Assembly (NCBI RefSeq): GCF_001485535.1
Contig: NZ_BCMZ01000001.1
Location: forward strand, 1,426,001-1,490,000
Direction of reading: 5' to 3'
From: Halobacterium sp. CBA1132
GTDB taxonomy: Archaea; Halobacteriota; Halobacteria; Halobacteriales; Halobacteriaceae
Length of the DNA stretch: 64,000 nucleotides
Under the pieces are notes generated by a model, which ran no database searches, was not told the origin of the DNA, and worked only from the letters and a program-made list of their open reading frames with translations. Of this stretch, positions 1 through 64,000 are shown piece by piece. The position numbers were made by a program, and so were the translations under genes. The first letter of the stretch is position 1; each line of letters opens with the position of its first letter.

Positions 1-1116
1 GAGGAACTCCACGGCTTCCTCGACGGCGTCCAGCGTGACCTCGTAGCTCTTCAGTTCGTCTCTGACCTGCTGGCGGTTCGACTCGCTCTGCTTGGCCGTC
101 GTGAGCAGTTCGCGGAGGTCGTTGCGAGCGCGAGCGAGCGTGTGGCGGCCGACGCGGTCGGAGAGCAGGTCGCGGACGCGCTCCTCTAAGCGGTGCGCCT
201 CGTCGACGACGACGAACGTGCGCTCGTCGAGCAAGTGTTCGGTGAGCCCGCGCGTCTGCGGGTCGAAGAGGTGGTTGTAGTTCCCGATGACCACGTCCGC
301 GTGGTCGAGCATGACCTGCTGGACGCGGTGCGGACAGGTGCCGTGCTCGACAGCGGCGGGGAGGAAGTCCTCGCTGGTGACGACGTTGTAGTCCCCGACG
401 TCGAAGCCGACCAGCGAGCCCTTGTTCCGGCCGTACCAGTCAGCCTCGAACGGGCAGAACAGCGGCGGATCGCCGTCCGCGAAGTCGTCGGGCGCGCTCG
501 GCTGGACGGGGACGTACGGCGAGTCCGCGCCGTCGGTCCGGAGCGGATTCTCGGAGAGCGTGTGGCTGGCGTCCGCGCGAGCGGAGCGCGCCAAGTCGCG
601 GGCTTTTGCGGGGTCCCACCACGGGTCGTCGAGCGCGTCCGTCGCGCGCAGTTCCGTCAACTCGCGGGCGTCCTGCCCGTCGAAGCTCCCGCCTTCGCCG
701 TCGGCTTCCACGAGGCCGGCGGTGGACTCTCGCAGGTCCTCGCAGCGGTCGTGGACGCTCGCATCTCGGGGGAAGATGTCCTCGCGGCCGTACGGGCAGA
801 GGTCGCGCTTCCCGACGAGCGCGACGCCGTTCAGCGGTTCGTCCAGCCCCGAGTTCATCTGCCGGAGGTCCGCGACGAACTGCTGGAGCTGCTGTTTCAC
901 GGGGGTGACGACGAACACGCGCTCGTAGTCGTCGGTGCGGCGCACGAGCTGTGCGGCCGCGGTCAGCGCCGCCATCGTCTTCCCGGTGCCGCAGGGCCCC
1001 TCCATCGCGAGGTAGCCGCCGCGCTCGCCGGCGTCGATGGCCGCGTCGATGGCGTCGGCCTGCTGGTCGTAGGGCCGGTCGAATCCGAAGAAGTCGCGCC
1101 AGTCGTCGTCGCCCAT
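1..1116 (-). CDS. Rad3/XPD-type ATP-dependent DNA helicase, 5' part
   Basis: This is the N-terminal 372 codons of a superfamily 2 helicase that runs off the left edge. Visible motifs are the Walker A (EGPCGTGKT, near residue 40) following an FGFDRPYDQQADAIDAA start, a VVTPVKQQLQQFV segment, and the DEAH box (VVVDEAHRLEERV) near residue 310. A cysteine set (LCPYGR, CEDL, FCPFEADWYG, CPHRVQQ) sits where XPD/DinG/Rad3 proteins bind a 4Fe-4S cluster. Family members unwind DNA 5'-3' in repair. The ATG at 1114-1116 is the first in-frame start before the motifs, and a divergent kinase gene begins 93 bp away. The helicase class is secure; its exact repair role is inferred. Confidence 0.85.
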   Translation of the reverse strand, partial: MGDDDWRDFFGFDRPYDQQADAIDAAIDAGERGGYLAMEGPCGTGKTMAALTAAAQLVRRTDDYERVFVVTPVKQQLQQFVADLRQMNSGLDEPLNGVALVGKRDLCPYGREDIFPRDASVHDRCEDLRESTAGLVEADGEGGSFDGQDARELTELRATDALDDPWWDPAKARDLARSARADASHTLSENPLRTDGADSPYVPVQPSAPDDFADGDPPLFCPFEADWYGRNKGSLVGFDVGDYNVVTSEDFLPAAVEHGTCPHRVQQVMLDHADVVIGNYNHLFDPQTRGLTEHLLDERTFVVVDEAHRLEERVRDLLSDRVGRHTLARARNDLRELLTTAKQSESNRQQVRDELKSYEVTLDAVEEAVEFL

Positions 1117-1209
1117 TCGGTACAGGGTGGGGCGCCACGAGGTATGAACGTACGGATTGGCGAACGGGCGGCCAGTGGATTCTTCCGTGGAACTGCGCTT
1201 CGAGTGGGT

Positions 1210-4200
1210 ATGGAAGAGGGGGAGACGGCGGCGGGTTCGGGGTCGACGGGCCGACGGTACGAGGCGCTGGCCGCTGCCGTCGACGGCGGCGTCCTCGAAG
1301 TCGACGCCGACGGTCAAATCACGGGCGTCGACGAGACGTTCGTCGAACAGACGGGCCGCGCGGCCGACGACGCCGTGGAGGAGCCGCTCGCGGCGCTGTT
1401 CGGCGAGGACGCCGACCGAATCGAGCGCGCGCTCGCCGACGACGCCGACGCGACGCTGACGGTCACCGTGGACGGCGCGGGCGGCGCGTCTACGCCCTTC
1501 GAGTTGCGGTTGCGGGGAGTTAGTTCAGATGGTGGCACGGGCGCTGTCGGCGTGCTCGCGCCTGCCGTTGGCGACGCTGGGGACCGAGCGCACGACCCCG
1601 CGGAGCGCCAGCGCATCCTGCAAGACTTCCACGACGTGACGACCGACGCCGACCGGACGTTCGAGGAGCGCGCGGCGGCGCTTTTGTCAATCGTCCGGGA
1701 GACCATCGGCACCGAGTACGCGTCGCTGTCGAAGGTCGACGGCAGCGACTACACGTTCGAACTGGTGGACGCGCGAGCGGACATCCCCGTGGCGTTCGGC
1801 GAGGAATTCACGCTCGACGAGACGAACTGCGAGCGCATCGTGGAGACCGATGAAACGGTCGTCTTCCAAGACATCGCGTCGGACGCCCCGGGGTTCGCGG
1901 ACCGCGCGGCGAACACCGAACTCGGCCTGTCGTGTTTCCTCGGCGCGCCCGTCGTCGTCGACGGCGACGTGCAGGCGACGCTCTGCCTCCTCGGCTCCGA
2001 ACCCCGCACTCGGGGGTTCTCCGAGTGGGAGGTCACGCTCGTGGAACTCGCCGCCGAGTGGGTCAGCTACGAACTCACCCAGCAGCGCACCCGCGAGCGA
2101 CTCGAACAGCGCAACGACGCGCTCCAAGCGTCGCGGCGGCGCTACGAGACGGTCGTGGAGAACTTCCCGAACGGCGCGGTCGCACTCGTCGACGACGACC
2201 TCCGGTACGTGACGGTCGGCGGGTCGCCGGTCGACACCGAGGACAGCACGGCCGAGGACCTCGAAGGCAAGCACGCAGAGGACGTGCTGTCCCCGGAGTT
2301 GGCGGCGGTGCTCGTGCCGCGGTACCGGGCCGCGCTGGACGGCGAGGCCAGCACCTTCGAGTGCGAAGTCGGCGAGCGCGCCACCCAGTTCCACATCTTC
2401 CCCGTGTACGACGACGGCGAAGTCACGGGAGCGATGGGAATGTCACAGGACGTCACGGAGCGCCGCGACCGCCGGCGCCGAATCGAGGAGAGCGAGCAGC
2501 GCTACCGCACGCTCGTGGAGAACTTCCCGAACGGCGCGGTCGGCCTCTTCGACGAAGACCTCCGGTACACGGCTGTCGGCGGCGAACTCGTCAGCGAGGG
2601 CGACATCTCGCCGGAGGACCGCGTCGGCCGCCGCGTCCACGACATCTACCCGGACCATCTCGTCGAGGAACTCGAGCCACACTTCGAGGCGGCCCTCGAC
2701 GGCGACCCGCAGGGCTTCGAGACGGAGTTCGACGGAACGCACCTGTCCGCGCGCGTCCTCCCCACTCGCGGCCCGGACGGCGACGTCGACGGCGGAATGC
2801 TCGTCGTCCAAGACGTCACCGAGCAGCGGGAGCGCGAACAGGCGCTCGCGGACGCGAAATCCCAGATGGAGGCCGCCGCACAAGCGGGCGCGGTCGGCAC
2901 GTGGGAGTGGCACGTCCCCGAGGACCGCTTCGTCGCCGATGCCTCGCTGGCACGCCTGTTCGGCATCGACCCCGATCGCGCCCGCGAGGGCGTGCCGCTG
3001 TCGGAGCTCGTCGCCTCGATTCACGAGGACGACCGCGAGCGCGTCGCCGCCGCCATCGACGAGGCCGTCGAGACGTGCGGCGAGTACGAGGAGGAGTACC
3101 GCGTCTACGACGCCGACGGCGACGTCCGCTGGGTGGTCGCGCGCGGCTACGTCGAGTGCGAGGACGGCGAGGCAGTGACGTTCCCGGGCGCGATTACGGA
3201 CATCACCGAGAAGAAGCGCGCCGAGCGCGAAATCGAACAGCACCGCGAGCAACTGGAGACGCTGTTCGAGGTGCTGCCGGTCGGCGTCGTCGTCGCGAAC
3301 GCCGACGGGGAACTCGTGGAGGCGAACGGCATCGCGAAACGCATCTGGGGCGGCGCGGACTTCGACGCCGAGTCCGTCGACGAGTACGACCAGTACACGG
3401 CGTGGTGGGCGGATTCCGGCGAGCGCGTCGAGCCGGACGAGTACGCGCTCGCTCGCGTGCTGGACGGCGAGCCCGTGGTCGAGCCCGACGTCTACGACAT
3501 CGAGGCCGCGGACGGCTCCGAGCGCGTCATCGAGGTCCGCGGGATGCCGGTGTACGACGACGGCGAGGTCGTGCGCGGCGTCATCACGATGACCGACGTC
3601 ACCGAGCGCGCCGACCGCGACCGCACGCTCGAACGCCGCGCGCACCAGCAGCGGGTCGTCGCCGACCTCGGGCAGCGCGCGCTCGAAGCCGACGACCTCG
3701 ACGAGTTGATGGTCGAAGCGACCCGCCGCGTGGCGGACGTCCTCGACAACGAGTACGGCAAAGTCCTCGACCTCGACGAGTCGGACGGCGAGCTACTGAT
3801 GCGGGAGGGTGCAGGCTGGCGCGAGGACGTCGTCGGGTCGGCGACCATCGACGCGGATGCCGAGCGGTCGCAGGCCGGGTACACGCTCCAGACGGAGGAG
3901 CCGGTCGTCGTCGAGGACTTCGAGGCGGAGGACCGATTCGACGCTCCGGCCCTGCTCGTGGACAACGGCGCGCAGAGCGGTATCAGTACGATAATCGGCT
4001 CCGTCGAGAACCCGTGGGGCATCTTCGAGACCCACGACACCGCCGTTCAGGAGTTCTCCGAGGAGGACGTCAACTTCGTGCAGAGCGTCGCGAACGTCCT
4101 CGCGGACGCCATCGAGCGCGAGCGCTACGACGCCGAGCGCGAACAGCTCGTCGCGGACTTGGCGGCGTCCAACGAGCGCCTCGAACAGTTCGCGTACGCG

Positions 4201-4848
4201 GCCTCCCACGACCTCCAAGAGCCGCTGCGGATGGTGTCCAGCTACCTCTCGCTCATCGAGGACCGGTACGGCGACGAACTCGACGAGGACGGCCGGGAGT
4301 TCCTCGACTACGCGGTCGACGGCGCCGACCGGATGCAGGAGATGATAGACGCGCTGCTGGAGTACTCCCGCGTGGAGCGCGACGCGGACTTCGAGTCGGT
4401 CGACCTCGACGCGGTGTTCGCGGACGTCTGCCGGGACTTCGAGGTGAAAATCGTGGACAACGACGCGACGGTCGTCGCCGAGTCGCTTCCGACGGTCTCC
4501 GGCGACGAGGACCAGCTCCGGCAGGTGTTCGGGAACCTCCTGAGCAACGCCATCGAGTACGGCGGCGACGAGCCGACGGTCCGCGTGTCCGCCGAGCGCG
4601 GCGACCGCGAGTGGGTGGTCTCGGTCAGCGACGACGGCATCGGCATCGACCCCGACCACGCCGACCGAATCTTCGAGGTGTTCCAGCGGCTCCACACCCA
4701 CGACGAACACGAGGGGACGGGCGTCGGGCTGGCGCTCGTCCAGCGCATCGTCGAACGCCACGGCGGCGACATCTGGGTGGAGTCGACACCCGGCGAGGGG
4801 GCAACGTTTTACTTCAGTATCCCCGACAGGGACCAACGCGATGACTGA
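1210..4848 (+). CDS. Multi-PAS/GAF sensor histidine kinase
   Basis: This is a soluble 1212-residue sensor kinase with no transmembrane segments. By eye the order is PAS (about 15-110), GAF (130-300), PAS x4 (310-800, several ending in DVTER-like motifs), GAF (810-970), HisKA with phospho-acceptor His1000 in ASHDLQEPLRMV, and HATPase_c with NLLSNAIEY, DDGIGI and GTGVGLALV. The second and third PAS units share the peptide VENFPNGAV about 360 bp apart, which indicates a tandem duplication. An open frame extends upstream to 193, but that part is antisense to the helicase, so the ATG at 1210 was chosen. The stop overlaps the next gene by 8 bp, so the response regulator is probably translationally coupled. 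The ligand is unknown; PAS/GAF architecture suggests redox, light or small-molecule sensing. Confidence 0.9.
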   Translation: MEEGETAAGSGSTGRRYEALAAAVDGGVLEVDADGQITGVDETFVEQTGRAADDAVEEPLAALFGEDADRIERALADDADATLTVTVDGAGGASTPFELRLRGVSSDGGTGAVGVLAPAVGDAGDRAHDPAERQRILQDFHDVTTDADRTFEERAAALLSIVRETIGTEYASLSKVDGSDYTFELVDARADIPVAFGEEFTLDETNCERIVETDETVVFQDIASDAPGFADRAANTELGLSCFLGAPVVVDGDVQATLCLLGSEPRTRGFSEWEVTLVELAAEWVSYELTQQRTRERLEQRNDALQASRRRYETVVENFPNGAVALVDDDLRYVTVGGSPVDTEDSTAEDLEGKHAEDVLSPELAAVLVPRYRAALDGEASTFECEVGERATQFHIFPVYDDGEVTGAMGMSQDVTERRDRRRRIEESEQRYRTLVENFPNGAVGLFDEDLRYTAVGGELVSEGDISPEDRVGRRVHDIYPDHLVEELEPHFEAALDGDPQGFETEFDGTHLSARVLPTRGPDGDVDGGMLVVQDVTEQREREQALADAKSQMEAAAQAGAVGTWEWHVPEDRFVADASLARLFGIDPDRAREGVPLSELVASIHEDDRERVAAAIDEAVETCGEYEEEYRVYDADGDVRWVVARGYVECEDGEAVTFPGAITDITEKKRAEREIEQHREQLETLFEVLPVGVVVANADGELVEANGIAKRIWGGADFDAESVDEYDQYTAWWADSGERVEPDEYALARVLDGEPVVEPDVYDIEAADGSERVIEVRGMPVYDDGEVVRGVITMTDVTERADRDRTLERRAHQQRVVADLGQRALEADDLDELMVEATRRVADVLDNEYGKVLDLDESDGELLMREGAGWREDVVGSATIDADAERSQAGYTLQTEEPVVVEDFEAEDRFDAPALLVDNGAQSGISTIIGSVENPWGIFETHDTAVQEFSEEDVNFVQSVANVLADAIERERYDAEREQLVADLAASNERLEQFAYAASHDLQEPLRMVSSYLSLIEDRYGDELDEDGREFLDYAVDGADRMQEMIDALLEYSRVERDADFESVDLDAVFADVCRDFEVKIVDNDATVVAESLPTVSGDEDQLRQVFGNLLSNAIEYGGDEPTVRVSAERGDREWVVSVSDDGIGIDPDHADRIFEVFQRLHTHDEHEGTGVGLALVQRIVERHGGDIWVESTPGEGATFYFSIPDRDQRDD

Positions 4849-5293
4849 GCACCGCGACGGCGAACCCGTCGACATCCTGTTGGTCGAAGACAACCCCGGC
4901 GACGTGCGCCTCACGCGAGAGGCGTTCGCGGAAGCGCAAATCACCAACGACCTCCACGACGTCAACGACGGGGAAGCCGCACTCGACTTCCTCCACCAGC
5001 GCGGCGACTACGAGGACGCCCCGCGGCCCGACCTGCTGTTGCTGGACCTGAACCTCCCGAAAGTGGACGGTCTCGACGTCCTCGAAGAAGTGAAGACCGA
5101 CGACGACCTGCGGACGATTCCGGTCGTCGTCCTCACGAGCTCCGAGGCCGAGGAGGACGTCGTGCGGAGCTACGAACAGCACACGAACGCGTACCTCACG
5201 AAGCCCATCGACCCCAACGAGTTCGTCGACGTGATTCAGTCCTTCGAGCGGTTCTGGTTGACGCTCGTCGAACTCCCGCCGAACACCGACTGA
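4841..5293 (+). CDS. Single-domain response regulator (Rcp1-like)
   Basis: This 150-residue protein is a stand-alone receiver domain. It has the acidic pair in LLVEDNPGD, the phospho-acceptor Asp69 in LLLLDLNLPK, a Thr/Ser switch in VVLTSS and the conserved Lys in YLTKPID. There is no output domain, as in Rcp1/CheY-like regulators that accept phosphate from PAS/GAF kinases. Its ATG lies 8 bp inside the kinase gene and its stop is 3 bp before the next gene, so it sits in the middle of a three-gene signalling operon. It probably relays phosphate from the kinase; the downstream target is not evident. Confidence 0.92.
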   Translation: MTEHRDGEPVDILLVEDNPGDVRLTREAFAEAQITNDLHDVNDGEAALDFLHQRGDYEDAPRPDLLLLDLNLPKVDGLDVLEEVKTDDDLRTIPVVVLTSSEAEEDVVRSYEQHTNAYLTKPIDPNEFVDVIQSFERFWLTLVELPPNTD

Positions 5294-5296
5294 CGC

Positions 5297-7336
5297 ATGA
5301 GCGACGACGCACGCCCCCGAATCCTGCTGGTCGAGGACAACCCCGGTGACGCCCGCTACATCCGCGAAATGCTGGACGACGCCGTCTCGCTGGAGGCGCG
5401 CTCGTTCGACGACGACGCGCTCGTCGGTGACGGTGTCGGGGCGCAAGCCGACCGGCTCGTCCACGAGACCCGCCTCGACGACGCCCTCGACCACCTCGAC
5501 GACGCCAGCGCCGACGTCGTCCTCCTCGACCTCGGACTCCCCGACAGTAAGGGACTGGAGTCGCTCACGACGCTGCTCGACCACCACGCCGAGGTGCCGG
5601 TCGTCGTCCTCACCGGACTGACCGACCGCGAAGTCGGGATGGAGGCGCTGCGCCGCGGCGCCGAGGAGTTCCTCGTGAAAGACGAGATTAACCCCGAGCT
5701 GCTCGTGCGCTCGGTCCACCACGCCATCGAGCGGCGGGCGCACCGCCGCGAGAAGAAGCGCTACGAGGCGCTCATCGAGGAGTCCACGGACGTCAACGCC
5801 ATCGTCGACCCGGGCGGAACGATTCAGTACGTCACGCCGTCCGTGGAGCACGTGCTCGGCTACGACACCGACGAACTGGTCGGTGAGAACGCCTTCGACT
5901 ACATCCATCCCGACGACCGTGCCGCGGTCGGCGAGGAGTTCGACCGACTCGCCGGCGACCCCGACTACCGCGCGACCGTCGACTTCCGAATTCGCTGCTC
6001 GGACGACTCGTGGGTGTTCTTGGACGGGCGCGGGCGCAACCTCCTCGACGAACCGGCGATAGACGGGTTCGTCGTCTACACCCGCGACGTCACCGAACAG
6101 CGCGAGTACGAACGCCAACTGGAAGCCCAGCGCGAGCGCCTCGCCGCGCTGAACCAGTTGAACGGCGTCATCCGCGACGTCGCGAGCGCGGTCGTCGAGC
6201 AGTCCACGCGTGAGGAGATCGAACGTATCACCTGCGAGCGCCTCGCGGCGTCGCCGTCCTACGAGTTCGCGTGGGTCGCCGAACCGGGTTCTGAGACGCA
6301 GTCTGTGAGCGTGCGCGCGAGCGCCGGCACCGACGGCTACCTCGACGACGTGTCGCTGTCCGTGGATCCCGACGACCCGACCGGCGAAGGCCCGACGGGG
6401 CGCGCGCTCCGCACCGGCAAGATACAGACCGTCGTCGACGTCTACGACGACATCGACTACGAGCCGTGGCGCGATGTCGCCGACAAGTACGGCTTCCGGT
6501 CGTCGGCCGCCATCCCGATTCGTCACGAGGACACCACGTACGGCGTGTTGAACGTGTACGCCGACCGCTCGGACGCGTTCCGCGAACAGGAGCGGACCGT
6601 CGTCGAGCACCTCGGTCGCCTCGTCGGGCACGCCATCGCGGCCGCCGAGCGCAAGCGCGCGCTGTTGAGCGACGCGGTCGTGGAACTGGAGTTCCGGATT
6701 CCGGACACCGCCGAGGCGTTCGGCGCCGACCGCGCCCCGTCGGCGCCCGTGACCTTCGAGCGGACGATTCCGGTCGGCGACGGCGAGTTCATCGTCTACG
6801 GCACCACGGCCGCGGACACGATGGACGACCTGTCGGCGCTCGCCGGCGAGGTACCGTGGTGGGGAGCGGCGAGCGTTGTCAGCGAGCACGGCGACAACGT
6901 GCGCTTCGAACTCCCGCTCTCGGACCCGCCGCTGACGACCACGGTGGCGTCGATGGACGGCTCCGTCGAGGAGGTTGTTGTCGATGACGACGTCCGGGTT
7001 CGGGTCCAACTTCCTCAGAACGTCGACGTGCGGGCGGTCGTCGACGAGGTCCAGGACGCCTACGAGTCCGCGGAGGCGGTGGCCCGCCGGCAGGTCACGG
7101 GCGACGACGAGCGCGGGGACCGCGTTGCCGACGTGTGGGCGAACGAACTCACCGACCGCCAGCGCACCGTCGTCGAGACGGCGTACTTCGCGGGGTTCTT
7201 CGAGTGGCCGCGAGCGACCAGCGGCGAGGACGTCGCGGCGTCGCTGGACATCGCCGGGCCGACGTTCTCACAGCACCTGCGCGCGGCCGAGAACAAGATT
7301 TTCGCGCGCATCGTCGGGGACGAGGCGTCGGACTAG
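5297..7336 (+). CDS. Receiver-PAS-GAF-HTH_10 (Bat-like) transcription regulator
   Basis: This 679-residue regulator has a receiver domain (Asp78 in VVLLDLGLPD), PAS (about 160-275), GAF (290-440), a bacterio-opsin activator-type module and a C-terminal HTH_10 (LTDRQRTVVETAYFAGFFEW, then a recognition helix near TFSQHLRAAE). The receiver carries about 20 extra residues between its first acidic patch and the phospho-Asp strand. Bat-family proteins activate haloarchaeal genes in response to oxygen or light. As the last gene of the kinase/regulator operon it is the likely transcriptional output. Its TAG stop overlaps the TAG of the opposite-strand DUF5784 gene in a shared CTAG. Confidence 0.9.
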   Translation: MSDDARPRILLVEDNPGDARYIREMLDDAVSLEARSFDDDALVGDGVGAQADRLVHETRLDDALDHLDDASADVVLLDLGLPDSKGLESLTTLLDHHAEVPVVVLTGLTDREVGMEALRRGAEEFLVKDEINPELLVRSVHHAIERRAHRREKKRYEALIEESTDVNAIVDPGGTIQYVTPSVEHVLGYDTDELVGENAFDYIHPDDRAAVGEEFDRLAGDPDYRATVDFRIRCSDDSWVFLDGRGRNLLDEPAIDGFVVYTRDVTEQREYERQLEAQRERLAALNQLNGVIRDVASAVVEQSTREEIERITCERLAASPSYEFAWVAEPGSETQSVSVRASAGTDGYLDDVSLSVDPDDPTGEGPTGRALRTGKIQTVVDVYDDIDYEPWRDVADKYGFRSSAAIPIRHEDTTYGVLNVYADRSDAFREQERTVVEHLGRLVGHAIAAAERKRALLSDAVVELEFRIPDTAEAFGADRAPSAPVTFERTIPVGDGEFIVYGTTAADTMDDLSALAGEVPWWGAASVVSEHGDNVRFELPLSDPPLTTTVASMDGSVEEVVVDDDVRVRVQLPQNVDVRAVVDEVQDAYESAEAVARRQVTGDDERGDRVADVWANELTDRQRTVVETAYFAGFFEWPRATSGEDVAASLDIAGPTFSQHLRAAENKIFARIVGDEASD

Positions 7337-8328
7337 AACTGCGGGAGCGACAGCGGCACCGACCCCTTCGTGTAGCCGTCCACTGAGCCGTCGGGCCGCA
7401 CGCGGAACACGACCGCGGGCCGGTGGCCGACGTCCGGCTGTTCGCCGCGGACGCGGCGCCACTCGTCGTCCGGGAACGACGAGCAGTCCACGAACAGGAC
7501 CGCGCCGCCGCCGTGGGCTTCCAGTTGGCCGCTGGTCTTCGTCTCCGCGGTCTCCTTGACCGCTCGAATCGGCGTGTTCGCGGCGCGGTCGTTCGTCGGT
7601 ACGGGACGGGTCACTTCGACGAGGACGCCGTGTTCGCCCTCGCGGTCCGCGCGGAAGTCCAGCGAGTGCCCGGTCGTCACCTCGATTTCGGGGGTGACCT
7701 CGTAGCCGGCCTCGTGGAGCAGCCACGCGGCGTGGAACTCGCTCATCGCGGCGCTGGCGCGCGCCAAGTCGAGGAACTCGGAGGTGCCGAGTTTCCCCGC
7801 CATGACGTGCCGTTCGTCGTCGAGGATGCCGGTGTCGAGGAAGGACTCGTAGAACGCGAGCGCGTCCGCGGCGTCCGCGTCGGGGAAGCCGGCGGCGTGC
7901 TCGCTGAAGAACTCCCGCGTCGTCTCGCGGCCGTCCTTCGAGCAGAACACGGGGAGGAAGAACCACGACAGCGTGGGGTAGTCGGCGAGCCACGGGTCCT
8001 CGTCGTGGAGTTCCGCGAGGAGTTCCCGCTGGGCCCACTCGGAGACATCCGCGGGCGCCTCGGCGAACGACTGCTTGTCCGTCCGCCAGAGCGCTTCCGG
8101 CGTCTCCGTGTTGCCGAGCCACCACCCGCCGTCGCGGTTCCAGCAGAACAGCGCGGTGTCGCCGTTGTCCACGTCGAACCGCCGGGCCTCGTAGCCCTCG
8201 GGGGGTTTGAACCACGGCGTCGAACTGCGCGCGCCGAGGTTGTCGTCGAGGTCTCTGTAGAGGAGGTCGTGGACGCGGTCGGCACTCCACGATTCGGTCG
8301 AGCGCCGGAACCGCAGCGGTTTCGCCAC
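7333..8328 (-). CDS. DUF5784-like haloarchaeal protein
   Basis: This is a 331-residue soluble protein of unknown function that resembles the haloarchaeal DUF5784 group. The C-terminal half (VLVEVTRPVPTND, KETAETKTSGQL, VLFVDCSSFPDDEW) looks like a PD-(D/E)XK-type core with acidic and Lys residues, but this is only a resemblance. The frame stays open to 8826, across another gene. The GTG at 8326-8328 was chosen because the conserved-looking sequence (KPLRFRRSTESW) starts there. It is convergent with the Bat-like gene and shares four bases with its stop. Confidence 0.7.
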   Translation of the reverse strand: MAKPLRFRRSTESWSADRVHDLLYRDLDDNLGARSSTPWFKPPEGYEARRFDVDNGDTALFCWNRDGGWWLGNTETPEALWRTDKQSFAEAPADVSEWAQRELLAELHDEDPWLADYPTLSWFFLPVFCSKDGRETTREFFSEHAAGFPDADAADALAFYESFLDTGILDDERHVMAGKLGTSEFLDLARASAAMSEFHAAWLLHEAGYEVTPEIEVTTGHSLDFRADREGEHGVLVEVTRPVPTNDRAANTPIRAVKETAETKTSGQLEAHGGGAVLFVDCSSFPDDEWRRVRGEQPDVGHRPAVVFRVRPDGSVDGYTKGSVPLSLPQF

Positions 8329-8383
8329 ACGCGGAGTAGGCCTGCGGGAGGGATGAGTCTGTCGTCGGCGCGCCGGAACGCGG

Positions 8384-8617
8384 TTAGGCGGCTTCGAGCT
8401 CCTTCGGCCGGTACGTGACCGCGTCACGGCCGTAGTCGTCGAAGCGCACGACGATTCGCGGGCCGTCGCTGCCCGCGCGGACGTCGGTGACGACGCCGTC
8501 GTCGCCGAAGTGCTGGTGGCGGTCGTAGCCGTGGACCGCGAGCTTCGCCTTGTCCGCCGACTGGCGCGTGACGCGTACGGGTTGTCCGAGTCGCAGGTCC
8601 GCCTCCGAGATTGACAT
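8384..8617 (-). CDS. Small conserved haloarchaeal protein, 77 aa
   Basis: This is a 77-residue acidic protein with no motif I recognise. It has a compact predicted beta-rich pattern (GQPVRVTRQSADKAKLAVHG, then VVTDVRAG and RIVVRFDDYG) that could be a small barrel. The ATG at 8615-8617 is preferred over the upstream frame start at 8686 because the extra residues would cover the divergent promoter region shared with the DUF2249 gene. Function is unknown. Confidence 0.7.
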   Translation of the reverse strand: MSISEADLRLGQPVRVTRQSADKAKLAVHGYDRHQHFGDDGVVTDVRAGSDGPRIVVRFDDYGRDAVTYRPKELEAA

Positions 8618-8663
8618 GTGACTACATACCACGCCCTTCGGTATGAATGTTTCGGCGGTCTGT

Positions 8664-8675
8664 CGAATATATTCG
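8664..8675. promoter_or_regulatory. 12-bp palindrome, operator candidate (CGAA-N4-TTCG)
   Basis: CGAATATATTCG is a perfect palindrome lying 42 bp upstream of the DUF2249 start and 47 bp upstream of the divergent 77-aa gene. Its AT centre could also act as the TATA element. The CGAA-N4-TTCG frame resembles, as far as I recall, the semi-palindrome reported for the haloarchaeal denitrification regulator NarO. Binding is inferred. Confidence 0.5.
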
Positions 8676-8716
8676 GGAGAACACACACCCGCGGGGACCG
8701 CAAACTACCGACCACG

Positions 8717-8950
8717 ATGGCAGCGAAAACACTCGACCTGCGGGAGGTACCGCCGCCCGAACGCCACCCCAAGATACACGACGCCTTCGCGGAGTTAGAC
8801 AGCGGCGAAGCGCTCGAACTCGTCAACGACCACGAGCCAAAGCCGCTGTTCTACGAGCTGCAGGCGGAAGTCGAATCCTTCGACGCGGACGCCTACGAGG
8901 TCGAACAGCGAGGTCCCAGCGAGTTCGTCGCGACACTCCCCAAGGTGTGA
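8717..8950 (+). CDS. DUF2249 (TusA-related) small protein
   Basis: This 77-residue protein matches the DUF2249 pattern: LDLREVPPPERHPKIHDAF, then LDSGEALELVNDHEPKPLFYEL and an EVEQRGPSEFVATLPKV end. DUF2249 proteins share the TusA-like two-layer fold and in haloarchaea often sit near nitrate/nitrite respiration or sulfur genes. The ATG at 8717 is the first in frame after the palindromic promoter element. No denitrification gene is adjacent here, so the link rests on the operator-like palindrome alone. Confidence 0.85.
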   Translation: MAAKTLDLREVPPPERHPKIHDAFAELDSGEALELVNDHEPKPLFYELQAEVESFDADAYEVEQRGPSEFVATLPKV

Positions 8951-9049
8951 GCTGAGCGAGGCTCCCTCCTGCGTCGTGCCCGCTTTCCGCCGGCACACGC
9001 CGGCCGGCTCCTTCTCATCACCACTCAACTGCGCTTCTGCTACCCCACC

Positions 9050-9559
9050 TCACTCCGACTCTGCGTCCGTGGGCGCGTCCGCTGACGCGTCGCCGTCCCC
9101 GTCTCCGTCGGCCTGCTTCTCCATCGTGACGCGGTGCGGAGCGTACCCGCGGCGCTCGTAGAGGCGGCGCGCGGCCTCGTTGTCCCACAGCGCTTCGACC
9201 GCGAGGATGTCCGCGCCGGCCTCGCGTAGCTGGTGTTCCGCGTAGTCGAGCAGCGACGACCCGAGGCCGTCGCCGCGAGCGTCCGGCAGCACGTAGACGT
9301 TGTCCACGACGCCCCGAGTGGCGTCCGTCTCGAAGAACCCCGTCTCGACGTGGAACATCACGAATCCCACGGGCTGGCCGGCGTGCCGGACCACCCCGCA
9401 GTCGCCGGTGTGAACGTACTGCGCGACGAGGTCGCGGGCCTGCTCGCGGTTCTCCGCCGCGAACAAGTGCGAGCCGTGTGCGCGCTGCTCGCGAGCGAGC
9501 GCCACCCACAGTTCCGTGACAGCTTCGACGTCGTCACCGGTCGCAGCCGCCACCTCCAT
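9050..9559 (-). CDS. GNAT family N-acetyltransferase
   Basis: This 169-residue GNAT protein has the acetyl-CoA pyrophosphate loop in VDNVYVLPDARGDGLGSSLL and the C-terminal ALWDNEAARRLYERRGY motif typical of the family. It probably transfers acetyl groups to an amine of a protein or small molecule; the substrate cannot be told. The last 15 or so residues (DGDGDGDASADAPTDAESE) are a low-complexity acidic tail. It lies 38 bp downstream of pgk on the same strand, so co-transcription is possible. Confidence 0.88.
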   Translation of the reverse strand: MEVAAATGDDVEAVTELWVALAREQRAHGSHLFAAENREQARDLVAQYVHTGDCGVVRHAGQPVGFVMFHVETGFFETDATRGVVDNVYVLPDARGDGLGSSLLDYAEHQLREAGADILAVEALWDNEAARRLYERRGYAPHRVTMEKQADGDGDGDASADAPTDAESE

Positions 9560-9597
9560 TTAGCGTCCCTCCGCGAGTGAGGCCGCGGTCAGTGCCG

Positions 9598-10794
9598 TCA
9601 TCGGAGCGCCTCCACGGCGGGCAGCGGCTCGGCCGTGAGCAGTCGGAGCGCAGCGCCACCGCCAGTACTCACGTGCTCGAACCCGGAGAGCCCGAACTTC
9701 CGGATGGCCGCGGCCGTGTCGCCGCCGCCGACGATGGTGAAGTCGGCCTTCGTCGCGGCCTCGAAGATGCCGCGCGTGCCGTCCTCGAACGTCTCCTCCT
9801 CGAAGACGCCCGCCGGCCCGTTCAGCACCGCCGTCCCGGTGTCTTCGAGAACCGCAGCGTACGCGTCGACGGTGGCGCTACCGACGTCTTGGAGCGGCTC
9901 GTTCTCTCCCGGTGGGAGGTTCGCGACCGCGAGTTCGACGCGCTCGCCGTCACGCTCGACGGCGACGTCCGTCGGCAAGCGAATCGTGTTGCCGTACGCG
10001 CGGAGGAGCGCGCCCGCCCGTTCGATTTCGGTCTCGTAGCCGTTGTCCTTGACGAACTCCGTGCTCGCGCTCCCGATGTCCACGTTTGCCGCCGCGAGGA
10101 AGACGTTCGCCACCACGCCGGTCACGAGCACGTCCTCGGCGAGTCCGTTTGCGAGCGCGTGCTCGATGACCGTCACGGAGTCCGGGACTTTCGCGCCGCC
10201 GACGACGTACGTCCGCGGCGTCGGCGTCTCCTCGATGGAGCCCAGCACGTCCAGTTCGGACTCCATCACGCGGCCCGCGTACGACGGAAGCAGTTCGGGG
10301 AACCCGACCAGCGACGGCTGTGAGCGGTGCGCGGCCGCGAACGCGTCGTTGACGTACGCGTCCAAGACCGGGGCGAGCCGGGAGACGAGGAACGTCTCCG
10401 CGGCGCGCTCGGGCGCGAACTCCATGTACTCCTCGCTGTAGAAGCGCGTGTTCTCCAACAGGACCGCCGACCCCGAGTCGAGGGCGTCGACGGCGTCCCG
10501 GGCCTCCGCGGAGAACGTCGCGTCGCAGTACGAGACCGGGTTGTCGAGGAGTTCGTCCAGGCGGTCGGCGTGCGTGTTGAGGCGCGCGAACTCGTCGCCG
10601 CCCGGTCGGCCTTGGTGGGCGAGAATCGCGACGCGCGCGCCGCGGTCGAGCAGTTCGTCGAGCGTGTCTACGTGCGCTCGCAGGCGAGCGTCGTCGGCGA
10701 GCGTTCCGTCCTCGGCCAGCGGGCTGTTGATATCGACCCGCACCCCGACCGCGGTGTCCGTCGCGTCGAGGTCGTCGAGGGTCCGTATCGCCAT
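9598..10794 (-). CDS. pgk: Phosphoglycerate kinase
   Basis: This 398-residue enzyme interconverts 1,3-bisphosphoglycerate plus ADP with 3-phosphoglycerate plus ATP in glycolysis and gluconeogenesis. Diagnostic segments are the N-terminal VRVDINSPLAEDG, the substrate-binding ILAHQGRPGG, the GGAKVPDS nucleotide-domain motif, LNGPAGVFE, and the C-terminal VGGGDTAAAIRKFG plus HVSTGGGAALRLL. Length is normal for archaeal PGK. The ATG at 10794 follows about 180 bp of non-coding DNA that probably holds its promoter. Confidence 0.97.
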   Translation of the reverse strand: MAIRTLDDLDATDTAVGVRVDINSPLAEDGTLADDARLRAHVDTLDELLDRGARVAILAHQGRPGGDEFARLNTHADRLDELLDNPVSYCDATFSAEARDAVDALDSGSAVLLENTRFYSEEYMEFAPERAAETFLVSRLAPVLDAYVNDAFAAAHRSQPSLVGFPELLPSYAGRVMESELDVLGSIEETPTPRTYVVGGAKVPDSVTVIEHALANGLAEDVLVTGVVANVFLAAANVDIGSASTEFVKDNGYETEIERAGALLRAYGNTIRLPTDVAVERDGERVELAVANLPPGENEPLQDVGSATVDAYAAVLEDTGTAVLNGPAGVFEEETFEDGTRGIFEAATKADFTIVGGGDTAAAIRKFGLSGFEHVSTGGGAALRLLTAEPLPAVEALR

Positions 10795-10973
10795 GTACTG
10801 GGTCCGAGAGAATCTGCGTGCATAGGCGTTTCTGTCCGCCGCGGCCAGTCACACGCCCGAATTCGACAATTCGAACGCGAGTAAACACTCGTGGTTGGCG
10901 TCGTGCGCTCGAGGGACAGAGACGGGTCGGGAAGGGGTCCCGGGAGCCGGGGGTGTGGACGAGGAACGGTCCG

Positions 10974-11519
10974 TCAGACGGGCTGGCACTCCGGGCAGAG
11001 CAGTTGGCCGTTGACGTCCACGAGTTCGTGCGCGAGCCCGCCACAGCTCTCACAGACGCCCTGTTCGGCGTAGCTGCTCTCGGAGTGGGCTTGCTCGTTG
11101 CCGGTTGGCCGGCCCGAGGGCGCTCCGGGCGCGCCGCGGAGTTGCTTCTCGACGGTGGGTGCGACGTCGCGCGCTTCCACGACGCCGTGGACGCCGTCGT
11201 CGTCCGCGACCAGCACACGCGGGTCGCCGGTCCGCCCCATCAAGTCGGCGGCGTCGGCGACGGAGGCGTCCAGAGACAGCGACTCCGGCGGGCCGTCCAT
11301 CACGTCCGCGGCGGTGACGCCATCCGGGTCATGACCGTCCAGCAGCGCGTCCATCACGGACTCGGCGGTGACGACGCCGACCGGGTCGGTGCCGCGGAGG
11401 ACGACCGCGCTGTTGGTGTTCTCGGCCCGCATCAGTTCCACCGCGTCGAGGAGTTCGTCGGATTCGCTGACGCCGACGAACTCCCGGGAGAGCACGTCCC
11501 TGAGCGCTAACTGTGCCAT
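10974..11519 (-). CDS. CBS-domain pair with C-terminal zinc ribbon
   Basis: This 181-residue protein has two CBS motifs (about residues 8-60 and 65-120), with the TADVM-like VTAADVMDG between them, then a linker and a four-cysteine ribbon (CESCGG...CPEC). CBS pairs bind adenosine ligands and the ribbon may contact a partner or nucleic acid. The ATG at 11519 was chosen; an upstream in-frame MLRYL would extend it by only five residues. Three 24-bp tandem repeats lie upstream in its probable promoter. The ligand is unknown. Confidence 0.85.
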   Translation of the reverse strand: MAQLALRDVLSREFVGVSESDELLDAVELMRAENTNSAVVLRGTDPVGVVTAESVMDALLDGHDPDGVTAADVMDGPPESLSLDASVADAADLMGRTGDPRVLVADDDGVHGVVEARDVAPTVEKQLRGAPGAPSGRPTGNEQAHSESSYAEQGVCESCGGLAHELVDVNGQLLCPECQPV

Positions 11520-11590
11520 GAGATAGCGTAGCACGCAGTCGTGCTAAAAGGTATTCCCAAAACGCGTATAGGTCGCGGCAGCGAAGTTCT

Positions 11591-11662
11591 CGGAGGCCGC
11601 TGCAAACTGTTCTTCGGAGGTCACTGCAAACTGTTCTCCGGAGGTCGCTGCAAACCCTTCTC
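11591..11662. repeat. Three tandem 24-bp repeats
   Basis: Three head-to-tail 24-bp units begin at 11591, 11615 and 11639, each starting CGGAGG and containing CTGCAAAC. They differ at a few positions and lie 72 bp upstream of the CBS gene start, between it and divergent udk. They could be regulatory, or replication-slippage products. Confidence 0.85.
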
Positions 11663-11716
11663 ACTGCCGGGTCGAACCGCGGGATTCAACATCGTTGCCT
11701 CCCCTCCCGTGTAGCA

Positions 11717-12466
11717 ATGACCATCCCGTCGTTCGCTATCGGCATTGCCGGGGGGACAGGCGCCGGCAAGACGACGGTAGCCCGCGAGATTACGGACAAC
11801 GTCGAGGAAGCGGCCACCCTCATCCCGCTGGACAACTACTACAAGGACCTCAGCCACATGGACTTCGAGGAGCGCGAGAGCGTCAACTACGACCACCCCT
11901 CGGCGTTCGAGTGGGACCTCCTCCGCGAACACCTCGACGCGCTGCTGTCCGGGCAGTCCGTCGAGATGCCCCAGTACGACTTCACCGAACACCTCCGCAA
12001 AGACGAACGTGTCACCGTCGAACCCACCGACGTCATCGTGCTCGAGGGGATTCTGGCGCTCTACGACGAGAACGTCAACGACATGCTCGACCTCCACATC
12101 TACGTCGAGACGGATGCCGACGTCCGCATCCTCCGCCGCATCGAACGCGACGTCGTCGACCGCGGCCGCGACCTCGAAGGTGTGATGGACCAGTACCTCT
12201 CGACGGTCAAGCCGATGCACGAGCAGTTCATCGAACCCACGAAGAAAGACGCCGACATCATCATCCCGGAGGGCGCGAACGCGGTCGCTGTCAACCTCCT
12301 CGAAGAGAAAGTGCAGGCCGAGAGCTCGGAGATGGCGGCGTGGGCGGTGCGCGGCGACGAGGAGCGCTACGAGCGCGAATTCAGCGACGACGGAGCCAGC
12401 GACGACGAAATCAGTGACGAGTTACGGGACGAACTCGACGCGGGCGCGGCGGAGAACAACGAGTAA
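11717..12466 (+). CDS. udk: Uridine kinase
   Basis: This 249-residue P-loop kinase phosphorylates uridine or cytidine with NTP in pyrimidine salvage. Seen features are the Walker A in GIAGGTGAGKTTVAR, the uridine-binding PLDNYYKDLSHM, the NYDHPSAFEWDLL motif and the Walker B-like VIVLEGILALY. The lid-region arginines are RILRRIERD, followed by RGRDLEGVMDQYLSTVKPMHEQFIEPTK, all family signatures. The final 40 residues are a very acidic tail not needed for catalysis. The start ATG is the first in frame, and the gene is divergent from the CBS gene. Confidence 0.95.
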   Translation: MTIPSFAIGIAGGTGAGKTTVAREITDNVEEAATLIPLDNYYKDLSHMDFEERESVNYDHPSAFEWDLLREHLDALLSGQSVEMPQYDFTEHLRKDERVTVEPTDVIVLEGILALYDENVNDMLDLHIYVETDADVRILRRIERDVVDRGRDLEGVMDQYLSTVKPMHEQFIEPTKKDADIIIPEGANAVAVNLLEEKVQAESSEMAAWAVRGDEERYEREFSDDGASDDEISDELRDELDAGAAENNE

Positions 12467-12469
12467 TTC

Positions 12470-12517
12470 GACGCGCGTCATTCCACCGACGCGCGTCACG
12501 CCCCATTGACCCGCGTC
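12470..12517. repeat. Three GAC[GC]CGCGTC boxes after udk
   Basis: Two perfect palindromes, GACGCGCGTC at 12470-12479 and 12488-12497, and a one-mismatch copy at 12508-12517 lie 18 and 20 bp apart just downstream of udk. They may be terminator or binding-site material; no stem-T-tract follows directly. Confidence 0.6.
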
Positions 12518-12567
12518 ACGTTCCGAGAAGAGGGTGGCTGCTACGCTGTCGGAATTCTAGCGGCGCG

Positions 12568-12894
12568 CTATCGGTTCGGCGGGTGGTAGTCCCAGATGTT
12601 CGCGCGCCGCAGGCCGTCTCCGACCGCCTTGTGGAAGCCAACCTTCGTCTCGAACTCGTCCTCCTCGACGTGTTCGAAGATTTCCGCCACGGAGAGCACC
12701 TTCTCGTGGTTGATTCGGACCGGCCAGTCGCCGAACTCCTCGACGAACGCCGATTTCTCCAGCGGGAAGTCGTCGTGCTCGTCGGTCATCTTCGAGAGGA
12801 CCGCCATGTCGTAGTTGCGGCCGCCCTCGCTGCCTTTCTCGCCGTCGGGGTCGTGGACCCAGTCCCGGCCCGAGGGGTCTTCCATCTCTGCCAT
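12568..12894 (-). CDS. DUF5785-like haloarchaeal protein
   Basis: This 108-residue protein resembles the haloarchaeal DUF5785 family: DWVHDPDGEKGSEGGRNYDM, DFPLEKSAFVEEFGDWPVRI, then FHKAVGDGLRRANIWDYHPP. It is probably a compact helical protein with no catalytic signature. The start ATG at 12894 was preferred over a longer frame to 12921 (GPAANDTS extension). Function is unknown. Confidence 0.8.
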   Translation of the reverse strand: MAEMEDPSGRDWVHDPDGEKGSEGGRNYDMAVLSKMTDEHDDFPLEKSAFVEEFGDWPVRINHEKVLSVAEIFEHVEEDEFETKVGFHKAVGDGLRRANIWDYHPPNR

Positions 12895-12986
12895 ACTCGT
12901 GTCGTTCGCCGCCGGCCCCAAAACCGTTTCTCAATCCGCGCAGGAGATTCTCGGCTCCACGAGAAACGAGTTGTGTAGAATGTTAG

Positions 12987-13069
12987 CGGTGAGGCTGGGA
13001 TTTGAACCCAGGAGGCGTAACGCCACCGGTTTTCAAGACCGGCGCAATAGGCCGCTCTGCCACCTCACC
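12987..13069 (-). tRNA. tRNA-Ser(UGA)
   Basis: This 83-nt class II tRNA has a 7-bp acceptor stem (GGTGAGG/CCTCACC) with discriminator G and a D-arm. The anticodon stem CCGGT/ACCGG has loop CTTGAAA (anticodon TGA), followed by a long variable arm (GGCGTTACGCC) and T-arm TGGGTTCAAATCCCA. The long variable arm and UGA anticodon make it serine, reading UCA. No intron and no encoded CCA are seen. Confidence 0.96.
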
Positions 13070-13128
13070 ACGCGAGCGACCGTACGACGAGTGGACGGTT
13101 CAAACTGTCGTTGTCCGGCAGTCGGGAA

Positions 13129-13260
13129 CGCCCCCGCCCCCGGATTTCGAGTGTTCGACGGGGAACGATAGGGGCCGTGCGAACGTCGGTCGATGCGACC
13201 ACCGATTTCGGATGAGTAACCACGGCGGCAACACGCCCACCCCGTTTTGCAAGTGTTATG
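13129..13260 (-). repeat. Upstream ORB-like origin recognition boxes (two)
   Basis: Two minus-oriented copies of an ORB-like motif lie upstream of the orc gene. On the minus strand, 13129-13157 reads CGAACACTCGAAA followed by a G-run, and 13231-13260 reads ACACTTGCAAAACGGGG. They are the inverted counterparts of three boxes beyond the gene. ORBs are Orc1/Cdc6 binding sites at archaeal origins; origin function is inferred. Confidence 0.7.
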
Positions 13261-13422
13261 GGAGAATTGAAAGGGTCGGTAGCGGGTGCAGGTGCCGCGG
13301 CGCTACGGCAGCAGGAGAAATATCGGTGTGGGTACTACGAACACACCAACGAACACACGAAACTGAAGAAACGATAGAACCGAGGGTATTATGGTGGATG
13401 GGCAGAAAGCCACTCGCAAGCG

Positions 13423-14607
13423 ATGAAGACGCCGTTCCGTGACCGCGTCGAGCTGTTCACCAACAAGGACGTCCTCAAGGATCACTACGAGCCCGAGGAA
13501 ATCCTCGAACGCGACGAGGAGATCGACCAGTACGCCAACGCCCTCCAAGACGTGGTCGACGGCTGGGAGCCCGACAACGTCTTCGTCTACGGGAAGACCG
13601 GCGTCGGGAAGACCGCCGTGACGCGGTACATGATGGACGCCCTCGAATACGAGGCCGAAGACCGCGAGGGCGTCGACGACGTGGTGAGCGTCGAAGTCAA
13701 CTGCCACCACCACCCCTCGTCGTATCAGGCCGCAATCGCGCTCGTGAACGAACTCCGCGCGGACACCGACCGCGACCCGCTCACTACGGGGCTGTCGACG
13801 TCGGACGTGCTGAACGCGCTGTTCGACGAAATCGAAGCACGAGAGGGAACCGTGCTCATCGTGCTCGACGAAATCGACAACCTCGGCGACGACGACATGC
13901 TGCTCTACCAGTTGCCGCGCGCGAAGACGAACGGCAACATCTCCGACTCGCAGGTCGCGGTCGTCGGCATCTCCAACGACTACACGTTCCGCAACGACCT
14001 CTCGCCGAAAGTGCAGGACACGCTCTGCGAGCGCGAAATCAAGTTCCCGCCGTACGACGCGAACGAACTCGTCACGATTCTCACCGACCGCGCCGAGCGC
14101 GGCCTCCGCGGCGACGTTCTCGACGACGGCGTCATCCCGCAGTGTGCGGCGCTCGCAGCCCGTGACCGGGGAAGTGCGCGACAGGCGATCGACTTGCTCC
14201 GGGAGTCTGTCAACGTCGCTGTCGAAGACGGCCGGGAAGTCGTCTCCGAGGAAGATGTCGACACGGCGGTCGAGCGCGTCGAACGCGGCCGTATCAAGGA
14301 CTCCATCAAGGACCTCACGACGCACGGCCAGTACGTTCTGCTCGCGGTCACACAGATATCGGTCAGCGGGGAGACGCCGGCCCGCGCGAAGGAACTCTAC
14401 GAGGTGTACGAGGACGTCGCCGCGGAGTACGCGGCCGAACCGTTGAGCCAGCGTAGTGTCCACGACCACCTCAACGACCTCTCGATGCTGGGATTCCTCC
14501 GCCAGCACGACCGCAACTACGGGCGCGGCGGCGGCCAGTTCTTCGAGTACGAACTCGACGTCGACGCGGAGATGGTGCGAGAAGCGATGGCCGACGAAAC
14601 CGATTGA
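13423..14607 (+). CDS. Orc1/Cdc6 family replication initiator
   Basis: This 394-residue AAA+ initiator binds origin ORB sequences and recruits MCM. It has Walker A GKTGVGKT (residues 57-64), Walker B in VLIVLDEIDNL, sensor 1 near VVGISNDYTF, an arginine-rich sensor 2 segment (ARDRGSARQAIDLLR) and a C-terminal winged helix (about 310-390, with YGRGGGQFFEYEL near the end). Length matches haloarchaeal Orc1 paralogues of 370-450 residues. Inverted ORB-like boxes occur on both sides, with about 160 bp of more AT-rich DNA between the second box and the start. It may therefore be autoregulated and is probably the cognate initiator of this origin. Which numbered Orc paralogue it is cannot be decided. 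Confidence 0.93.
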   Translation: MKTPFRDRVELFTNKDVLKDHYEPEEILERDEEIDQYANALQDVVDGWEPDNVFVYGKTGVGKTAVTRYMMDALEYEAEDREGVDDVVSVEVNCHHHPSSYQAAIALVNELRADTDRDPLTTGLSTSDVLNALFDEIEAREGTVLIVLDEIDNLGDDDMLLYQLPRAKTNGNISDSQVAVVGISNDYTFRNDLSPKVQDTLCEREIKFPPYDANELVTILTDRAERGLRGDVLDDGVIPQCAALAARDRGSARQAIDLLRESVNVAVEDGREVVSEEDVDTAVERVERGRIKDSIKDLTTHGQYVLLAVTQISVSGETPARAKELYEVYEDVAAEYAAEPLSQRSVHDHLNDLSMLGFLRQHDRNYGRGGGQFFEYELDVDAEMVREAMADETD

Positions 14608-14671
14608 CATCCTCGCGACGTTCTTCCACGCATTTTCGCCGAGCACTCGCTGACCACCACTTGGTTCTACG

Positions 14672-14820
14672 TTCGAACACTCGAAAACCGGGGGTGGGAG
14701 GGGGACTCCTGCCGGCTACCCCGCCTGTCCCCGAGCTACTTTCACTTGCAAAACGGGGTGGGGGAGAAGACACCGGTGACCCACCCCACGAACGAGAACA
14801 ACACTTGCAAACGGGGGCCC
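14672..14820 (+). repeat. Downstream ORB-like boxes (three)
   Basis: Three plus-oriented ORB-like boxes follow the orc gene. They are 14672-14704 (GAACACTCGAAAACC plus G-rich tail), 14740-14766 (TTCACTTGCAAAACGGGG) and 14800-14820 (ACACTTGCAAACGGGGG). Together with the upstream pair, all G-rich ends point away from the orc gene. Confidence 0.72.
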
Positions 14821-14831
14821 GCCCGCGCTCC

Positions 14832-15596
14832 TTACTCGCGGACGAGCACGCGGTCGTCGTCTGCTTCCTCGACGCGGAGACCGAGGTCTTCGACGTACGC
14901 AGTCGTGAACGCGGGGACGACGCGGCCGGCGGCACGGCGCGCGCGAATCTCCGCGACGACCGAGACGAGATCGCTGCCGGTGCGTACGCGAGTGTGTTCG
15001 TGGAGGAAGTCGACGTCGTGGCCGGCGTCGACGGCGCGCGCGGTCACGTTCTCGATTTCGGGCGGACTCCACGCGCCCTCGAAGTCTATCGGCTCGCGGA
15101 AGCCAGCGAAGTAGAGGCTGCCCTCCCGGGACGGCCCGACGACGACGGGATTCCGGCGGAGTTTCAGCGCCGCGCTGTCGACGTGCTTGCGCGCGACCAG
15201 CGGCGTGTCGGGTTCGAGAACAGAGACCGACGCCACGCCCTCGCGGTCGAGCAAGTGCGTGACCGTGTTCCCGACGCGGGCGTGCTTCGAGGACCCGACC
15301 TGCACTTCGACGCGCGCCTCCTCCAGTTGTTCTTCATCGAGGACGTCTTCGACGAGTTCGCGGACTTCCCGTTCCGCGTCGGCGCCCTCGGGCACGTGCT
15401 CGTCGGGAATCTCGTCGTCCGGGCGGTAGTTCACGAGCAGGTCGCCGCCGCTGTCGGCGGCCGCGTGGAACGCGTCGGCGGCCATCGCCTCGTACAGCGA
15501 TGCGGCCTCGCGCTCGGAGAGCGGCGACGTGGCTGCCAATTCCGGCAGGACGAGTCCTTCCCGCGGCGGGTCCACCGTGACGGCGACGACAGTCAT
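14832..15596 (-). CDS. GT-A-fold nucleotidyl/glycosyl transferase-like protein (DUF2064-like)
   Basis: This 254-residue protein resembles DUF2064/MobA-like GT-A folds. LPELAATSPLSEREAASLYEA parallels the KTRL..LS..EAA helix, and VVVGPSREGSLYFAGF parallels the family's GP.DGG.Y..G motif. The canonical N-terminal KTR and the DGG motif are altered, so catalytic activity is uncertain. The ATG at 15596 begins MTVVAVTVDPP, a typical first beta strand. It lies next to the origin on the opposite strand, 99 bp downstream of the UDG-like gene. Origin-adjacent conserved proteins are known in haloarchaea, but I cannot assign one of those names. Confidence 0.65.
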   Translation of the reverse strand: MTVVAVTVDPPREGLVLPELAATSPLSEREAASLYEAMAADAFHAAADSGGDLLVNYRPDDEIPDEHVPEGADAEREVRELVEDVLDEEQLEEARVEVQVGSSKHARVGNTVTHLLDREGVASVSVLEPDTPLVARKHVDSAALKLRRNPVVVGPSREGSLYFAGFREPIDFEGAWSPPEIENVTARAVDAGHDVDFLHEHTRVRTGSDLVSVVAEIRARRAAGRVVPAFTTAYVEDLGLRVEEADDDRVLVRE

Positions 15597-15695
15597 ACGT
15601 TGCCCTCCGTCCGGGGGACGCTTGAACACCGCGATACGGTGCCCGCGCTAGTTCCCTCCAGCAACCGCCGCGTTCGCCCCCACGAAGCGGTCGCG

Positions 15696-16328
15696 TCAGC
15701 GACCGCGCCGGCCCTTCGTCTGCCGGTAGTCCGTGTCCAGCAAGTCGAGGAAGAAGTCGACGTACTCGTCGACCTGCTCGTCGGTCTGGTCGGCGGGGTG
15801 GACCATCGGTGCGAGTTCGAACCCGCGCCCGCGAATCGACGTCGCGTGGTGCTTCTCGACGTCGAGGTCGTCGGCGGGCGTCGTCGTGTACTCCTTCCCG
15901 AGTTCCGTGAGCGCGCGCTGGCCGACTGGAACGAGCACCTCGGGGTTGATGATGCGGATGTCGGCGTTCAGGTACGGCTCGCAGGTCACGACCTCCTCGT
16001 CGCTGGGCGCGCGGTCGGGGTGGCGGCAGCGCGCGAGGTACGTCAGGTAGGCGTTGTCCAGCTCGGGCTCGTCGCTGGACGGCAGCGAGTAGTTCAGGCC
16101 GACGCTCCCGAGGATGTGCTGGAAGCGCTCGCCCGCGTCGTCGCCCGTGAACGGCACCCCCGTCGCCTCGGCGCCCTCGCTGGGGGCCTCGCCGACGAAC
16201 ACGAAGTCCGCGCCGACGTCGCCGTAGCCGTGGATGACGCGCTCGCGGACGTCACAGAGCCCGGGACAGTTCCGGCAGTCCTCGTCCATCCCGTAGGGGT
16301 TCTGCGGGCCGTCCTGATGAGCGTCCAT
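15696..16328 (-). CDS. Uracil-DNA glycosylase superfamily protein (4Fe-4S type)
   Basis: This 210-residue protein has the family motif VGEAPSEGAEATGVPF (water-activating loop region), cysteines CRNCPGLC at the N-terminus plus CRHPDRAPSDEEVVTC that would hold a 4Fe-4S cluster, and a C-terminal MVHPADQ resembling the HP-containing DNA-intercalation loop. Family members excise uracil from deaminated DNA. The residue after GEAP is S rather than G, so substrate range may differ from classical family 4 enzymes. The start ATG at 16328 gives the full N-terminal cysteine pair. Its position beside a replication origin is noteworthy. Confidence 0.85.
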   Translation of the reverse strand: MDAHQDGPQNPYGMDEDCRNCPGLCDVRERVIHGYGDVGADFVFVGEAPSEGAEATGVPFTGDDAGERFQHILGSVGLNYSLPSSDEPELDNAYLTYLARCRHPDRAPSDEEVVTCEPYLNADIRIINPEVLVPVGQRALTELGKEYTTTPADDLDVEKHHATSIRGRGFELAPMVHPADQTDEQVDEYVDFFLDLLDTDYRQTKGRRGR

Positions 16329-16389
16329 CTACCGGGACTGAGGCCCGCGCGCAAAAAGCCGCTTCGCTCGGCCCCGGGCGCCCGCGACG

Positions 16390-16719
16390 TCAGCCCCGCG
16401 TTCGACCGTCGCGGAGCGCGTGGAGGTGTTCGTCGCAGACGGTGGCGGTGGCCTCAGTGACCTCGTAGGCGACGGTGGAGACGAGTGCGGCGTCGTCGCG
16501 CCGGCAGTCGGGCACCCACTGCGGGAGCGCGTAGAAGCCGTCCCGGTCGCAGAACGCGCAGCCGTCGACGCCCCGCCACCGGCCGCGTTCGAGGCTGCGG
16601 CCGAACTCCGCGCGCTCGCAGTTCACGCAGAGCGCGCCGACGCGGACGCCGCCGACAGTATCGACGACCGCGCGGTTGTAGCCCGCGGGCTCGCCGCACG
16701 CGATACACCGGTGGCCCAT
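16390..16719 (-). CDS. Zinc-ribbon protein of unknown function
   Basis: This 109-residue protein has three cysteine groups: CIACGEPAGYN, CVNCERAEFG and CAFCDRDGFY, plus a later CDEHLHAL. Paired CxxC motifs suggest two small treble-clef or ribbon zinc sites. No catalytic signature is visible. It is followed on the same strand, 61 bp later, by the UDG-like gene, so the two may be co-transcribed. Confidence 0.75.
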   Translation of the reverse strand: MGHRCIACGEPAGYNRAVVDTVGGVRVGALCVNCERAEFGRSLERGRWRGVDGCAFCDRDGFYALPQWVPDCRRDDAALVSTVAYEVTEATATVCDEHLHALRDGRTRG

Positions 16720-16847
16720 CGCCGTGAGGACTCGCGGCCGCGGGCATAAGCCTGACTAAGAGGCCTATAGACGCCTCTGTTCGGCGCTCCCGTCGCGCGG
16801 TTTCGCGTCGCACGGCAGAAAGGGGGCCGCGGCACCCGAGCGCCGAG

Positions 16848-17999
16848 CTACTCGTTGCGCGGGCTGCTCGGGTGGTAGTCGGTGTCGTACTCGCCAGGCT
16901 GGCCGTCGAGGCGGTCCGGGTTGATGCGCCCGCCGAGCAGCATGAAGTCGAGGATGGTGACGTTCAGCATCGCTTCGACGACGGGGACGCCCCGGGGCGG
17001 CAGCACCGGGTCGTGGCGGCCGACGACCTGCGCCTCCTTCTGTTCGCCCGTCTCCCAGTCGACCGTCTGCTGTTTCTTCGGAATCGACGTGGGCGCGTGC
17101 AGCGTCACCTCGCCGTAAATCGGCTCTCCAGTGGTGATGCCGCCCTGCAGGCCGCCGTGGTCGTTCTCCACCGGCACTGGTTCCCCCTCGTTATCAAATT
17201 CCCAGTCGTCGTTGCGCTCCTTCCCGGCGTACGTTCGCGCGTCGCGACCCAGTCCGAACTCGAACGCCGTGGTCGCCGGGACGGACAGCATCGCCTGTCC
17301 GAGACGCGCCGACACGGAGTCGAAGCGCGGCGCGCCCAGCCCGCGCGGCACGCCCCGAATTTCGAAGTAAATCGAGCCGCCAATCGAGTCGCCGCGCTCC
17401 TGGTAGTCCTCGATGAGTTCCTGCATCTCCGCGGCCGTCTCCGGGTGCGCGCAGCGCACGTCGTTGTCCTCGGTGTGTTCGAGCATCTCCTCGAAGGACA
17501 CCTCGGGCGCCTCGACGTCCCCGATCTGGTTGACGTGGGCTTTCACCTGTACGCCCTCCTGCTCCAGAATCTCCTTCGCAATCGCGCCCGCCGCGACCCA
17601 GTTCACCGTCTCGCGGGCCGAGGAACGCCCGCCGCCGCCCCAGTTACGCGTGCCGAACTTCGCGGAGTACGTGAAGTCGCCGTGGGAGGGCCGCGGCGCC
17701 GTGACGAACGGCTCGTACTTCCCGGACTCGGCGTCCTTGTTCTGGATGGTCATGCCGATGGGCGTGCCCGTCGTGTAGCCGTCCTGAATCCCGGAGTTGA
17801 TGGTCACCTCGTCGGGTTCGCCCCGCGACGTCGTAATCATCGACTGGCCGGGCTTCCGGCGGTCGAGCTCGCGCTGAATCGTCTCCTCGTCGAGTTCCAG
17901 TCCCGCGGGACACCCCGAAACCACGACGCCCATCCCCTTGCCGTGGCTCTCGCCGTACGTCGTCACCTGGAACAGTCGCCCGAAGCGATTACCGTTCAT
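16848..17999 (-). CDS. aroC: Chorismate synthase
   Basis: This 383-residue enzyme converts EPSP to chorismate using reduced FMN, the last common step of aromatic biosynthesis. Family signatures are GESHGKGMGVVVSGCPAGL near the N-terminus, SHGDFTYSAKFGTRNWGGGG and GRSSARETVNWVAAGAIAK in the middle, and DPVLPPRGVPVVEAML near the C-terminus. It is downstream of aroA with a 66-bp gap on the same strand, so they probably form an operon. Other aromatic genes in the window are tyrA, shikimate kinase and chorismate mutase. Confidence 0.97.
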   Translation of the reverse strand: MNGNRFGRLFQVTTYGESHGKGMGVVVSGCPAGLELDEETIQRELDRRKPGQSMITTSRGEPDEVTINSGIQDGYTTGTPIGMTIQNKDAESGKYEPFVTAPRPSHGDFTYSAKFGTRNWGGGGRSSARETVNWVAAGAIAKEILEQEGVQVKAHVNQIGDVEAPEVSFEEMLEHTEDNDVRCAHPETAAEMQELIEDYQERGDSIGGSIYFEIRGVPRGLGAPRFDSVSARLGQAMLSVPATTAFEFGLGRDARTYAGKERNDDWEFDNEGEPVPVENDHGGLQGGITTGEPIYGEVTLHAPTSIPKKQQTVDWETGEQKEAQVVGRHDPVLPPRGVPVVEAMLNVTILDFMLLGGRINPDRLDGQPGEYDTDYHPSSPRNE

Positions 18000-18065
18000 T
18001 ACCGGAGCATACGTCCCGAGGGGCTTATGGCTTGCAGTCCGCGCAACGGATCATCGCGCCCACCG

Positions 18066-19349
18066 TCAGCGGTCGACGTCGGCGCCGAGGCCCGCGAGTG
18101 CGTCGAAGAAGTCGGGGAACGAGACGTCGACGTGCTCGCCGCCCGCGATGGTCGTCTCGCCGTCCGCGACGAGCGCGGCGACCGCCAGCGACATCACGAT
18201 GCGGTGGTCGCCGCGGCCGTCCACGCGCGCTCCTTCGAGGTCGCTGTCGCCGCCGTGGACGACGAGTTCGTCGCGTTCCTCCTCGACGGACACCCCGAGT
18301 TTCGCGAGTTCTTCGGCCATCGCCGCCACGCGGTCGGTCTCCTTGTAGCGGACGTGCTCGGCGTCCGTAATCCGCGTCGTGCCGTCCGCTACCGCCCCCA
18401 AAACCGCAATCGTCGGCAGGAGGTCCGGGGTGTCGGCGACGCCGACCGTGATACCGTCCAGCGAGGACTCGCCGACGACGATTTCACCAGCGTCCTTCCG
18501 CCACTCGATGTCCGCGCCCATCTCCCGGAGCACGTCGACGATTGCCGCGTCGCCCTGCGCGCTCGGGTGCGCGCCCTCCACGACGACCTCGTCGCCGCCC
18601 GCGAGCGCGCCCGCCGCCAGCAGGTACGACGCCGACGAGAAGTCCCCCGGAACCGCGTACTCGCCGTCGCTCGGTTCGTAGCTCTGCCCGCCGGGCACGC
18701 GGTAGCCGAAGTCGGTCTCCGCGGCGTCGACGCCGAACGAATCCAGCACGTCCAGCGTGATGTCGACGTACGGCGCGGACTTCAGCTCGGTCGTCAACTC
18801 GATTTCCACGCCGTCGTCGGTGAGCGCGCCAGCCATCAGCAGCGACGTGACGAACTGCGAGGAGACATCCCCCGGCATCTGCACACGTCCGCCCGTCATC
18901 GGGCCGTCCACGATGAGCGGCGCCTGCCCGTTCCTGCGCGTCGACCGGGCCGCGCCGCCGAGGTCAGCAACAGCATCGAGTAGCGGGCCGTGCGGCCGCG
19001 AGCGCAGCGACGCGTCCCCGGTCAACACCGTCGCGCCGTCCGCGAGCGCCGCCGCGCCCGTCACCAGCCGCATCGTCGTCCCCGAGTTCGCGCAGTCGAT
19101 GACGTCCGCGGGCACGTCGGGAGCGCCCCGGAATCCCGTAATCTCCCAGTCGGTCTGCACGCGCTCGGCGTCCCCGCCGAAGTGGTCGACGGCGCGAGCG
19201 GTCGCCCGCGTGTCCGCGCTCACGAGCGGATTCCGGACCAGTGCGCCCGACGCGTACCCCGCCGCCAGCAGCGCGCGGTGCGTGTAGCTCTTCGACGGCG
19301 GGGCGCGAGCGGTACCCGCGACCCGCGAAGTTCCGACAGTGACGTCCAT
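18066..19349 (-). CDS. aroA: 3-phosphoshikimate 1-carboxyvinyltransferase (EPSP synthase)
   Basis: This 427-residue enzyme joins shikimate-3-phosphate and PEP to make EPSP. Seen motifs are [20 protein letters not shown] (substrate-binding KS), [28 protein letters not shown], and the C-terminal [19 protein letters not shown]. The frame runs far upstream (to 20504) antisense to the peptidase gene. The ATG at 19349 fits both the domain start and the divergent promoter gap of 105 bp. It precedes aroC in the same direction. Confidence 0.97.
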
Positions 19350-19454
19350 GCGTACGGCGACGGCGGCGTCTGGTATCAGGGTTCCGACGCCGGTGAGGCT
19401 TCCCAGTTGGCCGGAGGCGGTAGGATTTTGCGGCGGCCGCGCGGACTCGACGGT

Positions 19455-20630
19455 ATGGACCCCGACTTCTCGCGGCTCGACGAGTTCCTCGACGAGCGAG
19501 GGCTGGACGGGTACGCGTTCCACGACGACGACTCGAATAGCGACCTCTACTACACGACCGGGTTCTCCGCGCCGGACCCGTTCTTCGCCGTCTACACGCC
19601 CGAAGCGACCGGCATCCTCACGGGTCCGCTGGAGTACGGGCGCGCGAAATCCGAGAGCCGCGCGGACGTCGTGGCCCGGCTCTCGGAGTACGGCTTCGAC
19701 GAGAAGCGCGCGGAACACGGCGCCGAGACGGCGTACGCGCTGGCCGCCGTGGAGTTCCTCGGCGACGTCGGCTGTGAGTCGCTCGCCGTTCAGCGCCGGT
19801 TCCCGGTGGCCGTCGCGGACGAACTCCGGGCGGAGGGCGTCAGCGTCGACCCCGACGACGACGGCGTCGTCTCCGAGATTCGCGCGACGAAGACCGACGA
19901 GGAAGTCGAGCACGTGCGGGCCGCCCAGAAGGCCAACGAGGCGGCGATGGCGCGCGCCGAGGAACTGATTCGGGGCGCCGAGGCGAACGACGACGGCGAA
20001 CTCGTCTTCGACGGGGACGTACTCACGAGCGAGTACGTCAAGCGGGAGATCGAAATCGAACTGCTGCGCCACGGCTGTGCGCTCGACGAGACCATCGTGG
20101 CGTGCGGGCGGGACGCCGCCGACCCCCACAACCGCGGGAGCGGGCCGCTGGAAGCCGGCGAGTTCGTCGTCGTCGACATCTTCCCGCGGGACAAGGACTC
20201 GAAGTACCACGCGGACATGACGCGGACGTTCCTCAACGGCGACGCCAGCGACAGCCAACAGGAGTGGTACGACGTCACCCACGAGGCAATGGAGGCCGCG
20301 CTCGACGTTCTCGAACCGGGCGCGACCGGTGAGGACGTCAATCAGGCCGTCGTCGACGTCTACGACGACCACGGCTTCCCCACCATCTACACCGAGCCGG
20401 AGACCGAGACCGGGTTCATCCACTCGACGGGGCACGGCGTCGGCCTCGATGTCCACGAGGAACCGGCGCTCTCCGTGGGCGGCCCGGAACTCCGGCCCGG
20501 CCACGTCGTCACCATCGAACCCGGTCTCTACGATCCCGACGTCGGCGGCGTCCGCATCGAGGACATCGTCGTCGTCACCGAGGACGGGTACGAGAACCTC
20601 ACGGAGTACGAGATTTCGCTCGCGGACTGA
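19455..20630 (+). CDS. Xaa-Pro aminopeptidase-like M24 family peptidase
   Basis: This 391-residue protein has a creatinase-like N-terminal domain (about 1-135) and a C-terminal pita-bread metallopeptidase domain. Metal ligands are visible as D in [10 protein letters not shown] in [10 protein letters not shown] in [14 protein letters not shown] in TIEPGLYD and E in VRIEDIVVV. The family releases N-terminal residues before proline or cleaves X-Pro dipeptides using two metal ions. The ATG at 19455 lies 105 bp from divergent aroA. Substrate range cannot be read from sequence. Confidence 0.92.
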
Positions 20631-20640
20631 CCGACCGCAG

Positions 20641-21603
20641 TCACTCGTCGTCTGACTGCTGTGGCGTCGGGCGCTCGCTGGCGAGGCGAATCGCGTGGTT
20701 CACCAGCGACTCCATTCGGTCCAACGACGCCATCGCATCCTCCAGCGCCGCATCCCCGTCGTCGCCCGCGCGTGCCGCCTCCAAGTCCGCGCGGAGCACG
20801 TCGATGGACTCCAGTAAGTCCGAGGAGAGCACGCTCGTCAGTTCGAGGAGGTGGTCGGCTCGCTGGGCGCCCCCGTCGTCGACGACGGTTCGGAAGTGCA
20901 CGGAGAGACCGTCCTCGGAGGGGAACGCCCGCACTTCGAAGGTGTGTTCAAGTGGCTCGAAGCGCTCGCGGAACGTCACGGGCTCTTGGGCGGCCATCGC
21001 GCGGTGGTACTCCGTGTAGAAGTCCGTGCCGACCGCCGCGGGGAAGGCGTCCCAGATGTTCTCCCCGACGACGTCGTCGGCCTCGACCTCCAGGATCTCC
21101 TCGGCGGCGTCGTTCAGGTACGTGAACCGCCAGTCGCGGTCGAGCGCGAAGAAGCCGTCCGTGATGCGCTCGTAGACGTTCCGCGCGAGGTCGTTCAGCA
21201 TCGCGACGTCCTGCTCGGCGCGGTACGTCGCCGCGGCGTCGTGGCACGTCCCGGCCAGCGCGCTCCACGGGTCGTCCTCGTCGCCGTCGCGGACGTAGCC
21301 GGTGACGTTCAGGGAGATGGCGTCGCTGGCTATCGACCCGGCGCCGGCAGCCTCGTAGACGACGACCGGGACCGCGGGGTCGGTGTCACGAACCAGTCGC
21401 AGAAGCCGCAAGCCGTCGGTGCCGTCGGCGGCGTGTTCGACGGCGACGCAGTCGACGTTCCCCTCGGAGAGCGCGTCGAGCGTGGCGGCCGCGGTCGGGA
21501 GCGCGGTCACTGTCAGCGGCGCGTGCTCGGGGAGCGCGCGCTTTGCCGCCGCGCGCGACCGCTGGTGCGCGCTGACGAACACCACGTACATCTGTTCGCC
21601 CAT
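20641..21603 (-). CDS. Pseudo-receiver plus PAS protein with kinase-like tail
   Basis: This 320-residue protein starts with a receiver-like fold (about 1-125) in which the phospho-acceptor strand reads [12 protein letters not shown], lacking the usual Asp. A PAS domain follows (about 150-245, with [22 protein letters not shown]). The last 75 residues ([20 protein letters not shown], then [14 protein letters not shown]) look like a HisKA-type helical hairpin without the phospho-His, and no ATPase domain follows. It is the third gene after a kinase and a HalX regulator. It may be a phosphorylation-independent scaffold or modulator of that pair. Confidence 0.8.
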
Positions 21604-21653
21604 GTCGGGAATTCAATCGGGTTGAAGCAGGGGCCGCGTTAGTCACTTGTGGC

Positions 21654-22223
21654 TCACTCGCGGGTCTGGAGGTCGTGGAACACCGCGAGGAAGTCGTCGT
21701 CGTCGAGGTCGGTGATGCGCTGGTCGAGGTTCGAGCGCAGTTCGGCGATGTCCGCACAGAGCTGCTGGTAGCGGTCGTCGTTCGCGAGTTCGGCGTCCGT
21801 CTTCGTCGTCTCGATGGTCGCCCGTCTGGACGCGAGCGCGAAGTACCGCTGGACCTCCTCGTTGTACAGCGAGCGAGCGAGCAACCGCTTGACGAGCGGT
21901 TCGAGTTCGTCGCGCTCGACGGGCTTGACGACGTACGCGTCGAAGCCGAGTTCCAGCGTGTCGAAGTCCGGATCGACGGCGGTCACCATCGCGACCTGAC
22001 AGTCGAGGCCGCGGTCGCGGATGGTCTGGAGGACGTCGTCGCCGGAGCGTTCGGGGAGCCGACGGTCCAGCAACACGACGTCCGTCTCCTCGTCGAGTTC
22101 GTCGAGCGCGTCCGCAGCGCTGTACGCCGTCCGTACGTCGTAGCTGTCGGTCAGCCAGTCGGCGAAGAGGTCTGCGAGTTCGCGCTCGTCCTCGACGATG
22201 AGGACCGTCGCCCGTTCAGGCAT
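21654..22223 (-). CDS. HalX-domain response regulator
   Basis: This 189-residue regulator has a receiver domain with EDE near the N-terminus, phospho-Asp in VVLLDRRLPERSG, a Thr in VTAVDPDFD and Lys in YVVKPVERDEL. It is followed by a HalX C-terminal helix pair (about 120-185). HalX is a haloarchaeal output or dimerisation module of unclear mechanism. The gene lies 49 bp after the membrane kinase gene and 50 bp before the pseudo-receiver protein, all on the minus strand. Confidence 0.92.
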   Translation of the reverse strand: MPERATVLIVEDERELADLFADWLTDSYDVRTAYSAADALDELDEETDVVLLDRRLPERSGDDVLQTIRDRGLDCQVAMVTAVDPDFDTLELGFDAYVVKPVERDELEPLVKRLLARSLYNEEVQRYFALASRRATIETTKTDAELANDDRYQQLCADIAELRSNLDQRITDLDDDDFLAVFHDLQTRE

Positions 22224-22272
22224 CTCGCTCGAATCAAGTTCGCGGGTTCGTTTAACTCTTTCCCGCTGCGTA

Positions 22273-23643
22273 TCAACAATCGCCGGCTCGCAGGCGGATA
22301 CTGACTGTGTTCTCGTCGGGAACGCCCACGTCGGCGTTGCAGTGACGGGCGAGCCAGTAGACCGCCCACAGGCCGATGCCGGAGCCGTGTTGGAGCGACT
22401 CTTCGGTGACGCCGGAGAGCGCGCGGCGCTCGTGCTCGGGAATACCGGGGCCGTTGTCCGACACGCGGAGGTCGACGGGGTCGCTGGCGTCGACGGTGAC
22501 GGTCACGCGGGGCGGGTCGCTGTCGTTGTGCTCGACGGCGTTCGTCAGAAGCTCCCGAACCGCCAACCGCATTCGGGCGTCGACCTCGACGTCCGCTTCG
22601 CCGCACACATCGAAGACGGCGTCGGGGTACTGTGAACGCACGCGCTCCAGTTCTGCTTCGAGCAGGCTGTCGAGGGCGGCGGCGTTCGTTTCGCTCGCGC
22701 CGAGCACGCGTTCGACCACGCGCGCCTTCTCACTGACGTCGAGCAGGTCTTCGGCCGCCGCGACGATACTGTCGACGTCCGCGTCGTCGTGGTGGTCGGC
22801 GACGCGCTCGGCCCGCCCGAGCACGACGTTCAGCGAGTTCCGGACGTTGTGCCGGAGCACGCGATTCAGCACGCGCAGGCGCTGGTCGCGCTCCTCGCGG
22901 TCGGTGACGTCCCGCGCCACGAAGACGTAGCCGTCGTCGCCCAGCGACGTCATCGACAACTCCTGTGGGTACGTGCGCCGGTCCTCGCGGCGCGCCACCA
23001 CCTGTCCGTGCCAGTGGTCGTCGCTGTCCCCGTTAGCGTCCAGTTCCGCGAAGACGTCCGCGAGGCGGTCCGCGGCGCTGTCCGGATAGTACGCCGACCA
23101 GTGAGTGCCAGCGACGCCGCCGTCGGTGCGGTACTCCTCGCGGAAGGCGTCGTTGGCGTACACGACGTGTCGGTCGGCGTCGAGGACCGCGACGCCGTCC
23201 ATCGCGGCGTCGAGCGCGCGCTTGAGTCGGACCTGCACGCGGGAGCGGTGGCGTGCGCGCTCGCTGTACGTCCCCGCGACCGCGGCGCCGAGCGCGCCGA
23301 CGCTCGTGTGCTGGATGAACACGTGGTCGACCGCGGTCCCGTCGCCGTACCCGCCGACGAACATCGTCCACAGGCTGAGCGCGAGGACCATGCCCGCCCC
23401 GCCGACCGACCACGTGGCCACCGTCGCGGCGCGCGCTCGGTCCCGGCCGCGGTACCGGAACCACACGCCGTACGCCAGCAGACCGACCGCCGGCCCGACG
23501 GTCGTCGCGACGAGCACCGGCCGGTTGTGGCCGTGGTTCCCGAAGTGCGCGACGGCGGCCGCCGTGAGAATCGCGCCGAACGCCGCGACGAGCCAGTCAC
23601 GGGCCGGCTGCTCGGTTGCACGACGGGTGTCTAACTGCGGCAC
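22273..23643 (-). CDS. Membrane sensor histidine kinase with PAS
   Basis: This 456-residue kinase has about four N-terminal membrane helices (residues 15-125), for example WLVAAFGAILTAAAVAHFG and VGLLAYGVWF. A PAS domain follows (about 145-255, DGVAVLDADRHVVYANDAF), then HisKA with phospho-His in VLRHNVRNSLNVVLG and HATPase_c with LLTNAVEHN, DNGPGIP and GSGIGLWAVYWL. The RHNVRN H-box is the usual haloarchaeal variant. It heads the operon with the HalX regulator and the pseudo-receiver protein. The signal is unknown. Confidence 0.92.
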   Translation of the reverse strand: MPQLDTRRATEQPARDWLVAAFGAILTAAAVAHFGNHGHNRPVLVATTVGPAVGLLAYGVWFRYRGRDRARAATVATWSVGGAGMVLALSLWTMFVGGYGDGTAVDHVFIQHTSVGALGAAVAGTYSERARHRSRVQVRLKRALDAAMDGVAVLDADRHVVYANDAFREEYRTDGGVAGTHWSAYYPDSAADRLADVFAELDANGDSDDHWHGQVVARREDRRTYPQELSMTSLGDDGYVFVARDVTDREERDQRLRVLNRVLRHNVRNSLNVVLGRAERVADHHDDADVDSIVAAAEDLLDVSEKARVVERVLGASETNAAALDSLLEAELERVRSQYPDAVFDVCGEADVEVDARMRLAVRELLTNAVEHNDSDPPRVTVTVDASDPVDLRVSDNGPGIPEHERRALSGVTEESLQHGSGIGLWAVYWLARHCNADVGVPDENTVSIRLRAGDC

Positions 23644-23777
23644 GCTCGACCGGTTTCTGTTGGGACATAAATATCCACGTGTCGAATTATCAACGCCGGA
23701 AATCGGCGAACGCGGCGGTTTGCGCGAGGAGTTCGTGAACGAACTCCTTTTGCCGGGGCGGACGCTATCGGAAACCG

Positions 23778-24509
23778 ATGGACGTACTCGTGGTGGGGGC
23801 CGGCGATGTCGGCCGCTGGTTCGCGGACTTGGTCGACGCGCCGGTGACGTTCACCGACGTCGACGAGGAGCGCGCGCGAGCGGCAGCGACGGCACTCGAC
23901 CGCCGCGCGGCGGCCGTCCCGCTGGACACCGAGGAGTCGTTCGGCGTCGTCGCCGTCGCCGTCCCGATGGGCGCCGCCGTCGACGCCGTCGAACGCCACG
24001 CGGGCCGCGCCGAGCAGGCCGTCGTGGACTTCACCGGCGAGATGCGCGCGCCGCTGACGGCGATGGCCGAGCACGCGCCGGCCCGCGAACGCGTGAGCTT
24101 CCACCCGCTGTTCGCGCCCGAGCACGCTCCCGGCCGCATCGCGGTCGCGGAGAGCGCACCCGGACCGGCGACTGACCGCGTGCGAGAGTGGCTGGAGGAC
24201 GCGGGCAACGACCTCGTGGACGTCGGCGCCGCCGAGCACGACGAGGCGATGGTGACGATTCAGGGGCGAGCGCACGCGGCGGTGCTGGCGTTCGCGCTCG
24301 CTGCCGACGACGTGCCAGAGGAACTCGCGACGCCCGTCTACGAGGACCTCGCGGCGCTGGCCGACCGCGTGACCGGCGGGAACGCGCGCGTGTACGCCGA
24401 CATTCAGGACGCGTTCGACGGCGCCGCTGACGTCGCCGCGGCCGCCCAGCGACTCGCTGACGCCGACTACGAGGAGTTCGAGGGGGTGTACGAAGATGCC
24501 AGTCGATAG
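23778..24509 (+). CDS. tyrA: Prephenate dehydrogenase
   Basis: This 243-residue Rossmann enzyme is of the archaeal TyrA type, which oxidatively decarboxylates prephenate to 4-hydroxyphenylpyruvate for tyrosine synthesis. The dinucleotide loop is VVGAGDVGRWFADL, and the HPLFAPEHAPGR segment carries the conserved catalytic-site His. No chorismate mutase domain is fused; a separate one is encoded near 33.5 kb. It ends 14 bp inside the following methyltransferase gene, so the two are probably translated as a coupled pair. Identity rests on fold motifs and context with aroA, aroC and aroK. Confidence 0.82.
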   Translation: MDVLVVGAGDVGRWFADLVDAPVTFTDVDEERARAAATALDRRAAAVPLDTEESFGVVAVAVPMGAAVDAVERHAGRAEQAVVDFTGEMRAPLTAMAEHAPARERVSFHPLFAPEHAPGRIAVAESAPGPATDRVREWLEDAGNDLVDVGAAEHDEAMVTIQGRAHAAVLAFALAADDVPEELATPVYEDLAALADRVTGGNARVYADIQDAFDGAADVAAAAQRLADADYEEFEGVYEDASR

Positions 24510-25887
24510 GGACGCGGTGCTGGACGCCGCGAAGTACCTGCGAGACGTGCGGCCGCTGGACCCCGAGGAACTCTGCGAGTACGTTGCGGACCAACCACAC
24601 GCGGGGGTCGTCCGGCAGGTGCTGCGCGAGCACGCCGCCGACCTCGGCGTCGTGGAGCGCGACGACGGCACGTTCGTCCCCGCAAGCGGCGAGCCGGTCC
24701 GCCCAGAGTTCGACGGCGTGAGCGCGCTCCCAGAGAAGTACGAGCGCGTTGTCGAGGACTTGCTCGTCGAACAGTGGGGGCCGGACTGGCACCGCGACGA
24801 CTCCGGGAGTGTCCTCCGGGAGACGATTCGGCGCTTCAAGGAGGACTACTACCGCCAGCACGCCGTGGAGTACGACGACGAGGTCGCGCTCGGGTACGCG
24901 GTCTACCACCTCGCGACGTACTACGCTGCGGTCCAGTACGCTCTCGACGACCTCGCAGATGGCGGCCTCCTGACTGACGACGTGCGCGTGCTGGACGTGG
25001 GCGCGGGCGTCGGCGGCCCCGCGCTCGGCCTCTTCGACTTCCTGCCCGAGGACGCGCTCGTGGAGTACCACGCGGTCGAACCGAGCGCCGCCGCGGCCGT
25101 GCTCGACGAACTGCTCGACGAAACCGGGCAGAACGTCCACCCGACGATTCACCGCGAGACCGCCGAGACGTTCGACCCGGACGGCGAGTACGACCTCGTG
25201 CTCGCCTGTAGCGTGCTCAGCGAACTCGAACAGCCCGTCGAGACCGCCCAGAAGTACGTCGACGCGCTCGCCGAGGACGGGACATTCCTCGGCCTCGCCC
25301 CCGCGGACAAGAACACGAGCACGCACCTCCGCGAGGTCGAACGCGACCTCGAATCCCGTGGCGCGACCGTCTACGGCCCGACGCCGCGACTGTGGCCGGG
25401 CGAGCGGCCGGCCGACCGCGGCTGGACGTTCGACGAGCGCCCAGACGTCGACGCGCCGAGCTTTCAGGAAGCACTCGCGGGCGCCAGCCAGCGCCCCTCG
25501 GAGTTCACGCACACCGAAGTCCGGTTCTCGTATTCGCTGCTGCGGACGGACGGCGTCCGCCAGCACGACGTCTCGCTGTCCGCCGACCGGCTGTTGAAGC
25601 TCGCTGACGCCGACGACCGCGTCACCGACCGCGTGGACGCCGTGCTCGCGAAGCTCTCCCGGAACCTCGCGGACGAGGACGCCAATCCGCTGTTCAAGGT
25701 CAGCGACGGCAGCGAGAGCGAGGACTGTTACGCGGTACTCGTCCGACCGACGAGCCTCAACCGCGACCTCCAGCGCGCCGACTACGGCGACCTGCTCTCC
25801 GTGGAGTCCGCGCTCGTGCTCTGGAACGACGACGAGGAAGCGTACAACCTCGTCGTCGACGAGGAGACGGTCGTCGACAGCGCGTAG
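24496..25887 (+). CDS. SAM-dependent methyltransferase (Rsm22-like candidate)
   Basis: This 463-residue protein has an N-terminal helical region (1-150), a class I methyltransferase core with SAM-binding VRVLDVGAGVGGPALGL near residue 160 and LVLACSVLSELEQP as motif IV, and a C-terminal domain of about 150 residues (FSYSLLRTDG, NPLFKVSDG, VLVRPTSLNRDLQRADYGDL). The order resembles the Rsm22 family, which in mitochondria is linked to the small ribosomal subunit, but the usual four-cysteine cluster of that family is not obvious. The start overlaps tyrA by 14 bp. Substrate is unknown. Confidence 0.7.
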   Translation: MPVDRDAVLDAAKYLRDVRPLDPEELCEYVADQPHAGVVRQVLREHAADLGVVERDDGTFVPASGEPVRPEFDGVSALPEKYERVVEDLLVEQWGPDWHRDDSGSVLRETIRRFKEDYYRQHAVEYDDEVALGYAVYHLATYYAAVQYALDDLADGGLLTDDVRVLDVGAGVGGPALGLFDFLPEDALVEYHAVEPSAAAAVLDELLDETGQNVHPTIHRETAETFDPDGEYDLVLACSVLSELEQPVETAQKYVDALAEDGTFLGLAPADKNTSTHLREVERDLESRGATVYGPTPRLWPGERPADRGWTFDERPDVDAPSFQEALAGASQRPSEFTHTEVRFSYSLLRTDGVRQHDVSLSADRLLKLADADDRVTDRVDAVLAKLSRNLADEDANPLFKVSDGSESEDCYAVLVRPTSLNRDLQRADYGDLLSVESALVLWNDDEEAYNLVVDEETVVDSA

Positions 25888-25982
25888 TCGCTGACTCTCG
25901 AACCGTTCGTTCCCAGCGTATTCTGCCGCGCGCCGACACGCTCTTGCGTAGGCGCGCCGACGTTCCAGCCGATGACGGACGA

Positions 25983-26759
25983 ATGACGGATTCGCTGGAA
26001 ATTCTCGTTACGAACGACGACGGTATCGACGCGCCCGGGATTCGAGCGCTCGCCGAGGGCCTCGGCGATGTCGGGAACGTCACCGTCGTCGCGCCGACGA
26101 CCGACAAGAGTTCGACCGGGCGCGCGATGTCCCACGAGGTCGCCGTCGAGGAGCACGAACTCGGATACGCCATCGACGGGACGCCGTCGGACTGCGTGAT
26201 TGCGGGACTGGAGGCGCTCGGGCCGTACCCGGACGTCGTGGTCGCGGGCGTCAACGAGGGCGCGAACCTCGGGATGTACGTGCTCGGGCGCTCGGGCACC
26301 GTGAGCGCGGCCGTCGAAGCCGCGTTCTTCGGCGTGCCCGCCATCGCGTCCTCGCTGTTCCTCACCGAGGAAGACTTCGGCGAACCCACGCAGCCCTCGG
26401 ACTACGAGGCCGCAGTCGACGCGACCACGTACCTCGTCGAGCACGCCCTCGACGCCGGCGTCTTCGAGCACGCCGACTACTTGAACGTGAACGCCCCCCA
26501 TCCGGGCGCGGACGCCTCGGGCGAGATGGTGGTGACGCGTCCCTCGCACGGCTACGACATGACCGCCGCTCGCGACGGCGGCACCATCACGCTCCACGAC
26601 CGAATGTGGGACCGCATGGACGAGGGAGATATTCCCGACCCGCCCGGTACGGACCGCCGCGCCGTCGTCGACGGCCACGTTTCCGTCTCGCCGCTCACCG
26701 CGCCCCACAGTACCGAACACCACGAGGCGCTGGACGCGCTCGCGGAGACCTACGACTAA
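25983..26759 (+). CDS. surE: 5'/3'-nucleotidase SurE
   Basis: This 258-residue metal-dependent phosphatase hydrolyses nucleoside monophosphates. Diagnostic sequences are ILVTNDDGIDAPGIRAL (metal-binding DD), VVAPTTDKSSTGRAMS, the GTPSDCVIAGL loop and VVAGVNEGANLG. The start MTDSLE at 25983 is the only in-frame ATG directly before the first strand. A nearby ATG at 25972 is out of frame. Length is normal for SurE. Confidence 0.95.
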   Translation: MTDSLEILVTNDDGIDAPGIRALAEGLGDVGNVTVVAPTTDKSSTGRAMSHEVAVEEHELGYAIDGTPSDCVIAGLEALGPYPDVVVAGVNEGANLGMYVLGRSGTVSAAVEAAFFGVPAIASSLFLTEEDFGEPTQPSDYEAAVDATTYLVEHALDAGVFEHADYLNVNAPHPGADASGEMVVTRPSHGYDMTAARDGGTITLHDRMWDRMDEGDIPDPPGTDRRAVVDGHVSVSPLTAPHSTEHHEALDALAETYD

Positions 26760-26793
26760 CCCGAATTCACCATCGTTAACCCTCGCAACCAGA

Positions 26794-26801
26794 TATTTAT
26801 A
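26794..26801 (+). promoter_or_regulatory. TATA box for the GNAT gene
   Basis: TATTTATA begins 32 nt before the ATG at 26826, the spacing expected for a leaderless haloarchaeal transcript. An ATG at 26814 would lie upstream of the predicted start site, so the box decides the start. Confidence 0.6.
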
Positions 26802-26825
26802 CAGCGCGAGTGAATGACTCACTCG

Positions 26826-27392
26826 ATGTCGTCGCCGTCAGACGGGGTCCTGCCGCGGGTCACGGGGCTCGCTCGCCGACTCGTCTCCCGACTGCGCCCC
26901 GAGCGAATCTCGCTCACGCCGCCGCCGTCGACGTTCACGGACGCCGAGGGCCGCGAAGTCACCGTTCGAGCCTACGAGGACGGCGATTTCGAGTCGCTAG
27001 TCGCGATGTACGACGACTTCGACCCCGCCCAGCGCGCACAGGGGACGCCACCGCTCGGCGAGGACGCGATTCGTGACTGGCTCGACGGCGTCCTCGACGG
27101 CCCGAACGTCGTCGCTGTCGTGGACGGCGACGTCGTCGGACACGTGATGTTCGTCCCGGATGACACTGGGCGCCACGAACTCGCCATCTTCGTCCACCAG
27201 GACTTCCAGCGCGCGGGCATCGGTACGAACCTCCTCGCGGTCGGCCTCGAACACGCCCGTCGCGAGGGCGTCGAGTACGTCTGGCTCTCCGTCGAAGCGT
27301 GGAAGCGCGACGCCCAGCGGCTCTACCAGCGCGCCGGCTTCTCGACGGTGAACCCGATGGGCGCCGCCCACCGCATGTCGCGGTACCTCTGA
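26826..27392 (+). CDS. GNAT family N-acetyltransferase
   Basis: This 188-residue protein has a basic N-terminal lead (about 35 residues, LARRLVSRLRPERI) followed by a GNAT domain. The acetyl-CoA loop is LAIFVHQDFQRAGIGTNLL and the C-terminal motif is SVEAWKRDAQRLYQRAGFSTV. Substrate is unknown. The upstream TATA box favours ATG 26826 (MSSPSDG) over 26814. Confidence 0.88.
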   Translation: MSSPSDGVLPRVTGLARRLVSRLRPERISLTPPPSTFTDAEGREVTVRAYEDGDFESLVAMYDDFDPAQRAQGTPPLGEDAIRDWLDGVLDGPNVVAVVDGDVVGHVMFVPDDTGRHELAIFVHQDFQRAGIGTNLLAVGLEHARREGVEYVWLSVEAWKRDAQRLYQRAGFSTVNPMGAAHRMSRYL

Positions 27393-27446
27393 GTCGGTCA
27401 GCGCGCGTCAGCCAGCATTTATGAGGGTGTGAACGAGTTTCCCGGT

Positions 27447-27680
27447 ATGGAGGACGTCGACCTCGACGAGCTCGTCTCGTCGCTGACCCCTCGCGAGGAG
27501 AACGAGGCGCTGAAAACCTACCAGAACACGGTGTCGGTCGCGTGTCCCGCCTGCGACGAACCGTTCGCGGACCTCGTCGTCTGCAAGCAGAACCCCACGA
27601 GCCTGAACCTCTCCCAGCAACTGGACCTCTGCGTCGGCGTCGACGACAACCGCGCGCTCATCTTCACGCACAAGTCCTGA
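27447..27680 (+). CDS. Small two-CxxC haloarchaeal protein, 77 aa
   Basis: This 77-residue acidic protein carries ACPACDEPFADLVVCKQ, one CxxC plus a third cysteine. It then has LNLSQQLDLCVGVDDNRALI, with a fourth cysteine, so a zinc site is possible. A TTTATG-like box at 27418-27423 sits about 29 nt before ATG 27447, favouring it over the in-frame GTG at 27429. Function is unknown. Confidence 0.78.
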   Translation: MEDVDLDELVSSLTPREENEALKTYQNTVSVACPACDEPFADLVVCKQNPTSLNLSQQLDLCVGVDDNRALIFTHKS

Positions 27681-27758
27681 CGCGCGGCGTTACGGACGCC
27701 CGAAGTCGACGCTCGCGAATCCCATGACCACTTCGACAGCGCGGCGACGAGTCCTCGG

Positions 27759-28400
27759 TCATCGGACCTCGGCAGTGACTTGAAGGTCGTCGATATAGTG
27801 GGTCGCGTCGGCCTCCCAGATGACCGCGGTGCCGACCGCGAGGTACAGCGTGTCCGTCGACAGCTCCGGCGTCGTCCACTCGAACTCGTAGTCGTGCCAG
27901 CCGTCCGCGAGCCACAACGGCTCCCGGAGACCGCCGTACGGCGTCTCGCCGAGGTCGTCGGTGTTGACGCCGGGCCGCGGAAAGTCCTCCTCTGCCGCCG
28001 GCGGCTCCGGGCCGAGGCGCATCAGGGCGTGCCGAATCGTGTTGAACGACTCCGACTCGCTCCAGAACTGCCCCTCGACTTCGATGTCGTACGCTCGCCC
28101 CGGCTCGACGGACACCGGGTGGACCGCCCACGTCACGCCGTCGTCGTAGGACCCCTCGTTCCACACGCGCAGCGACCGCTCGCCCGTCGCGGCTTGCGCG
28201 TCCGAGACGGCGGCATCCCACTCGAACTCCGCGAGGTCGACCTCGGGGCCGATGGCTGCACCGGTCTCCCAGTCGCCGATACCGTCCTCGAAACTCTCGG
28301 TGAACACCGCGTCGTCGCCGCCACCGCTCGGCACGACACAGCCAGCGAGACCCGTGAATCCGACCGCTGCACCCGCTCGAAGTACGTCTCGGCGATTCAT
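27759..28400 (-). CDS. Tat-exported lipoprotein
   Basis: This 213-residue protein begins MNRRDVLRAGAAVGFTGLAGC: twin arginines, a hydrophobic stretch and a lipobox cysteine near residue 21. It is therefore probably exported folded by Tat and lipid-anchored. The mature part (FEDGIGDWETGAAIGPEV, RSLRVWNEGSYDDG, YIDDLQVTAEV) reads like a single jelly-roll domain of the carbohydrate-binding or concanavalin-like type. The frame extends 27 nt upstream, but the ATG at 28400 places the signal peptide at the terminus. Ligand is unknown. Confidence 0.82.
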   Translation of the reverse strand: MNRRDVLRAGAAVGFTGLAGCVVPSGGGDDAVFTESFEDGIGDWETGAAIGPEVDLAEFEWDAAVSDAQAATGERSLRVWNEGSYDDGVTWAVHPVSVEPGRAYDIEVEGQFWSESESFNTIRHALMRLGPEPPAAEEDFPRPGVNTDDLGETPYGGLREPLWLADGWHDYEFEWTTPELSTDTLYLAVGTAVIWEADATHYIDDLQVTAEVR

Positions 28401-28455
28401 CACCGTGAATACTGCCGCCCGCGACATAACCGCTCTGGCGGCCGCCCCGCTCGCG

Positions 28456-29163
28456 TCACCGGTTCTCGGGTTCAGCCGTAATCCACTGCTCGCTGCTGGA
28501 GAGCAGGACCAACTGGTCGGCGACGTCCTCCATCGCGTCGACGAGCTGGTCGAACAGGAACGCGAACTCTCGGTACACCAGCGGGTCGGGGACGTCCGCG
28601 TCGAAGACGTCCGCGACCACGGCGTTCCGCACGCTGTCGCACTCCGTCTCGGCGGCCCGAATCGCCTCGACGTGTCCGGCTATCGACCCCGTCTCGGTCG
28701 CCGAACACAGCAGGCGGACGAACTCGTAGACGGCGTCGCCGAGCGACGCCATCGCCGCCGTCGCGTGGTCGACCATCTCCCGGTAACGCCGGAAGCACCG
28801 ACGACGCCTCGCCGGCGAGACCGTCAAGAGGTCCTCCGCGACCCGCTCGGCCGTGTTCGGAATCTCGTCGAGCAACTGGTAGAGCCGCACCACCTGCTCG
28901 GCGTTGAGGTGCATGCGGGAGTTGCGGATGCCGAACTCCTTGACGGTCGTGTTCGTCACGAGCGCACTGATTCGCCGGCTCTTCGCGTCGCAGTCGCTCT
29001 CGACGGCGCGAATCTCCTCGACGAGGGCCCGCGACGAATCACCGTCCTCGTACTCTTCGACGAGTCGCGACAGCAGTTCCACGCACTCGCTGATGCGGTC
29101 GAGGTACGCGTCAGTCCGGTCGACGACCCGCTTCGAGAACTCCGGAGTGGCCTCGGGTGACAT
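28456..29163 (-). CDS. DUF47/PhoU-like protein
   Basis: This 235-residue all-helical protein resembles the DUF47 family of PhoU-like domains, with heptad-like helices (FSKRVVDRTDAYLDRISECVE) and acidic E/D pairs (EEIRAVESDCDAKSRRI). Relatives often accompany Pit-type phosphate permeases and may bind metal clusters or regulate transport; no permease is adjacent here. Before the island inserted, this gene probably lay directly downstream of chorismate mutase, since the island's left repeat is 84 bp from its start. Confidence 0.8.
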   Translation of the reverse strand: MSPEATPEFSKRVVDRTDAYLDRISECVELLSRLVEEYEDGDSSRALVEEIRAVESDCDAKSRRISALVTNTTVKEFGIRNSRMHLNAEQVVRLYQLLDEIPNTAERVAEDLLTVSPARRRRCFRRYREMVDHATAAMASLGDAVYEFVRLLCSATETGSIAGHVEAIRAAETECDSVRNAVVADVFDADVPDPLVYREFAFLFDQLVDAMEDVADQLVLLSSSEQWITAEPENR

Positions 29164-29246
29164 CTATTCGAGGATGGCACCGGCAGTCGCAAAGAGGTTG
29201 ATATGAGGAGTCCGTACGCCGCAATAGCCGACCGTATCCCGCCGGA

Positions 29247-29279
29247 TCAGCGGTTCTCCCGCTGTTCGACCTTGTTCAA
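29247..29279 (-). repeat. att-like copy 1: original chorismate mutase 3' end
   Basis: On the minus strand these 33 bases encode LNKVEQRENR and a stop in GC-rich host codons. They match the last 11 codons of the chorismate mutase gene at the protein level but differ at 14 of 33 bases. This is best read as the displaced original chromosomal end (attR) of the integration site. Confidence 0.75.
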
Positions 29280-29377
29280 ATCGCTAAAATCCATACTGGA
29301 TTGCAGTGAAACCACTCTTGGTTTCGATTCTGTTCTGTCGAATCCGTGGTTGAGAATTACAGTCACAGACCGCCTGG

Positions 29378-29815
29378 TCACTTCTCCCCCGACTCCAATC
29401 GCTCCAAAACCTCCCAAAACACACGTACCGGCTGTTCACTCCCGAACGACACAGCCGCATACTGATACTCGTCAGCGGCGGACTGCCGCTTTTGGTGATG
29501 CCCCCATCCATCCACGTGTGGGTTCGGTTCGTGATGCCAGCCACAATCGAACCCGGATTCCTCGCTGTAGTGGAACGAGAACTCTGGACGGGCGTCTCTG
29601 GTGTCGCCTGCATACCAACGCACGGTCAGCACGCCTGAACTCGACGACCGACCGAGGCGCTCCGGGAGGACATCCATCCGCACTTGCGTGAACAACGACG
29701 ACGGATGCCCGCGTGCCTGTTCAACAGCAGGATGCTTCTCAGCACTCCGTCGCATCTCCAACAACGCAGCGTGTGACGCTTCCCCTGAATCGTACCCGCC
29801 ATCAGCAGCAAACAC
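29378..29815 (-). CDS. TumE-like toxin candidate
   Basis: This 145-residue protein starts at GTG 29815, two bases after the stop of the HTH gene, so the pair is one operon. The segment EFSFHYSEESGFDCGWHHEP, then HVDGWGHHQKR, resembles the Y/FD..PHH....FPHHKH motif of the TumE toxin family. The C-terminal strand AAVSFGSEQPVRVFWEVLERL closes a small alpha/beta fold. TumE-type toxins pair with HTH antitoxins. The match is by eye and the N-terminal 50 residues are unlike the core family. Confidence 0.55.
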   Translation of the reverse strand: MFAADGGYDSGEASHAALLEMRRSAEKHPAVEQARGHPSSLFTQVRMDVLPERLGRSSSSGVLTVRWYAGDTRDARPEFSFHYSEESGFDCGWHHEPNPHVDGWGHHQKRQSAADEYQYAAVSFGSEQPVRVFWEVLERLESGEK

Positions 29816-29817
29816 GA

Positions 29818-30342
29818 TTACGCCCGGGCCGGCGCCCCACCAGACGAGTACTCTGCGTAGTGCTCGATGGCATCTTCGACCAAATTGAGTCGATACCGAA
29901 CCACGTCCCAATCCGCCGCCACACGACGCAATTCACGCGTCTGTTCCGCAGTCTCGACTGTCGCGGCCTGCTCACGAAGCTCGTTCGCGGCGGTCACATC
30001 GTACTCCTCGTTCCACGACTCAATCTGCTCTAACAGCTCCGCTCGCACGTCGATCAAGTCGTCACGGTCACGACCGTCCAGCAGTTCTCGCAACGACCGC
30101 ATGCGTGTGTACAGCGGGTCAGGCTGGTACAGCGTTGCTTGCGCTCCAGTCTGCCGTTGCAGCACGTTCATCTCCACGAGACGACCCAAGTGGTCTCTGG
30201 CGGTGTTTCCTGCCACAGCTGCTTCGTCGGCGATCCAATCTGCCGACCGAGGTTCGCTGAGTGTGACCGCAACAGAGCGCACGCGGTCGAATGCGCTCGT
30301 GTTCTCCTTCCACGTCTCGATTCCGGGCGCTTCACCAGTCAT
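29818..30342 (-). CDS. Winged-helix regulator, TA antitoxin candidate
   Basis: This 174-residue protein has an N-terminal winged helix (about 15-75; SADWIADEAAVAGNTARDHL, then GRLVEMNVLQRQTG) followed by a long helical C-terminal part (85-170) with coiled-coil character. It belongs by appearance to haloarchaeal HTH proteins found beside small toxin-like genes. It lies just upstream of the TumE-like gene, so it probably neutralises that protein and represses the operon. The start ATG at 30342 was preferred over an extension to 30420. Confidence 0.75.
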   Translation of the reverse strand: MTGEAPGIETWKENTSAFDRVRSVAVTLSEPRSADWIADEAAVAGNTARDHLGRLVEMNVLQRQTGAQATLYQPDPLYTRMRSLRELLDGRDRDDLIDVRAELLEQIESWNEEYDVTAANELREQAATVETAEQTRELRRVAADWDVVRYRLNLVEDAIEHYAEYSSGGAPARA

Positions 30343-30484
30343 ACTACTCAATTGCAACCAGAGCACAATAATACTACTGGGGGTGCATCTATTTGAACTA
30401 TCATTCTCATTCGTCAGCAACCCGAGCGCGAACAGAATCGCGGCGAGAACGCCCTGAAAGTCACTCTTACACGCCTGATTTGGG

Positions 30485-30517
30485 CTACCGATTGCTTCTT
30501 TGCTCCACTTTGTTCAA
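30485..30517 (-). repeat. att-like copy 2, internal
   Basis: These 33 bases are identical to the last 33 bases of the chorismate mutase gene (33424-33456), stop codon included, but nothing upstream of them matches the gene. The copy marks an internal junction inside the island. Confidence 0.85.
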
Positions 30518-30619
30518 AGGGGTGAATTCCACCATACACGCTATCGAGAAGGGGTGCTGAGCGCCACCAAAATCAATCTAGTGGTAAGATTCTTTGTCAG
30601 TGGTAACGTACCCTCATCT

Positions 30620-30865
30620 ATGTCGGCAGAGACGGATGGCCAGGGACGGCTGTACATCCCGAAGGAGGTACGGGAGAAGTACGGTCAGAAGTACCACATC
30701 GTCACCTACGAGGACAGAATCGAGCTGATTCCGGTCGCGGACGACCCGCTCGCCGCTGTCCGCGAGGCCGCAGGCGAGCTTCACGATGCATCCTTCGAGG
30801 AGATTCGAGCGGACATCGAGGCCGAGGCGAAAGACGAGGCCGAGCAAGCGGGCGGCGACAGATGA
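30620..30865 (+). CDS. AbrB/MazE-like antitoxin
   Basis: This 81-residue protein has a swapped-hairpin AbrB-type N-terminus (TDGQGRLYIPKEVREKYGQK, then YHIVTYEDRIELIPV) that binds DNA, and a helical tail (residues 45-81) that would wrap the toxin. Its stop overlaps the start of the PIN gene by 4 bp (ATGA). The start at 30620 was chosen because the longer frame from 30500 begins inside the att-like repeat. Confidence 0.82.
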   Translation: MSAETDGQGRLYIPKEVREKYGQKYHIVTYEDRIELIPVADDPLAAVREAAGELHDASFEEIRADIEAEAKDEAEQAGGDR

Positions 30866-31248
30866 CAGTGTACGTCGAGATGGACTTCCTGCTCGCGCTC
30901 GCCAAAGATTCTGATTGGTTGCAGGGCTCCGCAGAGGACGCCCTCGCCGAGCACGACGTCGAAACGTCACCGTTCTCGTATCTCGAACTCCTGCTCGCAC
31001 GGGAACGCTACGAGTTCGACTACGTACCGCTGGTGGCGAACCTGCTCGAACTCGTCCCTGTACGGGATGAGGAAGAGAAACAGGTAGTGCTGAAAGCCGT
31101 CAACTACTACGACGAGGGAATGACGCCGTTCGACGCCTTCCACGCGGCGACTGCGGAAACGCGAGGGATGGACGTGCTTTCCCCCGAGAGAGACTACGAA
31201 GACGTCGAGGTAGAACGAGTCCCACTCGAACCGACCGACGAGGACTGA
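30862..31248 (+). CDS. PIN-domain toxin (VapC-like)
   Basis: This 128-residue PIN-domain protein has candidate acidic ligands at Asp8 (VEMDFLLALAKD), Glu42 (YLELLLARE) and Asp91 (TPFDAFHAATA), and a C-terminal acidic residue near 104-111. Such RNases cleave tRNA or mRNA when not bound by antitoxin. The ATGA overlap with the AbrB-like gene marks a standard TA operon. The first motif reads VEMD rather than the more usual IDTN/LDTS form. Confidence 0.82.
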   Translation: MTVYVEMDFLLALAKDSDWLQGSAEDALAEHDVETSPFSYLELLLARERYEFDYVPLVANLLELVPVRDEEEKQVVLKAVNYYDEGMTPFDAFHAATAETRGMDVLSPERDYEDVEVERVPLEPTDED

Positions 31249-31340
31249 CGTAAATTCCTTCGGACGGTGGGTGAAACAGCCGATAAGTTGGCGTGCGATT
31301 TCACCACACAGTTTTCACGGATGCGGAGATGTAATCTGGT

Positions 31341-31565
31341 ATGGTGACTCGCCCGTCTCTCCGAGGATTTGGCGCGGCCTTTGTTGTTGGTGTCGCTATC
31401 CTCTGTATGGGAGTGATTGCACTCGGTTTCCTCATGCCCGACCGACTCTTCGGGAGTACTGTAGGATTAGTCGCCTTCTTCGCCGCCGGCCTCCTGATGG
31501 TCGTCTGCGCAGTCGTTGCAAACTTCTACGACCTCCGAGGGATTCTCCACAACGAGTTCGGCTAA
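31341..31565 (+). CDS. Small two-TM membrane protein
   Basis: This 74-residue protein has two predicted membrane helices (GFGAAFVVGVAILCMGVIAL and LVAFFAAGLLMVVCAVVANFY) with a short loop between. No family is recognised. It lies in the island after the first TA pair, with its stop directly abutting the stop of the convergent 63-aa membrane protein gene. Confidence 0.65.
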   Translation: MVTRPSLRGFGAAFVVGVAILCMGVIALGFLMPDRLFGSTVGLVAFFAAGLLMVVCAVVANFYDLRGILHNEFG

Positions 31566-31757
31566 TCACTCACTGAACACTCGGAGTCCGAGATAGTACG
31601 CGCCGCCGATGACGACCGCGGAAATAGCCGCTGTACCTGCCGCCGCAATCGGGCCCGATGAATAGTTCAACGCGAAGGTGACAATGGCAACGACGACCGC
31701 GCCAATCAGTGCTTGTCCAAGAAGGGGTTTCCCCTCCAACCACGCGTTAATTCCCAT
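31566..31757 (-). CDS. Small two-TM membrane protein, 63 aa
   Basis: This protein starts MGINAWLEGKPLLGQALIG and has two hydrophobic segments (GAVVVAIVTFALNYSSG and ISAVVIGGAYYLGLRV). A longer frame reaches 31877, overlapping the PIN stop as TGATG, but its extra 40 residues are charged, so ATG 31757 is preferred. No function can be assigned. It follows the second PIN gene on the same strand. Confidence 0.6.
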   Translation of the reverse strand: MGINAWLEGKPLLGQALIGAVVVAIVTFALNYSSGPIAAAGTAAISAVVIGGAYYLGLRVFSE

Positions 31758-31796
31758 AATTGCCCTCTCAAAGCGTACTCCGTTTAACCGTTCGTC

Positions 31797-31902
31797 TGTA
31801 CTTAGCGAGATCCGGTCATCTACACTGGATTCGGTTTGCTCGAAACGGTGGTCGTGGCCCAAGCAGCGGACGAACATCAAATCTTCCGGCTACTCGTCGA
31901 GT
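31797..31902. repeat. 106-bp repeat, copy A
   Basis: This segment, covering the last codons of the PIN gene and its 3' flank, recurs in direct orientation at 33238-33343 with 14 differences in 106 positions by hand count, mostly transitions. Copy A is presumably the source or better-preserved form. Confidence 0.85.
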
Positions 31903-32278
31903 ACGTCTCGACGACGTCCTGCTCGTCGAAATCGGAATCGTCGCTCCAGATGCCGGCTTCGCTAGCCAAGGCACACGCAACGTATAGCACGTCGTCGGGA
32001 GCGGTTTCGCCGATCGCCGCGTCGGCCTCTTCGATGTAGGGGTGGAACTCGTCTGCGGGGACGACCTCGATGTACTGGAACAGGAGGTCGATGAACTGCT
32101 GGACGCGCTGCGGTTTCATCCCGGACTTCTCGACGATGAGGGCTTCGTAGTTCCCGAGTTCGTCGTGGACGAACGCGGGCGTCAACAAGTCGGGTTCGAG
32201 CGTGACGATGAGTTCACGTGTTTTCGAATCGGCGATGAGTGCAGAGATGACGACGTTGGCGTCGATAACCAGCTTCAT
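31877..32278 (-). CDS. PIN-domain toxin (VapC-like)
   Basis: This 133-residue PIN protein has Asp6 in LVIDANVVISALI, Glu40 in FVHDELGNYE, Asp96 in APDDVLYVACALA and a C-terminal acidic cluster (SDDSDFDEQ, 112-120) that completes the metal site. All expected ligands are present, so it may be active. The antitoxin gene ends 8 bp upstream on the same strand. The last codons (STSSRKI) lie inside the 106-bp repeat. Confidence 0.85.
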   Translation of the reverse strand: MKLVIDANVVISALIADSKTRELIVTLEPDLLTPAFVHDELGNYEALIVEKSGMKPQRVQQFIDLLFQYIEVVPADEFHPYIEEADAAIGETAPDDVLYVACALASEAGIWSDDSDFDEQDVVETYSTSSRKI

Positions 32279-32286
32279 CCAAGAGG

Positions 32287-32517
32287 CTAGTCCGACTGTT
32301 CTTCGACGCGCTCGCGTCCACGCTCGTTGATTCGATCCGCAATCTCTGTCACGTCGCTCTCAGTGAGCTCGCTCTCGCTGGTGAGTTCGTCCATCACTTC
32401 GAGGGCCTCGATTTTCTCCTGGATGGCCTGTCGAGTGACCTCACTCCAGTTGATCTCTGGGTGTCTCTCCATTCGGTCTTTGAGCTCGTCGTCCACGTTG
32501 ACGGTGATACTAGGCAT
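32287..32517 (-). CDS. Antitoxin of PIN pair (ribbon-helix-helix type)
   Basis: This 76-residue protein begins PSITVNVDDELKDRMERHPE, a beta strand and helix typical of VapB/CopG-like DNA-binding domains. INWSEVTRQAIQEKIEALEV follows, then an acidic Ser/Glu-rich helical tail that would bind the toxin. It is first in the operon with the PIN gene 8 bp later. The start ATG at 32517 is the only candidate. Confidence 0.82.
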   Translation of the reverse strand: MPSITVNVDDELKDRMERHPEINWSEVTRQAIQEKIEALEVMDELTSESELTESDVTEIADRINERGRERVEEQSD

Positions 32518-32732
32518 ACAGGAAACTTTGTAGACACAGAATATTGTGCTTTGCGGTGCATCGACTGGTTCGAGAGCCCCCTAATCTCCATATTGTTCGG
32601 GTATGAACCGCTAAGAATTCTGATTTCCAGCTATGAAGCCTCGAAATAACCGGTTAGTAGATTGGCGAATTACGTTTCGGACACCAGATCTACCGGAAAA
32701 GGATTTTCTATTATTCGGCCATTCTACCGTTA

Positions 32733-33149
32733 ATGAACGTGTCGAAAACAAATATCGTGGAATACTGCTTCGGTCAAGCGGTCGATAGAACTGCGATAGC
32801 AATCCTCCTCTCAGTCGCAGTATTCTCAGCAGTTTATATTTCGTCCCTATTTGACACAGATATTGTTCCGCTCCTCGTGAACACTACTCAAGGCGGCGTT
32901 GTCGTGTTGCTCCTACTGGCCGCTGCATACTACTATCACGAGAATCGAGGGGTGCTGGTCACCTTCCTCATCGTCTTCGCTCCCATCTACGCAGTTTTCA
33001 TTCGCCTCGTTGAACTTGGGAATATTGCACCCAGTCCCCTCAGGGAAGCAGTCGTCGAAGCCGTACCGTTAACCCTGCTGTTCGCCGTTCCAATTACGAT
33101 TCTCTCCATCGGCCTCGCACTCGTCTACGAACGATTCGCCACGAATTAA
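32733..33149 (+). CDS. Four-TM membrane protein of unknown function
   Basis: This 138-residue protein has four hydrophobic stretches: TAIAILLSVAVFSAVYIS, VVVLLLLAAAYYYHE, VLVTFLIVFAPIYAVFI and VPLTLLFAVPITILSIGLALV. No family is recognised. Base composition is AT-rich compared with flanking chromosomal genes, as in the rest of the island. Between 32518 and 32732 I see no other gene. Confidence 0.6.
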   Translation: MNVSKTNIVEYCFGQAVDRTAIAILLSVAVFSAVYISSLFDTDIVPLLVNTTQGGVVVLLLLAAAYYYHENRGVLVTFLIVFAPIYAVFIRLVELGNIAPSPLREAVVEAVPLTLLFAVPITILSIGLALVYERFATN

Positions 33150-33237
33150 TCTGACCACGCTACTGCAACAATCGACGTCACCAGAAGGAGGGGGAGAATA
33201 GCGCGATTTTCGAGTTACCGTTGATACACTTCTATAC

Positions 33238-33343
33238 TGTACTTAGCGAGGTCTGGTCATCTATACTGAATTCGGGTTGTTTGCAACGGTGGTCGTAGCC
33301 CAAGCAGCAGACTAACATCGAATCTTCCGGCTGCTCATCGAGT
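33238..33343. repeat. 106-bp repeat, copy B (decayed)
   Basis: This is a direct repeat of 31797-31902 without the associated PIN gene; in this copy the PIN-derived frame is lost. Its last 22 bases (33322-33343) are an exact inverted match to chorismate mutase coding bases 33456-33477, just beyond the att-like core. Confidence 0.82.
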
Positions 33344-33423
33344 CCGGAACAATTGATGAACAATCGAGAGGGGGATCCCGCGACTAAACCAGTGTTAGAG
33401 CGCCTGTAGTGGGTGTTCTCTGA

Positions 33424-33456
33424 CTACCGATTGCTTCTTTGCTCCACTTTGTTCAA
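33424..33456 (-). repeat. att-like copy 3: present 3' end of chorismate mutase
   Basis: This is the functional gene end. It encodes LNKVEQRSNR and TAG with AGA, AGC and AAT codons that look foreign in this GC-rich gene. It is identical to the internal copy 30485-30517. Together with copy 1 it defines the island; crossover probably lies near the shared TTGAACAA. Confidence 0.78.
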
Positions 33457-33690
33457 CTCGATGAGCAGCCGGAAGATGGCCTTCACGAGGTTCGGGTCGA
33501 CGCCGAACGCTTCGGCGTTCTGGCCGGCGCGGTCCATCACCGCTTGCTCCTGGCTCTCGTCGGTGGTCGCCATTCCGCGGTCGTCTTTGACCTCCGCGAT
33601 AGTCTCGGCGACGTACGTGCGTCGCGCGATGAGGTCGACGATTTCGCGGTCGATTGATTCGATTTCCTCGCGCAGTTCCTCTAAGCTCAT
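33424..33690 (-). CDS. aroQ: Chorismate mutase (AroQ type)
   Basis: This 88-residue all-helical enzyme converts chorismate to prephenate, feeding TyrA. Visible are SLEELREEIESIDREIVDLI, then ARRTYVAETIAEVK (conserved Arg and Lys) and the C-terminal AIFRLLIELNK. ATG 33690 overlaps the shikimate kinase stop as ATGA, so I chose it. A longer in-frame start at 33753 would add 21 Asp/Gly-rich residues and is possible. The last 11 codons appear to have been replaced when the island integrated, preserving the protein sequence but changing codon use. Confidence 0.9.
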   Translation of the reverse strand: MSLEELREEIESIDREIVDLIARRTYVAETIAEVKDDRGMATTDESQEQAVMDRAGQNAEAFGVDPNLVKAIFRLLIELNKVEQRSNR

Positions 33691-34541
33691 GTCGTCCGGG
33701 CCCCGTCCAGCTGCGTCGTCGTCAGCCGGACTGTCCCCGGGTTCTCGTCCCATAGTGGTTTCACCTCCGTGAGTGCGTCGTGGTCGCCGACGGCGACGTA
33801 GCTCGGGCCGGTGCCCGAGAGGGACGCCCCGTCGGCGTGCGGGAGGGCGTCCACGATTGGCTCGGTCGGGTGGCCGAGCGCCGCCGCGAACGCCAGGCCG
33901 TTGACGGTCATCGCGGTGCCGTACTCGCCGTCGGCGGCGAGGTCGGCGACGTGGTCGGCCATCGGCGCGATTCGCTCGCAGCGCGCGACGTCGGCGTCCG
34001 CGGAGAACGACTGCTCGGGGGGCGTCCACACGAGCGCCGCCCACTCGACTTCGTCGCGGAACAGCAACTCGTCCTCGCGGTTGTCCGTCATCGTGAGTCC
34101 GCCGAGCATGCTCGCCGAGGCGTCGTCGAACGCACCCGTGACGGTGACGCCGACATCGCGGGCGGCCGCGACGCCGAGGCGTGCGGCGCGCTCGCGGTCG
34201 ACGGACTCGGCTTCGTCGAGCGCGTCCAGCGCCGCCAGCACCGTGGCGTTCGCTGCTGCGCTGGAACTCTTCAGGCCCGACGCCATCGGTATCTCGCTGT
34301 CCGTGTGGACGGTCCCGCCCTCGCCGTGCCCGTACTCGTCGGTCACCAGCGACACGCAGCGCTCCACGAGTGCGGTGTCGGCGTCCGGGTGGTCGGCGAC
34401 GCTACCGGTGACGCCGTCGGCGGCCGCGTCCAGCGACACCTCGGCTGTCACGTCGAAGTCGAGCGCGAACGCCGACCCGATGCCCGTCGCGAGCGCGTTC
34501 AACACGGTGCCCGCGGCTGGCGCTGCTGCACGGCCGTCCAT
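33687..34541 (-). CDS. aroK: Shikimate kinase, archaeal GHMP type
   Basis: This 284-residue enzyme phosphorylates shikimate with ATP. It belongs to the GHMP superfamily used by archaea in place of the bacterial P-loop enzyme. The ATP-binding loop is IPMASGLKSSSAAANATVLA, with DDASASMLGGLTMTDN and the C-terminal GASLSGTGPSYVAVG motif. It is translationally coupled to chorismate mutase by a 4-bp overlap. ATG 34541 (MDGRAAAPAAGT) is preferred to a GTG five codons upstream. Confidence 0.95.
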   Translation of the reverse strand: MDGRAAAPAAGTVLNALATGIGSAFALDFDVTAEVSLDAAADGVTGSVADHPDADTALVERCVSLVTDEYGHGEGGTVHTDSEIPMASGLKSSSAAANATVLAALDALDEAESVDRERAARLGVAAARDVGVTVTGAFDDASASMLGGLTMTDNREDELLFRDEVEWAALVWTPPEQSFSADADVARCERIAPMADHVADLAADGEYGTAMTVNGLAFAAALGHPTEPIVDALPHADGASLSGTGPSYVAVGDHDALTEVKPLWDENPGTVRLTTTQLDGARTT

Positions 34542-34929
34542 GTGTTGTCCTGCCACGGCCCGTATTTACGACTGGCGTTTCGGGCAAGGAGAGCGTGCTC
34601 GACCAGCGGGAGAGCACGTCGAAGCGAACGGCGAGCACCGCGAGCCGTGAGCAGCGTGCCCGAGCGAAGCGAGGGCACGACACGGTGAGCGGTGAACCGC
34701 GAACGTCGAAGCGGGCCGATGTGCTCCGCTGCTCGCACTACTATAGAGGGTCGCCGATGCGGTCGGCCGCTCGCGGGTCGCTGCGCTCCCCGCTCGCGTA
34801 AACGTGGTCTCCCTGCGGTCGACCACGCTGCTCACGCATCGCTACGCTCCGCGTTCGCTTCGGCGTGGTGTGCCGCCGGCGCACCACGCAAACGGCGCCC
34901 TTTTCCACGCCCGCCCGCAACGCTGGAAC
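34542..34929. other. Gene-free stretch of short inverted GC-rich repeats
   Basis: There is no convincing gene in these 388 bp. They are full of short imperfect inverted repeats such as GCTCGC/GCGAGC and CGAGCGAAGCGAGGG. This texture is frequent between haloarchaeal genes. It must also hold the promoters of divergent aroK and the DUF5796-like gene. Confidence 0.6.
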
Positions 34930-35367
34930 ATGAGCGCCCGCAACGACATCGCGCCGAGCACTCTCGGCGTCGACCTCGAAGAGGAGGGCGTCTACGTCGA
35001 GTACACGGACGGCCGCCGCACGTTCTACAACGGCGTCCCGGAGAAAGTCCACGGGACGGTGCGGTGCCGGCCGGGCAAGGACGTCCACGTCCTCGTCACG
35101 GACCCGACGGAGACCGAGGGCGTCCTCGTGTACGTGAACGACCGGAAGACCCACGACGAGATTCTCGAATCGACCGGCGTCGGCCGCGTGCTGTTGGACC
35201 CCGACGAGGCGGAGGAACTGTTCCCGGGCGTGACCGTGCGCGCCGACGGGTACGCGATAGAAATCGAAGCCGACCCCGAGGAGGCGCGGGGCCGCGTGTT
35301 CGTCTTCGAGGAGGACGAGCTCGGCGAGCGCTCGTTCGAGTTGTTCGCTGCCGACGGGGACGAGTAG
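34930..35367 (+). CDS. DUF5796-like haloarchaeal protein
   Basis: This 145-residue acidic beta-rich protein resembles the haloarchaeal DUF5796 family: LGVDLEEEGVYVEYTDGRRT, then FYNGVPEKV, HVLVTDPTETEGVLVYVND and SFELFAADGDE. No catalytic residues are evident. The ATG at 34930 is the first in frame after the repeat-rich stretch. Function is unknown. Confidence 0.8.
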   Translation: MSARNDIAPSTLGVDLEEEGVYVEYTDGRRTFYNGVPEKVHGTVRCRPGKDVHVLVTDPTETEGVLVYVNDRKTHDEILESTGVGRVLLDPDEAEELFPGVTVRADGYAIEIEADPEEARGRVFVFEEDELGERSFELFAADGDE

Positions 35368-35382
35368 CCAGCGCCGGGCCCG

Positions 35383-35517
35383 CTACTGGAGGTACGAGGG
35401 GGCTTCGGCGTCACAGTTCTGTTCGTGCTGTTCGGCGTCCCCCGGGTCGTCGAACATCAGCCCGCACTCTTCGCAGCGGTACCAGAGCATGTCGTCTCGC
35501 TCAGTCTCCTCGACCAT
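35383..35517 (-). CDS. 44-aa C2HC zinc-finger protein (DUF7128-like)
   Basis: This small gene encodes MVEETERDDMLWYRCEECG, then LMFDDPGDAEQHEQNC and ends PSYLQ. The pattern C-x2-C...H-x4-C is a single zinc finger. A TTTTTA box on the minus strand (35546-35541) lies 29 nt before the ATG, supporting a leaderless transcript. It resembles the haloarchaeal DUF7128 group. Role is unknown; single-finger microproteins of this class are candidates for nucleic-acid or protein contacts. Confidence 0.82.
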   Translation of the reverse strand: MVEETERDDMLWYRCEECGLMFDDPGDAEQHEQNCDAEAPSYLQ

Positions 35518-35699
35518 GCTTGGAGTTCCGTCGTCCGAGCTAAAAACCGTTGCCCCGGTGAGATGCCGGCCTCACTGCCGTTAGTTCGCCGACGGATTCG
35601 GTCTTCTCGCGGAACTCGGGTCGTCGAATTAGCAGTAGTTGAAAACACGGTTACTTTATTCGGCGTAGGGGGTGAAACAGCCGCTACGTTCGGGTAAAC

Positions 35700-35850
35700 A
35701 GCTGAACGACGAGCATTCGCGCGAACGGAGTGAGCGCGATTCACTGAACGCGAGGCGGAGCCGAGCGTTCAGCCTTTTTAGCGTAGATTTTTCGCCGAGC
35801 GGTTCGCGAGTGGAGCGAGCGCACCCGAGGCGCAAAAAGGTACGTGGGCA
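35700..35850. repeat. Intergenic short inverted-repeat cluster
   Basis: This stretch contains repeats built on GCGAACGGAGTGAGCGC and GCGAGTGGAGCGAGCGC with poly-T/poly-A borders (CCTTTTTAGCG, GCGCAAAAAGG). It is non-coding and MITE-like in texture. The rest of 35518-35923 shows nothing else recognisable. Confidence 0.55.
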
Positions 35851-35923
35851 CACCTACTTACCGATTCGGCCCTGTCAGTTTCAGGGGCCGGTCTGAATAC
35901 ATAAACCGCGCTAGCAACTACTG

Positions 35924-36481
35924 TTAGGGCCGCAGGCACCGCTCGGGGTCGAACGGCAGCCCGAGGTAGTCGAAGATATCGCGCCACCGGCCGACGTCGT
36001 CCTCGTCGAGGATGCAGGGCGCGTAGCCGGCGTTCAGGTACAGCGAGAGCGCCGGATAGCGGTCGGGTTCGACGCCGGCGCGCACGCTGTCGTAGCCCGC
36101 GTCCAGCAGCCGGCGGGTGGCGGCGGCAGCGAGCGCGCGCCCCAATCCCTCGCGGCGGTGTTCTGGGGCGACGACGAGCGACGATAGCGCGCCGCCGAAC
36201 GGGAAGCGGTGGTCGCCCGCGTTCGGGTCGTGGACGGCCGAGCACGTCCCGACGACGGCGTTCGTCGCGCGCTCGACGGCGACGAACGAGCCGTTCGGCA
36301 GCACGCGGTCCCGGAACGAGTCGACGTCCGCGTCCCAGCCGGCCGTTCCGAGCAACTCCTCGACCGCTCGGCGGTCCCGACCGGTGAGGCTGCTCGTGCG
36401 GAGCGCGTACCCGTCGGGCACGTCGACGTCGGGCGGTCGCAGGCCGTTCGGCCACAGTACGTAGCGCGTGTCCTCGCTCAT
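35924..36481 (-). CDS. GNAT family N-acetyltransferase
   Basis: This 185-residue protein has the acetyl-CoA loop SSLVVAPEHRREGLGRALAA and a C-terminal half with YPALSLYLNAGYAPC, as in GNAT enzymes. An N-terminal substrate lobe (about 1-85) precedes it. The extended frame start MAAMSED would add three residues; ATG 36481 is used. It is divergent from the kinase gene, with 98 bp between them. Substrate is unknown. Confidence 0.88.
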   Translation of the reverse strand: MSEDTRYVLWPNGLRPPDVDVPDGYALRTSSLTGRDRRAVEELLGTAGWDADVDSFRDRVLPNGSFVAVERATNAVVGTCSAVHDPNAGDHRFPFGGALSSLVVAPEHRREGLGRALAAAATRRLLDAGYDSVRAGVEPDRYPALSLYLNAGYAPCILDEDDVGRWRDIFDYLGLPFDPERCLRP

Positions 36482-36579
36482 GGCCGCCACTCGTGGGCGC
36501 GGCGTGGAACGCGTTGCGGTTCCGCCGGGTCGCCGTCAGAATAATCCGACTGGTCGCCGTTCGTGTTGCCGTACCTGGG

Positions 36580-37641
36580 ATGAGCACGGACACCGAACCA
36601 GCGGGGGTCGTCGAGGACGAGTCGTTCTTCCGAACGCTCGTCGAACACGGCTCGGACGCCATCATCAGCATCGACGCGGACAGCACGATTCTGTTCGCGA
36701 ACCGCTCGGTCGAGCGCGTGTTCGGCTACGAGCCCGCGGAACTCGTCGGTGAACCCCTCACCGTGGTGATGCCCGAGCGCTTCCAGGGCGCACACCACGC
36801 CGCAATCGCGGAGTACATCCAGTCGGGCGACCGCACCATCGACTGGAACGACGTCGAACTCCCGGGCGAGCACAAGGACGGCCACGAGGTCCAACTCTCG
36901 ATCACGTTCGAGGAACACCAGTACGACGGCCAGCGCGTGTTCTCCGGCATCATGCGCGACGTCACGGACCGCGTGGAGCGCGAGCAAAAGCTCGAACGGC
37001 AGAACGAGCAACTGGAGCGGTTCGCGGGCATCCTCAGCCACGACCTCCGAGACCCGCTGAACACGGCGCGCGCGCAGGTCGCGCTCGCGAAGAACGCCGA
37101 CGACCCGACGGAGTACCTCGACGAACTCGAACACGTCCACGACCGCATGGGGAACCTCATCGAGGACGTGCTGACGCTCACCAAGCAGGGCCAGACCGTC
37201 GGCGAACCCACGTCCGTGTCGCTGGCCGGCGTCGCCGAGGAGGCGTGGCAGACCGTCGGCAGCCCCGACGGGACGCTCCGCGTCGAAGACGTCGGCGTCG
37301 TGCAGGCGGACCGCGAGCGCCTGCTTTCGCTGTTCGAGAACCTCCTCGGGAACGCCGTCCGCCACGCGGGCGACACCGTCACCGTGGATGTCGGCCCGCT
37401 CGCCGCGGAGTCGGGATTCTACGTCGCTGACGACGGCCCCGGAATCCCGGAGGGCGACCGCGCGGACGTCTTCGATTACGGGTTCACGACCGACACCGAC
37501 GGCACCGGGTTCGGGCTGAACATCGTCGAGAGCATCGCGGACGCCCACGGCTGGACAGTGAGCGTGACCGACAGCGAGAGCGGGGGCGCGCGCTTCGAGT
37601 TCGAGGGCGTCCGCCGGCACGACGAGGACGAGTCAGCGTGA
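36580..37641 (+). CDS. PAS-domain sensor histidine kinase
   Basis: This 353-residue soluble kinase has one PAS domain (about 15-130, DAIISIDADSTILFANRSVE) and HisKA with the phospho-His in FAGILSHDLRDPLNTARAQ. HATPase_c follows, with NLLGNAVRHAG, DDGPGIPEGDR and GTGFGLNIVESIADAHGW. The C-terminal HHHHH-like elements seen in some relatives are absent. A HalX regulator follows 87 bp downstream, so the pair probably forms a two-component system. No membrane segment means a cytoplasmic signal. Confidence 0.93.
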   Translation: MSTDTEPAGVVEDESFFRTLVEHGSDAIISIDADSTILFANRSVERVFGYEPAELVGEPLTVVMPERFQGAHHAAIAEYIQSGDRTIDWNDVELPGEHKDGHEVQLSITFEEHQYDGQRVFSGIMRDVTDRVEREQKLERQNEQLERFAGILSHDLRDPLNTARAQVALAKNADDPTEYLDELEHVHDRMGNLIEDVLTLTKQGQTVGEPTSVSLAGVAEEAWQTVGSPDGTLRVEDVGVVQADRERLLSLFENLLGNAVRHAGDTVTVDVGPLAAESGFYVADDGPGIPEGDRADVFDYGFTTDTDGTGFGLNIVESIADAHGWTVSVTDSESGGARFEFEGVRRHDEDESA

Positions 37642-37728
37642 CTGTTCGAACGCCTGACACCCTGAGGCGGCGCTCCGTCGGCGTGCCACTACATCCAAGT
37701 ACCGTCGCGTCGAAGCAGGAGTCCAGAG

Positions 37729-38319
37729 ATGTCTACTGAGAGCGCCGCGGAGGGAGGCCTCGACCACGACGACCCGGTCGTGTTGGTCGTGGACGACGAG
37801 GCGAACGTCGCGGAAGCCTACGGGCTGTGGCTGCCCGACAACTACGAGGTTCGAACCGCGACGAACGGCGAGCAAGCCCTCGACCAGGCCGACGAGGACG
37901 TCGACGTGGTCCTCCTCGACCGCCACATGCCCGACCTCTCGGGCGACGAGGTGCTCGAACGCCTCCGCGAGCGCGGCCTCGACTGCCGGGTGGCGATGGT
38001 GACCGCCGTCGACCCCGACTTCGACATCGCGGAGATGCCCTTCGACACGTACCTCACCAAGCCCGTCGACCAGGCGGAAATCCAGGACACCGTCGAGAAC
38101 CTCCTCGGGCTGTCGTCGTTCGGCGACCAGTCCCGCCAGTTCTTCGCCGTCTCCCGGAAGATCGCGGCGCTCGAAGACGAGAAGCGCGCGTCCCAACTGG
38201 AAGACAGCGATACCTATCAGCAACTCGTACAGCGACGCGAGGAACTCGACAGCGAACTCGACGACGCCGTCGGCGAGATGGACGACGACGACCTCGAAGC
38301 CGCGTTCCGCGACCTCTGA
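37729..38319 (+). CDS. HalX-domain response regulator
   Basis: This 196-residue regulator has receiver motifs VVDDEANVAEAYG, VVLLDRHMPDLSGDE (phospho-Asp), VTAVDPDFD and YLTKPVDQAE. A HalX helical domain follows (about 130-190). It is closely similar in plan to the regulator at 21654-22223. Its stop is adjacent to the stop of the convergent helicase gene with no spacer, so transcription of the two may interfere. Confidence 0.92.
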   Translation: MSTESAAEGGLDHDDPVVLVVDDEANVAEAYGLWLPDNYEVRTATNGEQALDQADEDVDVVLLDRHMPDLSGDEVLERLRERGLDCRVAMVTAVDPDFDIAEMPFDTYLTKPVDQAEIQDTVENLLGLSSFGDQSRQFFAVSRKIAALEDEKRASQLEDSDTYQQLVQRREELDSELDDAVGEMDDDDLEAAFRDL

Positions 38320-41148
38320 CTACCAGAACGCCTTCGTACGGGCGTACTCCCGTTCGCGTTCGAGGATGTCCCGGTAGAAGTCGGCCTCGTTCTCTCGGTG
38401 GCGGTTGATGACGCGGGCGGCGTTCCGAGGGCCGACGCCGCGCGCGGACAGCGCGATAATCGCTTTCTTGCCGTGGCTCTGGACGATGCTCGCGTTCCGG
38501 AAGACGCGCTCGGTGCGGTCGCGCTGCTCGTCGTCCTTGTCGTCGGCACGCACCGCCTTCACCGCGTCGTCGGCCCACGGCGACAGCGCGGCGACGCGCG
38601 TCGACCCGCAGTGCGGGCACTCGGGTTGGTCGCTGACGCGCCGGACTTTCGTCTCGTGCTCCCAGTCCTCGCAGTGCGTGCAGAACAGTTTCACGCGGTC
38701 GTCCTGAATGCGCTCCCTGACCGCTTGGACGACGCTGGCGTCCGCGTTCTCCGGAGTGAGCAACTCGGACCCCGACGAGCGGCCGCCGACGCCGATGGCC
38801 GTTCGTTCTCCCTCGATGGCGACCTCCAGGTCACCCGACTGAATCGCGTCCAGCACGTCGCTGGTGCGCTTGACATCGAGGTCGGTGTGGAACACCTCGC
38901 GGACTGCCTCGTCGTAGACGGGCGTGTCTTCGAGCGCGCCCAGCAGCCGCGACAGCCCGACGCCGTCTCTGCCCTTCCAACGCTTGAGCGCGCCGAATTT
39001 TGCGGCGACCTGCGCGAGCGTGAATTTCAGCGTCTCGGACTGCTTGAGGCTCAACTCCAGCAGCGGCTCGACGTGCTCGGGGTCGGTCTCACGCAACAGG
39101 TCCACGACGTCGTTCGCGCTGATGCGCGCGGGCACGTCCAACTCGATTCGGTACGGTCCCACGTCCAAGCCCACCGAGGAGCCGGTTCGCTGGCCGAGTA
39201 AGGCCGACAACAACCGGCCCACAGTCTCGTTGGCCTCGTGGCCGAGCGCCGCGTTCACGACGATAGTCTGGCCCTCTTGCTCGACGACGATGCGGTCGTC
39301 GCTGGGCATCGCGTTCCCGCTGTCGACGTGGTACTCGACCTGTTCGAGCGCCTCGCCCGCGGTGTACTCATCCGTCGGGTAGCGCGCCGTGAACTCTCGC
39401 GACACCGCGTCGCGGGTCGCGGCAGCGTCGAACTGGTCGGCCGCGACTTCGCGCATCTCCCCGACCTCCTGGGCGACCTCGTAGGGGACGGGAATCTCCT
39501 GGCCCGTCCACGACGGCACCTCCCCGGCGGGGTCCTCGATGGGGGAGACATTGACTTCCTCCTCTTCCTCGTCGATGTTCGTGATTCGCCACATCTCCCC
39601 GCGCTGGACGAACGTCGCGCCGGGTTCCGCGAAGTTCACGACGAAGCGCTCGTCCAGCGTTCCGACCTGCCGGCCCCCAGCCATGTCGTAGACGGCGTAC
39701 GTCTCCTCGTCGGGAATCATCGAGAGGTTCGCGTAGTAGTACTGCCACGTCCCGCCGGACTTCGAGACGGTGTCGTCGTCCTCGTCCACGTAGACGACGC
39801 GGTTGTTGTGCAGTTCCATCGCCACCTCGCGGAACGTCTCCTCGGCGAGGTCGTGGAACGGGTACGCCCGCGTCACTATCTGGTAGGCGTGGCGCGCGCT
39901 CGTCTCCCCGAAGTCCATCACCACGCCGACGATTTGGTTCGCGACCGTGTCGAGGCTGCCGTGGTGAATCTGCATCGTCTCCACGTCGCCCTCGCCGGCG
40001 CGCCGCGCGATGGCCAGCGCCTCGAACGTGTCGTCCGGACTGCCCGTGATGACAGTGCCGTGGCTCACCTCGTCGCGGCGGTGACCGGCGCGTCCGACGC
40101 GCTGGAGCAGGCGCGCGACCTCCCGGGGCGAGGAGTACTGGACGACGTGGTCGATGCGGCCCACGTCGATGCCGAGTTCCATCGAGGACGTACAGAGCAG
40201 GCCGTCGAGGTCGCCGGCCTTGAACTGGTCTTCGACCTCGATGCGGGCGTCCTTCGAGAGGCTGCCGTGGTGGACGCCAATGTTGGCGTCTAGTTCCTTG
40301 AACCGCGACCCCAGCGCCTCCGCGGTCTGGCGCGTGTTCACGAAGATTAGCGTAGAGTCGTGCTCGTCGACGATTTCCCGGATGGCGCGCACGTGGCTCG
40401 CCATCGACGGCGACGTCATCAGCTCGTTGCTCAGGCGTTCGTCGCCGTCCGTGACTTCGGGCTCCTTGACGGTGAACTCGACTTTCGACGTGACGTCCAC
40501 CTCGACAATCTCACAGCCCCGCCCTCCAGTGAGAAACGCACCAACCTCCTTCGGGTCGCCGACCGTCGCCGAGAGGCCGATTCGCTGGAAGCCCCCCGCG
40601 AGTTCGACGAGGCGCTCCAGCCCAATCGAGAGTTGGGCGCCGCGCTTCGCGCCCGCGAGTTCGTGGACCTCGTCGACGACGACGTGGCGCACGTCCGCGA
40701 GGCCGTCCCGGAGCTTCTCCCCGGTGAGCATCGCCTGCAGCGTCTCGGGCGTCGTCACGAGCACGTCCGGCGGGTCGTCGGCCTGCTTCCCGCGCTGGTA
40801 CTGCGTCGTGTCGCCGTGCCGGACGTCCACGTCGAGGCCGAGCGTCTCCCCCCACCAGTCGAGGCGCTCGCGCATGTCGCGGTTCAACGCGCGTAGCGGC
40901 GTCACGTACAGCGCCGCGAACCCCTCGGGGGCGCCCTCCTCGACGATGCTATTGAGTACGGGCAGCATCGCCGTCTCCGTCTTCCCGGTCCCGGTTGGCG
41001 CGACGACGAGGCCGTTCCGGCCGTCCGCGAGCGCGGGAATCGCGCGGCGCTGTGGCTCCGTCGGCGTCGAGAACCCGTGCTCGGACAGCGCCGCGCGCAC
41101 CTCCTCCCCGAGGTGGGAGAACGCGTCCATCCCCCGCGTCTCAGTCAT
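38320..41148 (-). CDS. Lhr-type DEAD/H-box helicase
   Basis: This 942-residue SF2 helicase has Walker A VVAPTGTGKTETAMLPVL, a DEVHELAG Walker B, motif Ia TPLRALNRD and motif III LSATVGDP. It also shows the C-terminal RecA motifs TLIFVNTRQTAE and QRVGRAGHRRDE, and a long Lhr-core winged-helix region. Near residue 860 a zinc ribbon (CTHCEDWEHE, CPHCGS) is present, and an HhH-like tail (ARGVGPRNAARVI) follows. Lhr helicases unwind forks and hybrids in DNA repair. It lies 61 bp downstream of the RPA-associated phosphoesterase gene on the same strand, so it may be part of the RPA transcription unit. Two start candidates, MTETRG and MDAFSH, are six codons apart. Confidence 0.92.
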   Translation of the reverse strand: MTETRGMDAFSHLGEEVRAALSEHGFSTPTEPQRRAIPALADGRNGLVVAPTGTGKTETAMLPVLNSIVEEGAPEGFAALYVTPLRALNRDMRERLDWWGETLGLDVDVRHGDTTQYQRGKQADDPPDVLVTTPETLQAMLTGEKLRDGLADVRHVVVDEVHELAGAKRGAQLSIGLERLVELAGGFQRIGLSATVGDPKEVGAFLTGGRGCEIVEVDVTSKVEFTVKEPEVTDGDERLSNELMTSPSMASHVRAIREIVDEHDSTLIFVNTRQTAEALGSRFKELDANIGVHHGSLSKDARIEVEDQFKAGDLDGLLCTSSMELGIDVGRIDHVVQYSSPREVARLLQRVGRAGHRRDEVSHGTVITGSPDDTFEALAIARRAGEGDVETMQIHHGSLDTVANQIVGVVMDFGETSARHAYQIVTRAYPFHDLAEETFREVAMELHNNRVVYVDEDDDTVSKSGGTWQYYYANLSMIPDEETYAVYDMAGGRQVGTLDERFVVNFAEPGATFVQRGEMWRITNIDEEEEEVNVSPIEDPAGEVPSWTGQEIPVPYEVAQEVGEMREVAADQFDAAATRDAVSREFTARYPTDEYTAGEALEQVEYHVDSGNAMPSDDRIVVEQEGQTIVVNAALGHEANETVGRLLSALLGQRTGSSVGLDVGPYRIELDVPARISANDVVDLLRETDPEHVEPLLELSLKQSETLKFTLAQVAAKFGALKRWKGRDGVGLSRLLGALEDTPVYDEAVREVFHTDLDVKRTSDVLDAIQSGDLEVAIEGERTAIGVGGRSSGSELLTPENADASVVQAVRERIQDDRVKLFCTHCEDWEHETKVRRVSDQPECPHCGSTRVAALSPWADDAVKAVRADDKDDEQRDRTERVFRNASIVQSHGKKAIIALSARGVGPRNAARVINRHRENEADFYRDILEREREYARTKAFW

Positions 41149-41209
41149 CTCCCGAAGGTAGGGATGCGACCCGAATAAGCACGTTGCCGGGCGAAGGCGC
41201 TGCCGCCGC

Positions 41210-41959
41210 TCAGACGTCGCTGTACCGCCCGAGCCGCGTACCGTCCAACAGGTAGGCTTCCGCGTCCGGGGATGCCGCGGGGAGGAACGGCGCGAGGAAT
41301 CCCTGTCCCTCGACGTTCACCCACGTCCCGCCGGAGAGGTCGTTGGACGCCGGGAACACCGCGAGGTCGCCCTGTACGTCCAGTTCCTCGCCGTGGTACT
41401 CCTCGAACGGCGCGGCGTCCAGCGGGCCGCGAAGCCACGCGCGCTCGACGCGCGTTCCTCCGACCTCGTCTTCGAGCCGAACAGTGGGATGTTCGTGGCC
41501 GACGCAGACCGTCTGGGCTTCCAGCACGTCGGGCGCGGGCCACGTGTGGCCGTGTGCGAGCCCCACGTCGCCGAAGCGCGCGCCCTCCGGGGGCGTCGCG
41601 TCCACGTCGAATTCGTCGGCGAGGCCGCCGTCGTGGTTCCCGACAACGAGCGTCACGGGCACGTCGAGCGCGTCGAACAGCGCCGCGAGTTCCTCGCGCT
41701 CGGCGCCCTCCGGCGTCCCGATTGCGTGCCCGAGGTCACCGAGGAAGACCACGCGGTCCGCTCGCGTCCGCTCCAGCAGGTCGAGGACGCGTTCGCGGCG
41801 CGCCTCGGCGCGGCTCTGGACTTCCAGCCCCTCCCGCCGCAGCGACACCTCGATGCCCGCGTGGTAGTCCGCTACGACGAGCGCGCGCTCGGCGGCGCCG
41901 CCACCGCTAACGTCTGCGACGGCGGCAGGCTCACCGAGAACCGGCTCGACCAGCGGCAT
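41210..41959 (-). CDS. rpe: RPA-associated metallophosphoesterase
   Basis: This 249-residue calcineurin-type phosphoesterase has dimetal motifs LVVADYHAGIE (D-x-H), VVFLGDLGHAIG (GD), VVGNHDGGL (GNHD) and AHGHTWP (GH). Its ATG follows the RPA-associated protein stop with no intervening base (TAG then ATG), which implies coupling. In Haloferax the rpa1 operon ends with an equivalent gene called rpe. Substrate (nucleotide, nucleic acid or protein) is unproven. Confidence 0.88.
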   Translation of the reverse strand: MPLVEPVLGEPAAVADVSGGGAAERALVVADYHAGIEVSLRREGLEVQSRAEARRERVLDLLERTRADRVVFLGDLGHAIGTPEGAEREELAALFDALDVPVTLVVGNHDGGLADEFDVDATPPEGARFGDVGLAHGHTWPAPDVLEAQTVCVGHEHPTVRLEDEVGGTRVERAWLRGPLDAAPFEEYHGEELDVQGDLAVFPASNDLSGGTWVNVEGQGFLAPFLPAASPDAEAYLLDGTRLGRYSDV

Positions 41960-43516
41960 CTAGATGGCTTTCAGGTGGTCGTCGCCGGACTCGTAGCAGC
42001 GCCCGCTCATCAGCGCCTCCTGGATGGCGTCCTCGATTTCGCCCTTGTCGGCGTCCCGCTCGTCGGCCGCCGTCGCGACGACGTTCTCGCGGACCGCGCC
42101 GTCGCCGTCGTCGAGTTCGTCCATCAGCTCCACGACGTAGTCTTCGAGGTCGAGGTCCATCTCCGCGGCCTCGGAGTCCTCGCTGTCCGAGTCAGATTCG
42201 TCGTACTCGTCCTCGGTGAAGTCGTCGAGGTCGTCGCTGTCCTCGACTTGACTCTCGTCGAACGCCTCGTCGTCGGCGTCGAAGTCACCGAGGTCGTCGT
42301 CAGTCGACGCCTCGCCCTCGGCCGGTTCCTCGTCGGGGTCGGGAACGTCGATGTCGGACTCGCCGGCGTCCGGGACTTCCGACCCGGTGGAGAAGCCGAC
42401 GTCGTAGTTCTCCTTGACTTCCTCGCGCTCCTCCTCGGAGAGCTCGTACATCTCGCCGTCCCCGGCCGCCTCGCCGTCCTCGGGCGCGGCCTCCGCGGCC
42501 ACGTCGTCGGGTTCGGGCGTCTCCGCGGCCGGGCCGGGTTCGCTCTCGGGTTTGGGTTCTTCCTCGTCCGGTTCGGCGGCCGACTCGCCGGTTTCGTCGC
42601 CGTCGAAGCCCTCGGCCTCGGGCTCGTCCAGCGCCTCGTCGTCGGCCGCGGTGCCGTCGGGCTGCTCGGCGCCGAACCCTTCGGCTTCCGGCTCCGTGAC
42701 CGGCTCGGCCTCGGTCTCCGACTCGGCTTCACCGCTCGGCTCGGTTTCCTCGTCCTCGCTGGGTTCGCTGTCCACGTCGAGGTCTGCGGCGAACCCGAGG
42801 TCAGCGTCGCCCTCGTCGCTCGGGGAGACGGAGAGTTCACCGACTTCGTCGCGCTCGCCGGCGACGACACGCGCCGCGTCGAGCGCGAGCGTGCGGACCG
42901 CGTCGAGGTACGCCGGCGTCGTGCCGTAGTGGTCCAGCGCCAGCGGGATGCCGGCCGCGAGCCCGGGCTGGACGCCCGCGCCCTCCAGCAGTTCGCGGAG
43001 GTTGTCGCCGCGCTCGACGCCCTCGTGGGCGGCCGCCATCGTCGCCACGCGATCAACGGTCTGCTCGGCCGTCGACACCACCCAACGGTCGCGGGTCTCG
43101 GCGTCGACTTCGCTGACCTCCTCGGGGCGAATCGAGGTGTAAATGACGTCCGCGTCGTCGGGCTGGAACGTACGGGCTTTCCCCGTCACCGCGACGAACG
43201 ACGGCGTGTCCGCGGATTCGAGGGCGGCCAGCGCCTCGGGTTGGTACTGGCCGGCGTAGACGACGAACGCGCCCGTCGGGTCGACGACCCGCGCGCGCAC
43301 CACGTCGTCGCTGACCTGCTCGACTTCGGTGAGTACGCCCACGACGAACACGCGGTTGACGCGCGCGCCGGTCGGCGTCACCACGTAATTCGGCGCGCGC
43401 TCCTCGTCGCTCTCGGCGTAGCTGTAGTCGGCGTCCTCGAACTCCGCGGCGAACAGCCGGTAGGCGACCTCGCGGCGGTTGACCTCCTCGTCCTCGGAGG
43501 AACTCACGCGAACCAC
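41960..43516 (-). CDS. RPA-associated protein (RPAP, COG3390 type)
   Basis: This 518-residue protein has an N-terminal OB-fold region (about 10-150, REVAYRLFAAEFEDADYSYA and RVNRVFVVGVLTEVEQV). A long acidic Glu/Asp/Ser/Pro low-complexity linker follows (about 225-480), then a short C-terminal helical segment (ENVVATAADERDADKGEIED). Haloarchaeal RPAPs bind their cognate RPA. The start is GTG 43516, though GTG 43507 (VSSSEDEE) is nearly as good. It is in the middle of rpa-rpap-rpe. Confidence 0.88.
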   Translation of the reverse strand: MVRVSSSEDEEVNRREVAYRLFAAEFEDADYSYAESDEERAPNYVVTPTGARVNRVFVVGVLTEVEQVSDDVVRARVVDPTGAFVVYAGQYQPEALAALESADTPSFVAVTGKARTFQPDDADVIYTSIRPEEVSEVDAETRDRWVVSTAEQTVDRVATMAAAHEGVERGDNLRELLEGAGVQPGLAAGIPLALDHYGTTPAYLDAVRTLALDAARVVAGERDEVGELSVSPSDEGDADLGFAADLDVDSEPSEDEETEPSGEAESETEAEPVTEPEAEGFGAEQPDGTAADDEALDEPEAEGFDGDETGESAAEPDEEEPKPESEPGPAAETPEPDDVAAEAAPEDGEAAGDGEMYELSEEEREEVKENYDVGFSTGSEVPDAGESDIDVPDPDEEPAEGEASTDDDLGDFDADDEAFDESQVEDSDDLDDFTEDEYDESDSDSEDSEAAEMDLDLEDYVVELMDELDDGDGAVRENVVATAADERDADKGEIEDAIQEALMSGRCYESGDDHLKAI

Positions 43517-43583
43517 CCCGTGGTGGTGAGTGTGAGGTCGTCGCGCGCAGTCTCACCCGTGGTGAGGAAGCGTGAGACGGAAC

Positions 43584-44852
43584 TCATGCGTCCACCTCCG
43601 CGAGGAAGGCCTGCGCACGCTCCGCGGGGTCGTCGGCGGACTCGCGGAACTCGATGGTTTCGAGGTTCGCGCCGTAGTCGTCCACGGAGAGGTGGCCGCG
43701 GACCGTGTACTCGGAGCCGACGAGCTTCTCGGCGATGGTGTCCGCGACGACGGTTTGGTCCATCGCGTCGCGGGCCTGCTGGCGTGCGTCCTCGATGTCG
43801 CCGTCGTACACCTCCTCGGTGAGTTCGCGGTCGAGAATCACCGTCACGGTGTCCGTGCCGTCGTCGAGAATCGCCTTCACGCGCAGGTCGTCCTCGCCCT
43901 CCACGTCACCGTGCTGGCGGCACTGGCCCTTCTGGACCACGCGCCCGCAGTCGGGACAGCGCTGGATGAGTCCGGAGCCGTCCCGGACTTCGATGACGTT
44001 CCCGACGAGTTCGACGTCGTACGCGCCGCCGCGGTCGACGGCCTCCCGAATCGCCATCCGGGTCGGGCCGCCGACTTCGACGGGTTCGTCGAGCGCCGTG
44101 ACCGTCGAGAACTCCGAGACGTTCACGGACGGGACGCCGCGGAACTCGCGGACGTAGACGTCCTCGAGGCGGACGGACGCACCCTCCTCGATTTCGTCGT
44201 GGGGGTTCCAGTCGGTGAACGGGAGGCGCGCGCTCTCGTCGCCGAGCACGCCGCTCAGAATCTCCGTTTCGCCGTCCCGGCCGTCGATGGTTCGGGTCTC
44301 GACTTCGGTCACGCGGACTTCGACGTTCCGGCCGCGGTCGCCCGGCGCGAGGTCGGCGAGGTCGCGGTCGCCGCCCACGTCGTAGGGCACGTCGATGTCC
44401 TCGGCCTTGCTCACGGTCGAAGACTCCCCGAAGTTGAGCTCGGGTTCACCCTCGTACTCGCGGACGCTGGCGTTCCCGATGGTGACAGTGTCGCCGGGTT
44501 CGAGACCGAAGTCCTCCCACGCAGTGTACGAGATTTTCCCGGTCTCGTCGGCGAGTTCACCCTCCCCGATGACGTGGTCGTCGCCCTGGTAGCGAATCGA
44601 GCGCTTGCCGGCCGTCAGGACTTTCGCGGTGACGGTGACGCTGCCCGAGTCGGGACCGACATCCACGATGTCCTCCGCGGTTGGGCCGCTGGAGCCGCCG
44701 CCCGAGTCGTCGCCGAACTTCCGACGGAGGCTGCGCTTGGCCTCCTCGACGGGAACGCTGTACTCCACGAGGTTCTGCAGGTTCTCTTTGACCTCCGCTT
44801 TGTCTACACCGAGGTCGGAGGCGAGCTCCTCGGCGTGGTCGTCGATGTTCAT
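43584..44852 (-). CDS. rpa1: Replication protein A, multi-OB with zinc finger
   Basis: This 422-residue single-strand DNA-binding protein has a helical N-terminus (1-45), three OB folds (about 60-155, 165-275 and 285-410) and a CPDCGRVVQKGQCRQH zinc finger at residues near 312-327. This architecture and the following rpap and rpe genes match the haloarchaeal rpa1 operon. It coats ssDNA during replication and repair. ATG 44852 is well placed at the conserved MNIDDHAEELASDLG start. Confidence 0.93.
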   Translation of the reverse strand: MNIDDHAEELASDLGVDKAEVKENLQNLVEYSVPVEEAKRSLRRKFGDDSGGGSSGPTAEDIVDVGPDSGSVTVTAKVLTAGKRSIRYQGDDHVIGEGELADETGKISYTAWEDFGLEPGDTVTIGNASVREYEGEPELNFGESSTVSKAEDIDVPYDVGGDRDLADLAPGDRGRNVEVRVTEVETRTIDGRDGETEILSGVLGDESARLPFTDWNPHDEIEEGASVRLEDVYVREFRGVPSVNVSEFSTVTALDEPVEVGGPTRMAIREAVDRGGAYDVELVGNVIEVRDGSGLIQRCPDCGRVVQKGQCRQHGDVEGEDDLRVKAILDDGTDTVTVILDRELTEEVYDGDIEDARQQARDAMDQTVVADTIAEKLVGSEYTVRGHLSVDDYGANLETIEFRESADDPAERAQAFLAEVDA

Positions 44853-44956
44853 GCGTGTACAGTTCGGGCAGCCTGTCGTAAAAGCGTTCCCGCGAGCGGG
44901 CGCGCGTGAAGCGGAGACACGAAACCGCTTTCCCGCGGCCGCCGCCTACCCCGGGT

Positions 44957-45616
44957 ATGCACGTCGTCGTCAACGCCGCGATGAGCGCGGACGGCAAGCT
45001 CTCGACGCGCCGCCGCGAGCAGGTCGCCATCAGCGGCGAACGGGACTTCCGGCGCGTGGACGAACTGCGCGCGAGCGTCGACGCCGTGATGGTCGGCGTC
45101 GGCACCGTGCTCGCGGACAACCCCTCGCTGACCGTCGACGACTCGGACCTCGTCGCGGAGCGCGACGCCCGCGGCGACACCCCCCAGCCGGCCCGCGTCG
45201 TCGCCGATTCGCACGCCCGCACGCCGCCGGACGCTCGCGTGCTCGACGGCGCCGCGGAGACGTTCGTCCTCGTCGCCGAGGAGGAACCGCTCGAACACCG
45301 CAAGACGCTCGAAGACGCCGGCGCCACCGTCGTCGTCGCGGGCGAGAACCGCGTCGCGCTCCCCGCGGCGCTGGACGAACTGGCGGCGCACGGCGTCGAG
45401 GACCTGATGGTCGAGGGCGGCGGCGAACTCATCTTCTCGCTGTTCGCGGAAGGTCTCGTGGACGAACTCTCGGTGTTCGTCGCACCCAAGATTATCGGCG
45501 GCCGCGACGCCCCCACGCTGGCGGACGGCGACGGCTTCGTCGACGACTTCCCGGAACTCGAACTGGCGGGCGTCGAACGCATCGACGACGGCGTCCTCCT
45601 CGAATACGACTGCTAG
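44957..45616 (+). CDS. arfC: 2,5-diamino-6-ribosylamino-4(3H)-pyrimidinone 5'-phosphate reductase
   Basis: This 219-residue protein is a RibD C-terminal-type reductase without the deaminase half, as in archaea. It uses NADPH to reduce the ribosyl group in riboflavin and F420 precursor synthesis. Motifs are NAAMSADGKLSTRRREQ, VGVGTVLADNPSLTV, LMVEGGGELIFSLF and VAPKIIGGRDAPT. ATG 44957 is the obvious start. It is divergent from rpa1 with 104 bp between. Confidence 0.92.
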   Translation: MHVVVNAAMSADGKLSTRRREQVAISGERDFRRVDELRASVDAVMVGVGTVLADNPSLTVDDSDLVAERDARGDTPQPARVVADSHARTPPDARVLDGAAETFVLVAEEEPLEHRKTLEDAGATVVVAGENRVALPAALDELAAHGVEDLMVEGGGELIFSLFAEGLVDELSVFVAPKIIGGRDAPTLADGDGFVDDFPELELAGVERIDDGVLLEYDC

Positions 45617-45681
45617 GTCTGGCCGGCGCAATCAGTCCACTCGACGAACGCACTTTTCTTCCGTCGCTCGAACTACCCGGT

Positions 45682-45882
45682 ATGCCAGATTCCGACGCGG
45701 CCGGAGTACTCGCACGCGTGCGGCGGGCGAAGCAAAACGGCGGGGAGCCGTCGATAACCGGAACGAAGCTACTGCTGTTCGCCATTCAGGTCACGCTCGT
45801 CGGCGGCCTCCTCGACGGACTGGAGCCGCTCGCGTACGCCGGCGTGGTGCTCGGTTTCCTCGGTCTGCTCGTCGCCGGATAA
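45682..45882 (+). CDS. Small membrane protein, 66 aa
   Basis: This short protein has a polar basic N-terminus (about 30 residues, VRRAKQNGGEPSITGTKLLL) and two hydrophobic stretches in the rest (FAIQVTLVGGLLDGL and AYAGVVLGFLGLLVAG). No family signature is seen. It lies 65 bp after arfC on the same strand. ATG 45682 follows a reasonable promoter gap. Confidence 0.65.
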   Translation: MPDSDAAGVLARVRRAKQNGGEPSITGTKLLLFAIQVTLVGGLLDGLEPLAYAGVVLGFLGLLVAG

Positions 45883-45902
45883 CCCCCGCGAGACGTGCGC
45901 GT

Positions 45903-46091
45903 CTACGACTTCTCGATGCTCTCCTGAATAGTGCCGTCCTGGCGGTGGACGACGATGCGGTCGCCCGATTTCGCTTCGTCCTGTGCTCGCTCCCGCGCGG
46001 GCCGCTTCTTCCTGTGGTTCGAGACGACTGACCCGCCCTTCTTCTTGACTTGCCACTGGTTCGCGGCGGGGGACACGTGATACTCTGTCAT
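45903..46091 (-). CDS. DUF2188 protein
   Basis: This 62-residue basic protein matches DUF2188: YHVSPAANQWQVKKKGGSVV, then KRPARERAQDEAKSGDRIVV and HRQDGTIQE. The family forms a small fold of unknown role. A minus-strand TTTTAA box (46122-46117) starts 31 nt before the ATG, so the transcript is probably leaderless. It is convergent with the 66-aa membrane protein gene. Confidence 0.85.
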   Translation of the reverse strand: MTEYHVSPAANQWQVKKKGGSVVSNHRKKRPARERAQDEAKSGDRIVVHRQDGTIQESIEKS

Positions 46092-46213
46092 GCTACGAAC
46101 ACTGACGCCCGATACCTTAAAATTACGTCACTAATGCGGTTCGGAACCGAAACAGGAGTTCGCTCGCCCGGCGCTTCGACGCCGAGCGAACCCGCCAGCC
46201 CGACGAAAACGAG

Positions 46214-46498
46214 TTAGTGCTGGTGGCCGGTCGCTTCCGCGTACGTCTGCCCGAAGCGCTCCTCGAACTGGTCGAGAACGGCCTCCTCGACGTTCTGTAG
46301 CTCCTCGGTCGGTTCGCCCTCTCCGTGGTGGACGAGAGCGTGGGCGCGCTGCGCGAACGCCATCAGCGCGATGTCGCCGACGACCTGCGCTTCGCTCTCG
46401 TCGTCCTCCTCGCTGAAGATTTCCACGAGGCGCGCGGGCATCGTCACTTCGTTCGTGTCGCCGTCCGGGTCCTCGATGGTGAACGTGGCTTCGTCCAT
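46214..46498 (-). CDS. DUF7545-like haloarchaeal protein, 94 aa
   Basis: This 94-residue acidic protein begins DEATFTIEDPDGDTNEVTMP and continues with a helical second half (IALMAFAQRAHALVHHG, LDQFEERFGQTYAEATGHQH). It looks like the haloarchaeal DUF7545 group, although the number is recalled and not checked. No catalytic motif is seen. Downstream of it, 46092-46213 holds only the DUF2188 promoter. Confidence 0.75.
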   Translation of the reverse strand: MDEATFTIEDPDGDTNEVTMPARLVEIFSEEDDESEAQVVGDIALMAFAQRAHALVHHGEGEPTEELQNVEEAVLDQFEERFGQTYAEATGHQH

Positions 46499-46543
46499 GC
46501 CCGCACAGACGGGACCGCGCCTAAAATGGGTGTGGATACGGGC

Positions 46544-47305
46544 TCAGGCCGCTTCGTCCGTCCACGACGGCTCCTCGACGCTCGTCTCGTTGACGCCGCT
46601 CGTCGAGAACTCCAGCGACGCCGTCCGCTCGCCGTCGCCTTGGTCGACAGTCAGCGTCAGCGACAGCGTGCGGACGTAGCCGTCCTCGTCGACGACGAGC
46701 GTCGCCGACGACTCGACGACGTTCGACGCGTTGAAGCTCGTCTCCTCGGAGGACGCGATGTCGTCGGCCTCGAAGCGGTACGCGCCGTCCTCGGTCCCCG
46801 CGTACTCGAAGTTCAGGGCGTCGAAGACGCCGCCGGTCGTCCGCAGTTGGGACGTCTGAGTGACGAGCCGCTGGAACTGCTCGTCGGTCACGTTCTGACT
46901 GCTGTACTGGTAGTCGCCGTCCGTCCCGGACTGCGAGTACGCGACGCCGTCGGCGACGTACGTGTGCTGGACGCGCTCGGACTGGTCCCGCGCAGTCGAG
47001 GTCTCCAGCAGCACCGTCGACGCCTCGCGGTCGACGGCGAGTCGGGTGTTAGACTCGACGCCGTCCTCCGTGGCGCTGCCCTGCGTATACTCGTAAGAGG
47101 TGGCGTTCGAGAGCGCGTTCGCGTGCTGTTCCTGCAGTCGTTCGTAGTCGACCGTCTCGTTGTCGTTGGCCCACGACTGTTCGGCGACCGGCGGCAGGTC
47201 AGACGACGCTCCATCAGTCGACCCGTCGCCGCCGGATAGCCCGCCGCTACAACCAGCGAGCAACACGAGCACCACGACAGCGAGAGCCGCTACTCGATTC
47301 GACAT
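46544..47305 (-). CDS. Sec-type lipoprotein (DUF7537-like)
   Basis: This 253-residue protein starts MSNRVAALAVVVLVLLAGCSGG: short basic n-region, hydrophobic core and lipobox LAGC with Cys19. The mature part has a Ser/Gly-rich spacer and then a beta-rich domain with AVDREASTVLLETSTARDQS and VQHTYVADGVAYSQSG, resembling LolA/LppX-like haloarchaeal lipoproteins grouped as DUF7537. Function is unknown. It is downstream of the Grx-TrxR fusion gene's end only in orientation (convergent gap of 42 bp on the same strand). Confidence 0.82.
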   Translation of the reverse strand: MSNRVAALAVVVLVLLAGCSGGLSGGDGSTDGASSDLPPVAEQSWANDNETVDYERLQEQHANALSNATSYEYTQGSATEDGVESNTRLAVDREASTVLLETSTARDQSERVQHTYVADGVAYSQSGTDGDYQYSSQNVTDEQFQRLVTQTSQLRTTGGVFDALNFEYAGTEDGAYRFEADDIASSEETSFNASNVVESSATLVVDEDGYVRTLSLTLTVDQGDGERTASLEFSTSGVNETSVEEPSWTDEAA

Positions 47306-47347
47306 GACAACTGCACTCGCCCAGCCGCGGAAAAACGTTCTGACTGC

Positions 47348-48670
47348 TCAGTCGTCGGCGGGCGCGGCCTCGGTTCCCTCGGCGGCGCTCGCACTCGCTT
47401 CGCTCTCGAGATAGTCGTCGGCGTCCAGCGCGGCCTTCGAGCCCATGCCGGCCGCGGTGACCGCCTGCTGGTAGTGGTAGTCGACGACGTCGCCGGCGCC
47501 GAAGATGCCCTCGACGTCGGTGAGCGTCTGTCCGCCGCCCTTGCCGCCGTGCGTGACGATGTAGCCCTCGTCGTCGAGTTCGACGTCCGTGTCTTCGAGG
47601 TAGCTCGTGTTCGGCGTGTGGCCGATGGCGACGAAGAACGCGCCGACGTCGAGCGAGAACTGCTCGGTCTCGTCGTCTTCGAGTTTCGCGGTCGGGTGTC
47701 CCTCGGGGTGGCGGACGAGCGTCACGTCCTCGACGCCGGAGTCGGGCGTGCCGTTGACCTCGACGGCTTCCGTGTTCCACAGCACTTCCATGTCGCCGTT
47801 GTCGACGTGCTCCTCGATGCGCTCCTCCCAGTAGTCCTCCGCGCGCAGTTTCTCGCGGCGGTGGACGAGGTAGACGGTGTCCGCGAACTTCGTGAGGAAC
47901 GACGCCTCCTCGGCGGCCGCGTCGCCGCCGCCGACGACGACCATGTCCTCGCCCTTGAAGAACGCGCCGTCGCAGGTCGCACACGTCGAGACGCCGTAGC
48001 CCATGAGTTCGTCCTCGCCGGGGATGCCGAGGGTGCGCGCGCTCGCGCCGGACGCCGCGATGACGGCGTCGGCCGTGTAGACATCGCCGTTCGAGAGCTC
48101 CACGCGGAACGGCCGCACGGTGTCGTCGACGTTCTCGACGACGCCGTGTTCGAGCTCCGAGCCGAAGCGCTTGGCCTGCTCTTTCATGTTGTTGATGAGG
48201 TCCGGCCCCGAGATGCCCTCCGGGAAGCCCGGGTAGTTCTCGACGTCGGTCGTGAGCGTGAGTTGGCCGCCGGGCTCGTCGCCCTCGAACAGCAGCGGGT
48301 CGTTGTTCGAGCGCGCCGCGTAGATGGCCGCCGTCAGCGCCGCGATGCCCGTCCCGGTGACGACGAGCTTGCGGTGTTCGACGACGTCGTCGGCGCTATT
48401 GTCCGCAATCCCGAGCTTCTCGTCCAGTTCGCCGGACTGGTCGAGTTCGTGCGTGTCGTCCCAGCCGCCGATGAGTTCGTCGTCGATGAACACCTCGGGA
48501 GCCGTCTCGCGGCCGTTCGCGCGCTCTTTCATCTCCGCGAACAGCTCCTCGTCGCCCGTAACGTTGTACGTCACGTAGTCGACGCCCTTCGCGTCGAAGA
48601 GGTCCTTGGCCTTCTCGCAGTACGAGCAGTCTGTCTTCGTGTAGATTTCCACTCGGGGCTCGTCGGTCAT
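47348..48670 (-). CDS. Glutaredoxin-thioredoxin reductase fusion
   Basis: This 440-residue protein fuses a glutaredoxin-like domain (1-85, redox motif CSYC in TKTDCSYCEKAKDLF, cis-Pro in TAPEVFIDD) to a thioredoxin reductase domain (105-425). The reductase part has an altered FAD GTGIAALTAAIYAARS, the redox motif CATC in GVSTCATCDGAFFKG, the NADPH loop VVGGGDAAAEEASFLT and the C-terminal FGAGDVVDYHYQQAVTAAGMG. It could pass electrons from NAD(P)H to its own glutaredoxin module. ATG 48670 is used; the frame extends 20 codons further into the promoter. The tail (ESEASASAAEGTEAAPADD) is low complexity. Confidence 0.9.
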   Translation of the reverse strand: MTDEPRVEIYTKTDCSYCEKAKDLFDAKGVDYVTYNVTGDEELFAEMKERANGRETAPEVFIDDELIGGWDDTHELDQSGELDEKLGIADNSADDVVEHRKLVVTGTGIAALTAAIYAARSNNDPLLFEGDEPGGQLTLTTDVENYPGFPEGISGPDLINNMKEQAKRFGSELEHGVVENVDDTVRPFRVELSNGDVYTADAVIAASGASARTLGIPGEDELMGYGVSTCATCDGAFFKGEDMVVVGGGDAAAEEASFLTKFADTVYLVHRREKLRAEDYWEERIEEHVDNGDMEVLWNTEAVEVNGTPDSGVEDVTLVRHPEGHPTAKLEDDETEQFSLDVGAFFVAIGHTPNTSYLEDTDVELDDEGYIVTHGGKGGGQTLTDVEGIFGAGDVVDYHYQQAVTAAGMGSKAALDADDYLESEASASAAEGTEAAPADD

Positions 48671-48791
48671 ACGTCCTAGTCGGTGGCCGCGGTGTTTGTA
48701 CGTTGTGTTGGCCGGGAAGTGTGCCGGCACATCGGAGCCCCTCGTTCACGACGGCAGAATGCTTTTGCCCGAGCTTGTGTAACACGTACGT

Positions 48792-49067
48792 ATGTCTGGT
48801 GCAGATACGAACGACGCGGGCGAACCGGAGAAGACGAACATCAACGTCCGGCTGACGGAGTCGCTGCTCGCGGACGTCGACGCCACGTGGCAGGACGAAG
48901 GCTACAACAGCCGGAGCGAGTTCATCCGCGAGGCGCTCCGGGACGCGGTCCGGCATCCTGGCCTGACTCGCGAGAGCTGGAAGGAGATTGCTGCCGTCGA
49001 GCACGCACGACGCACCGGTGACAGCGAGACGTTCTCCCGCGAGGACATTCTCGGCGATGACGAGTGA
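48792..49067 (+). CDS. CopG/ribbon-helix-helix regulator (antitoxin-like)
   Basis: This 91-residue protein has a polar lead and a ribbon-helix-helix domain (about 15-60: TNINVRLTESLLADVDATWQ, then YNSRSEFIREALRDAV), the usual DNA-binding part of CopG/ParD antitoxins. Its 3' end overlaps the next gene by 11 bp. Upstream, TTGTGTAACACGTACG contains short palindromes (GTGTAACAC, ACGTACGT) that could be its operator. Confidence 0.85.
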   Translation: MSGADTNDAGEPEKTNINVRLTESLLADVDATWQDEGYNSRSEFIREALRDAVRHPGLTRESWKEIAAVEHARRTGDSETFSREDILGDDE

Positions 49068-49263
49068 CGGCGAGTGGACGTGGCAGTTCCGCGCGCCAGC
49101 GAAACGAACGTACGACGACCTCGACGCGCTGACTGGCGTCCCGCACTCGAAGCTCCGAATCGGTGCGTTCCGCCTCGGCGCCGTGTGTGACCACGAAGCG
49201 AAACTACTCGACGTGTACACCATCGAGCAACGCGGTAGCGCGTACAAACCCGGTGACGACTGA
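49057..49263 (+). CDS. RelE/ParE-like toxin with internal deletion
   Basis: This 68-residue protein pairs with the CopG-like gene through an 11-bp overlap. The start (WTWQFRAPAKRTYDDLD) matches the RelE-type first strand and helix, and the end (LTGVPHSKLRIGAFRLGAV, then LDVYTIEQRGSAYKPGDD) matches the last four strands. The second helix, normally about 28 residues between these parts, is missing, so the protein is probably inactive as an RNase or reshaped. The reading frame is intact, which suggests the deletion was in frame. Confidence 0.7.
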   Translation: MTSDGEWTWQFRAPAKRTYDDLDALTGVPHSKLRIGAFRLGAVCDHEAKLLDVYTIEQRGSAYKPGDD

Positions 49264-49329
49264 CCCGCACTGCTGATTTCACGTCCGACTACCCAAGCGC
49301 TTACGCCCCGCGTCCCCCCACACTCGGGT

Positions 49330-49614
49330 ATGCCCGCCGACCTCCACGAGAAGATGGACCGCTACGAGGGCTTGCTCGCGGACGCGCTCGCGGAAGCCGA
49401 AGCCGTCCCGCCCGCGGACACGCCGCTGGGCGAAGCCGCCGCCGAGTACGAGGAGATGGCTCAATCGTACCTCGACGACGGCCGCCACTTCCGCGAGAAC
49501 GACGACCCCGTGAACGCGCTCGCTGCGTTCTCTTACGGGCACGCGTGGCTCGACGCGGGCGCCCGTATCGGCCTCTTCGACGTGCCCGAGACCGGCCACC
49601 TGTTCACCGTGTAG
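49330..49614 (+). CDS. DUF357 protein
   Basis: This 94-residue helical protein matches DUF357: DLHEKMDRYEGLLADALAEA, then YEEMAQSYLDDGRHFREND and DPVNALAAFSYGHAWLDAGA. The fold is a helical hairpin bundle related to TPR-like domains. Function is unknown. It stands alone between the TA-like pair and a helix-turn-helix gene. Confidence 0.88.
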   Translation: MPADLHEKMDRYEGLLADALAEAEAVPPADTPLGEAAAEYEEMAQSYLDDGRHFRENDDPVNALAAFSYGHAWLDAGARIGLFDVPETGHLFTV

Positions 49615-49690
49615 GCGCTCGCGCGACCGGAGCCGGCACGCCGTTCTGTGTCGGGTAGTTTTACGGTACTGCGCCGTTTCGAAGTAGTCG

Positions 49691-49966
49691 ATGGAAGCCG
49701 CGCTCTGGTACGTGTTGACGGGGACGCGCGGCGGCCCGAACCGCGTGCGCCTGTTGCGGGCGCTCGCGGACCGGCCGAGAAACGCGAACCAGCTCGCGGA
49801 GGACTTGGACCTCGACTACAAGACGGTCCGGCACCACCTCGACGTGCTCGTCGAGAACGACATCCTGCAGTCCAGTGGCGACGACTACGGCGCGGTGTAC
49901 CTGCCGACGGACGCGGCCCGCGACAACTGGGACACCATCGAGGAAATCATCGAGGAGGTCGAATGA
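49691..49966 (+). CDS. ArsR-like winged-helix regulator
   Basis: This 91-residue protein is a single winged-helix domain: GGPNRVRLLRALADRPRNAN, QLAEDLDLDYKTVRHHLDVL and a wing at SGDDYGAVYLPTD. No metal-binding cysteines are seen. It probably regulates the membrane protein gene 73 bp downstream, a pairing common in haloarchaea. The ligand is unknown. Confidence 0.87.
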   Translation: MEAALWYVLTGTRGGPNRVRLLRALADRPRNANQLAEDLDLDYKTVRHHLDVLVENDILQSSGDDYGAVYLPTDAARDNWDTIEEIIEEVE

Positions 49967-50039
49967 TGCACGATTCTAGGGGAATACCGGCCGAATTTGG
50001 GAAAGCGTATAACTACCGCTCCTGCCAACGGTGGTGTAG

Positions 50040-50342
50040 ATGACAGTCTGGGCGGACGTGACGCGAGCGGCGATGGCGGTGAACGTCGTCGCGCTGCTCG
50101 CGCTCTGCAGCGTGTGGGTTCGCAACTACCGGCAGATTCAGTCGAAACACACGCTCGGCCTGCTCGTGTTCGGCCTGCTGTTGCTCGGGGAGAACGCGCT
50201 CGGCCTCTACTACTTCGTGATGCACGACGCGCTCACGGCGTGGTTCAGCGGGCTACCGTCCATTTCCGCGACGGCGATGATGGCGCTGCGGCTCCTCGAA
50301 ACCGCCGCCATCGCGTTCCTGCTGTGGGTGACGTGGGACTGA
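50040..50342 (+). CDS. Three-TM membrane protein next to wHTH gene
   Basis: This 100-residue protein has three hydrophobic helices: AMAVNVVALLALCSVWV, TLGLLVFGLLLLGENALGLYYF and MMALRLLETAAIAFLLWVTW. It resembles small membrane proteins (DUF7521-type by memory) encoded after ArsR-like regulators in haloarchaea. It may sense or respond to membrane state together with that regulator. Between it and the next gene (50343-50585) I see only promoter-like sequence and a CCCTAGGG palindrome. Confidence 0.78.
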   Translation: MTVWADVTRAAMAVNVVALLALCSVWVRNYRQIQSKHTLGLLVFGLLLLGENALGLYYFVMHDALTAWFSGLPSISATAMMALRLLETAAIAFLLWVTWD

Positions 50343-50585
50343 CCCGGCACTGACTCGCTGCTCCGACTCGCGTCGCTGATTCGTCGGCACCGACCAGCAC
50401 CGCTGCTACTCCGTCCTCCGACACCGCGCCCCTGCGACGGCCCGTTTCGACACCGAAATTCGAGACTTAGCAGCTGATTGATATTGCTCCTAGAGCGCCC
50501 TAGGGACGCAATTTGGCGGGTTTCCGGGGTAAATTGGGTCCGAATTCGGGAGATCTTCTTTCAAGTACCGGGTGTCGACTGGGGT

Positions 50586-52598
50586 ATGCGGGAACGCATC
50601 AAAGCACTCGTGCTCACAGCCGTCGTGGTTGGCTCGCTGTTCGCTGTCGCACCCGCGGCAGCGGCGGCCGACCAGCAGGCGACTGCGAGCGTCACGTTCG
50701 ACGCACAGACTTCCGGTGGCCAGACGGTCACTGTCGACAGCGCCACGCTCCCGAACGGCGGGTTCGTGACGATTCACGACAGCAGCGTGCAGGACGGCGA
50801 GACGCTCGCCAGCGTCGTCGGGTCGTCCGCGTACCTCGAACCCGGGACCCACGACAACGTCACCGTTCGCCTCGACGAGCCACTCAGTGAAGACGACACG
50901 CTCGTCGCGATGCCCCACAAGGACACTGACGGCGACCGAATCTACGAGTTCGTGTCCGCGAACGCGGGCGCCGACGGCCCCTACGTCGCTGACGGCGGCG
51001 CCGTCGTCGACGCCGCGAACGTCACCGCGTCCGCGACTGTCTCGATGACCGACCAGCCGACCGACGGCGACTCCGTGGTCGTGGACCGCGTCGAACTCGC
51101 GCAGGCCGGGTTCGTCGCCGTCCACGATAGCAGCCTCCTCGACGGCGACGCGACCGGCAGCGTCGTCGGGCACTCCCAGTATCTCTCCGCGGGCGTCCAC
51201 GAGAACGTCCGCGTCGAACTGAACGAGTCCGTCGGCGACGAGACGGTGATTCCGATGCCGCACGTCGACTCTGACGGCGACCAGACCTACGACTTCGTGA
51301 CCTCCGAGGGGGCCGATGACGGCCCCGTCGTGGACATGAACGGCGAAGCGGTCGTCGACACCGCGATGGTCACGCAGTCCGACACCGCCTCGATTAGCGC
51401 GATGAACCAGACCACTGGCGGCCACTCCGCGGTCGTCGACTCCGTGTTCCTGCCCGAGGGCGGCTTCGTCACCGTGCACGACGGCAGCGTGACGGAGGGC
51501 GCCGTCTTCGAGAGTATCCGCGGCACGTCGATGTACCTCGAACCCGGCCTCCACCGCAACGTCCGCGTCGCGCTGGACGACCCCTACACCGAGGACGGCA
51601 CGCTCGTCCCGATGGCGCACATGGACACTGACAGCGACGAAGCGTACACCTTCGAGCAGTCCGAGGGCAGCGCAGACGGTCCCTACACGGCCGACGGGAG
51701 CGCCGTGGTGGACACCGCCGCAGCGACCGTCTCCGCCTCGGTCAGCGTCGACCACCAGCAGTCCGACGGCCACACCGTCGTCGTTGACTCCGTGGACCTC
51801 AGCGAGGGCGGGTTCGTGACGATTCACGACGCCTCCCTGTTCGCCGGCGAGACGCTCGGTAGCGTCGTCGGCACGTCGATGTACCTCGAAGCCGGCCACC
51901 ACGAGGATGTCGAAGTCACGCTCCACGACCCCGTCAACGAGTCCCAGACTATCGTCGCGATGCCGCACGTCGACACCGACGGCGACCAGTCCTACGACTT
52001 CGTGACCTCCGAAGGCAGCGACGACGGGCCGTTCACCGCGAACGGCGGCGCAGTCGTCGACACCGCACACGCGTCCGTGAACGCCGTCACGGTCGTCAGC
52101 GACCAAGACAGCGACGGGTCGACGGTCGTCGTCGACTCGGTGACGCTCGCGAACGGCGGGTTCGTGACGATTCACGACGGCACGCTCGCCGAGGGCGCGG
52201 TCTTCGACAGCGTCGTCGGGACCTCGATGTATCTCTCGCCCGGCACGCACGAGGACGTCGAAGTCAGCCTCGACAGCGAGCTCGCCGGCGAGACGACCGT
52301 GTTCGCGATGGCGCACGTCGACTCCGACGGCGACGAGACGTACACGTTCGTCGAGTCCGAGGGCAGCGCCGACGGTCCCTACGTCGCCTCCGGCGCACCC
52401 GTGATGAGTTCTGCGACGGTGGACGCCCCCGCGATGACGACGACCACCGAGACGATGGAGACGACTGAGACGATGCAGCCCACCGAGGCTGATGGCACGT
52501 CCGCCGACGAATCCGGCGGGAGCGTCCCCGGCTTCGGTATCGGCATCGCGGTCGTCGCCGTCCTCGGCGCCGCGCTGCTGGCGGTCCGCCAGCAGTAA
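50586..52598 (+). CDS. Secreted five-repeat DUF7282-like protein with PGF-CTERM anchor
   Basis: This 670-residue surface protein has a signal peptide (residues 1-28, ALVLTAVVVGSLFAVAPAAAA). Five tandem repeats of about 114 residues follow, each with VTVDSATLPNGGFVTIHDSS, a YLEPGTHDNV segment and LVAMPHKDTDGD. A Thr/Glu-rich linker then leads to the C-terminal sorting sequence VPGFGIGIAVVAVLGAALL with a basic end. The PGF-CTERM motif is processed by archaeosortase and lipid-anchored. The repeats resemble the DUF7282 domain; ligand is unknown. ATG 50586 gives the proper signal peptide. Confidence 0.9.
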   Translation: MRERIKALVLTAVVVGSLFAVAPAAAAADQQATASVTFDAQTSGGQTVTVDSATLPNGGFVTIHDSSVQDGETLASVVGSSAYLEPGTHDNVTVRLDEPLSEDDTLVAMPHKDTDGDRIYEFVSANAGADGPYVADGGAVVDAANVTASATVSMTDQPTDGDSVVVDRVELAQAGFVAVHDSSLLDGDATGSVVGHSQYLSAGVHENVRVELNESVGDETVIPMPHVDSDGDQTYDFVTSEGADDGPVVDMNGEAVVDTAMVTQSDTASISAMNQTTGGHSAVVDSVFLPEGGFVTVHDGSVTEGAVFESIRGTSMYLEPGLHRNVRVALDDPYTEDGTLVPMAHMDTDSDEAYTFEQSEGSADGPYTADGSAVVDTAAATVSASVSVDHQQSDGHTVVVDSVDLSEGGFVTIHDASLFAGETLGSVVGTSMYLEAGHHEDVEVTLHDPVNESQTIVAMPHVDTDGDQSYDFVTSEGSDDGPFTANGGAVVDTAHASVNAVTVVSDQDSDGSTVVVDSVTLANGGFVTIHDGTLAEGAVFDSVVGTSMYLSPGTHEDVEVSLDSELAGETTVFAMAHVDSDGDETYTFVESEGSADGPYVASGAPVMSSATVDAPAMTTTTETMETTETMQPTEADGTSADESGGSVPGFGIGIAVVAVLGAALLAVRQQ

Positions 52599-52683
52599 CG
52601 CGCTCGTCCCCGCTGCTACGGTCCAGCGCGCTCCGGAGCGGCCACCAGCCATTTTTCAGGTGCCTGTCTACGTCCACACGTTC

Positions 52684-53076
52684 ATGAAGCACGACGAGTT
52701 CGTCGGTGCGGTCCAGAACCGTGCCGAACTGGCCTCCCGTGGCGAAGCAATCCGAGTCACCCGAGCCGTCCTCACCACGCTCGGCGAGCGCCTGCAGCCC
52801 GGCGAAGCGTCCGACCTCGCAGGCCCGCTCCCGATGGAGATAGACATCTTCCTCCACGACGCCGACTCCGGCCAGATATTCGACTACGACGACTTCGTCC
52901 AGCGGGTCGCCGAGCGCGCGAACGCCGACTATGCCGACGCCGCCTTCTACGCCCAAGTCGTGATGGACGTCGTCGACGAGGCGGTGCCCGAGAGCGAACT
53001 CCAGGACGTCACCGCCCAGCTCCCAGAGGACTACGACGACCTCTTCGAGCTCGTCGGCACCGACGAGTACTACTGA
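52684..53076 (+). CDS. DUF2267 protein
   Basis: This 130-residue protein matches DUF2267: MKHDEFVGAVQNRAELASRG, VTRAVLTTLGERLQPGEASD, LAGPLPMEIDIFLHD and AQLPEDYDDLFELVG. The family forms a helical domain of unknown role, often stress-associated. The upstream in-frame region shows no start with a typical N-terminus, so ATG 52684 is used. It stands 85 bp after the surface protein gene. Confidence 0.88.
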   Translation: MKHDEFVGAVQNRAELASRGEAIRVTRAVLTTLGERLQPGEASDLAGPLPMEIDIFLHDADSGQIFDYDDFVQRVAERANADYADAAFYAQVVMDVVDEAVPESELQDVTAQLPEDYDDLFELVGTDEYY

Positions 53077-53125
53077 ACGACGCGGGGCCTCAACCTTTTT
53101 CCCGGCAGCCGTTCGACTGGGGAGC

Positions 53126-53308
53126 ATGGCGCACGAGGCGTACGTGCAGTTGGTCTGTCCTGAATGTCAGAAACAGTGGGAGAGTACGCCGAGCGACCTA
53201 CCCACGCACGACAAGAACTTCAGTTGTCCGAACTGTCACGCCACGCGGCGGACAGCGGAGTTCATGCGAACCGACCGCGACCTGGAGAACTTGAAACGGT
53301 TGCAGTAA
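53126..53308 (+). CDS. Small zinc-ribbon protein, 60 aa
   Basis: This 60-residue protein has two CxxC knuckles (LVCPECQKQW and FSCPNCHATRR), a classic zinc ribbon, and a basic helical C-terminus (FMRTDRDLENLKRLQ). It may bind nucleic acid or a protein partner. Its stop is one base from the end of the convergent aIF2-beta gene. Confidence 0.85.
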   Translation: MAHEAYVQLVCPECQKQWESTPSDLPTHDKNFSCPNCHATRRTAEFMRTDRDLENLKRLQ

Positions 53309-53309
53309 C

Positions 53310-53708
53310 TCAGACGACCGACCGGGCGCCACAGGCCTCGCAGTGGAGGCGTTCGGTGTCGTCGTCGACTTCCAGATTCGTGTCCGGCAGCCCGCACTCG
53401 GGACACGTGACGTACGTGTCGACGTACTCGTCGAGGACGGCCTCGACGCGGCGCTGGCGGAACCCACCGGTGAATCGGGCGCGCCCGTTCTCGTCGATTT
53501 GGGCGCTCGTCCCGAGTTCGTTCTGGATGAACTTCAGCACGTGATTCTGCTCGCGGCCGAGGCGGTCGAGCGTGTCCTGGAAGTTCTCGTACACCGTGAC
53601 GTTGCCCTCCTCGCGGACGTTCGGCTCCGGGACCTCGAACCGGCTCTCGCTGCCCGCGACGTCGGGCTTCTCCTGCATCGCGCGGTCGAGTTGCTCCTCG
53701 TAGTCCAT
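53310..53708 (-). CDS. eif2b: Translation initiation factor aIF2 subunit beta
   Basis: This 132-residue factor is part of the trimer that delivers initiator tRNA. It has the N-terminal helix, the central alpha/beta domain (VTVYENFQDTLDRLGREQNH, LKFIQNELGTSAQIDENGRA, FTGGFRQRRVEAVLDEYV) and the C-terminal zinc ribbon (CPECGLPDTNLEVDDD, HCEACGA). ATG 53708 (MDYEEQLDRAM) is the accepted type of start; the frame extends nine codons upstream. Confidence 0.95.
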   Translation of the reverse strand: MDYEEQLDRAMQEKPDVAGSESRFEVPEPNVREEGNVTVYENFQDTLDRLGREQNHVLKFIQNELGTSAQIDENGRARFTGGFRQRRVEAVLDEYVDTYVTCPECGLPDTNLEVDDDTERLHCEACGARSVV

Positions 53709-53843
53709 ACCCGGACGAAGTAGCGGCCCGCACAAAAGCCTTTCAAAAACCCGGGTCGCCCCGAAATCGCCCGCGTTCGAGAGAGCCGTGGTAACACCTC
53801 TCAGGATAATACTATAACCCCGTGACCGTTAGAATTGGCTGCC

Positions 53844-54083
53844 ATGAAGAAGCAGGAGCTCATCCACCTCCACGGCCTCCTCGCAGAGGTCGGGAACTAC
53901 TACGAGGAGTGCGAAGCAGACAAAATTTCTCTCGACGAGTACGAAGATCTCGGCGTACGACCGACATCCATTCACAAATCGAAGACGGACCACAAAGCGG
54001 CTGTTTTCGCGCTTGCGGGCGGCATCACTTCGGCGATGGACGAACCCGAAGAGCAGGAAGCCGTCCCCGCCCAAGCTGACTGA
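53844..54083 (+). CDS. UPF0058 protein
   Basis: This 79-residue helical protein matches UPF0058: MKKQELIHLHGLLAEVGNYY, ISLDEYEDLGVRPTSIHKSK and DHKAAVFALAGGITSAM. Haloarchaeal genomes carry several copies. The role is unknown; expression in stress has been suggested for relatives. ATG 53844 is chosen over the in-frame TTG nine bases earlier. Confidence 0.9.
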   Translation: MKKQELIHLHGLLAEVGNYYEECEADKISLDEYEDLGVRPTSIHKSKTDHKAAVFALAGGITSAMDEPEEQEAVPAQAD

Positions 54084-54128
54084 CGCGGCGACACAAGACG
54101 TCTCCTGACGTACTCACGCTCTCCAGCG

Positions 54129-54530
54129 CTACGCTTCCCCTTCGCTGTCTCCGTCTCCATCTTCGCTGTCTCCGTCTCCATCTCCGCTTTCTTCGACTTC
54201 CTCCTCGATGGACAGCACGGTCAGCGGGATGTTCTCCAGTCGCTGCCCGATCTCCTTGCGCGCGATACGCGAGGCGTGTTCCTCGCGCTCGACGTTGAAC
54301 ACGCTCATCTCCAGTTCGAGCGCGACGAGGGCCTCGTCCGCCGCGACGAACGCGGGTTCGAGGTCGTCGCCGCAGCTGGGGCACGCGCGCTCGCCCATGC
54401 TGATTTCGACGTAGTTGAGGTCCGGGTTCAGCAGCTCGCCGGTCTTCGAGATGGCGATGCGGACCGCCTCGTCGGGGGTATCGACGTCGTAGACGGGGAC
54501 AGCGGCTTCGACGACCACCCTACAGTCCAT
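54129..54530 (-). CDS. DUF555/UPF0212 protein
   Basis: This 133-residue protein matches the archaeal DUF555 (UPF0212) family: MDCRVVVEAAVPVYDVDTPD, EISMGERACPSCGDDLEPAF (CxxC) and RIARKEIGQRLENIPLTVLS. A 21-bp DNA unit is repeated twice (54143-54184), coding an acidic Gly-Asp-Ser tail that is extra to the family core. Function is unknown. Confidence 0.88.
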   Translation of the reverse strand: MDCRVVVEAAVPVYDVDTPDEAVRIAISKTGELLNPDLNYVEISMGERACPSCGDDLEPAFVAADEALVALELEMSVFNVEREEHASRIARKEIGQRLENIPLTVLSIEEEVEESGDGDGDSEDGDGDSEGEA

Positions 54531-54618
54531 GACTACGTGAGACGTTCACACGCAACGTAGAAGAAGTTTGGCCCGGAACCGAACCCGTCTTGCCCGAGCG
54601 CGGCCAACGCCACACGAA

Positions 54619-55524
54619 ATGGAGCGCGGCGCCATCCCGACAACCGAGATTGCGGGCGCGGTCGACGTGCAAGCTACCATCGAGAGCGGCCAGACGTACC
54701 TCTGGTGGCGGCCCGACGGCGCGACCTACGAGACAGACGGCGCGTCCGGTGGAAACGCGTGGTACCGCACCGTCGTCGACGGCGACGTCGTGGAAGTCCG
54801 TCAGACTGCGGACGCGATCGAGTGGCAGTCCACGACGGACGCGGCCCCGATCGTCCGCGAGTTGCTCGGCCTGAACGACGACCTCCACGAGATTCGCGCC
54901 GCCGCCACCGGCGACGACCTCACTGAGGCCGCGTGGGACGCCTACGACGGCCTCCGCATCGTCCGCGACCCCTTCTTCGGCTGCCTGATCTCGTTTATCT
55001 GCTCGGCGCAGATGCGCGTCGAACGCATCTTCGCGATGCAGGAATCCCTGCGCGAGACGTACGGAGACCCCGTCGAGTACGACGGCGAGACCGTCCACGC
55101 CTTCCCCGAACCCGAGGCGCTGGCGGCCGCAACCGAGGACGACCTCCGCGAACTGAAACTCGGCTACCGCGCGCCGTACGTCCAGCGCACGGCCGAGATG
55201 GTTGCCTCCGAGGAACTCACAGAGCGCGACATCGACGGTCGCGCGTACGAACTCGCCCGCGAGGAACTCACGCAGTTCGTCGGCGTCGGCGACAAGGTCG
55301 CGGACTGCGTGTTGTTGTTCTCGCTGGGGTACCTCGAAGCGGTCCCGCTGGACACGTGGATTCGCTCGGCCATCGAGGACCACTACCCGGACTGCGACCG
55401 CGGCAACTACGCCGACACCTCCCGCGCGATTCGCGCGCAACTCGGCCCCTACGCCGGCTACACGCAGACGTACCTCTTCCACTTCCTCCGAAGCGGTGGA
55501 AATTCGGCGGACAGAGAGACGTAA
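54619..55524 (+). CDS. ogg: 8-oxoguanine DNA glycosylase, OGG1 type
   Basis: This 301-residue base-excision enzyme has an N-terminal beta domain (AVDVQATIESGQTYLWWRPD) and the helical core. The HhH motif FVGVGDKVADCVLLFSLGY carries the catalytic Lys, and the conserved Asp follows in VPLDTWIRSAI. FGCLISFICSAQMRVERI is the OGG family helix. It removes 8-oxoguanine from DNA. ATG 54619 fits the domain start. Confidence 0.92.
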   Translation: MERGAIPTTEIAGAVDVQATIESGQTYLWWRPDGATYETDGASGGNAWYRTVVDGDVVEVRQTADAIEWQSTTDAAPIVRELLGLNDDLHEIRAAATGDDLTEAAWDAYDGLRIVRDPFFGCLISFICSAQMRVERIFAMQESLRETYGDPVEYDGETVHAFPEPEALAAATEDDLRELKLGYRAPYVQRTAEMVASEELTERDIDGRAYELAREELTQFVGVGDKVADCVLLFSLGYLEAVPLDTWIRSAIEDHYPDCDRGNYADTSRAIRAQLGPYAGYTQTYLFHFLRSGGNSADRET

Positions 55525-55806
55525 TTAGGTGTTGTAGATTGAACTCCTGGCCGCCGTCTACCACACCGCAAAAATAGGTTCGCCGCTGTTGCGGGCTATC
55601 GGTCGTGTCCGCGTAGCCTGCGGTAAACGATTCGAAGGCTCTTCACAGGTCCATATTCGGGCGAGTTCGACATGGTTTCGCCCCAATCAGACCCCTCACG
55701 CGACTTTTGGTCACTCGGGGGCATGACTTACGCTATTCTCGGGGCTGCATCCCATTAAGATTTTGGTAATCGGTCATGTTCACTTTCAGTAGGAATTATC
55801 GCGGCC

Positions 55807-56469
55807 TCAGAAGCCATTATCCCGAATATTCATGATTTTATTGAAGAAGAAGTCCGAGGAGTACACTAATACACCAAGGACTAGGATGGCCACAATCTCC
55901 GCGACGAGGAGGATGTACGACATCCCGTGTCCCCGGTAGCCAGTCGCTCCGACGGATAGTCCACCGATAAGCAGCGTGAATCCAGCAATCGAGAAGATGA
56001 GCGCCCACGTAATCGCGTAGGAATTGAACCGGTGGACATCGTGGTTCTTCTCCACCCACGTCGGATACTCCTCCCCCAACTTCTCAAAGTACCGCTCTGC
56101 AGAGATGTTTCCCTCCGCGAGGTCGCGCATCGGTTTCGCTCCGAGCCCCATCTCGAAACTGGACGACGTGTACGCCATCGAGGCAACGATAGTTGAGACG
56201 ATGAGCGAGGCGACACCCAACACGACGTGCGTGTTGAGAAAGTTCGATGCTAAGACTTTGTCACTGCGAATCGACAGCGAAATTCCACTGGTGAGAATCC
56301 CTAAGACGAGAATGTTCAGTCGGGTGATGCCGATTGCTTTGTCGTCTTCTTGGTGTATCTTCTCGGTTTGATGCTCGATGGTTTTCTGACCCTCTGACCA
56401 AGCGTGGCGCTTCGCGTCGGTTAGTCCCCTGCCGGCATCCCCCTCGTCGTCATCATCACTCCCAGACAT
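55807..56469 (-). CDS. Four-TM membrane protein with acidic N-terminus
   Basis: This 220-residue protein has a charged N-terminal region of about 45 residues, TM1 (LNILVLGILTSGISLSI), TM2 (VVLGVASLIVSTIVASMAY), a 50-residue soluble stretch, TM3 (ITWALIFSIAGFTLLIGGL) and TM4 (YILLVAEIVAILVLGVLVY). Two TM pairs around a helical cytosolic part recall SLATT-type effectors of nucleotide-signalling defence systems, but no partner nucleotidyltransferase is nearby. An AATATATAG promoter box precedes it. AT-rich composition marks an accessory gene. The stretch 55525-55806 shows no gene. Confidence 0.65.
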   Translation of the reverse strand: MSGSDDDDEGDAGRGLTDAKRHAWSEGQKTIEHQTEKIHQEDDKAIGITRLNILVLGILTSGISLSIRSDKVLASNFLNTHVVLGVASLIVSTIVASMAYTSSSFEMGLGAKPMRDLAEGNISAERYFEKLGEEYPTWVEKNHDVHRFNSYAITWALIFSIAGFTLLIGGLSVGATGYRGHGMSYILLVAEIVAILVLGVLVYSSDFFFNKIMNIRDNGF

Positions 56470-56704
56470 CGCGTTACGGCCATAATATCAATTACTATAT
56501 ATTATTGTTGGTCGCTGCGGAAAATTGTGAATAGGAGTGCCTCGAACGGCACCGCCGAGCGACTCCACGCGTTCGATAGCGGCCGATTCGTTCGCATCGG
56601 TCAGCGGCGCTGAACAGGCCCGCTAGTTTGATTGCAATCAGCCGGACTGGGTTGGGCAGTGTTCAGATAAGCAGACGAGACGAGCGGAGACGACGTTGTG
56701 TTTT

Positions 56705-56869
56705 GAAAGCCCTCGACGGTCTCGGCCAGCGGGAGACTCGCTATGCTCGTCTCCCGAGGTCTCGTTCGTTTCACTCACGAGACTCCCGCGACTCGCTGCG
56801 CGCGTTCGCTCCCGTTGGTCGCTGACGTGCTTGCTTCGTCGGGGTTCGCCGAGACCGCCTCGCCCTTTC
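56705..56869. repeat. MITE-like inverted-repeat element
   Basis: Imperfect 22-bp inverted arms (56705-56726, GAAAGCCCTCG...GTCTCGGC; 56848-56869, its near-complement) enclose about 120 bp of nested small palindromes built on GGGAGACTCGC. This is a non-coding structure of a kind seen repeatedly between haloarchaeal genes. The rest of 56470-57026 shows no convincing gene. Confidence 0.6.
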
Positions 56870-57026
56870 GATCCACCAGGAGATCGGCTGAGTCACCGGC
56901 TAAAGCCGAGTTCAGTCTAATCCTTATTTGAACACCACCCTCGGTTGAGTGCTGTTCTACCACCTCCGCTCGGGCGGTGACGAATCGGCGCGTGGCTTTT
57001 TGACCGTCGCCGCCGCACGCCATCGC

Positions 57027-57305
57027 ATGAGCGAGCGCACTCGCGCACACGTGCTGGTCTCCGGGAAGGTACAGGGCGTCTACTACCGCGCGACCACCCG
57101 AGAGCAAGCCACCGAGCGCGGCGTCGATGGTTGGGTGCGGAACCTCCAAGATGGCCGCGTCGAAGCCGTCTTCGAAGGACCCGAGGACGACGTCGAGGCG
57201 ATAGTGGAGTGGTGCCACGAGGGCAGTCCCGCGGCGCGCGTCGACGATGTCGAGGTTGAGTACGACGACCCCGAGGGCCACGACAGCTTCGAGATTCGGC
57301 GCTGA
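57027..57305 (+). CDS. acyP: Acylphosphatase
   Basis: This 92-residue enzyme hydrolyses acyl phosphates. Both catalytic residues are visible: Arg in SGKVQGVYYRATTREQA and Asn in VDGWVRNLQDGRVEAVFEG. Length is typical. ATG 57027 (MSERTRAHVLVSG) is used. It is followed 39 bp later by nnr, so they may share a transcript. Confidence 0.95.
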   Translation: MSERTRAHVLVSGKVQGVYYRATTREQATERGVDGWVRNLQDGRVEAVFEGPEDDVEAIVEWCHEGSPAARVDDVEVEYDDPEGHDSFEIRR

Positions 57306-57344
57306 CGCGGAGTTTTTACGGCGCTCCCCACTGAACGTCCGGAC

Positions 57345-58781
57345 ATGATTACCAGCGAGCGGATGGCCGCCGTCGACCGGAACGCGGCGGCGGTCGGCGT
57401 GCCGCGCGAGCAACTGATGGAGTCCAGCGGGAACGCCGTCGCGCGCGCCGTCCGCGAGACGGCCGACGCGGGCGCGAGCATCGCCGTCGTCGCGGGCCGC
57501 GGGAACAACGGCGGGGACGCCTTCGTCGCGGCGCGCTTCCTCGGCGAGTACGACGTCACGGTCCACCTGCTCGGGCGCCCCGAGACCATCACGACGGACA
57601 TCAGCCGAGCGAACTGGGGCGCGCTCCAGCAGGCCGAAATTCCCACGGAAGTCGTGAAAGACGCCAGCGCCCTCGACATCGGCGACCCGGATGTCGTGGT
57701 CGACGCGGTGCTCGGAACGGGCGTCTCGGGCGCGCCACGCGAACCGGAGGCGTCGGCTATCGAAGCCATCAACGACGCGGACGCGCCCGCCGTCGCCGTG
57801 GACGTGCCCTCCGGGATGGACGCGGACACCGGCGAGACCCCAGGCGTCGCCGTCGACGCCGACCGCGTGGTGACGTTCCACGACGTGAAGCCCGCACTCG
57901 TGGACCGGGAGGACGTTACGGTTGCAGACATCGGTATTCCAGAAGCGGCGGAACTGTTCGTCGGCCCGGGCGACCTCCAGCAACTCGAACGCGACCCGCA
58001 CGCCCACAAGGGCGAGTTCGGGCGCGTGCTCGTCGTCGGTGGCGGCCCGTACACGGGCGCGCCCGCGTTGAGCGCGCAGGCTGCGCTGCGAGCGGGCGCG
58101 GACCTCGCGTACCTCGCGGTCCCCGACAGCATCGCCGACACCGTGCAGGGGTACAGCGAGAACCTCATCGTCGACGCGTACGTCGGGACGCGCCTGCTCC
58201 CCGAGCACGTCGACGAGATTCTCGACCGCGCCGCCGACGTCGACGTGGTCCTTCTCGGGCCGGGTCTCGGCGACGCCGACGACACCCTCGCTGCAGTCCG
58301 GCGTTTCCTCGCGGCCTACGACGGGAAGGCGGTCGTCGACGCCGACGCGCTGCAGGTGGTTCCGGACGTGGAGACGGACGCGGACCTCGTCTGTACGCCC
58401 CACCAAGGGGAACTGAAGAAGATGGGGGGAGCAAGTGCCGAGGGCTGGCGCGAGCGCGCGAACGCCCTCGAATCGTTCGCCGCCGACCTCGGGCAGACGG
58501 TGCTCGTGAAGGGCGCCTACGACGTGGTCTCGGACGGCGAGACGACTCGAGTCAACCGCACTGGGAACCCCGGGATGACCGTCGGCGGCACCGGCGACGT
58601 GCTCGCGGGCGCGACGGCCGCGATGTTCTCGACCCTGGACGGCGTCCCCGCGGCGAGCGTCGGCGCGTACGCGAACGGGGCCGCCGGCGACCACGTCGTC
58701 GACGACCACGGCTACGGCCTGCTCGCCACCGACCTGCTGGATGCGCTCCCGGCGGCGCTGTGGGGTGACGACGATGAGTGA
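57345..58781 (+). CDS. nnr: Bifunctional NAD(P)H-hydrate epimerase/dehydratase
   Basis: This 478-residue enzyme repairs hydrated NADH and NADPH. The N-terminal YjeF epimerase domain (1-210) shows VAGRGNNGGDAFVAARFL and VVDAVLGTGVSG. The C-terminal ADP-dependent dehydratase domain (220-478) shows AHKGEFGRVLVVGGGPYTGA, VLLGPGLGD, VVDADALQVV and the GNPGMTVGGTGDVLAGATAA catalytic loop. Its 3' end overlaps moaC by 8 bp, so they are co-translated. Confidence 0.95.
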   Translation: MITSERMAAVDRNAAAVGVPREQLMESSGNAVARAVRETADAGASIAVVAGRGNNGGDAFVAARFLGEYDVTVHLLGRPETITTDISRANWGALQQAEIPTEVVKDASALDIGDPDVVVDAVLGTGVSGAPREPEASAIEAINDADAPAVAVDVPSGMDADTGETPGVAVDADRVVTFHDVKPALVDREDVTVADIGIPEAAELFVGPGDLQQLERDPHAHKGEFGRVLVVGGGPYTGAPALSAQAALRAGADLAYLAVPDSIADTVQGYSENLIVDAYVGTRLLPEHVDEILDRAADVDVVLLGPGLGDADDTLAAVRRFLAAYDGKAVVDADALQVVPDVETDADLVCTPHQGELKKMGGASAEGWRERANALESFAADLGQTVLVKGAYDVVSDGETTRVNRTGNPGMTVGGTGDVLAGATAAMFSTLDGVPAASVGAYANGAAGDHVVDDHGYGLLATDLLDALPAALWGDDDE

Positions 58782-59355
58782 CCGCGAGGTCGACGGAACG
58801 GAGACCTCGGAACGAGGGAGCGGCGAAGCCGCGACCCGCGAGGCCGACGAGACGGAGACCTCGGAACGAGGAGCGGAGAGCGCAGACGAGTTGACGCACA
58901 CGACCGAAGACGGCGACGTGCAGATGGTGGACGTCGGCGACAAGCCCGACACGGCGCGGCGTGCGGTCGCGCGCGGCGAGATTCACCTCTCGGCGTCGAC
59001 CGTCGACGCGATTCGCGGCGACCAAATCGGGAAGGGCGACGTACTCGCCACGGCGCGCGTCGGCGCGGTGCAGGCGGTCAAGCACACGTGGGAGACGATT
59101 CCGATGTGCCACCAGATTCCGATTACGAACGTCGAGACGGACTTCGACGTGCGCGACGACCGCGTCGTCCTCGAAGTCGCCGTCGAGACCACCGGGAAGA
59201 CGGGCTGCGAGATGGAGGCGCTAGAGGGCGTGACGACTGGCTTGAACGTCGTCTGGGACATGGTGAAGGCCGCCGAGAAGGACGACGAGGGCCAGTACCC
59301 GGGCACCGCTATCGAGGGCGTGGAAGTGGTCCGAAAGGAGAAACGAGAACTCTAG
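58774..59355 (+). CDS. moaC: Cyclic pyranopterin monophosphate synthase
   Basis: This 193-residue enzyme carries out the second half of cPMP formation in molybdenum cofactor synthesis. The core (from about residue 47) has VDVGDKPDTARRAVARGEIH, GDVLATARVGAVQAVKHTWE, IPMCHQIPITNVE and ETTGKTGCEMEALEGVTTGL, all diagnostic. An N-terminal extension of about 40 acidic residues contains a duplicated block (58780-58823 and 58834-58875), giving ETETSERG twice. ATG 58774 overlaps nnr by 8 bp. Its stop shares CTAG with hflX on the opposite strand. Confidence 0.95.
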   Translation: MSDREVDGTETSERGSGEAATREADETETSERGAESADELTHTTEDGDVQMVDVGDKPDTARRAVARGEIHLSASTVDAIRGDQIGKGDVLATARVGAVQAVKHTWETIPMCHQIPITNVETDFDVRDDRVVLEVAVETTGKTGCEMEALEGVTTGLNVVWDMVKAAEKDDEGQYPGTAIEGVEVVRKEKREL

Positions 59356-60659
59356 GCTTCCACGACGAGGTCGCTTGCCTTCGCGCGCGACTTCTCGACG
59401 ACAGTCGGCAGCGCCTCGAAGTCCACGACGACCTGTTCGTCGTCGTAGTCGACGTCGCGGACGTACGCGTGGTCGTGGACCCACGACACCACGCTCATCG
59501 TCTCGTCGGTCATCGGGAGGACGAGCGTCTCGCGCTCTCTCGGCGGGAGTTCCGCGTCGATGCGGTCGCGGAGCGCGTCGAGGTTGATGCCGTCCTTGCC
59601 GCTGACCGCGATGGGGTTCGGCGCGAGCGCCGACAGCGCCTCCTGTTTCTCGGCGAGCTCGTCGTCGCCGACCTTGTCCACCTTGTTGAACACGGTGACG
59701 ATGGGCGCCTCGTTGCGCTCGTAGAGCGTGTCGTGGCTCGTCACGAGTTTCTCGCGAATCTCGTCGATGGACTCGCTGGCGTCCACCACCAACAGGACGA
59801 GGTCCGCTTGATAGACGGACTCGAGCGTGGACTTGAACGACTCCACGAGCCAGTGCGGGAGGTCGCTGATGAACCCGACCGTGTCCGTCAGCAGGACGTC
59901 CCGGCGGTCCATCTCCAGTCGGCGCGTCGTCGTTCCGAGCGTCGTGAACAGTTTGTTCTGGGACTCCGCGGTGGTGTCGAGATCGGGGTGGAGGTCCTCG
60001 TTCTCGTCGACGTCCAGGTCGTCGGCGAGGCGGCGCAGCAGCGTCGACTTCCCGGCGTTCGTGTAGCCCGCAAGCGCCACCAACTCGAACCCGGACTCGC
60101 GTCTCGTCTCGCGGCGCTGTTGTTCGGTCTTCTCGATGCTCTCCAGTTCGTCCCGGATGCGGCTGATCTGGGCTTTGATGTCCTGCTCGCGGCTCTCGTC
60201 GTACTCGCCCAGCCCCATGAATCCGGGGCGCTCGTCGCGCTTCGCGAGGCTGGTCTTCGCCTCCGCGCGCGGCAGCTCGTAGCGGAGCTCCGCGAGCTCG
60301 ACCTGCAGTTGGGCCTTCCGCGTCTGGGCGCGCTGCCCGAAGATGTCGAGGATGAGGCGGAAGCGGTCGACGACCTCCGTGTTCTCGGGGAGGCGCTTGC
60401 CGAGGTTGTACGTCTGGTAGGGGCCGAGTCGGTTGTCGAAGACCACGCGCTCGGCGCCCGTCTCCGCGACGACGGCCGCGAGCTCCTCGACTTTCCCCTC
60501 GCCGAGTTGGAGCGCGGGGTCGGCCGTGCGCGTCTGCGTCACTTCGCCGCCGACCTCGTAGCCCGCCGCGCGGACGAGTTCCCTAATTTCGGCGGTGTCG
60601 GCGCCCCCTTCGTCGACGCGCTTGGCGACGACCGCCGTCTTCGTCGTTGTTCCGGTCAC
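59352..60659 (-). CDS. hflX: GTPase HflX
   Basis: This 435-residue GTPase splits or rescues ribosomes in bacterial relatives. The N-terminal HflX domain has NRLGPYQTYNLGKRLPEN and VDRFRLILDIFGQRAQTRKA. The G domain shows G1 ALAGYTNAGKSTLLRRL, G3 DTVGFISDLPHWLVESF, G4 VFNKVD and G5 ISG-like VSGKDG. The start is GTG 60659 (MTGTTTKTAVVAKRVD). Function in archaea is less defined but ribosome-linked. Confidence 0.94.
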   Translation of the reverse strand: MTGTTTKTAVVAKRVDEGGADTAEIRELVRAAGYEVGGEVTQTRTADPALQLGEGKVEELAAVVAETGAERVVFDNRLGPYQTYNLGKRLPENTEVVDRFRLILDIFGQRAQTRKAQLQVELAELRYELPRAEAKTSLAKRDERPGFMGLGEYDESREQDIKAQISRIRDELESIEKTEQQRRETRRESGFELVALAGYTNAGKSTLLRRLADDLDVDENEDLHPDLDTTAESQNKLFTTLGTTTRRLEMDRRDVLLTDTVGFISDLPHWLVESFKSTLESVYQADLVLLVVDASESIDEIREKLVTSHDTLYERNEAPIVTVFNKVDKVGDDELAEKQEALSALAPNPIAVSGKDGINLDALRDRIDAELPPRERETLVLPMTDETMSVVSWVHDHAYVRDVDYDDEQVVVDFEALPTVVEKSRAKASDLVVEA

Positions 60660-60762
60660 TTGTCACGTGGTAGGCGCCGCTGGTACTTAAGCCCCGGGCG
60701 CGGCCGGTGTCGTCACCGCGTCTGACAAAAGAGACTTACCGGTCGCTCGCCGATGAGCGACC

Positions 60763-61080
60763 ATGCCGGACATCAATTTCACGACCCTCGGCCTGGAGTT
60801 CGGGGGTGGCGCTGGCATCGGCGCCGTCATCGGGTTCGCGGCGAAGAAGGTCGCGAAGCTCATCGCGGTCATCGTCGGCCTCGAGCTCGCGCTGTTCAAG
60901 TTCCTCGAATCCCGGGGCATCCTCACCGTCGACTGGGACCGCCTCACCGGCGGGATGCTCGACCTCACGCAGGCCGCCAACGGCGCCGCCCCGCCGTCGT
61001 GGGTGAACACCATCCTCTCGACGCTGTCGGTCAGCGCCGGCTTCACCGGCGGCTTCCTCGTCGGCTTCAAGAAAGGGTAA
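60763..61080 (+). CDS. FUN14-family membrane protein
   Basis: This 105-residue protein matches the FUN14 family: FTTLGLEFGGGAGIGAVIGF, AAKKVAKLIAVIVGLELALF, KFLESRGILTVDWDRL and a final VSAGFTGGFLVGFKKG helix. It has three membrane segments. In eukaryotes relatives act at mitochondria; the archaeal role is unknown. It is convergent with the SBDS gene 25 bp away. Confidence 0.9.
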   Translation: MPDINFTTLGLEFGGGAGIGAVIGFAAKKVAKLIAVIVGLELALFKFLESRGILTVDWDRLTGGMLDLTQAANGAAPPSWVNTILSTLSVSAGFTGGFLVGFKKG

Positions 61081-61104
61081 CGCCGAAACCGCCGCGTCGA
61101 CCGC

Positions 61105-61830
61105 TCAGCGCGTGTCGAGTTCGCCTTTCTCCTTGATTATCGTCGTCTCACCCTCGCCCTCCGAGACCTCGTTGACGAGGTCGAAGAAGTCGTTTTGCAT
61201 CCCCGCGGGGAACGTCAGCACGCCCACCCACGAGCCGTCGGCCTGCCACTCCTCGCGGTCGAGTTGCCCGAACTCTCGAATCTTGGCCTGCCCGCTGCCG
61301 GCGTAGTCCGGCGGCAGGTTCACCGCGACGGTCACTTCCTCGAAGCGAATCGGAATCACGGGCCGGAGCGCGTCCAGCGCGTCGTCGACTTGGCTCTCGG
61401 CGGTCTCCATCGGGTCGACCGTGAACCCGGCTTCTTCGAGCGCGCTCTCGATGCGCTCTGGGGGGTGCGGGGCGTTGTCCATCTGCGGGTTCACCGCGTT
61501 TCGCGTGATGGTGTTGATGAGTTTCCGGCGCTTCTGCTCCTGCATCTCCGCGCGCTGCTCGGCGGTAATCTGAATCTCCCCGCGCTCGATGACCTCGGGG
61601 ATGATGTCCATGGGTTCGGTCGTCCCGAACACTTCCTCTAAGTCCTCTTCGGCGGGTCGGTCGCCGCGGGAGGCGTTCTCGAAGACGTCGCGGGCCGCGA
61701 TGACGTCTTCGAGGTCGCCCTCGAACTCGCCGCGTTTCATCGCGAGCGCGGCGTCCGGGTCGACAAGCACTTCGAAGCGCTCGCCGTGCGTTTCGAGGCG
61801 CGCGGTCACCGCCTCGTCGAGTGATATCAT
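61105..61830 (-). CDS. Ribosome maturation factor SBDS
   Basis: This 241-residue protein is the archaeal SBDS/Sdo1 orthologue, which helps release anti-association factors from the large subunit. The N-terminal FYSH domain (1-90) has VTARLETHGERFEVLVDPDA, and the middle helical domain has RRKLINTITRNAVNPQMDNA. The C-terminal ferredoxin-like domain ends in FFDLVNEVSEGEGETTIIKE. It is the third gene of the rnp2-psmA-SBDS operon, a standard archaeal arrangement. Confidence 0.95.
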   Translation of the reverse strand: MISLDEAVTARLETHGERFEVLVDPDAALAMKRGEFEGDLEDVIAARDVFENASRGDRPAEEDLEEVFGTTEPMDIIPEVIERGEIQITAEQRAEMQEQKRRKLINTITRNAVNPQMDNAPHPPERIESALEEAGFTVDPMETAESQVDDALDALRPVIPIRFEEVTVAVNLPPDYAGSGQAKIREFGQLDREEWQADGSWVGVLTFPAGMQNDFFDLVNEVSEGEGETTIIKEKGELDTR

Positions 61831-61890
61831 GCGTGTGACTTCGACGGGTGTACTTAAAAGAGCTTTTCCCGCCGAACCGGGTGGTCGCGA

Positions 61891-62706
61891 CTACTCCTCG
61901 CCGGTGTCGTCGCCCGCGTCGTCGCCTGCGTCCTCGGCACCGTCGCCCGGTTCGCCCGCGTCGCCGTCCTCGTCTTCTCCGCCGAGTAAGTCGTGTTCGT
62001 CGAGGTACTCGCCGATTTCGTCGTCGGTCAGCTCGATGAACGCGCCCGTCTCGGCGTCGATGGTGGCGACGCCGACGCCCTCCGGCTGGAGGGACTCCCG
62101 AATCTCGCCGAGCGCGCGGAGCGCGAGTTCGACGCCCTCGTCGAGGGGGAGCGACTCGTCGTAGTGGTCTTCGAGGAAGCCCTGCACGGTCGAGCGGTCC
62201 TCGCCGATGGCGATGGCCTTCCACTCGTACGGCGTCCCGGAGGGGTCCGTCTCGAAGAGGCGGGGTTCGCCGTCCGTGACGCCGCCGATGAGCAGCGCGA
62301 CGCCGAACGGGCGCGCGCCGCCGACCTGCGTGTACTGCTGGATGTGGTCGGTGATGTCCTTCGTCAGCGTCTCCACGCCGATGGGCTGGTCGTAGCGCAC
62401 GCGCTCGACCTGGGCGTCGCGACGCGCGAAGTCGATGAGCTGGCGGGCGTCGGCGACGTGGCCAGCGCTCGCGATGCCGACGTGGTTGTCCGCCTTGTGA
62501 ATCTTCTCGACGGACGCCTCCTCCATCAGCGGCGAACTGATGCGCTTGTCGACGAGGAGGACGACGCCGCCGTCCGTGCGCACGCCGATGCTGGGCGTCC
62601 CTCGCTTGACGGCCTCCCGGGCGTACTCCACCTGGTAGAGGCGGCCGTCCGGCGAGAAAATCGTGATACCGCGGTCGTAGGCCTGCTGTTGGTTCTGTCC
62701 TTGCAT
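61891..62706 (-). CDS. psmA: Proteasome subunit alpha
   Basis: This 271-residue alpha subunit of the 20S proteasome shows the N-terminal YDRGITIFSPDGRLYQVEYA signature, the RKRI-like VDKRISSPLMEEASVEKIHK, and GVALLIGGVTDGEPRLFETD. The last 40 residues are a strongly acidic tail (DEDGDAGEPGDGAEDAGDD), common in haloarchaea. It starts 3 bp after the rnp2 stop and precedes SBDS by 60 bp. Confidence 0.96.
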   Translation of the reverse strand: MQGQNQQQAYDRGITIFSPDGRLYQVEYAREAVKRGTPSIGVRTDGGVVLLVDKRISSPLMEEASVEKIHKADNHVGIASAGHVADARQLIDFARRDAQVERVRYDQPIGVETLTKDITDHIQQYTQVGGARPFGVALLIGGVTDGEPRLFETDPSGTPYEWKAIAIGEDRSTVQGFLEDHYDESLPLDEGVELALRALGEIRESLQPEGVGVATIDAETGAFIELTDDEIGEYLDEHDLLGGEDEDGDAGEPGDGAEDAGDDAGDDTGEE

Positions 62707-62708
62707 GG

Positions 62709-63185
62709 TTAGCAGTCGAGGTCCGTCGCGCCCACGAACCCGTCCTCGGACTCGATGTCGACGAGGTCACCTCGGCTGACTGCCGGGCGGGTGTCGCCCG
62801 CGAACGCGACGCTGGCTTCGGCTGCGGATTCACCCGGCCGTCCTAAATACTTTTCCTCAGCGGCGCGTATCGTGCCGGAGACGCCGCATACCGCCACCCT
62901 GACAGCGTCACCGCGCACGTCGTCGACGCACGCCAGCGCCGCCCGCCCGCGCTCGACTTCGCCGTGGCGGACGCGGACGAGCGCGTCGCCGCTGCCGTCC
63001 GCGAACGAGAACTGCAGCACGCGCAGGTCGGCGTCCGCGCTGCCGGTGTCCCCGTAGAGGTTCTGCGCGGCGAACCAGACGCTGCGCTGGAAGTCGCCCT
63101 GTGAGACGTCGGCGTCGGGCCACGCCTCCAGGTCGACGGCGAGGTAGCGCCACCGCGGCCGGAGGTGCTTCGGGAGGTGTTTCAC
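62709..63185 (-). CDS. rnp2: RNase P protein component 2 (Pop5/Rnp2)
   Basis: This 158-residue protein is the Pop5 subunit of archaeal RNase P, which matures tRNA 5' ends. KHLPKHLRPRWRYLAVDLEA is the conserved start, and VLQFSFADGSGDALVRVRHG and VCGVSGTIRAAEEKYLG follow. GTG 63185 is the family-consistent start; the open frame continues to 63422 only by chance. In many archaea the Rpp30 gene lies upstream; here an unusual non-coding and small-ORF segment does. Confidence 0.92.
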   Translation of the reverse strand: MKHLPKHLRPRWRYLAVDLEAWPDADVSQGDFQRSVWFAAQNLYGDTGSADADLRVLQFSFADGSGDALVRVRHGEVERGRAALACVDDVRGDAVRVAVCGVSGTIRAAEEKYLGRPGESAAEASVAFAGDTRPAVSRGDLVDIESEDGFVGATDLDC

Positions 63186-63248
63186 TGTATTAGATTCATA
63201 CGGCGGGCATTTGGTCGTTTCGTACAACGGCGTCGGGCTGTTTGACCG

Positions 63249-63404
63249 TTTATATGCTTCCAGCATGAATGGCAGGCTAAGCCGTGGCCGAGAGGTCGCG
63301 GCGAAAAGACCCACCGCCAGTCGAAGTTGGGGGGCTCGCCTGCAACCCTTGACCAGGTGCAGCGTCCTCCCGGTGGACGCTGAGTGGTGGGCATCAATTC
63401 GAAG
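63249..63404 (+). promoter_or_regulatory. Promoter and structured leader with 20-nt sRNA-complementary site
   Basis: TTTATA at 63249-63254 predicts a transcript start near 63278-63280. The leader would then begin with a 9-bp hairpin (63281-63289/63294-63302, two G-U pairs) closed by a GAGA tetraloop. The next element, 63337-63356 (CGCCTGCAACCCTTGACCAG), is exactly complementary to the 5' part of both downstream RNAs. An 8-bp perfect hairpin (63360-63367/63375-63382) follows, then the ORF. The box could instead serve rnp2 on the other strand. Confidence 0.42.
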
Positions 63405-63578
63405 ATGCCTACTGCAAAGCACGGGGACGAACGTTCCCGACGGCGGTGGGCAGTCGACATCACGCTCCGGTGTCCCTCACCGTGGGACGTACTGGAGACG
63501 GCGACGCGGACACTCAAGGCAGCGTACTGGCTGTTGAGAGTTGTCCTCGTCCTGTACGCATTCGGTGCGTACCTCTGA
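63405..63578 (+). CDS. 57-aa peptide with hydrophobic C-terminus
   Basis: The ORF starts MPTAKHGDERSRRRWAV, has a basic first half, and ends in a hydrophobic stretch, AYWLLRVVLVLYAFGAYL, that could insert in or bind to the membrane. A GTG seven codons upstream (63384) is an alternative start. No family is recognised. The leader structure and complementary small RNAs suggest post-transcriptional control, as for type I toxins, but the coding status is unproven. Confidence 0.4.
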   Translation: MPTAKHGDERSRRRWAVDITLRCPSPWDVLETATRTLKAAYWLLRVVLVLYAFGAYL

Positions 63579-63688
63579 GCGACTGTCCATCTGGAGTATC
63601 GGCGCGAAACCGAACGGGGCTTTGCCCCTTTCGAGCGCTGCGAATTACGTCCAATAGAATTTTAAGACGCGACGGTGTACTATTAACT

Positions 63689-63738
63689 GGTCAAGGGTTG
63701 CAGGCGGGCCCCAGCGTTGATCCCGCCGTATTTTAGAT
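63689..63738 (+). ncRNA. Predicted small RNA, copy 1
   Basis: This lies within an exact 53-bp repeat (63686-63738). TTTTAA at 63660-63665 starts 29 nt before the GG at 63689. The transcript would begin GGTCAAGGGTTGCAGGCG, fold GGCGGG...CCCGCC over a 13-nt loop, and end near GTATTTTAG, as in an intrinsic terminator. Its 5' region pairs perfectly with 63337-63356 in the small ORF leader. Confidence 0.42.
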
Positions 63739-63803
63739 GGCTAATCAGCTACTGCAGTCGCGACGCCGACACTTTTATTTCGGAGACGAACAGAGTAGTC
63801 ACT

Positions 63804-63853
63804 GGTCAAGGGTTGCAGGCGGGCCCCAGCGTTGATCCCGCCGTATTTTAGAT
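63804..63853 (+). ncRNA. Predicted small RNA, copy 2
   Basis: This is an identical copy of the first RNA (repeat 63801-63853), 115 bp downstream. The preceding 60 bases differ between the copies, yet here too a TATA-like TTTTAT (63773-63778) starts 31 nt before the GG. Retention of promoter spacing with divergent upstream DNA argues for independent expression. Confidence 0.42.
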
Positions 63854-63863
63854 TCCGTAGTTC

Positions 63864-64000
63864 CTACTGTGGTTGTTGTCGCTCCGCGACGAGCACGCCG
63901 ACCTGCTCGTGGACCATCTCGACGGCGGTGAGCGCGTACCCCTCGTCCGTGAACGCGTCCGCGAGCACGCCTACCGTCGCGGGGTCGTCCACCTCGGGAC
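63864..64000 (-). CDS. C-terminal fragment of an unidentified gene
   Basis: The last 45 codons of a minus-strand gene enter from the right edge: PEVDDPATVGVLADAFTDEG, then YALTAVEMVHEQVGVLVAER and QQPQ. By position upstream of rnp2 it might be a methyltransferase or other RNase P cluster gene, but this is a guess. Codon use is typical of the host, so it is probably genuine. Confidence 0.6.
   Translation of the reverse strand, partial: PEVDDPATVGVLADAFTDEGYALTAVEMVHEQVGVLVAERQQPQ

Follow-up and report, generated by a model that had tools for sequence, protein, structure and literature searches.

The orc8 locus and its ORB boxes

The window is the whole 64-kb stretch that was analysed (C1:1426001-1490000) of Halobacterium sp. 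CBA1132, which has a 3.01-Mb genome in 4 contigs. The gene orc8 lies in it between udk/tRNA-Ser and DUF2064/UDG/aroC. The features, by position in the window, are:

12986..13069, minus strand: tRNA-Ser(tga), found by ARAGORN, with the module on its 5′ side.
13126..14831, plus strand: orc8 module (boxes, promoter, gene, boxes); exactly this stretch is absent from the Halobacterium genomes G008 and G012.
13133..13156, minus strand: upstream ORB 1, GAACACTCGAAATCCGGGGGCGGG, 29.6 bits; kept in orthologues.
13235..13258, minus strand: upstream ORB 2, TAACACTTGCAAAACGGGGTGGGC, 33.9 bits; kept in orthologues.
13332..13392, plus strand: candidate unwinding element and promoter, with 9-bp iterons from 13351 (duplex stability, lag-9 periodicity).
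13423..14607, plus strand: orc8, Orc1/Cdc6 initiator with AAA+ and Cdc6_C winged-helix domains, 394 aa (profile matches and orthology).
14675..14698, plus strand: downstream ORB 3, GAACACTCGAAAACCGGGGGTGGG, 31.4 bits.
14740..14763, plus strand: downstream ORB 4, TTTCACTTGCAAAACGGGGTGGGG, 30.8 bits.
14799..14822, plus strand: downstream ORB 5, CAACACTTGCAAACGGGGGCCCGC, 27.1 bits.
14832..15629, minus strand: DUF2064-family gene, right border of the module (Pfam PF09837, 29.6 bits); retained at the empty site.

The product of the gene has the features of the Orc1/Cdc6 family (an AAA+ ATPase and a C-terminal winged helix in more than 300 aa). It scores 458 bits against TIGR02928 (cut-off 181) and exceeds the cut-offs of PF13191, PF22703 and PF09079, which cover the AAA+, Cdc6 lid and Cdc6_C winged-helix domains (Cdc6_C: 83.5 bits). 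Among solved structures, 2qby_A (Cdc6 homolog 1) is the closest in sequence (E 9.7e-60). By sequence comparison, the gene is identified as the Halobacterium orthologue of NRC-1 orc8, because, of the four primers published for the orc8 knockout in NRC-1 (PMC1906834), two match the H. salinarum orthologue (L066) exactly, one of them across the start codon. The window protein is 90% identical to this orthologue and both genes have tRNA-Ser(tga) as a neighbour. The orc7-type initiator and the gbp/sec/polA context that define the oriC1 family are not found at the orc8 locus; the same genome has its orc7-type locus at C1:2.52 Mb, next to a gene of GTP-binding type. Elsewhere in the window, GC content drops to ~0.55-0.58 (vs 0.67) at 29000-34000 and 55000-57000, possibly foreign DNA.

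According to an earlier note on this DNA, ORBs enclose an Orc1/Cdc6 initiator gene: two minus-strand boxes precede it, three plus-strand boxes follow it, and every G-run points away from the gene. The domain matches and the five boxes bear this out, the orientations being as it gave them. ORB repeats with a G-string thus adjoin an orc gene, as is characteristic of ori-orc/cdc6 loci. In the window, the ORB matrix scores the five boxes, on which it was itself trained, at 27-34 bits and the next-best site at 11.2 bits; no shuffled window reaches 15 bits. The pattern CACTYGMAAAMCGGGGNNGG, with two mismatches at most, has seven matches in the 3.0-Mb genome, five of which are the orc8 boxes, so that ORB-like boxes are not equally frequent elsewhere, the finding that the earlier note had named as contrary to its reading. 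Only two further sites above 20 bits are found in ~790 kb of the same chromosome (31.2 bits, before thiI; 21.8 bits).

The upstream boxes all have one orientation, and their inverted partners are found only across the gene. Between them and the gene, a degenerate half-box without G-run (GAACACACGAAAC) lies on the plus strand at 13351. When scores were averaged by position upstream of the Halobacterium orc8 genes, a full plus-strand ORB gave a weak peak at -72 and no real box.

Conservation, linkage and decay across relatives

Protein identity with the named orthologues is 90-99% in Halobacterium, 77% in Halarchaeum and 58% in Haloprofundus. Orc8 is 90% identical in H. salinarum (G007), where the proteins of its neighbours are 42-86% identical; the four-fold sites of orc8 have diverged to the same degree as those of its neighbours, which indicates that orc8 is under purifying selection. 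The orthologous intergenic DNA otherwise aligns poorly and spacing and flanks vary, the boxes still being recognisable. Among the 67 boxes of 14 orthologues (Halobacterium, Halarchaeum), 66 face outward, comprising 30 minus-strand boxes before the gene and 36 plus-strand boxes after it; the remaining one is a plus-strand box before the gene (the reverse-oriented loci L024, L025 and L047 were turned before counting). The conservation of this outward layout around orc8 across the genus Halobacterium is new, as are the module borders and the distant thiI box described below. Among family paralogues, L032, L039 and L060 have the same layout, L051, L055 and L056 carry an extra plus box close to the promoter, and the group L036/L040/L042/L043 has an inverted pair downstream of the gene.

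The strict outward polarity on both sides of orc8 in all orthologues is also that of the oriC1 pair around its core, and the outermost boxes form the ends of the module. Both features would fit a single origin made of the whole 1.7-kb bracket, in which looping would bring upstream-bound and downstream-bound Orc8 together as an inverted pair spanning the gene, and Orc8 would open the DNA between. Such an arrangement is considered unlikely: the box-to-box gap across orc8 is ~1.4 kb, vs 194 bp in oriC1, the weak-duplex stretch is at the promoter and not central, and an inverted partner is present within the upstream region in Haloprofundus (L079) and in Halarchaeum nitratireducens, where a full plus-strand box lies between the upstream boxes and orc8.

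Gene and boxes occur together. A box pattern of 20 positions in which no mismatch was allowed, applied to 17 genomes, has 1-6 matches in each of the 15 genomes with orc8 or a remnant of it and none in G008 and G012, both without orc8; the reversed-pattern control has no match. A second box search gave the same trend. One box is distant from the gene: a lone ORB 52-75 bp before thiI (-75 to -52; L012 1498-1521, C1:1408049-1408072), ~31 kb to the left of orc8 and outside the window, scoring 31.2 bits here. It is present in 11 of the 13 Halobacterium genomes, namely all 11 with orc8, and absent from both without. Further lone boxes are common to pairs of Halobacterium species (L166, L169; L167, L168); one shared pair lies inside a coding gene, and therefore not every stray box need be functional.

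The distribution of the thiI box is what a mainly regulatory locus would give, with its own promoter and remote genes, thiI for one, as the targets of Orc8, and with little or no origin function. In NRC-1, moreover, autonomous replication was not obtained with the region near orc8, the gene itself is non-essential and could be deleted (PMC1906834), and a non-initiator Orc regulator, Orc1-2, is described in another archaeon (PMC9738581). This explanation is nevertheless held to be improbable, as box clusters beside an initiator gene are typical of origins and the marker-frequency data for NRC-1 (Coker 2009, as cited in PMC3528665) are read there as an active origin near orc8, together with that of orc10. 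Should the thiI box prove functional, an archaeal initiator would have a long-range target there.

The boxes and orc8 form a 1.7-kb unit whose outermost boxes are ~8 bp inside both junctions. At the empty site in G008 and G012, the tRNA-Ser flank ending in GTTGTCCGGCGGTCGG joins the stop codon of the DUF2064 gene directly, and the synteny of the neighbours is otherwise retained. The absence in these two genomes counts as one event, since they are sister taxa in the local gene tree, and loss is as likely as gain or likelier and is favoured. The empty site was considered as the ancestral state and this was rejected: the two genomes are not clearly basal in the tree (support 0.38-0.47).

A series of decay stages is seen in Halarchaeum and Haloprofundus (L082, L090, L091, L088), from a truncated gene with boxes, through a C-terminal remnant, to relic boxes. 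In Halarchaeum G018 the gene is truncated and still has boxes around it; a C-terminal remnant survives in Haloprofundus G224, and at most relic boxes in G108 and G156. The gene is present in 3 of 95 genera sampled. The locus is lost or decaying in several relatives and is therefore dispensable. This patchy distribution, the empty site and the remnants would also be left by a decaying, disused replicator from an integrated extrachromosomal element; that origin of the locus is judged very unlikely, the protein and the boxes being well conserved in 11 Halobacterium species.

The tRNA gene that has orc8 on its 5′ side differs among the three genera: Ser(tga), Leu(gag) and Arg(gcg) (L066, L065, L068). 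Integration by a tRNA-targeting element was considered and rejected: no integrase directly adjoins orc8, and the module is on the 5′ side of the tRNA gene, whereas attachment sites in tRNA genes mostly occupy the 3′ end.

Promoter iterons and the origin reading

GAA-led 9-bp units (GAACACAC, GAAACTGAA, GAAACGATA, GAACCGAGG) lie directly upstream of the orc8 TATA element and end at TATTAT (13387-13392). Duplex stability in the module is lowest in a 60-bp stretch at 13332-13392, which ranks at the 99.1 percentile of ~667 kb of chromosome; the oriC1 core is at the 99.87 percentile. In ~32 orc promoters, the mean lag-9 match is 0.497, vs 0.292 in nearby control DNA, and the lag-18 match 0.432; because these promoters are related to each other, z values cannot be read as probabilities. 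A set of 70 upstream regions with a TATA element, taken from long ORFs of the same genome, has a lag-9 mean of 0.282; orc8 belongs to this set and ranks first in it. The periodicity is significant for the promoter set and not for the promoter in the window taken alone (P 0.15); several other single promoters give P 0.0005-0.015. Phased 9-bp iterons upstream of TATA are seen in many haloarchaeal orc loci of the family, and a literature search found no description of them at haloarchaeal orc promoters. Being common to many haloarchaeal orc genes, the iterons are a candidate unwinding or autoregulatory element.

The orc8 locus is rather probably a secondary origin-initiator cassette, a replicator distinct from oriC1, whose downstream boxes limit Orc8. 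Orc8 has the two domains of an Orc1/Cdc6 protein and probably binds the ORB boxes. The two minus-strand boxes adjoin the weakly paired iteron stretch with the polarity that the left oriC1 box has towards its core; Orc8 bound there would open the iteron stretch and load MCM. The three downstream boxes would most likely sequester Orc8 and restrain initiation, the role suggested for oriC2D; alternatively, they may act as the distant second half of the origin.

Family membership, the persistent outward boxes, the co-occurrence of gene and boxes, the oriC1-like polarity and the indications of purifying selection count for the origin reading, as do the marker frequency in NRC-1 and the repression of oriC2 by ORBs downstream of cdc6E, as far as given in PMC3528665 and PMC3936714. 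Counting against it are the lack of a full inverted ORB partner upstream of the Halobacterium genes, the failure of the NRC-1 region as an ARS and the deletability of orc8 (PMC1906834), the weak GC skew, and the loss or decay in relatives. The GC-skew check proposed in the earlier note, made on two ~400 kb blocks, gave a clear sign switch at orc7/oriC1 and a weak inflection at orc8; the signal is too weak to prove an origin at orc8 and was set aside as such.

A wider version of the cassette reading is possible but doubtful. It holds that an ORB-bounded replicator cassette is gained and lost as a unit, that the iterons fused to the initiator promoter are the unwinding element, and that Orc8 also binds the thiI box, which would link initiator level, replication and a tRNA-modification gene. 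The orc8 locus is a well-delimited case: initiator, boxes and distant box are testable together, and there are natural species without all of them.

Comparison with known systems

The predicted origin adjacent to orc8 in NRC-1/R1 is among the closest known systems: the gene is orthologous and both flanking regions carry ORBs (PMC3528665). In the list of Wu et al. 2012, ORBs occupy the intergenic regions on both sides of several genes, among them orc8 and orc10 of Halobacterium and cdc6E of H. hispanica (PMC3528665). The main text of that paper does not mention the polarity rule, the borders, the empty site, the thiI box or the iterons. The presence of boxes on both sides, which the earlier note had regarded as a notable variant, is thus already listed for orc8; what stands of that remark is that an initiator gene inside the bracket is unusual. 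The view that the outward boxes depart from an inverted-pair rule is contradicted by oriC1-orc7 of the same genome. Since its boxes also face outward around an AT-rich core, outward polarity is the normal relation of box to core and only the gene inside the bracket is out of the ordinary.

oriC1-orc7 shares with orc8 G-runs that point away from a weak-duplex core, but it differs in having a compact 194-bp pair upstream of the gene, another box sequence and the clear GC-skew switch. On plasmids of this genome, the orc genes at L003 and L004 also have boxes on both sides, but the nearest ones face inward.

Haloarcula hispanica oriC2-cdc6E/oriC2D is likewise a chromosomal, non-oriC1 initiator, which has ORBs before the gene and an ORB cluster after it (PMC3936714). 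In that system the ORB-rich DNA that follows cdc6E has a repressive effect on oriC2, for which titration has been proposed (PMC3936714). A downstream cluster of this type is present at orc8, with three boxes vs 11 in oriC2D; the Halorubrum lacusprofundi homologue also has three, and Orc8 is likened to Cdc6E by layout. Titration of Orc8 by the downstream boxes, if it occurs, would carry the oriC2D control model over to another genus.
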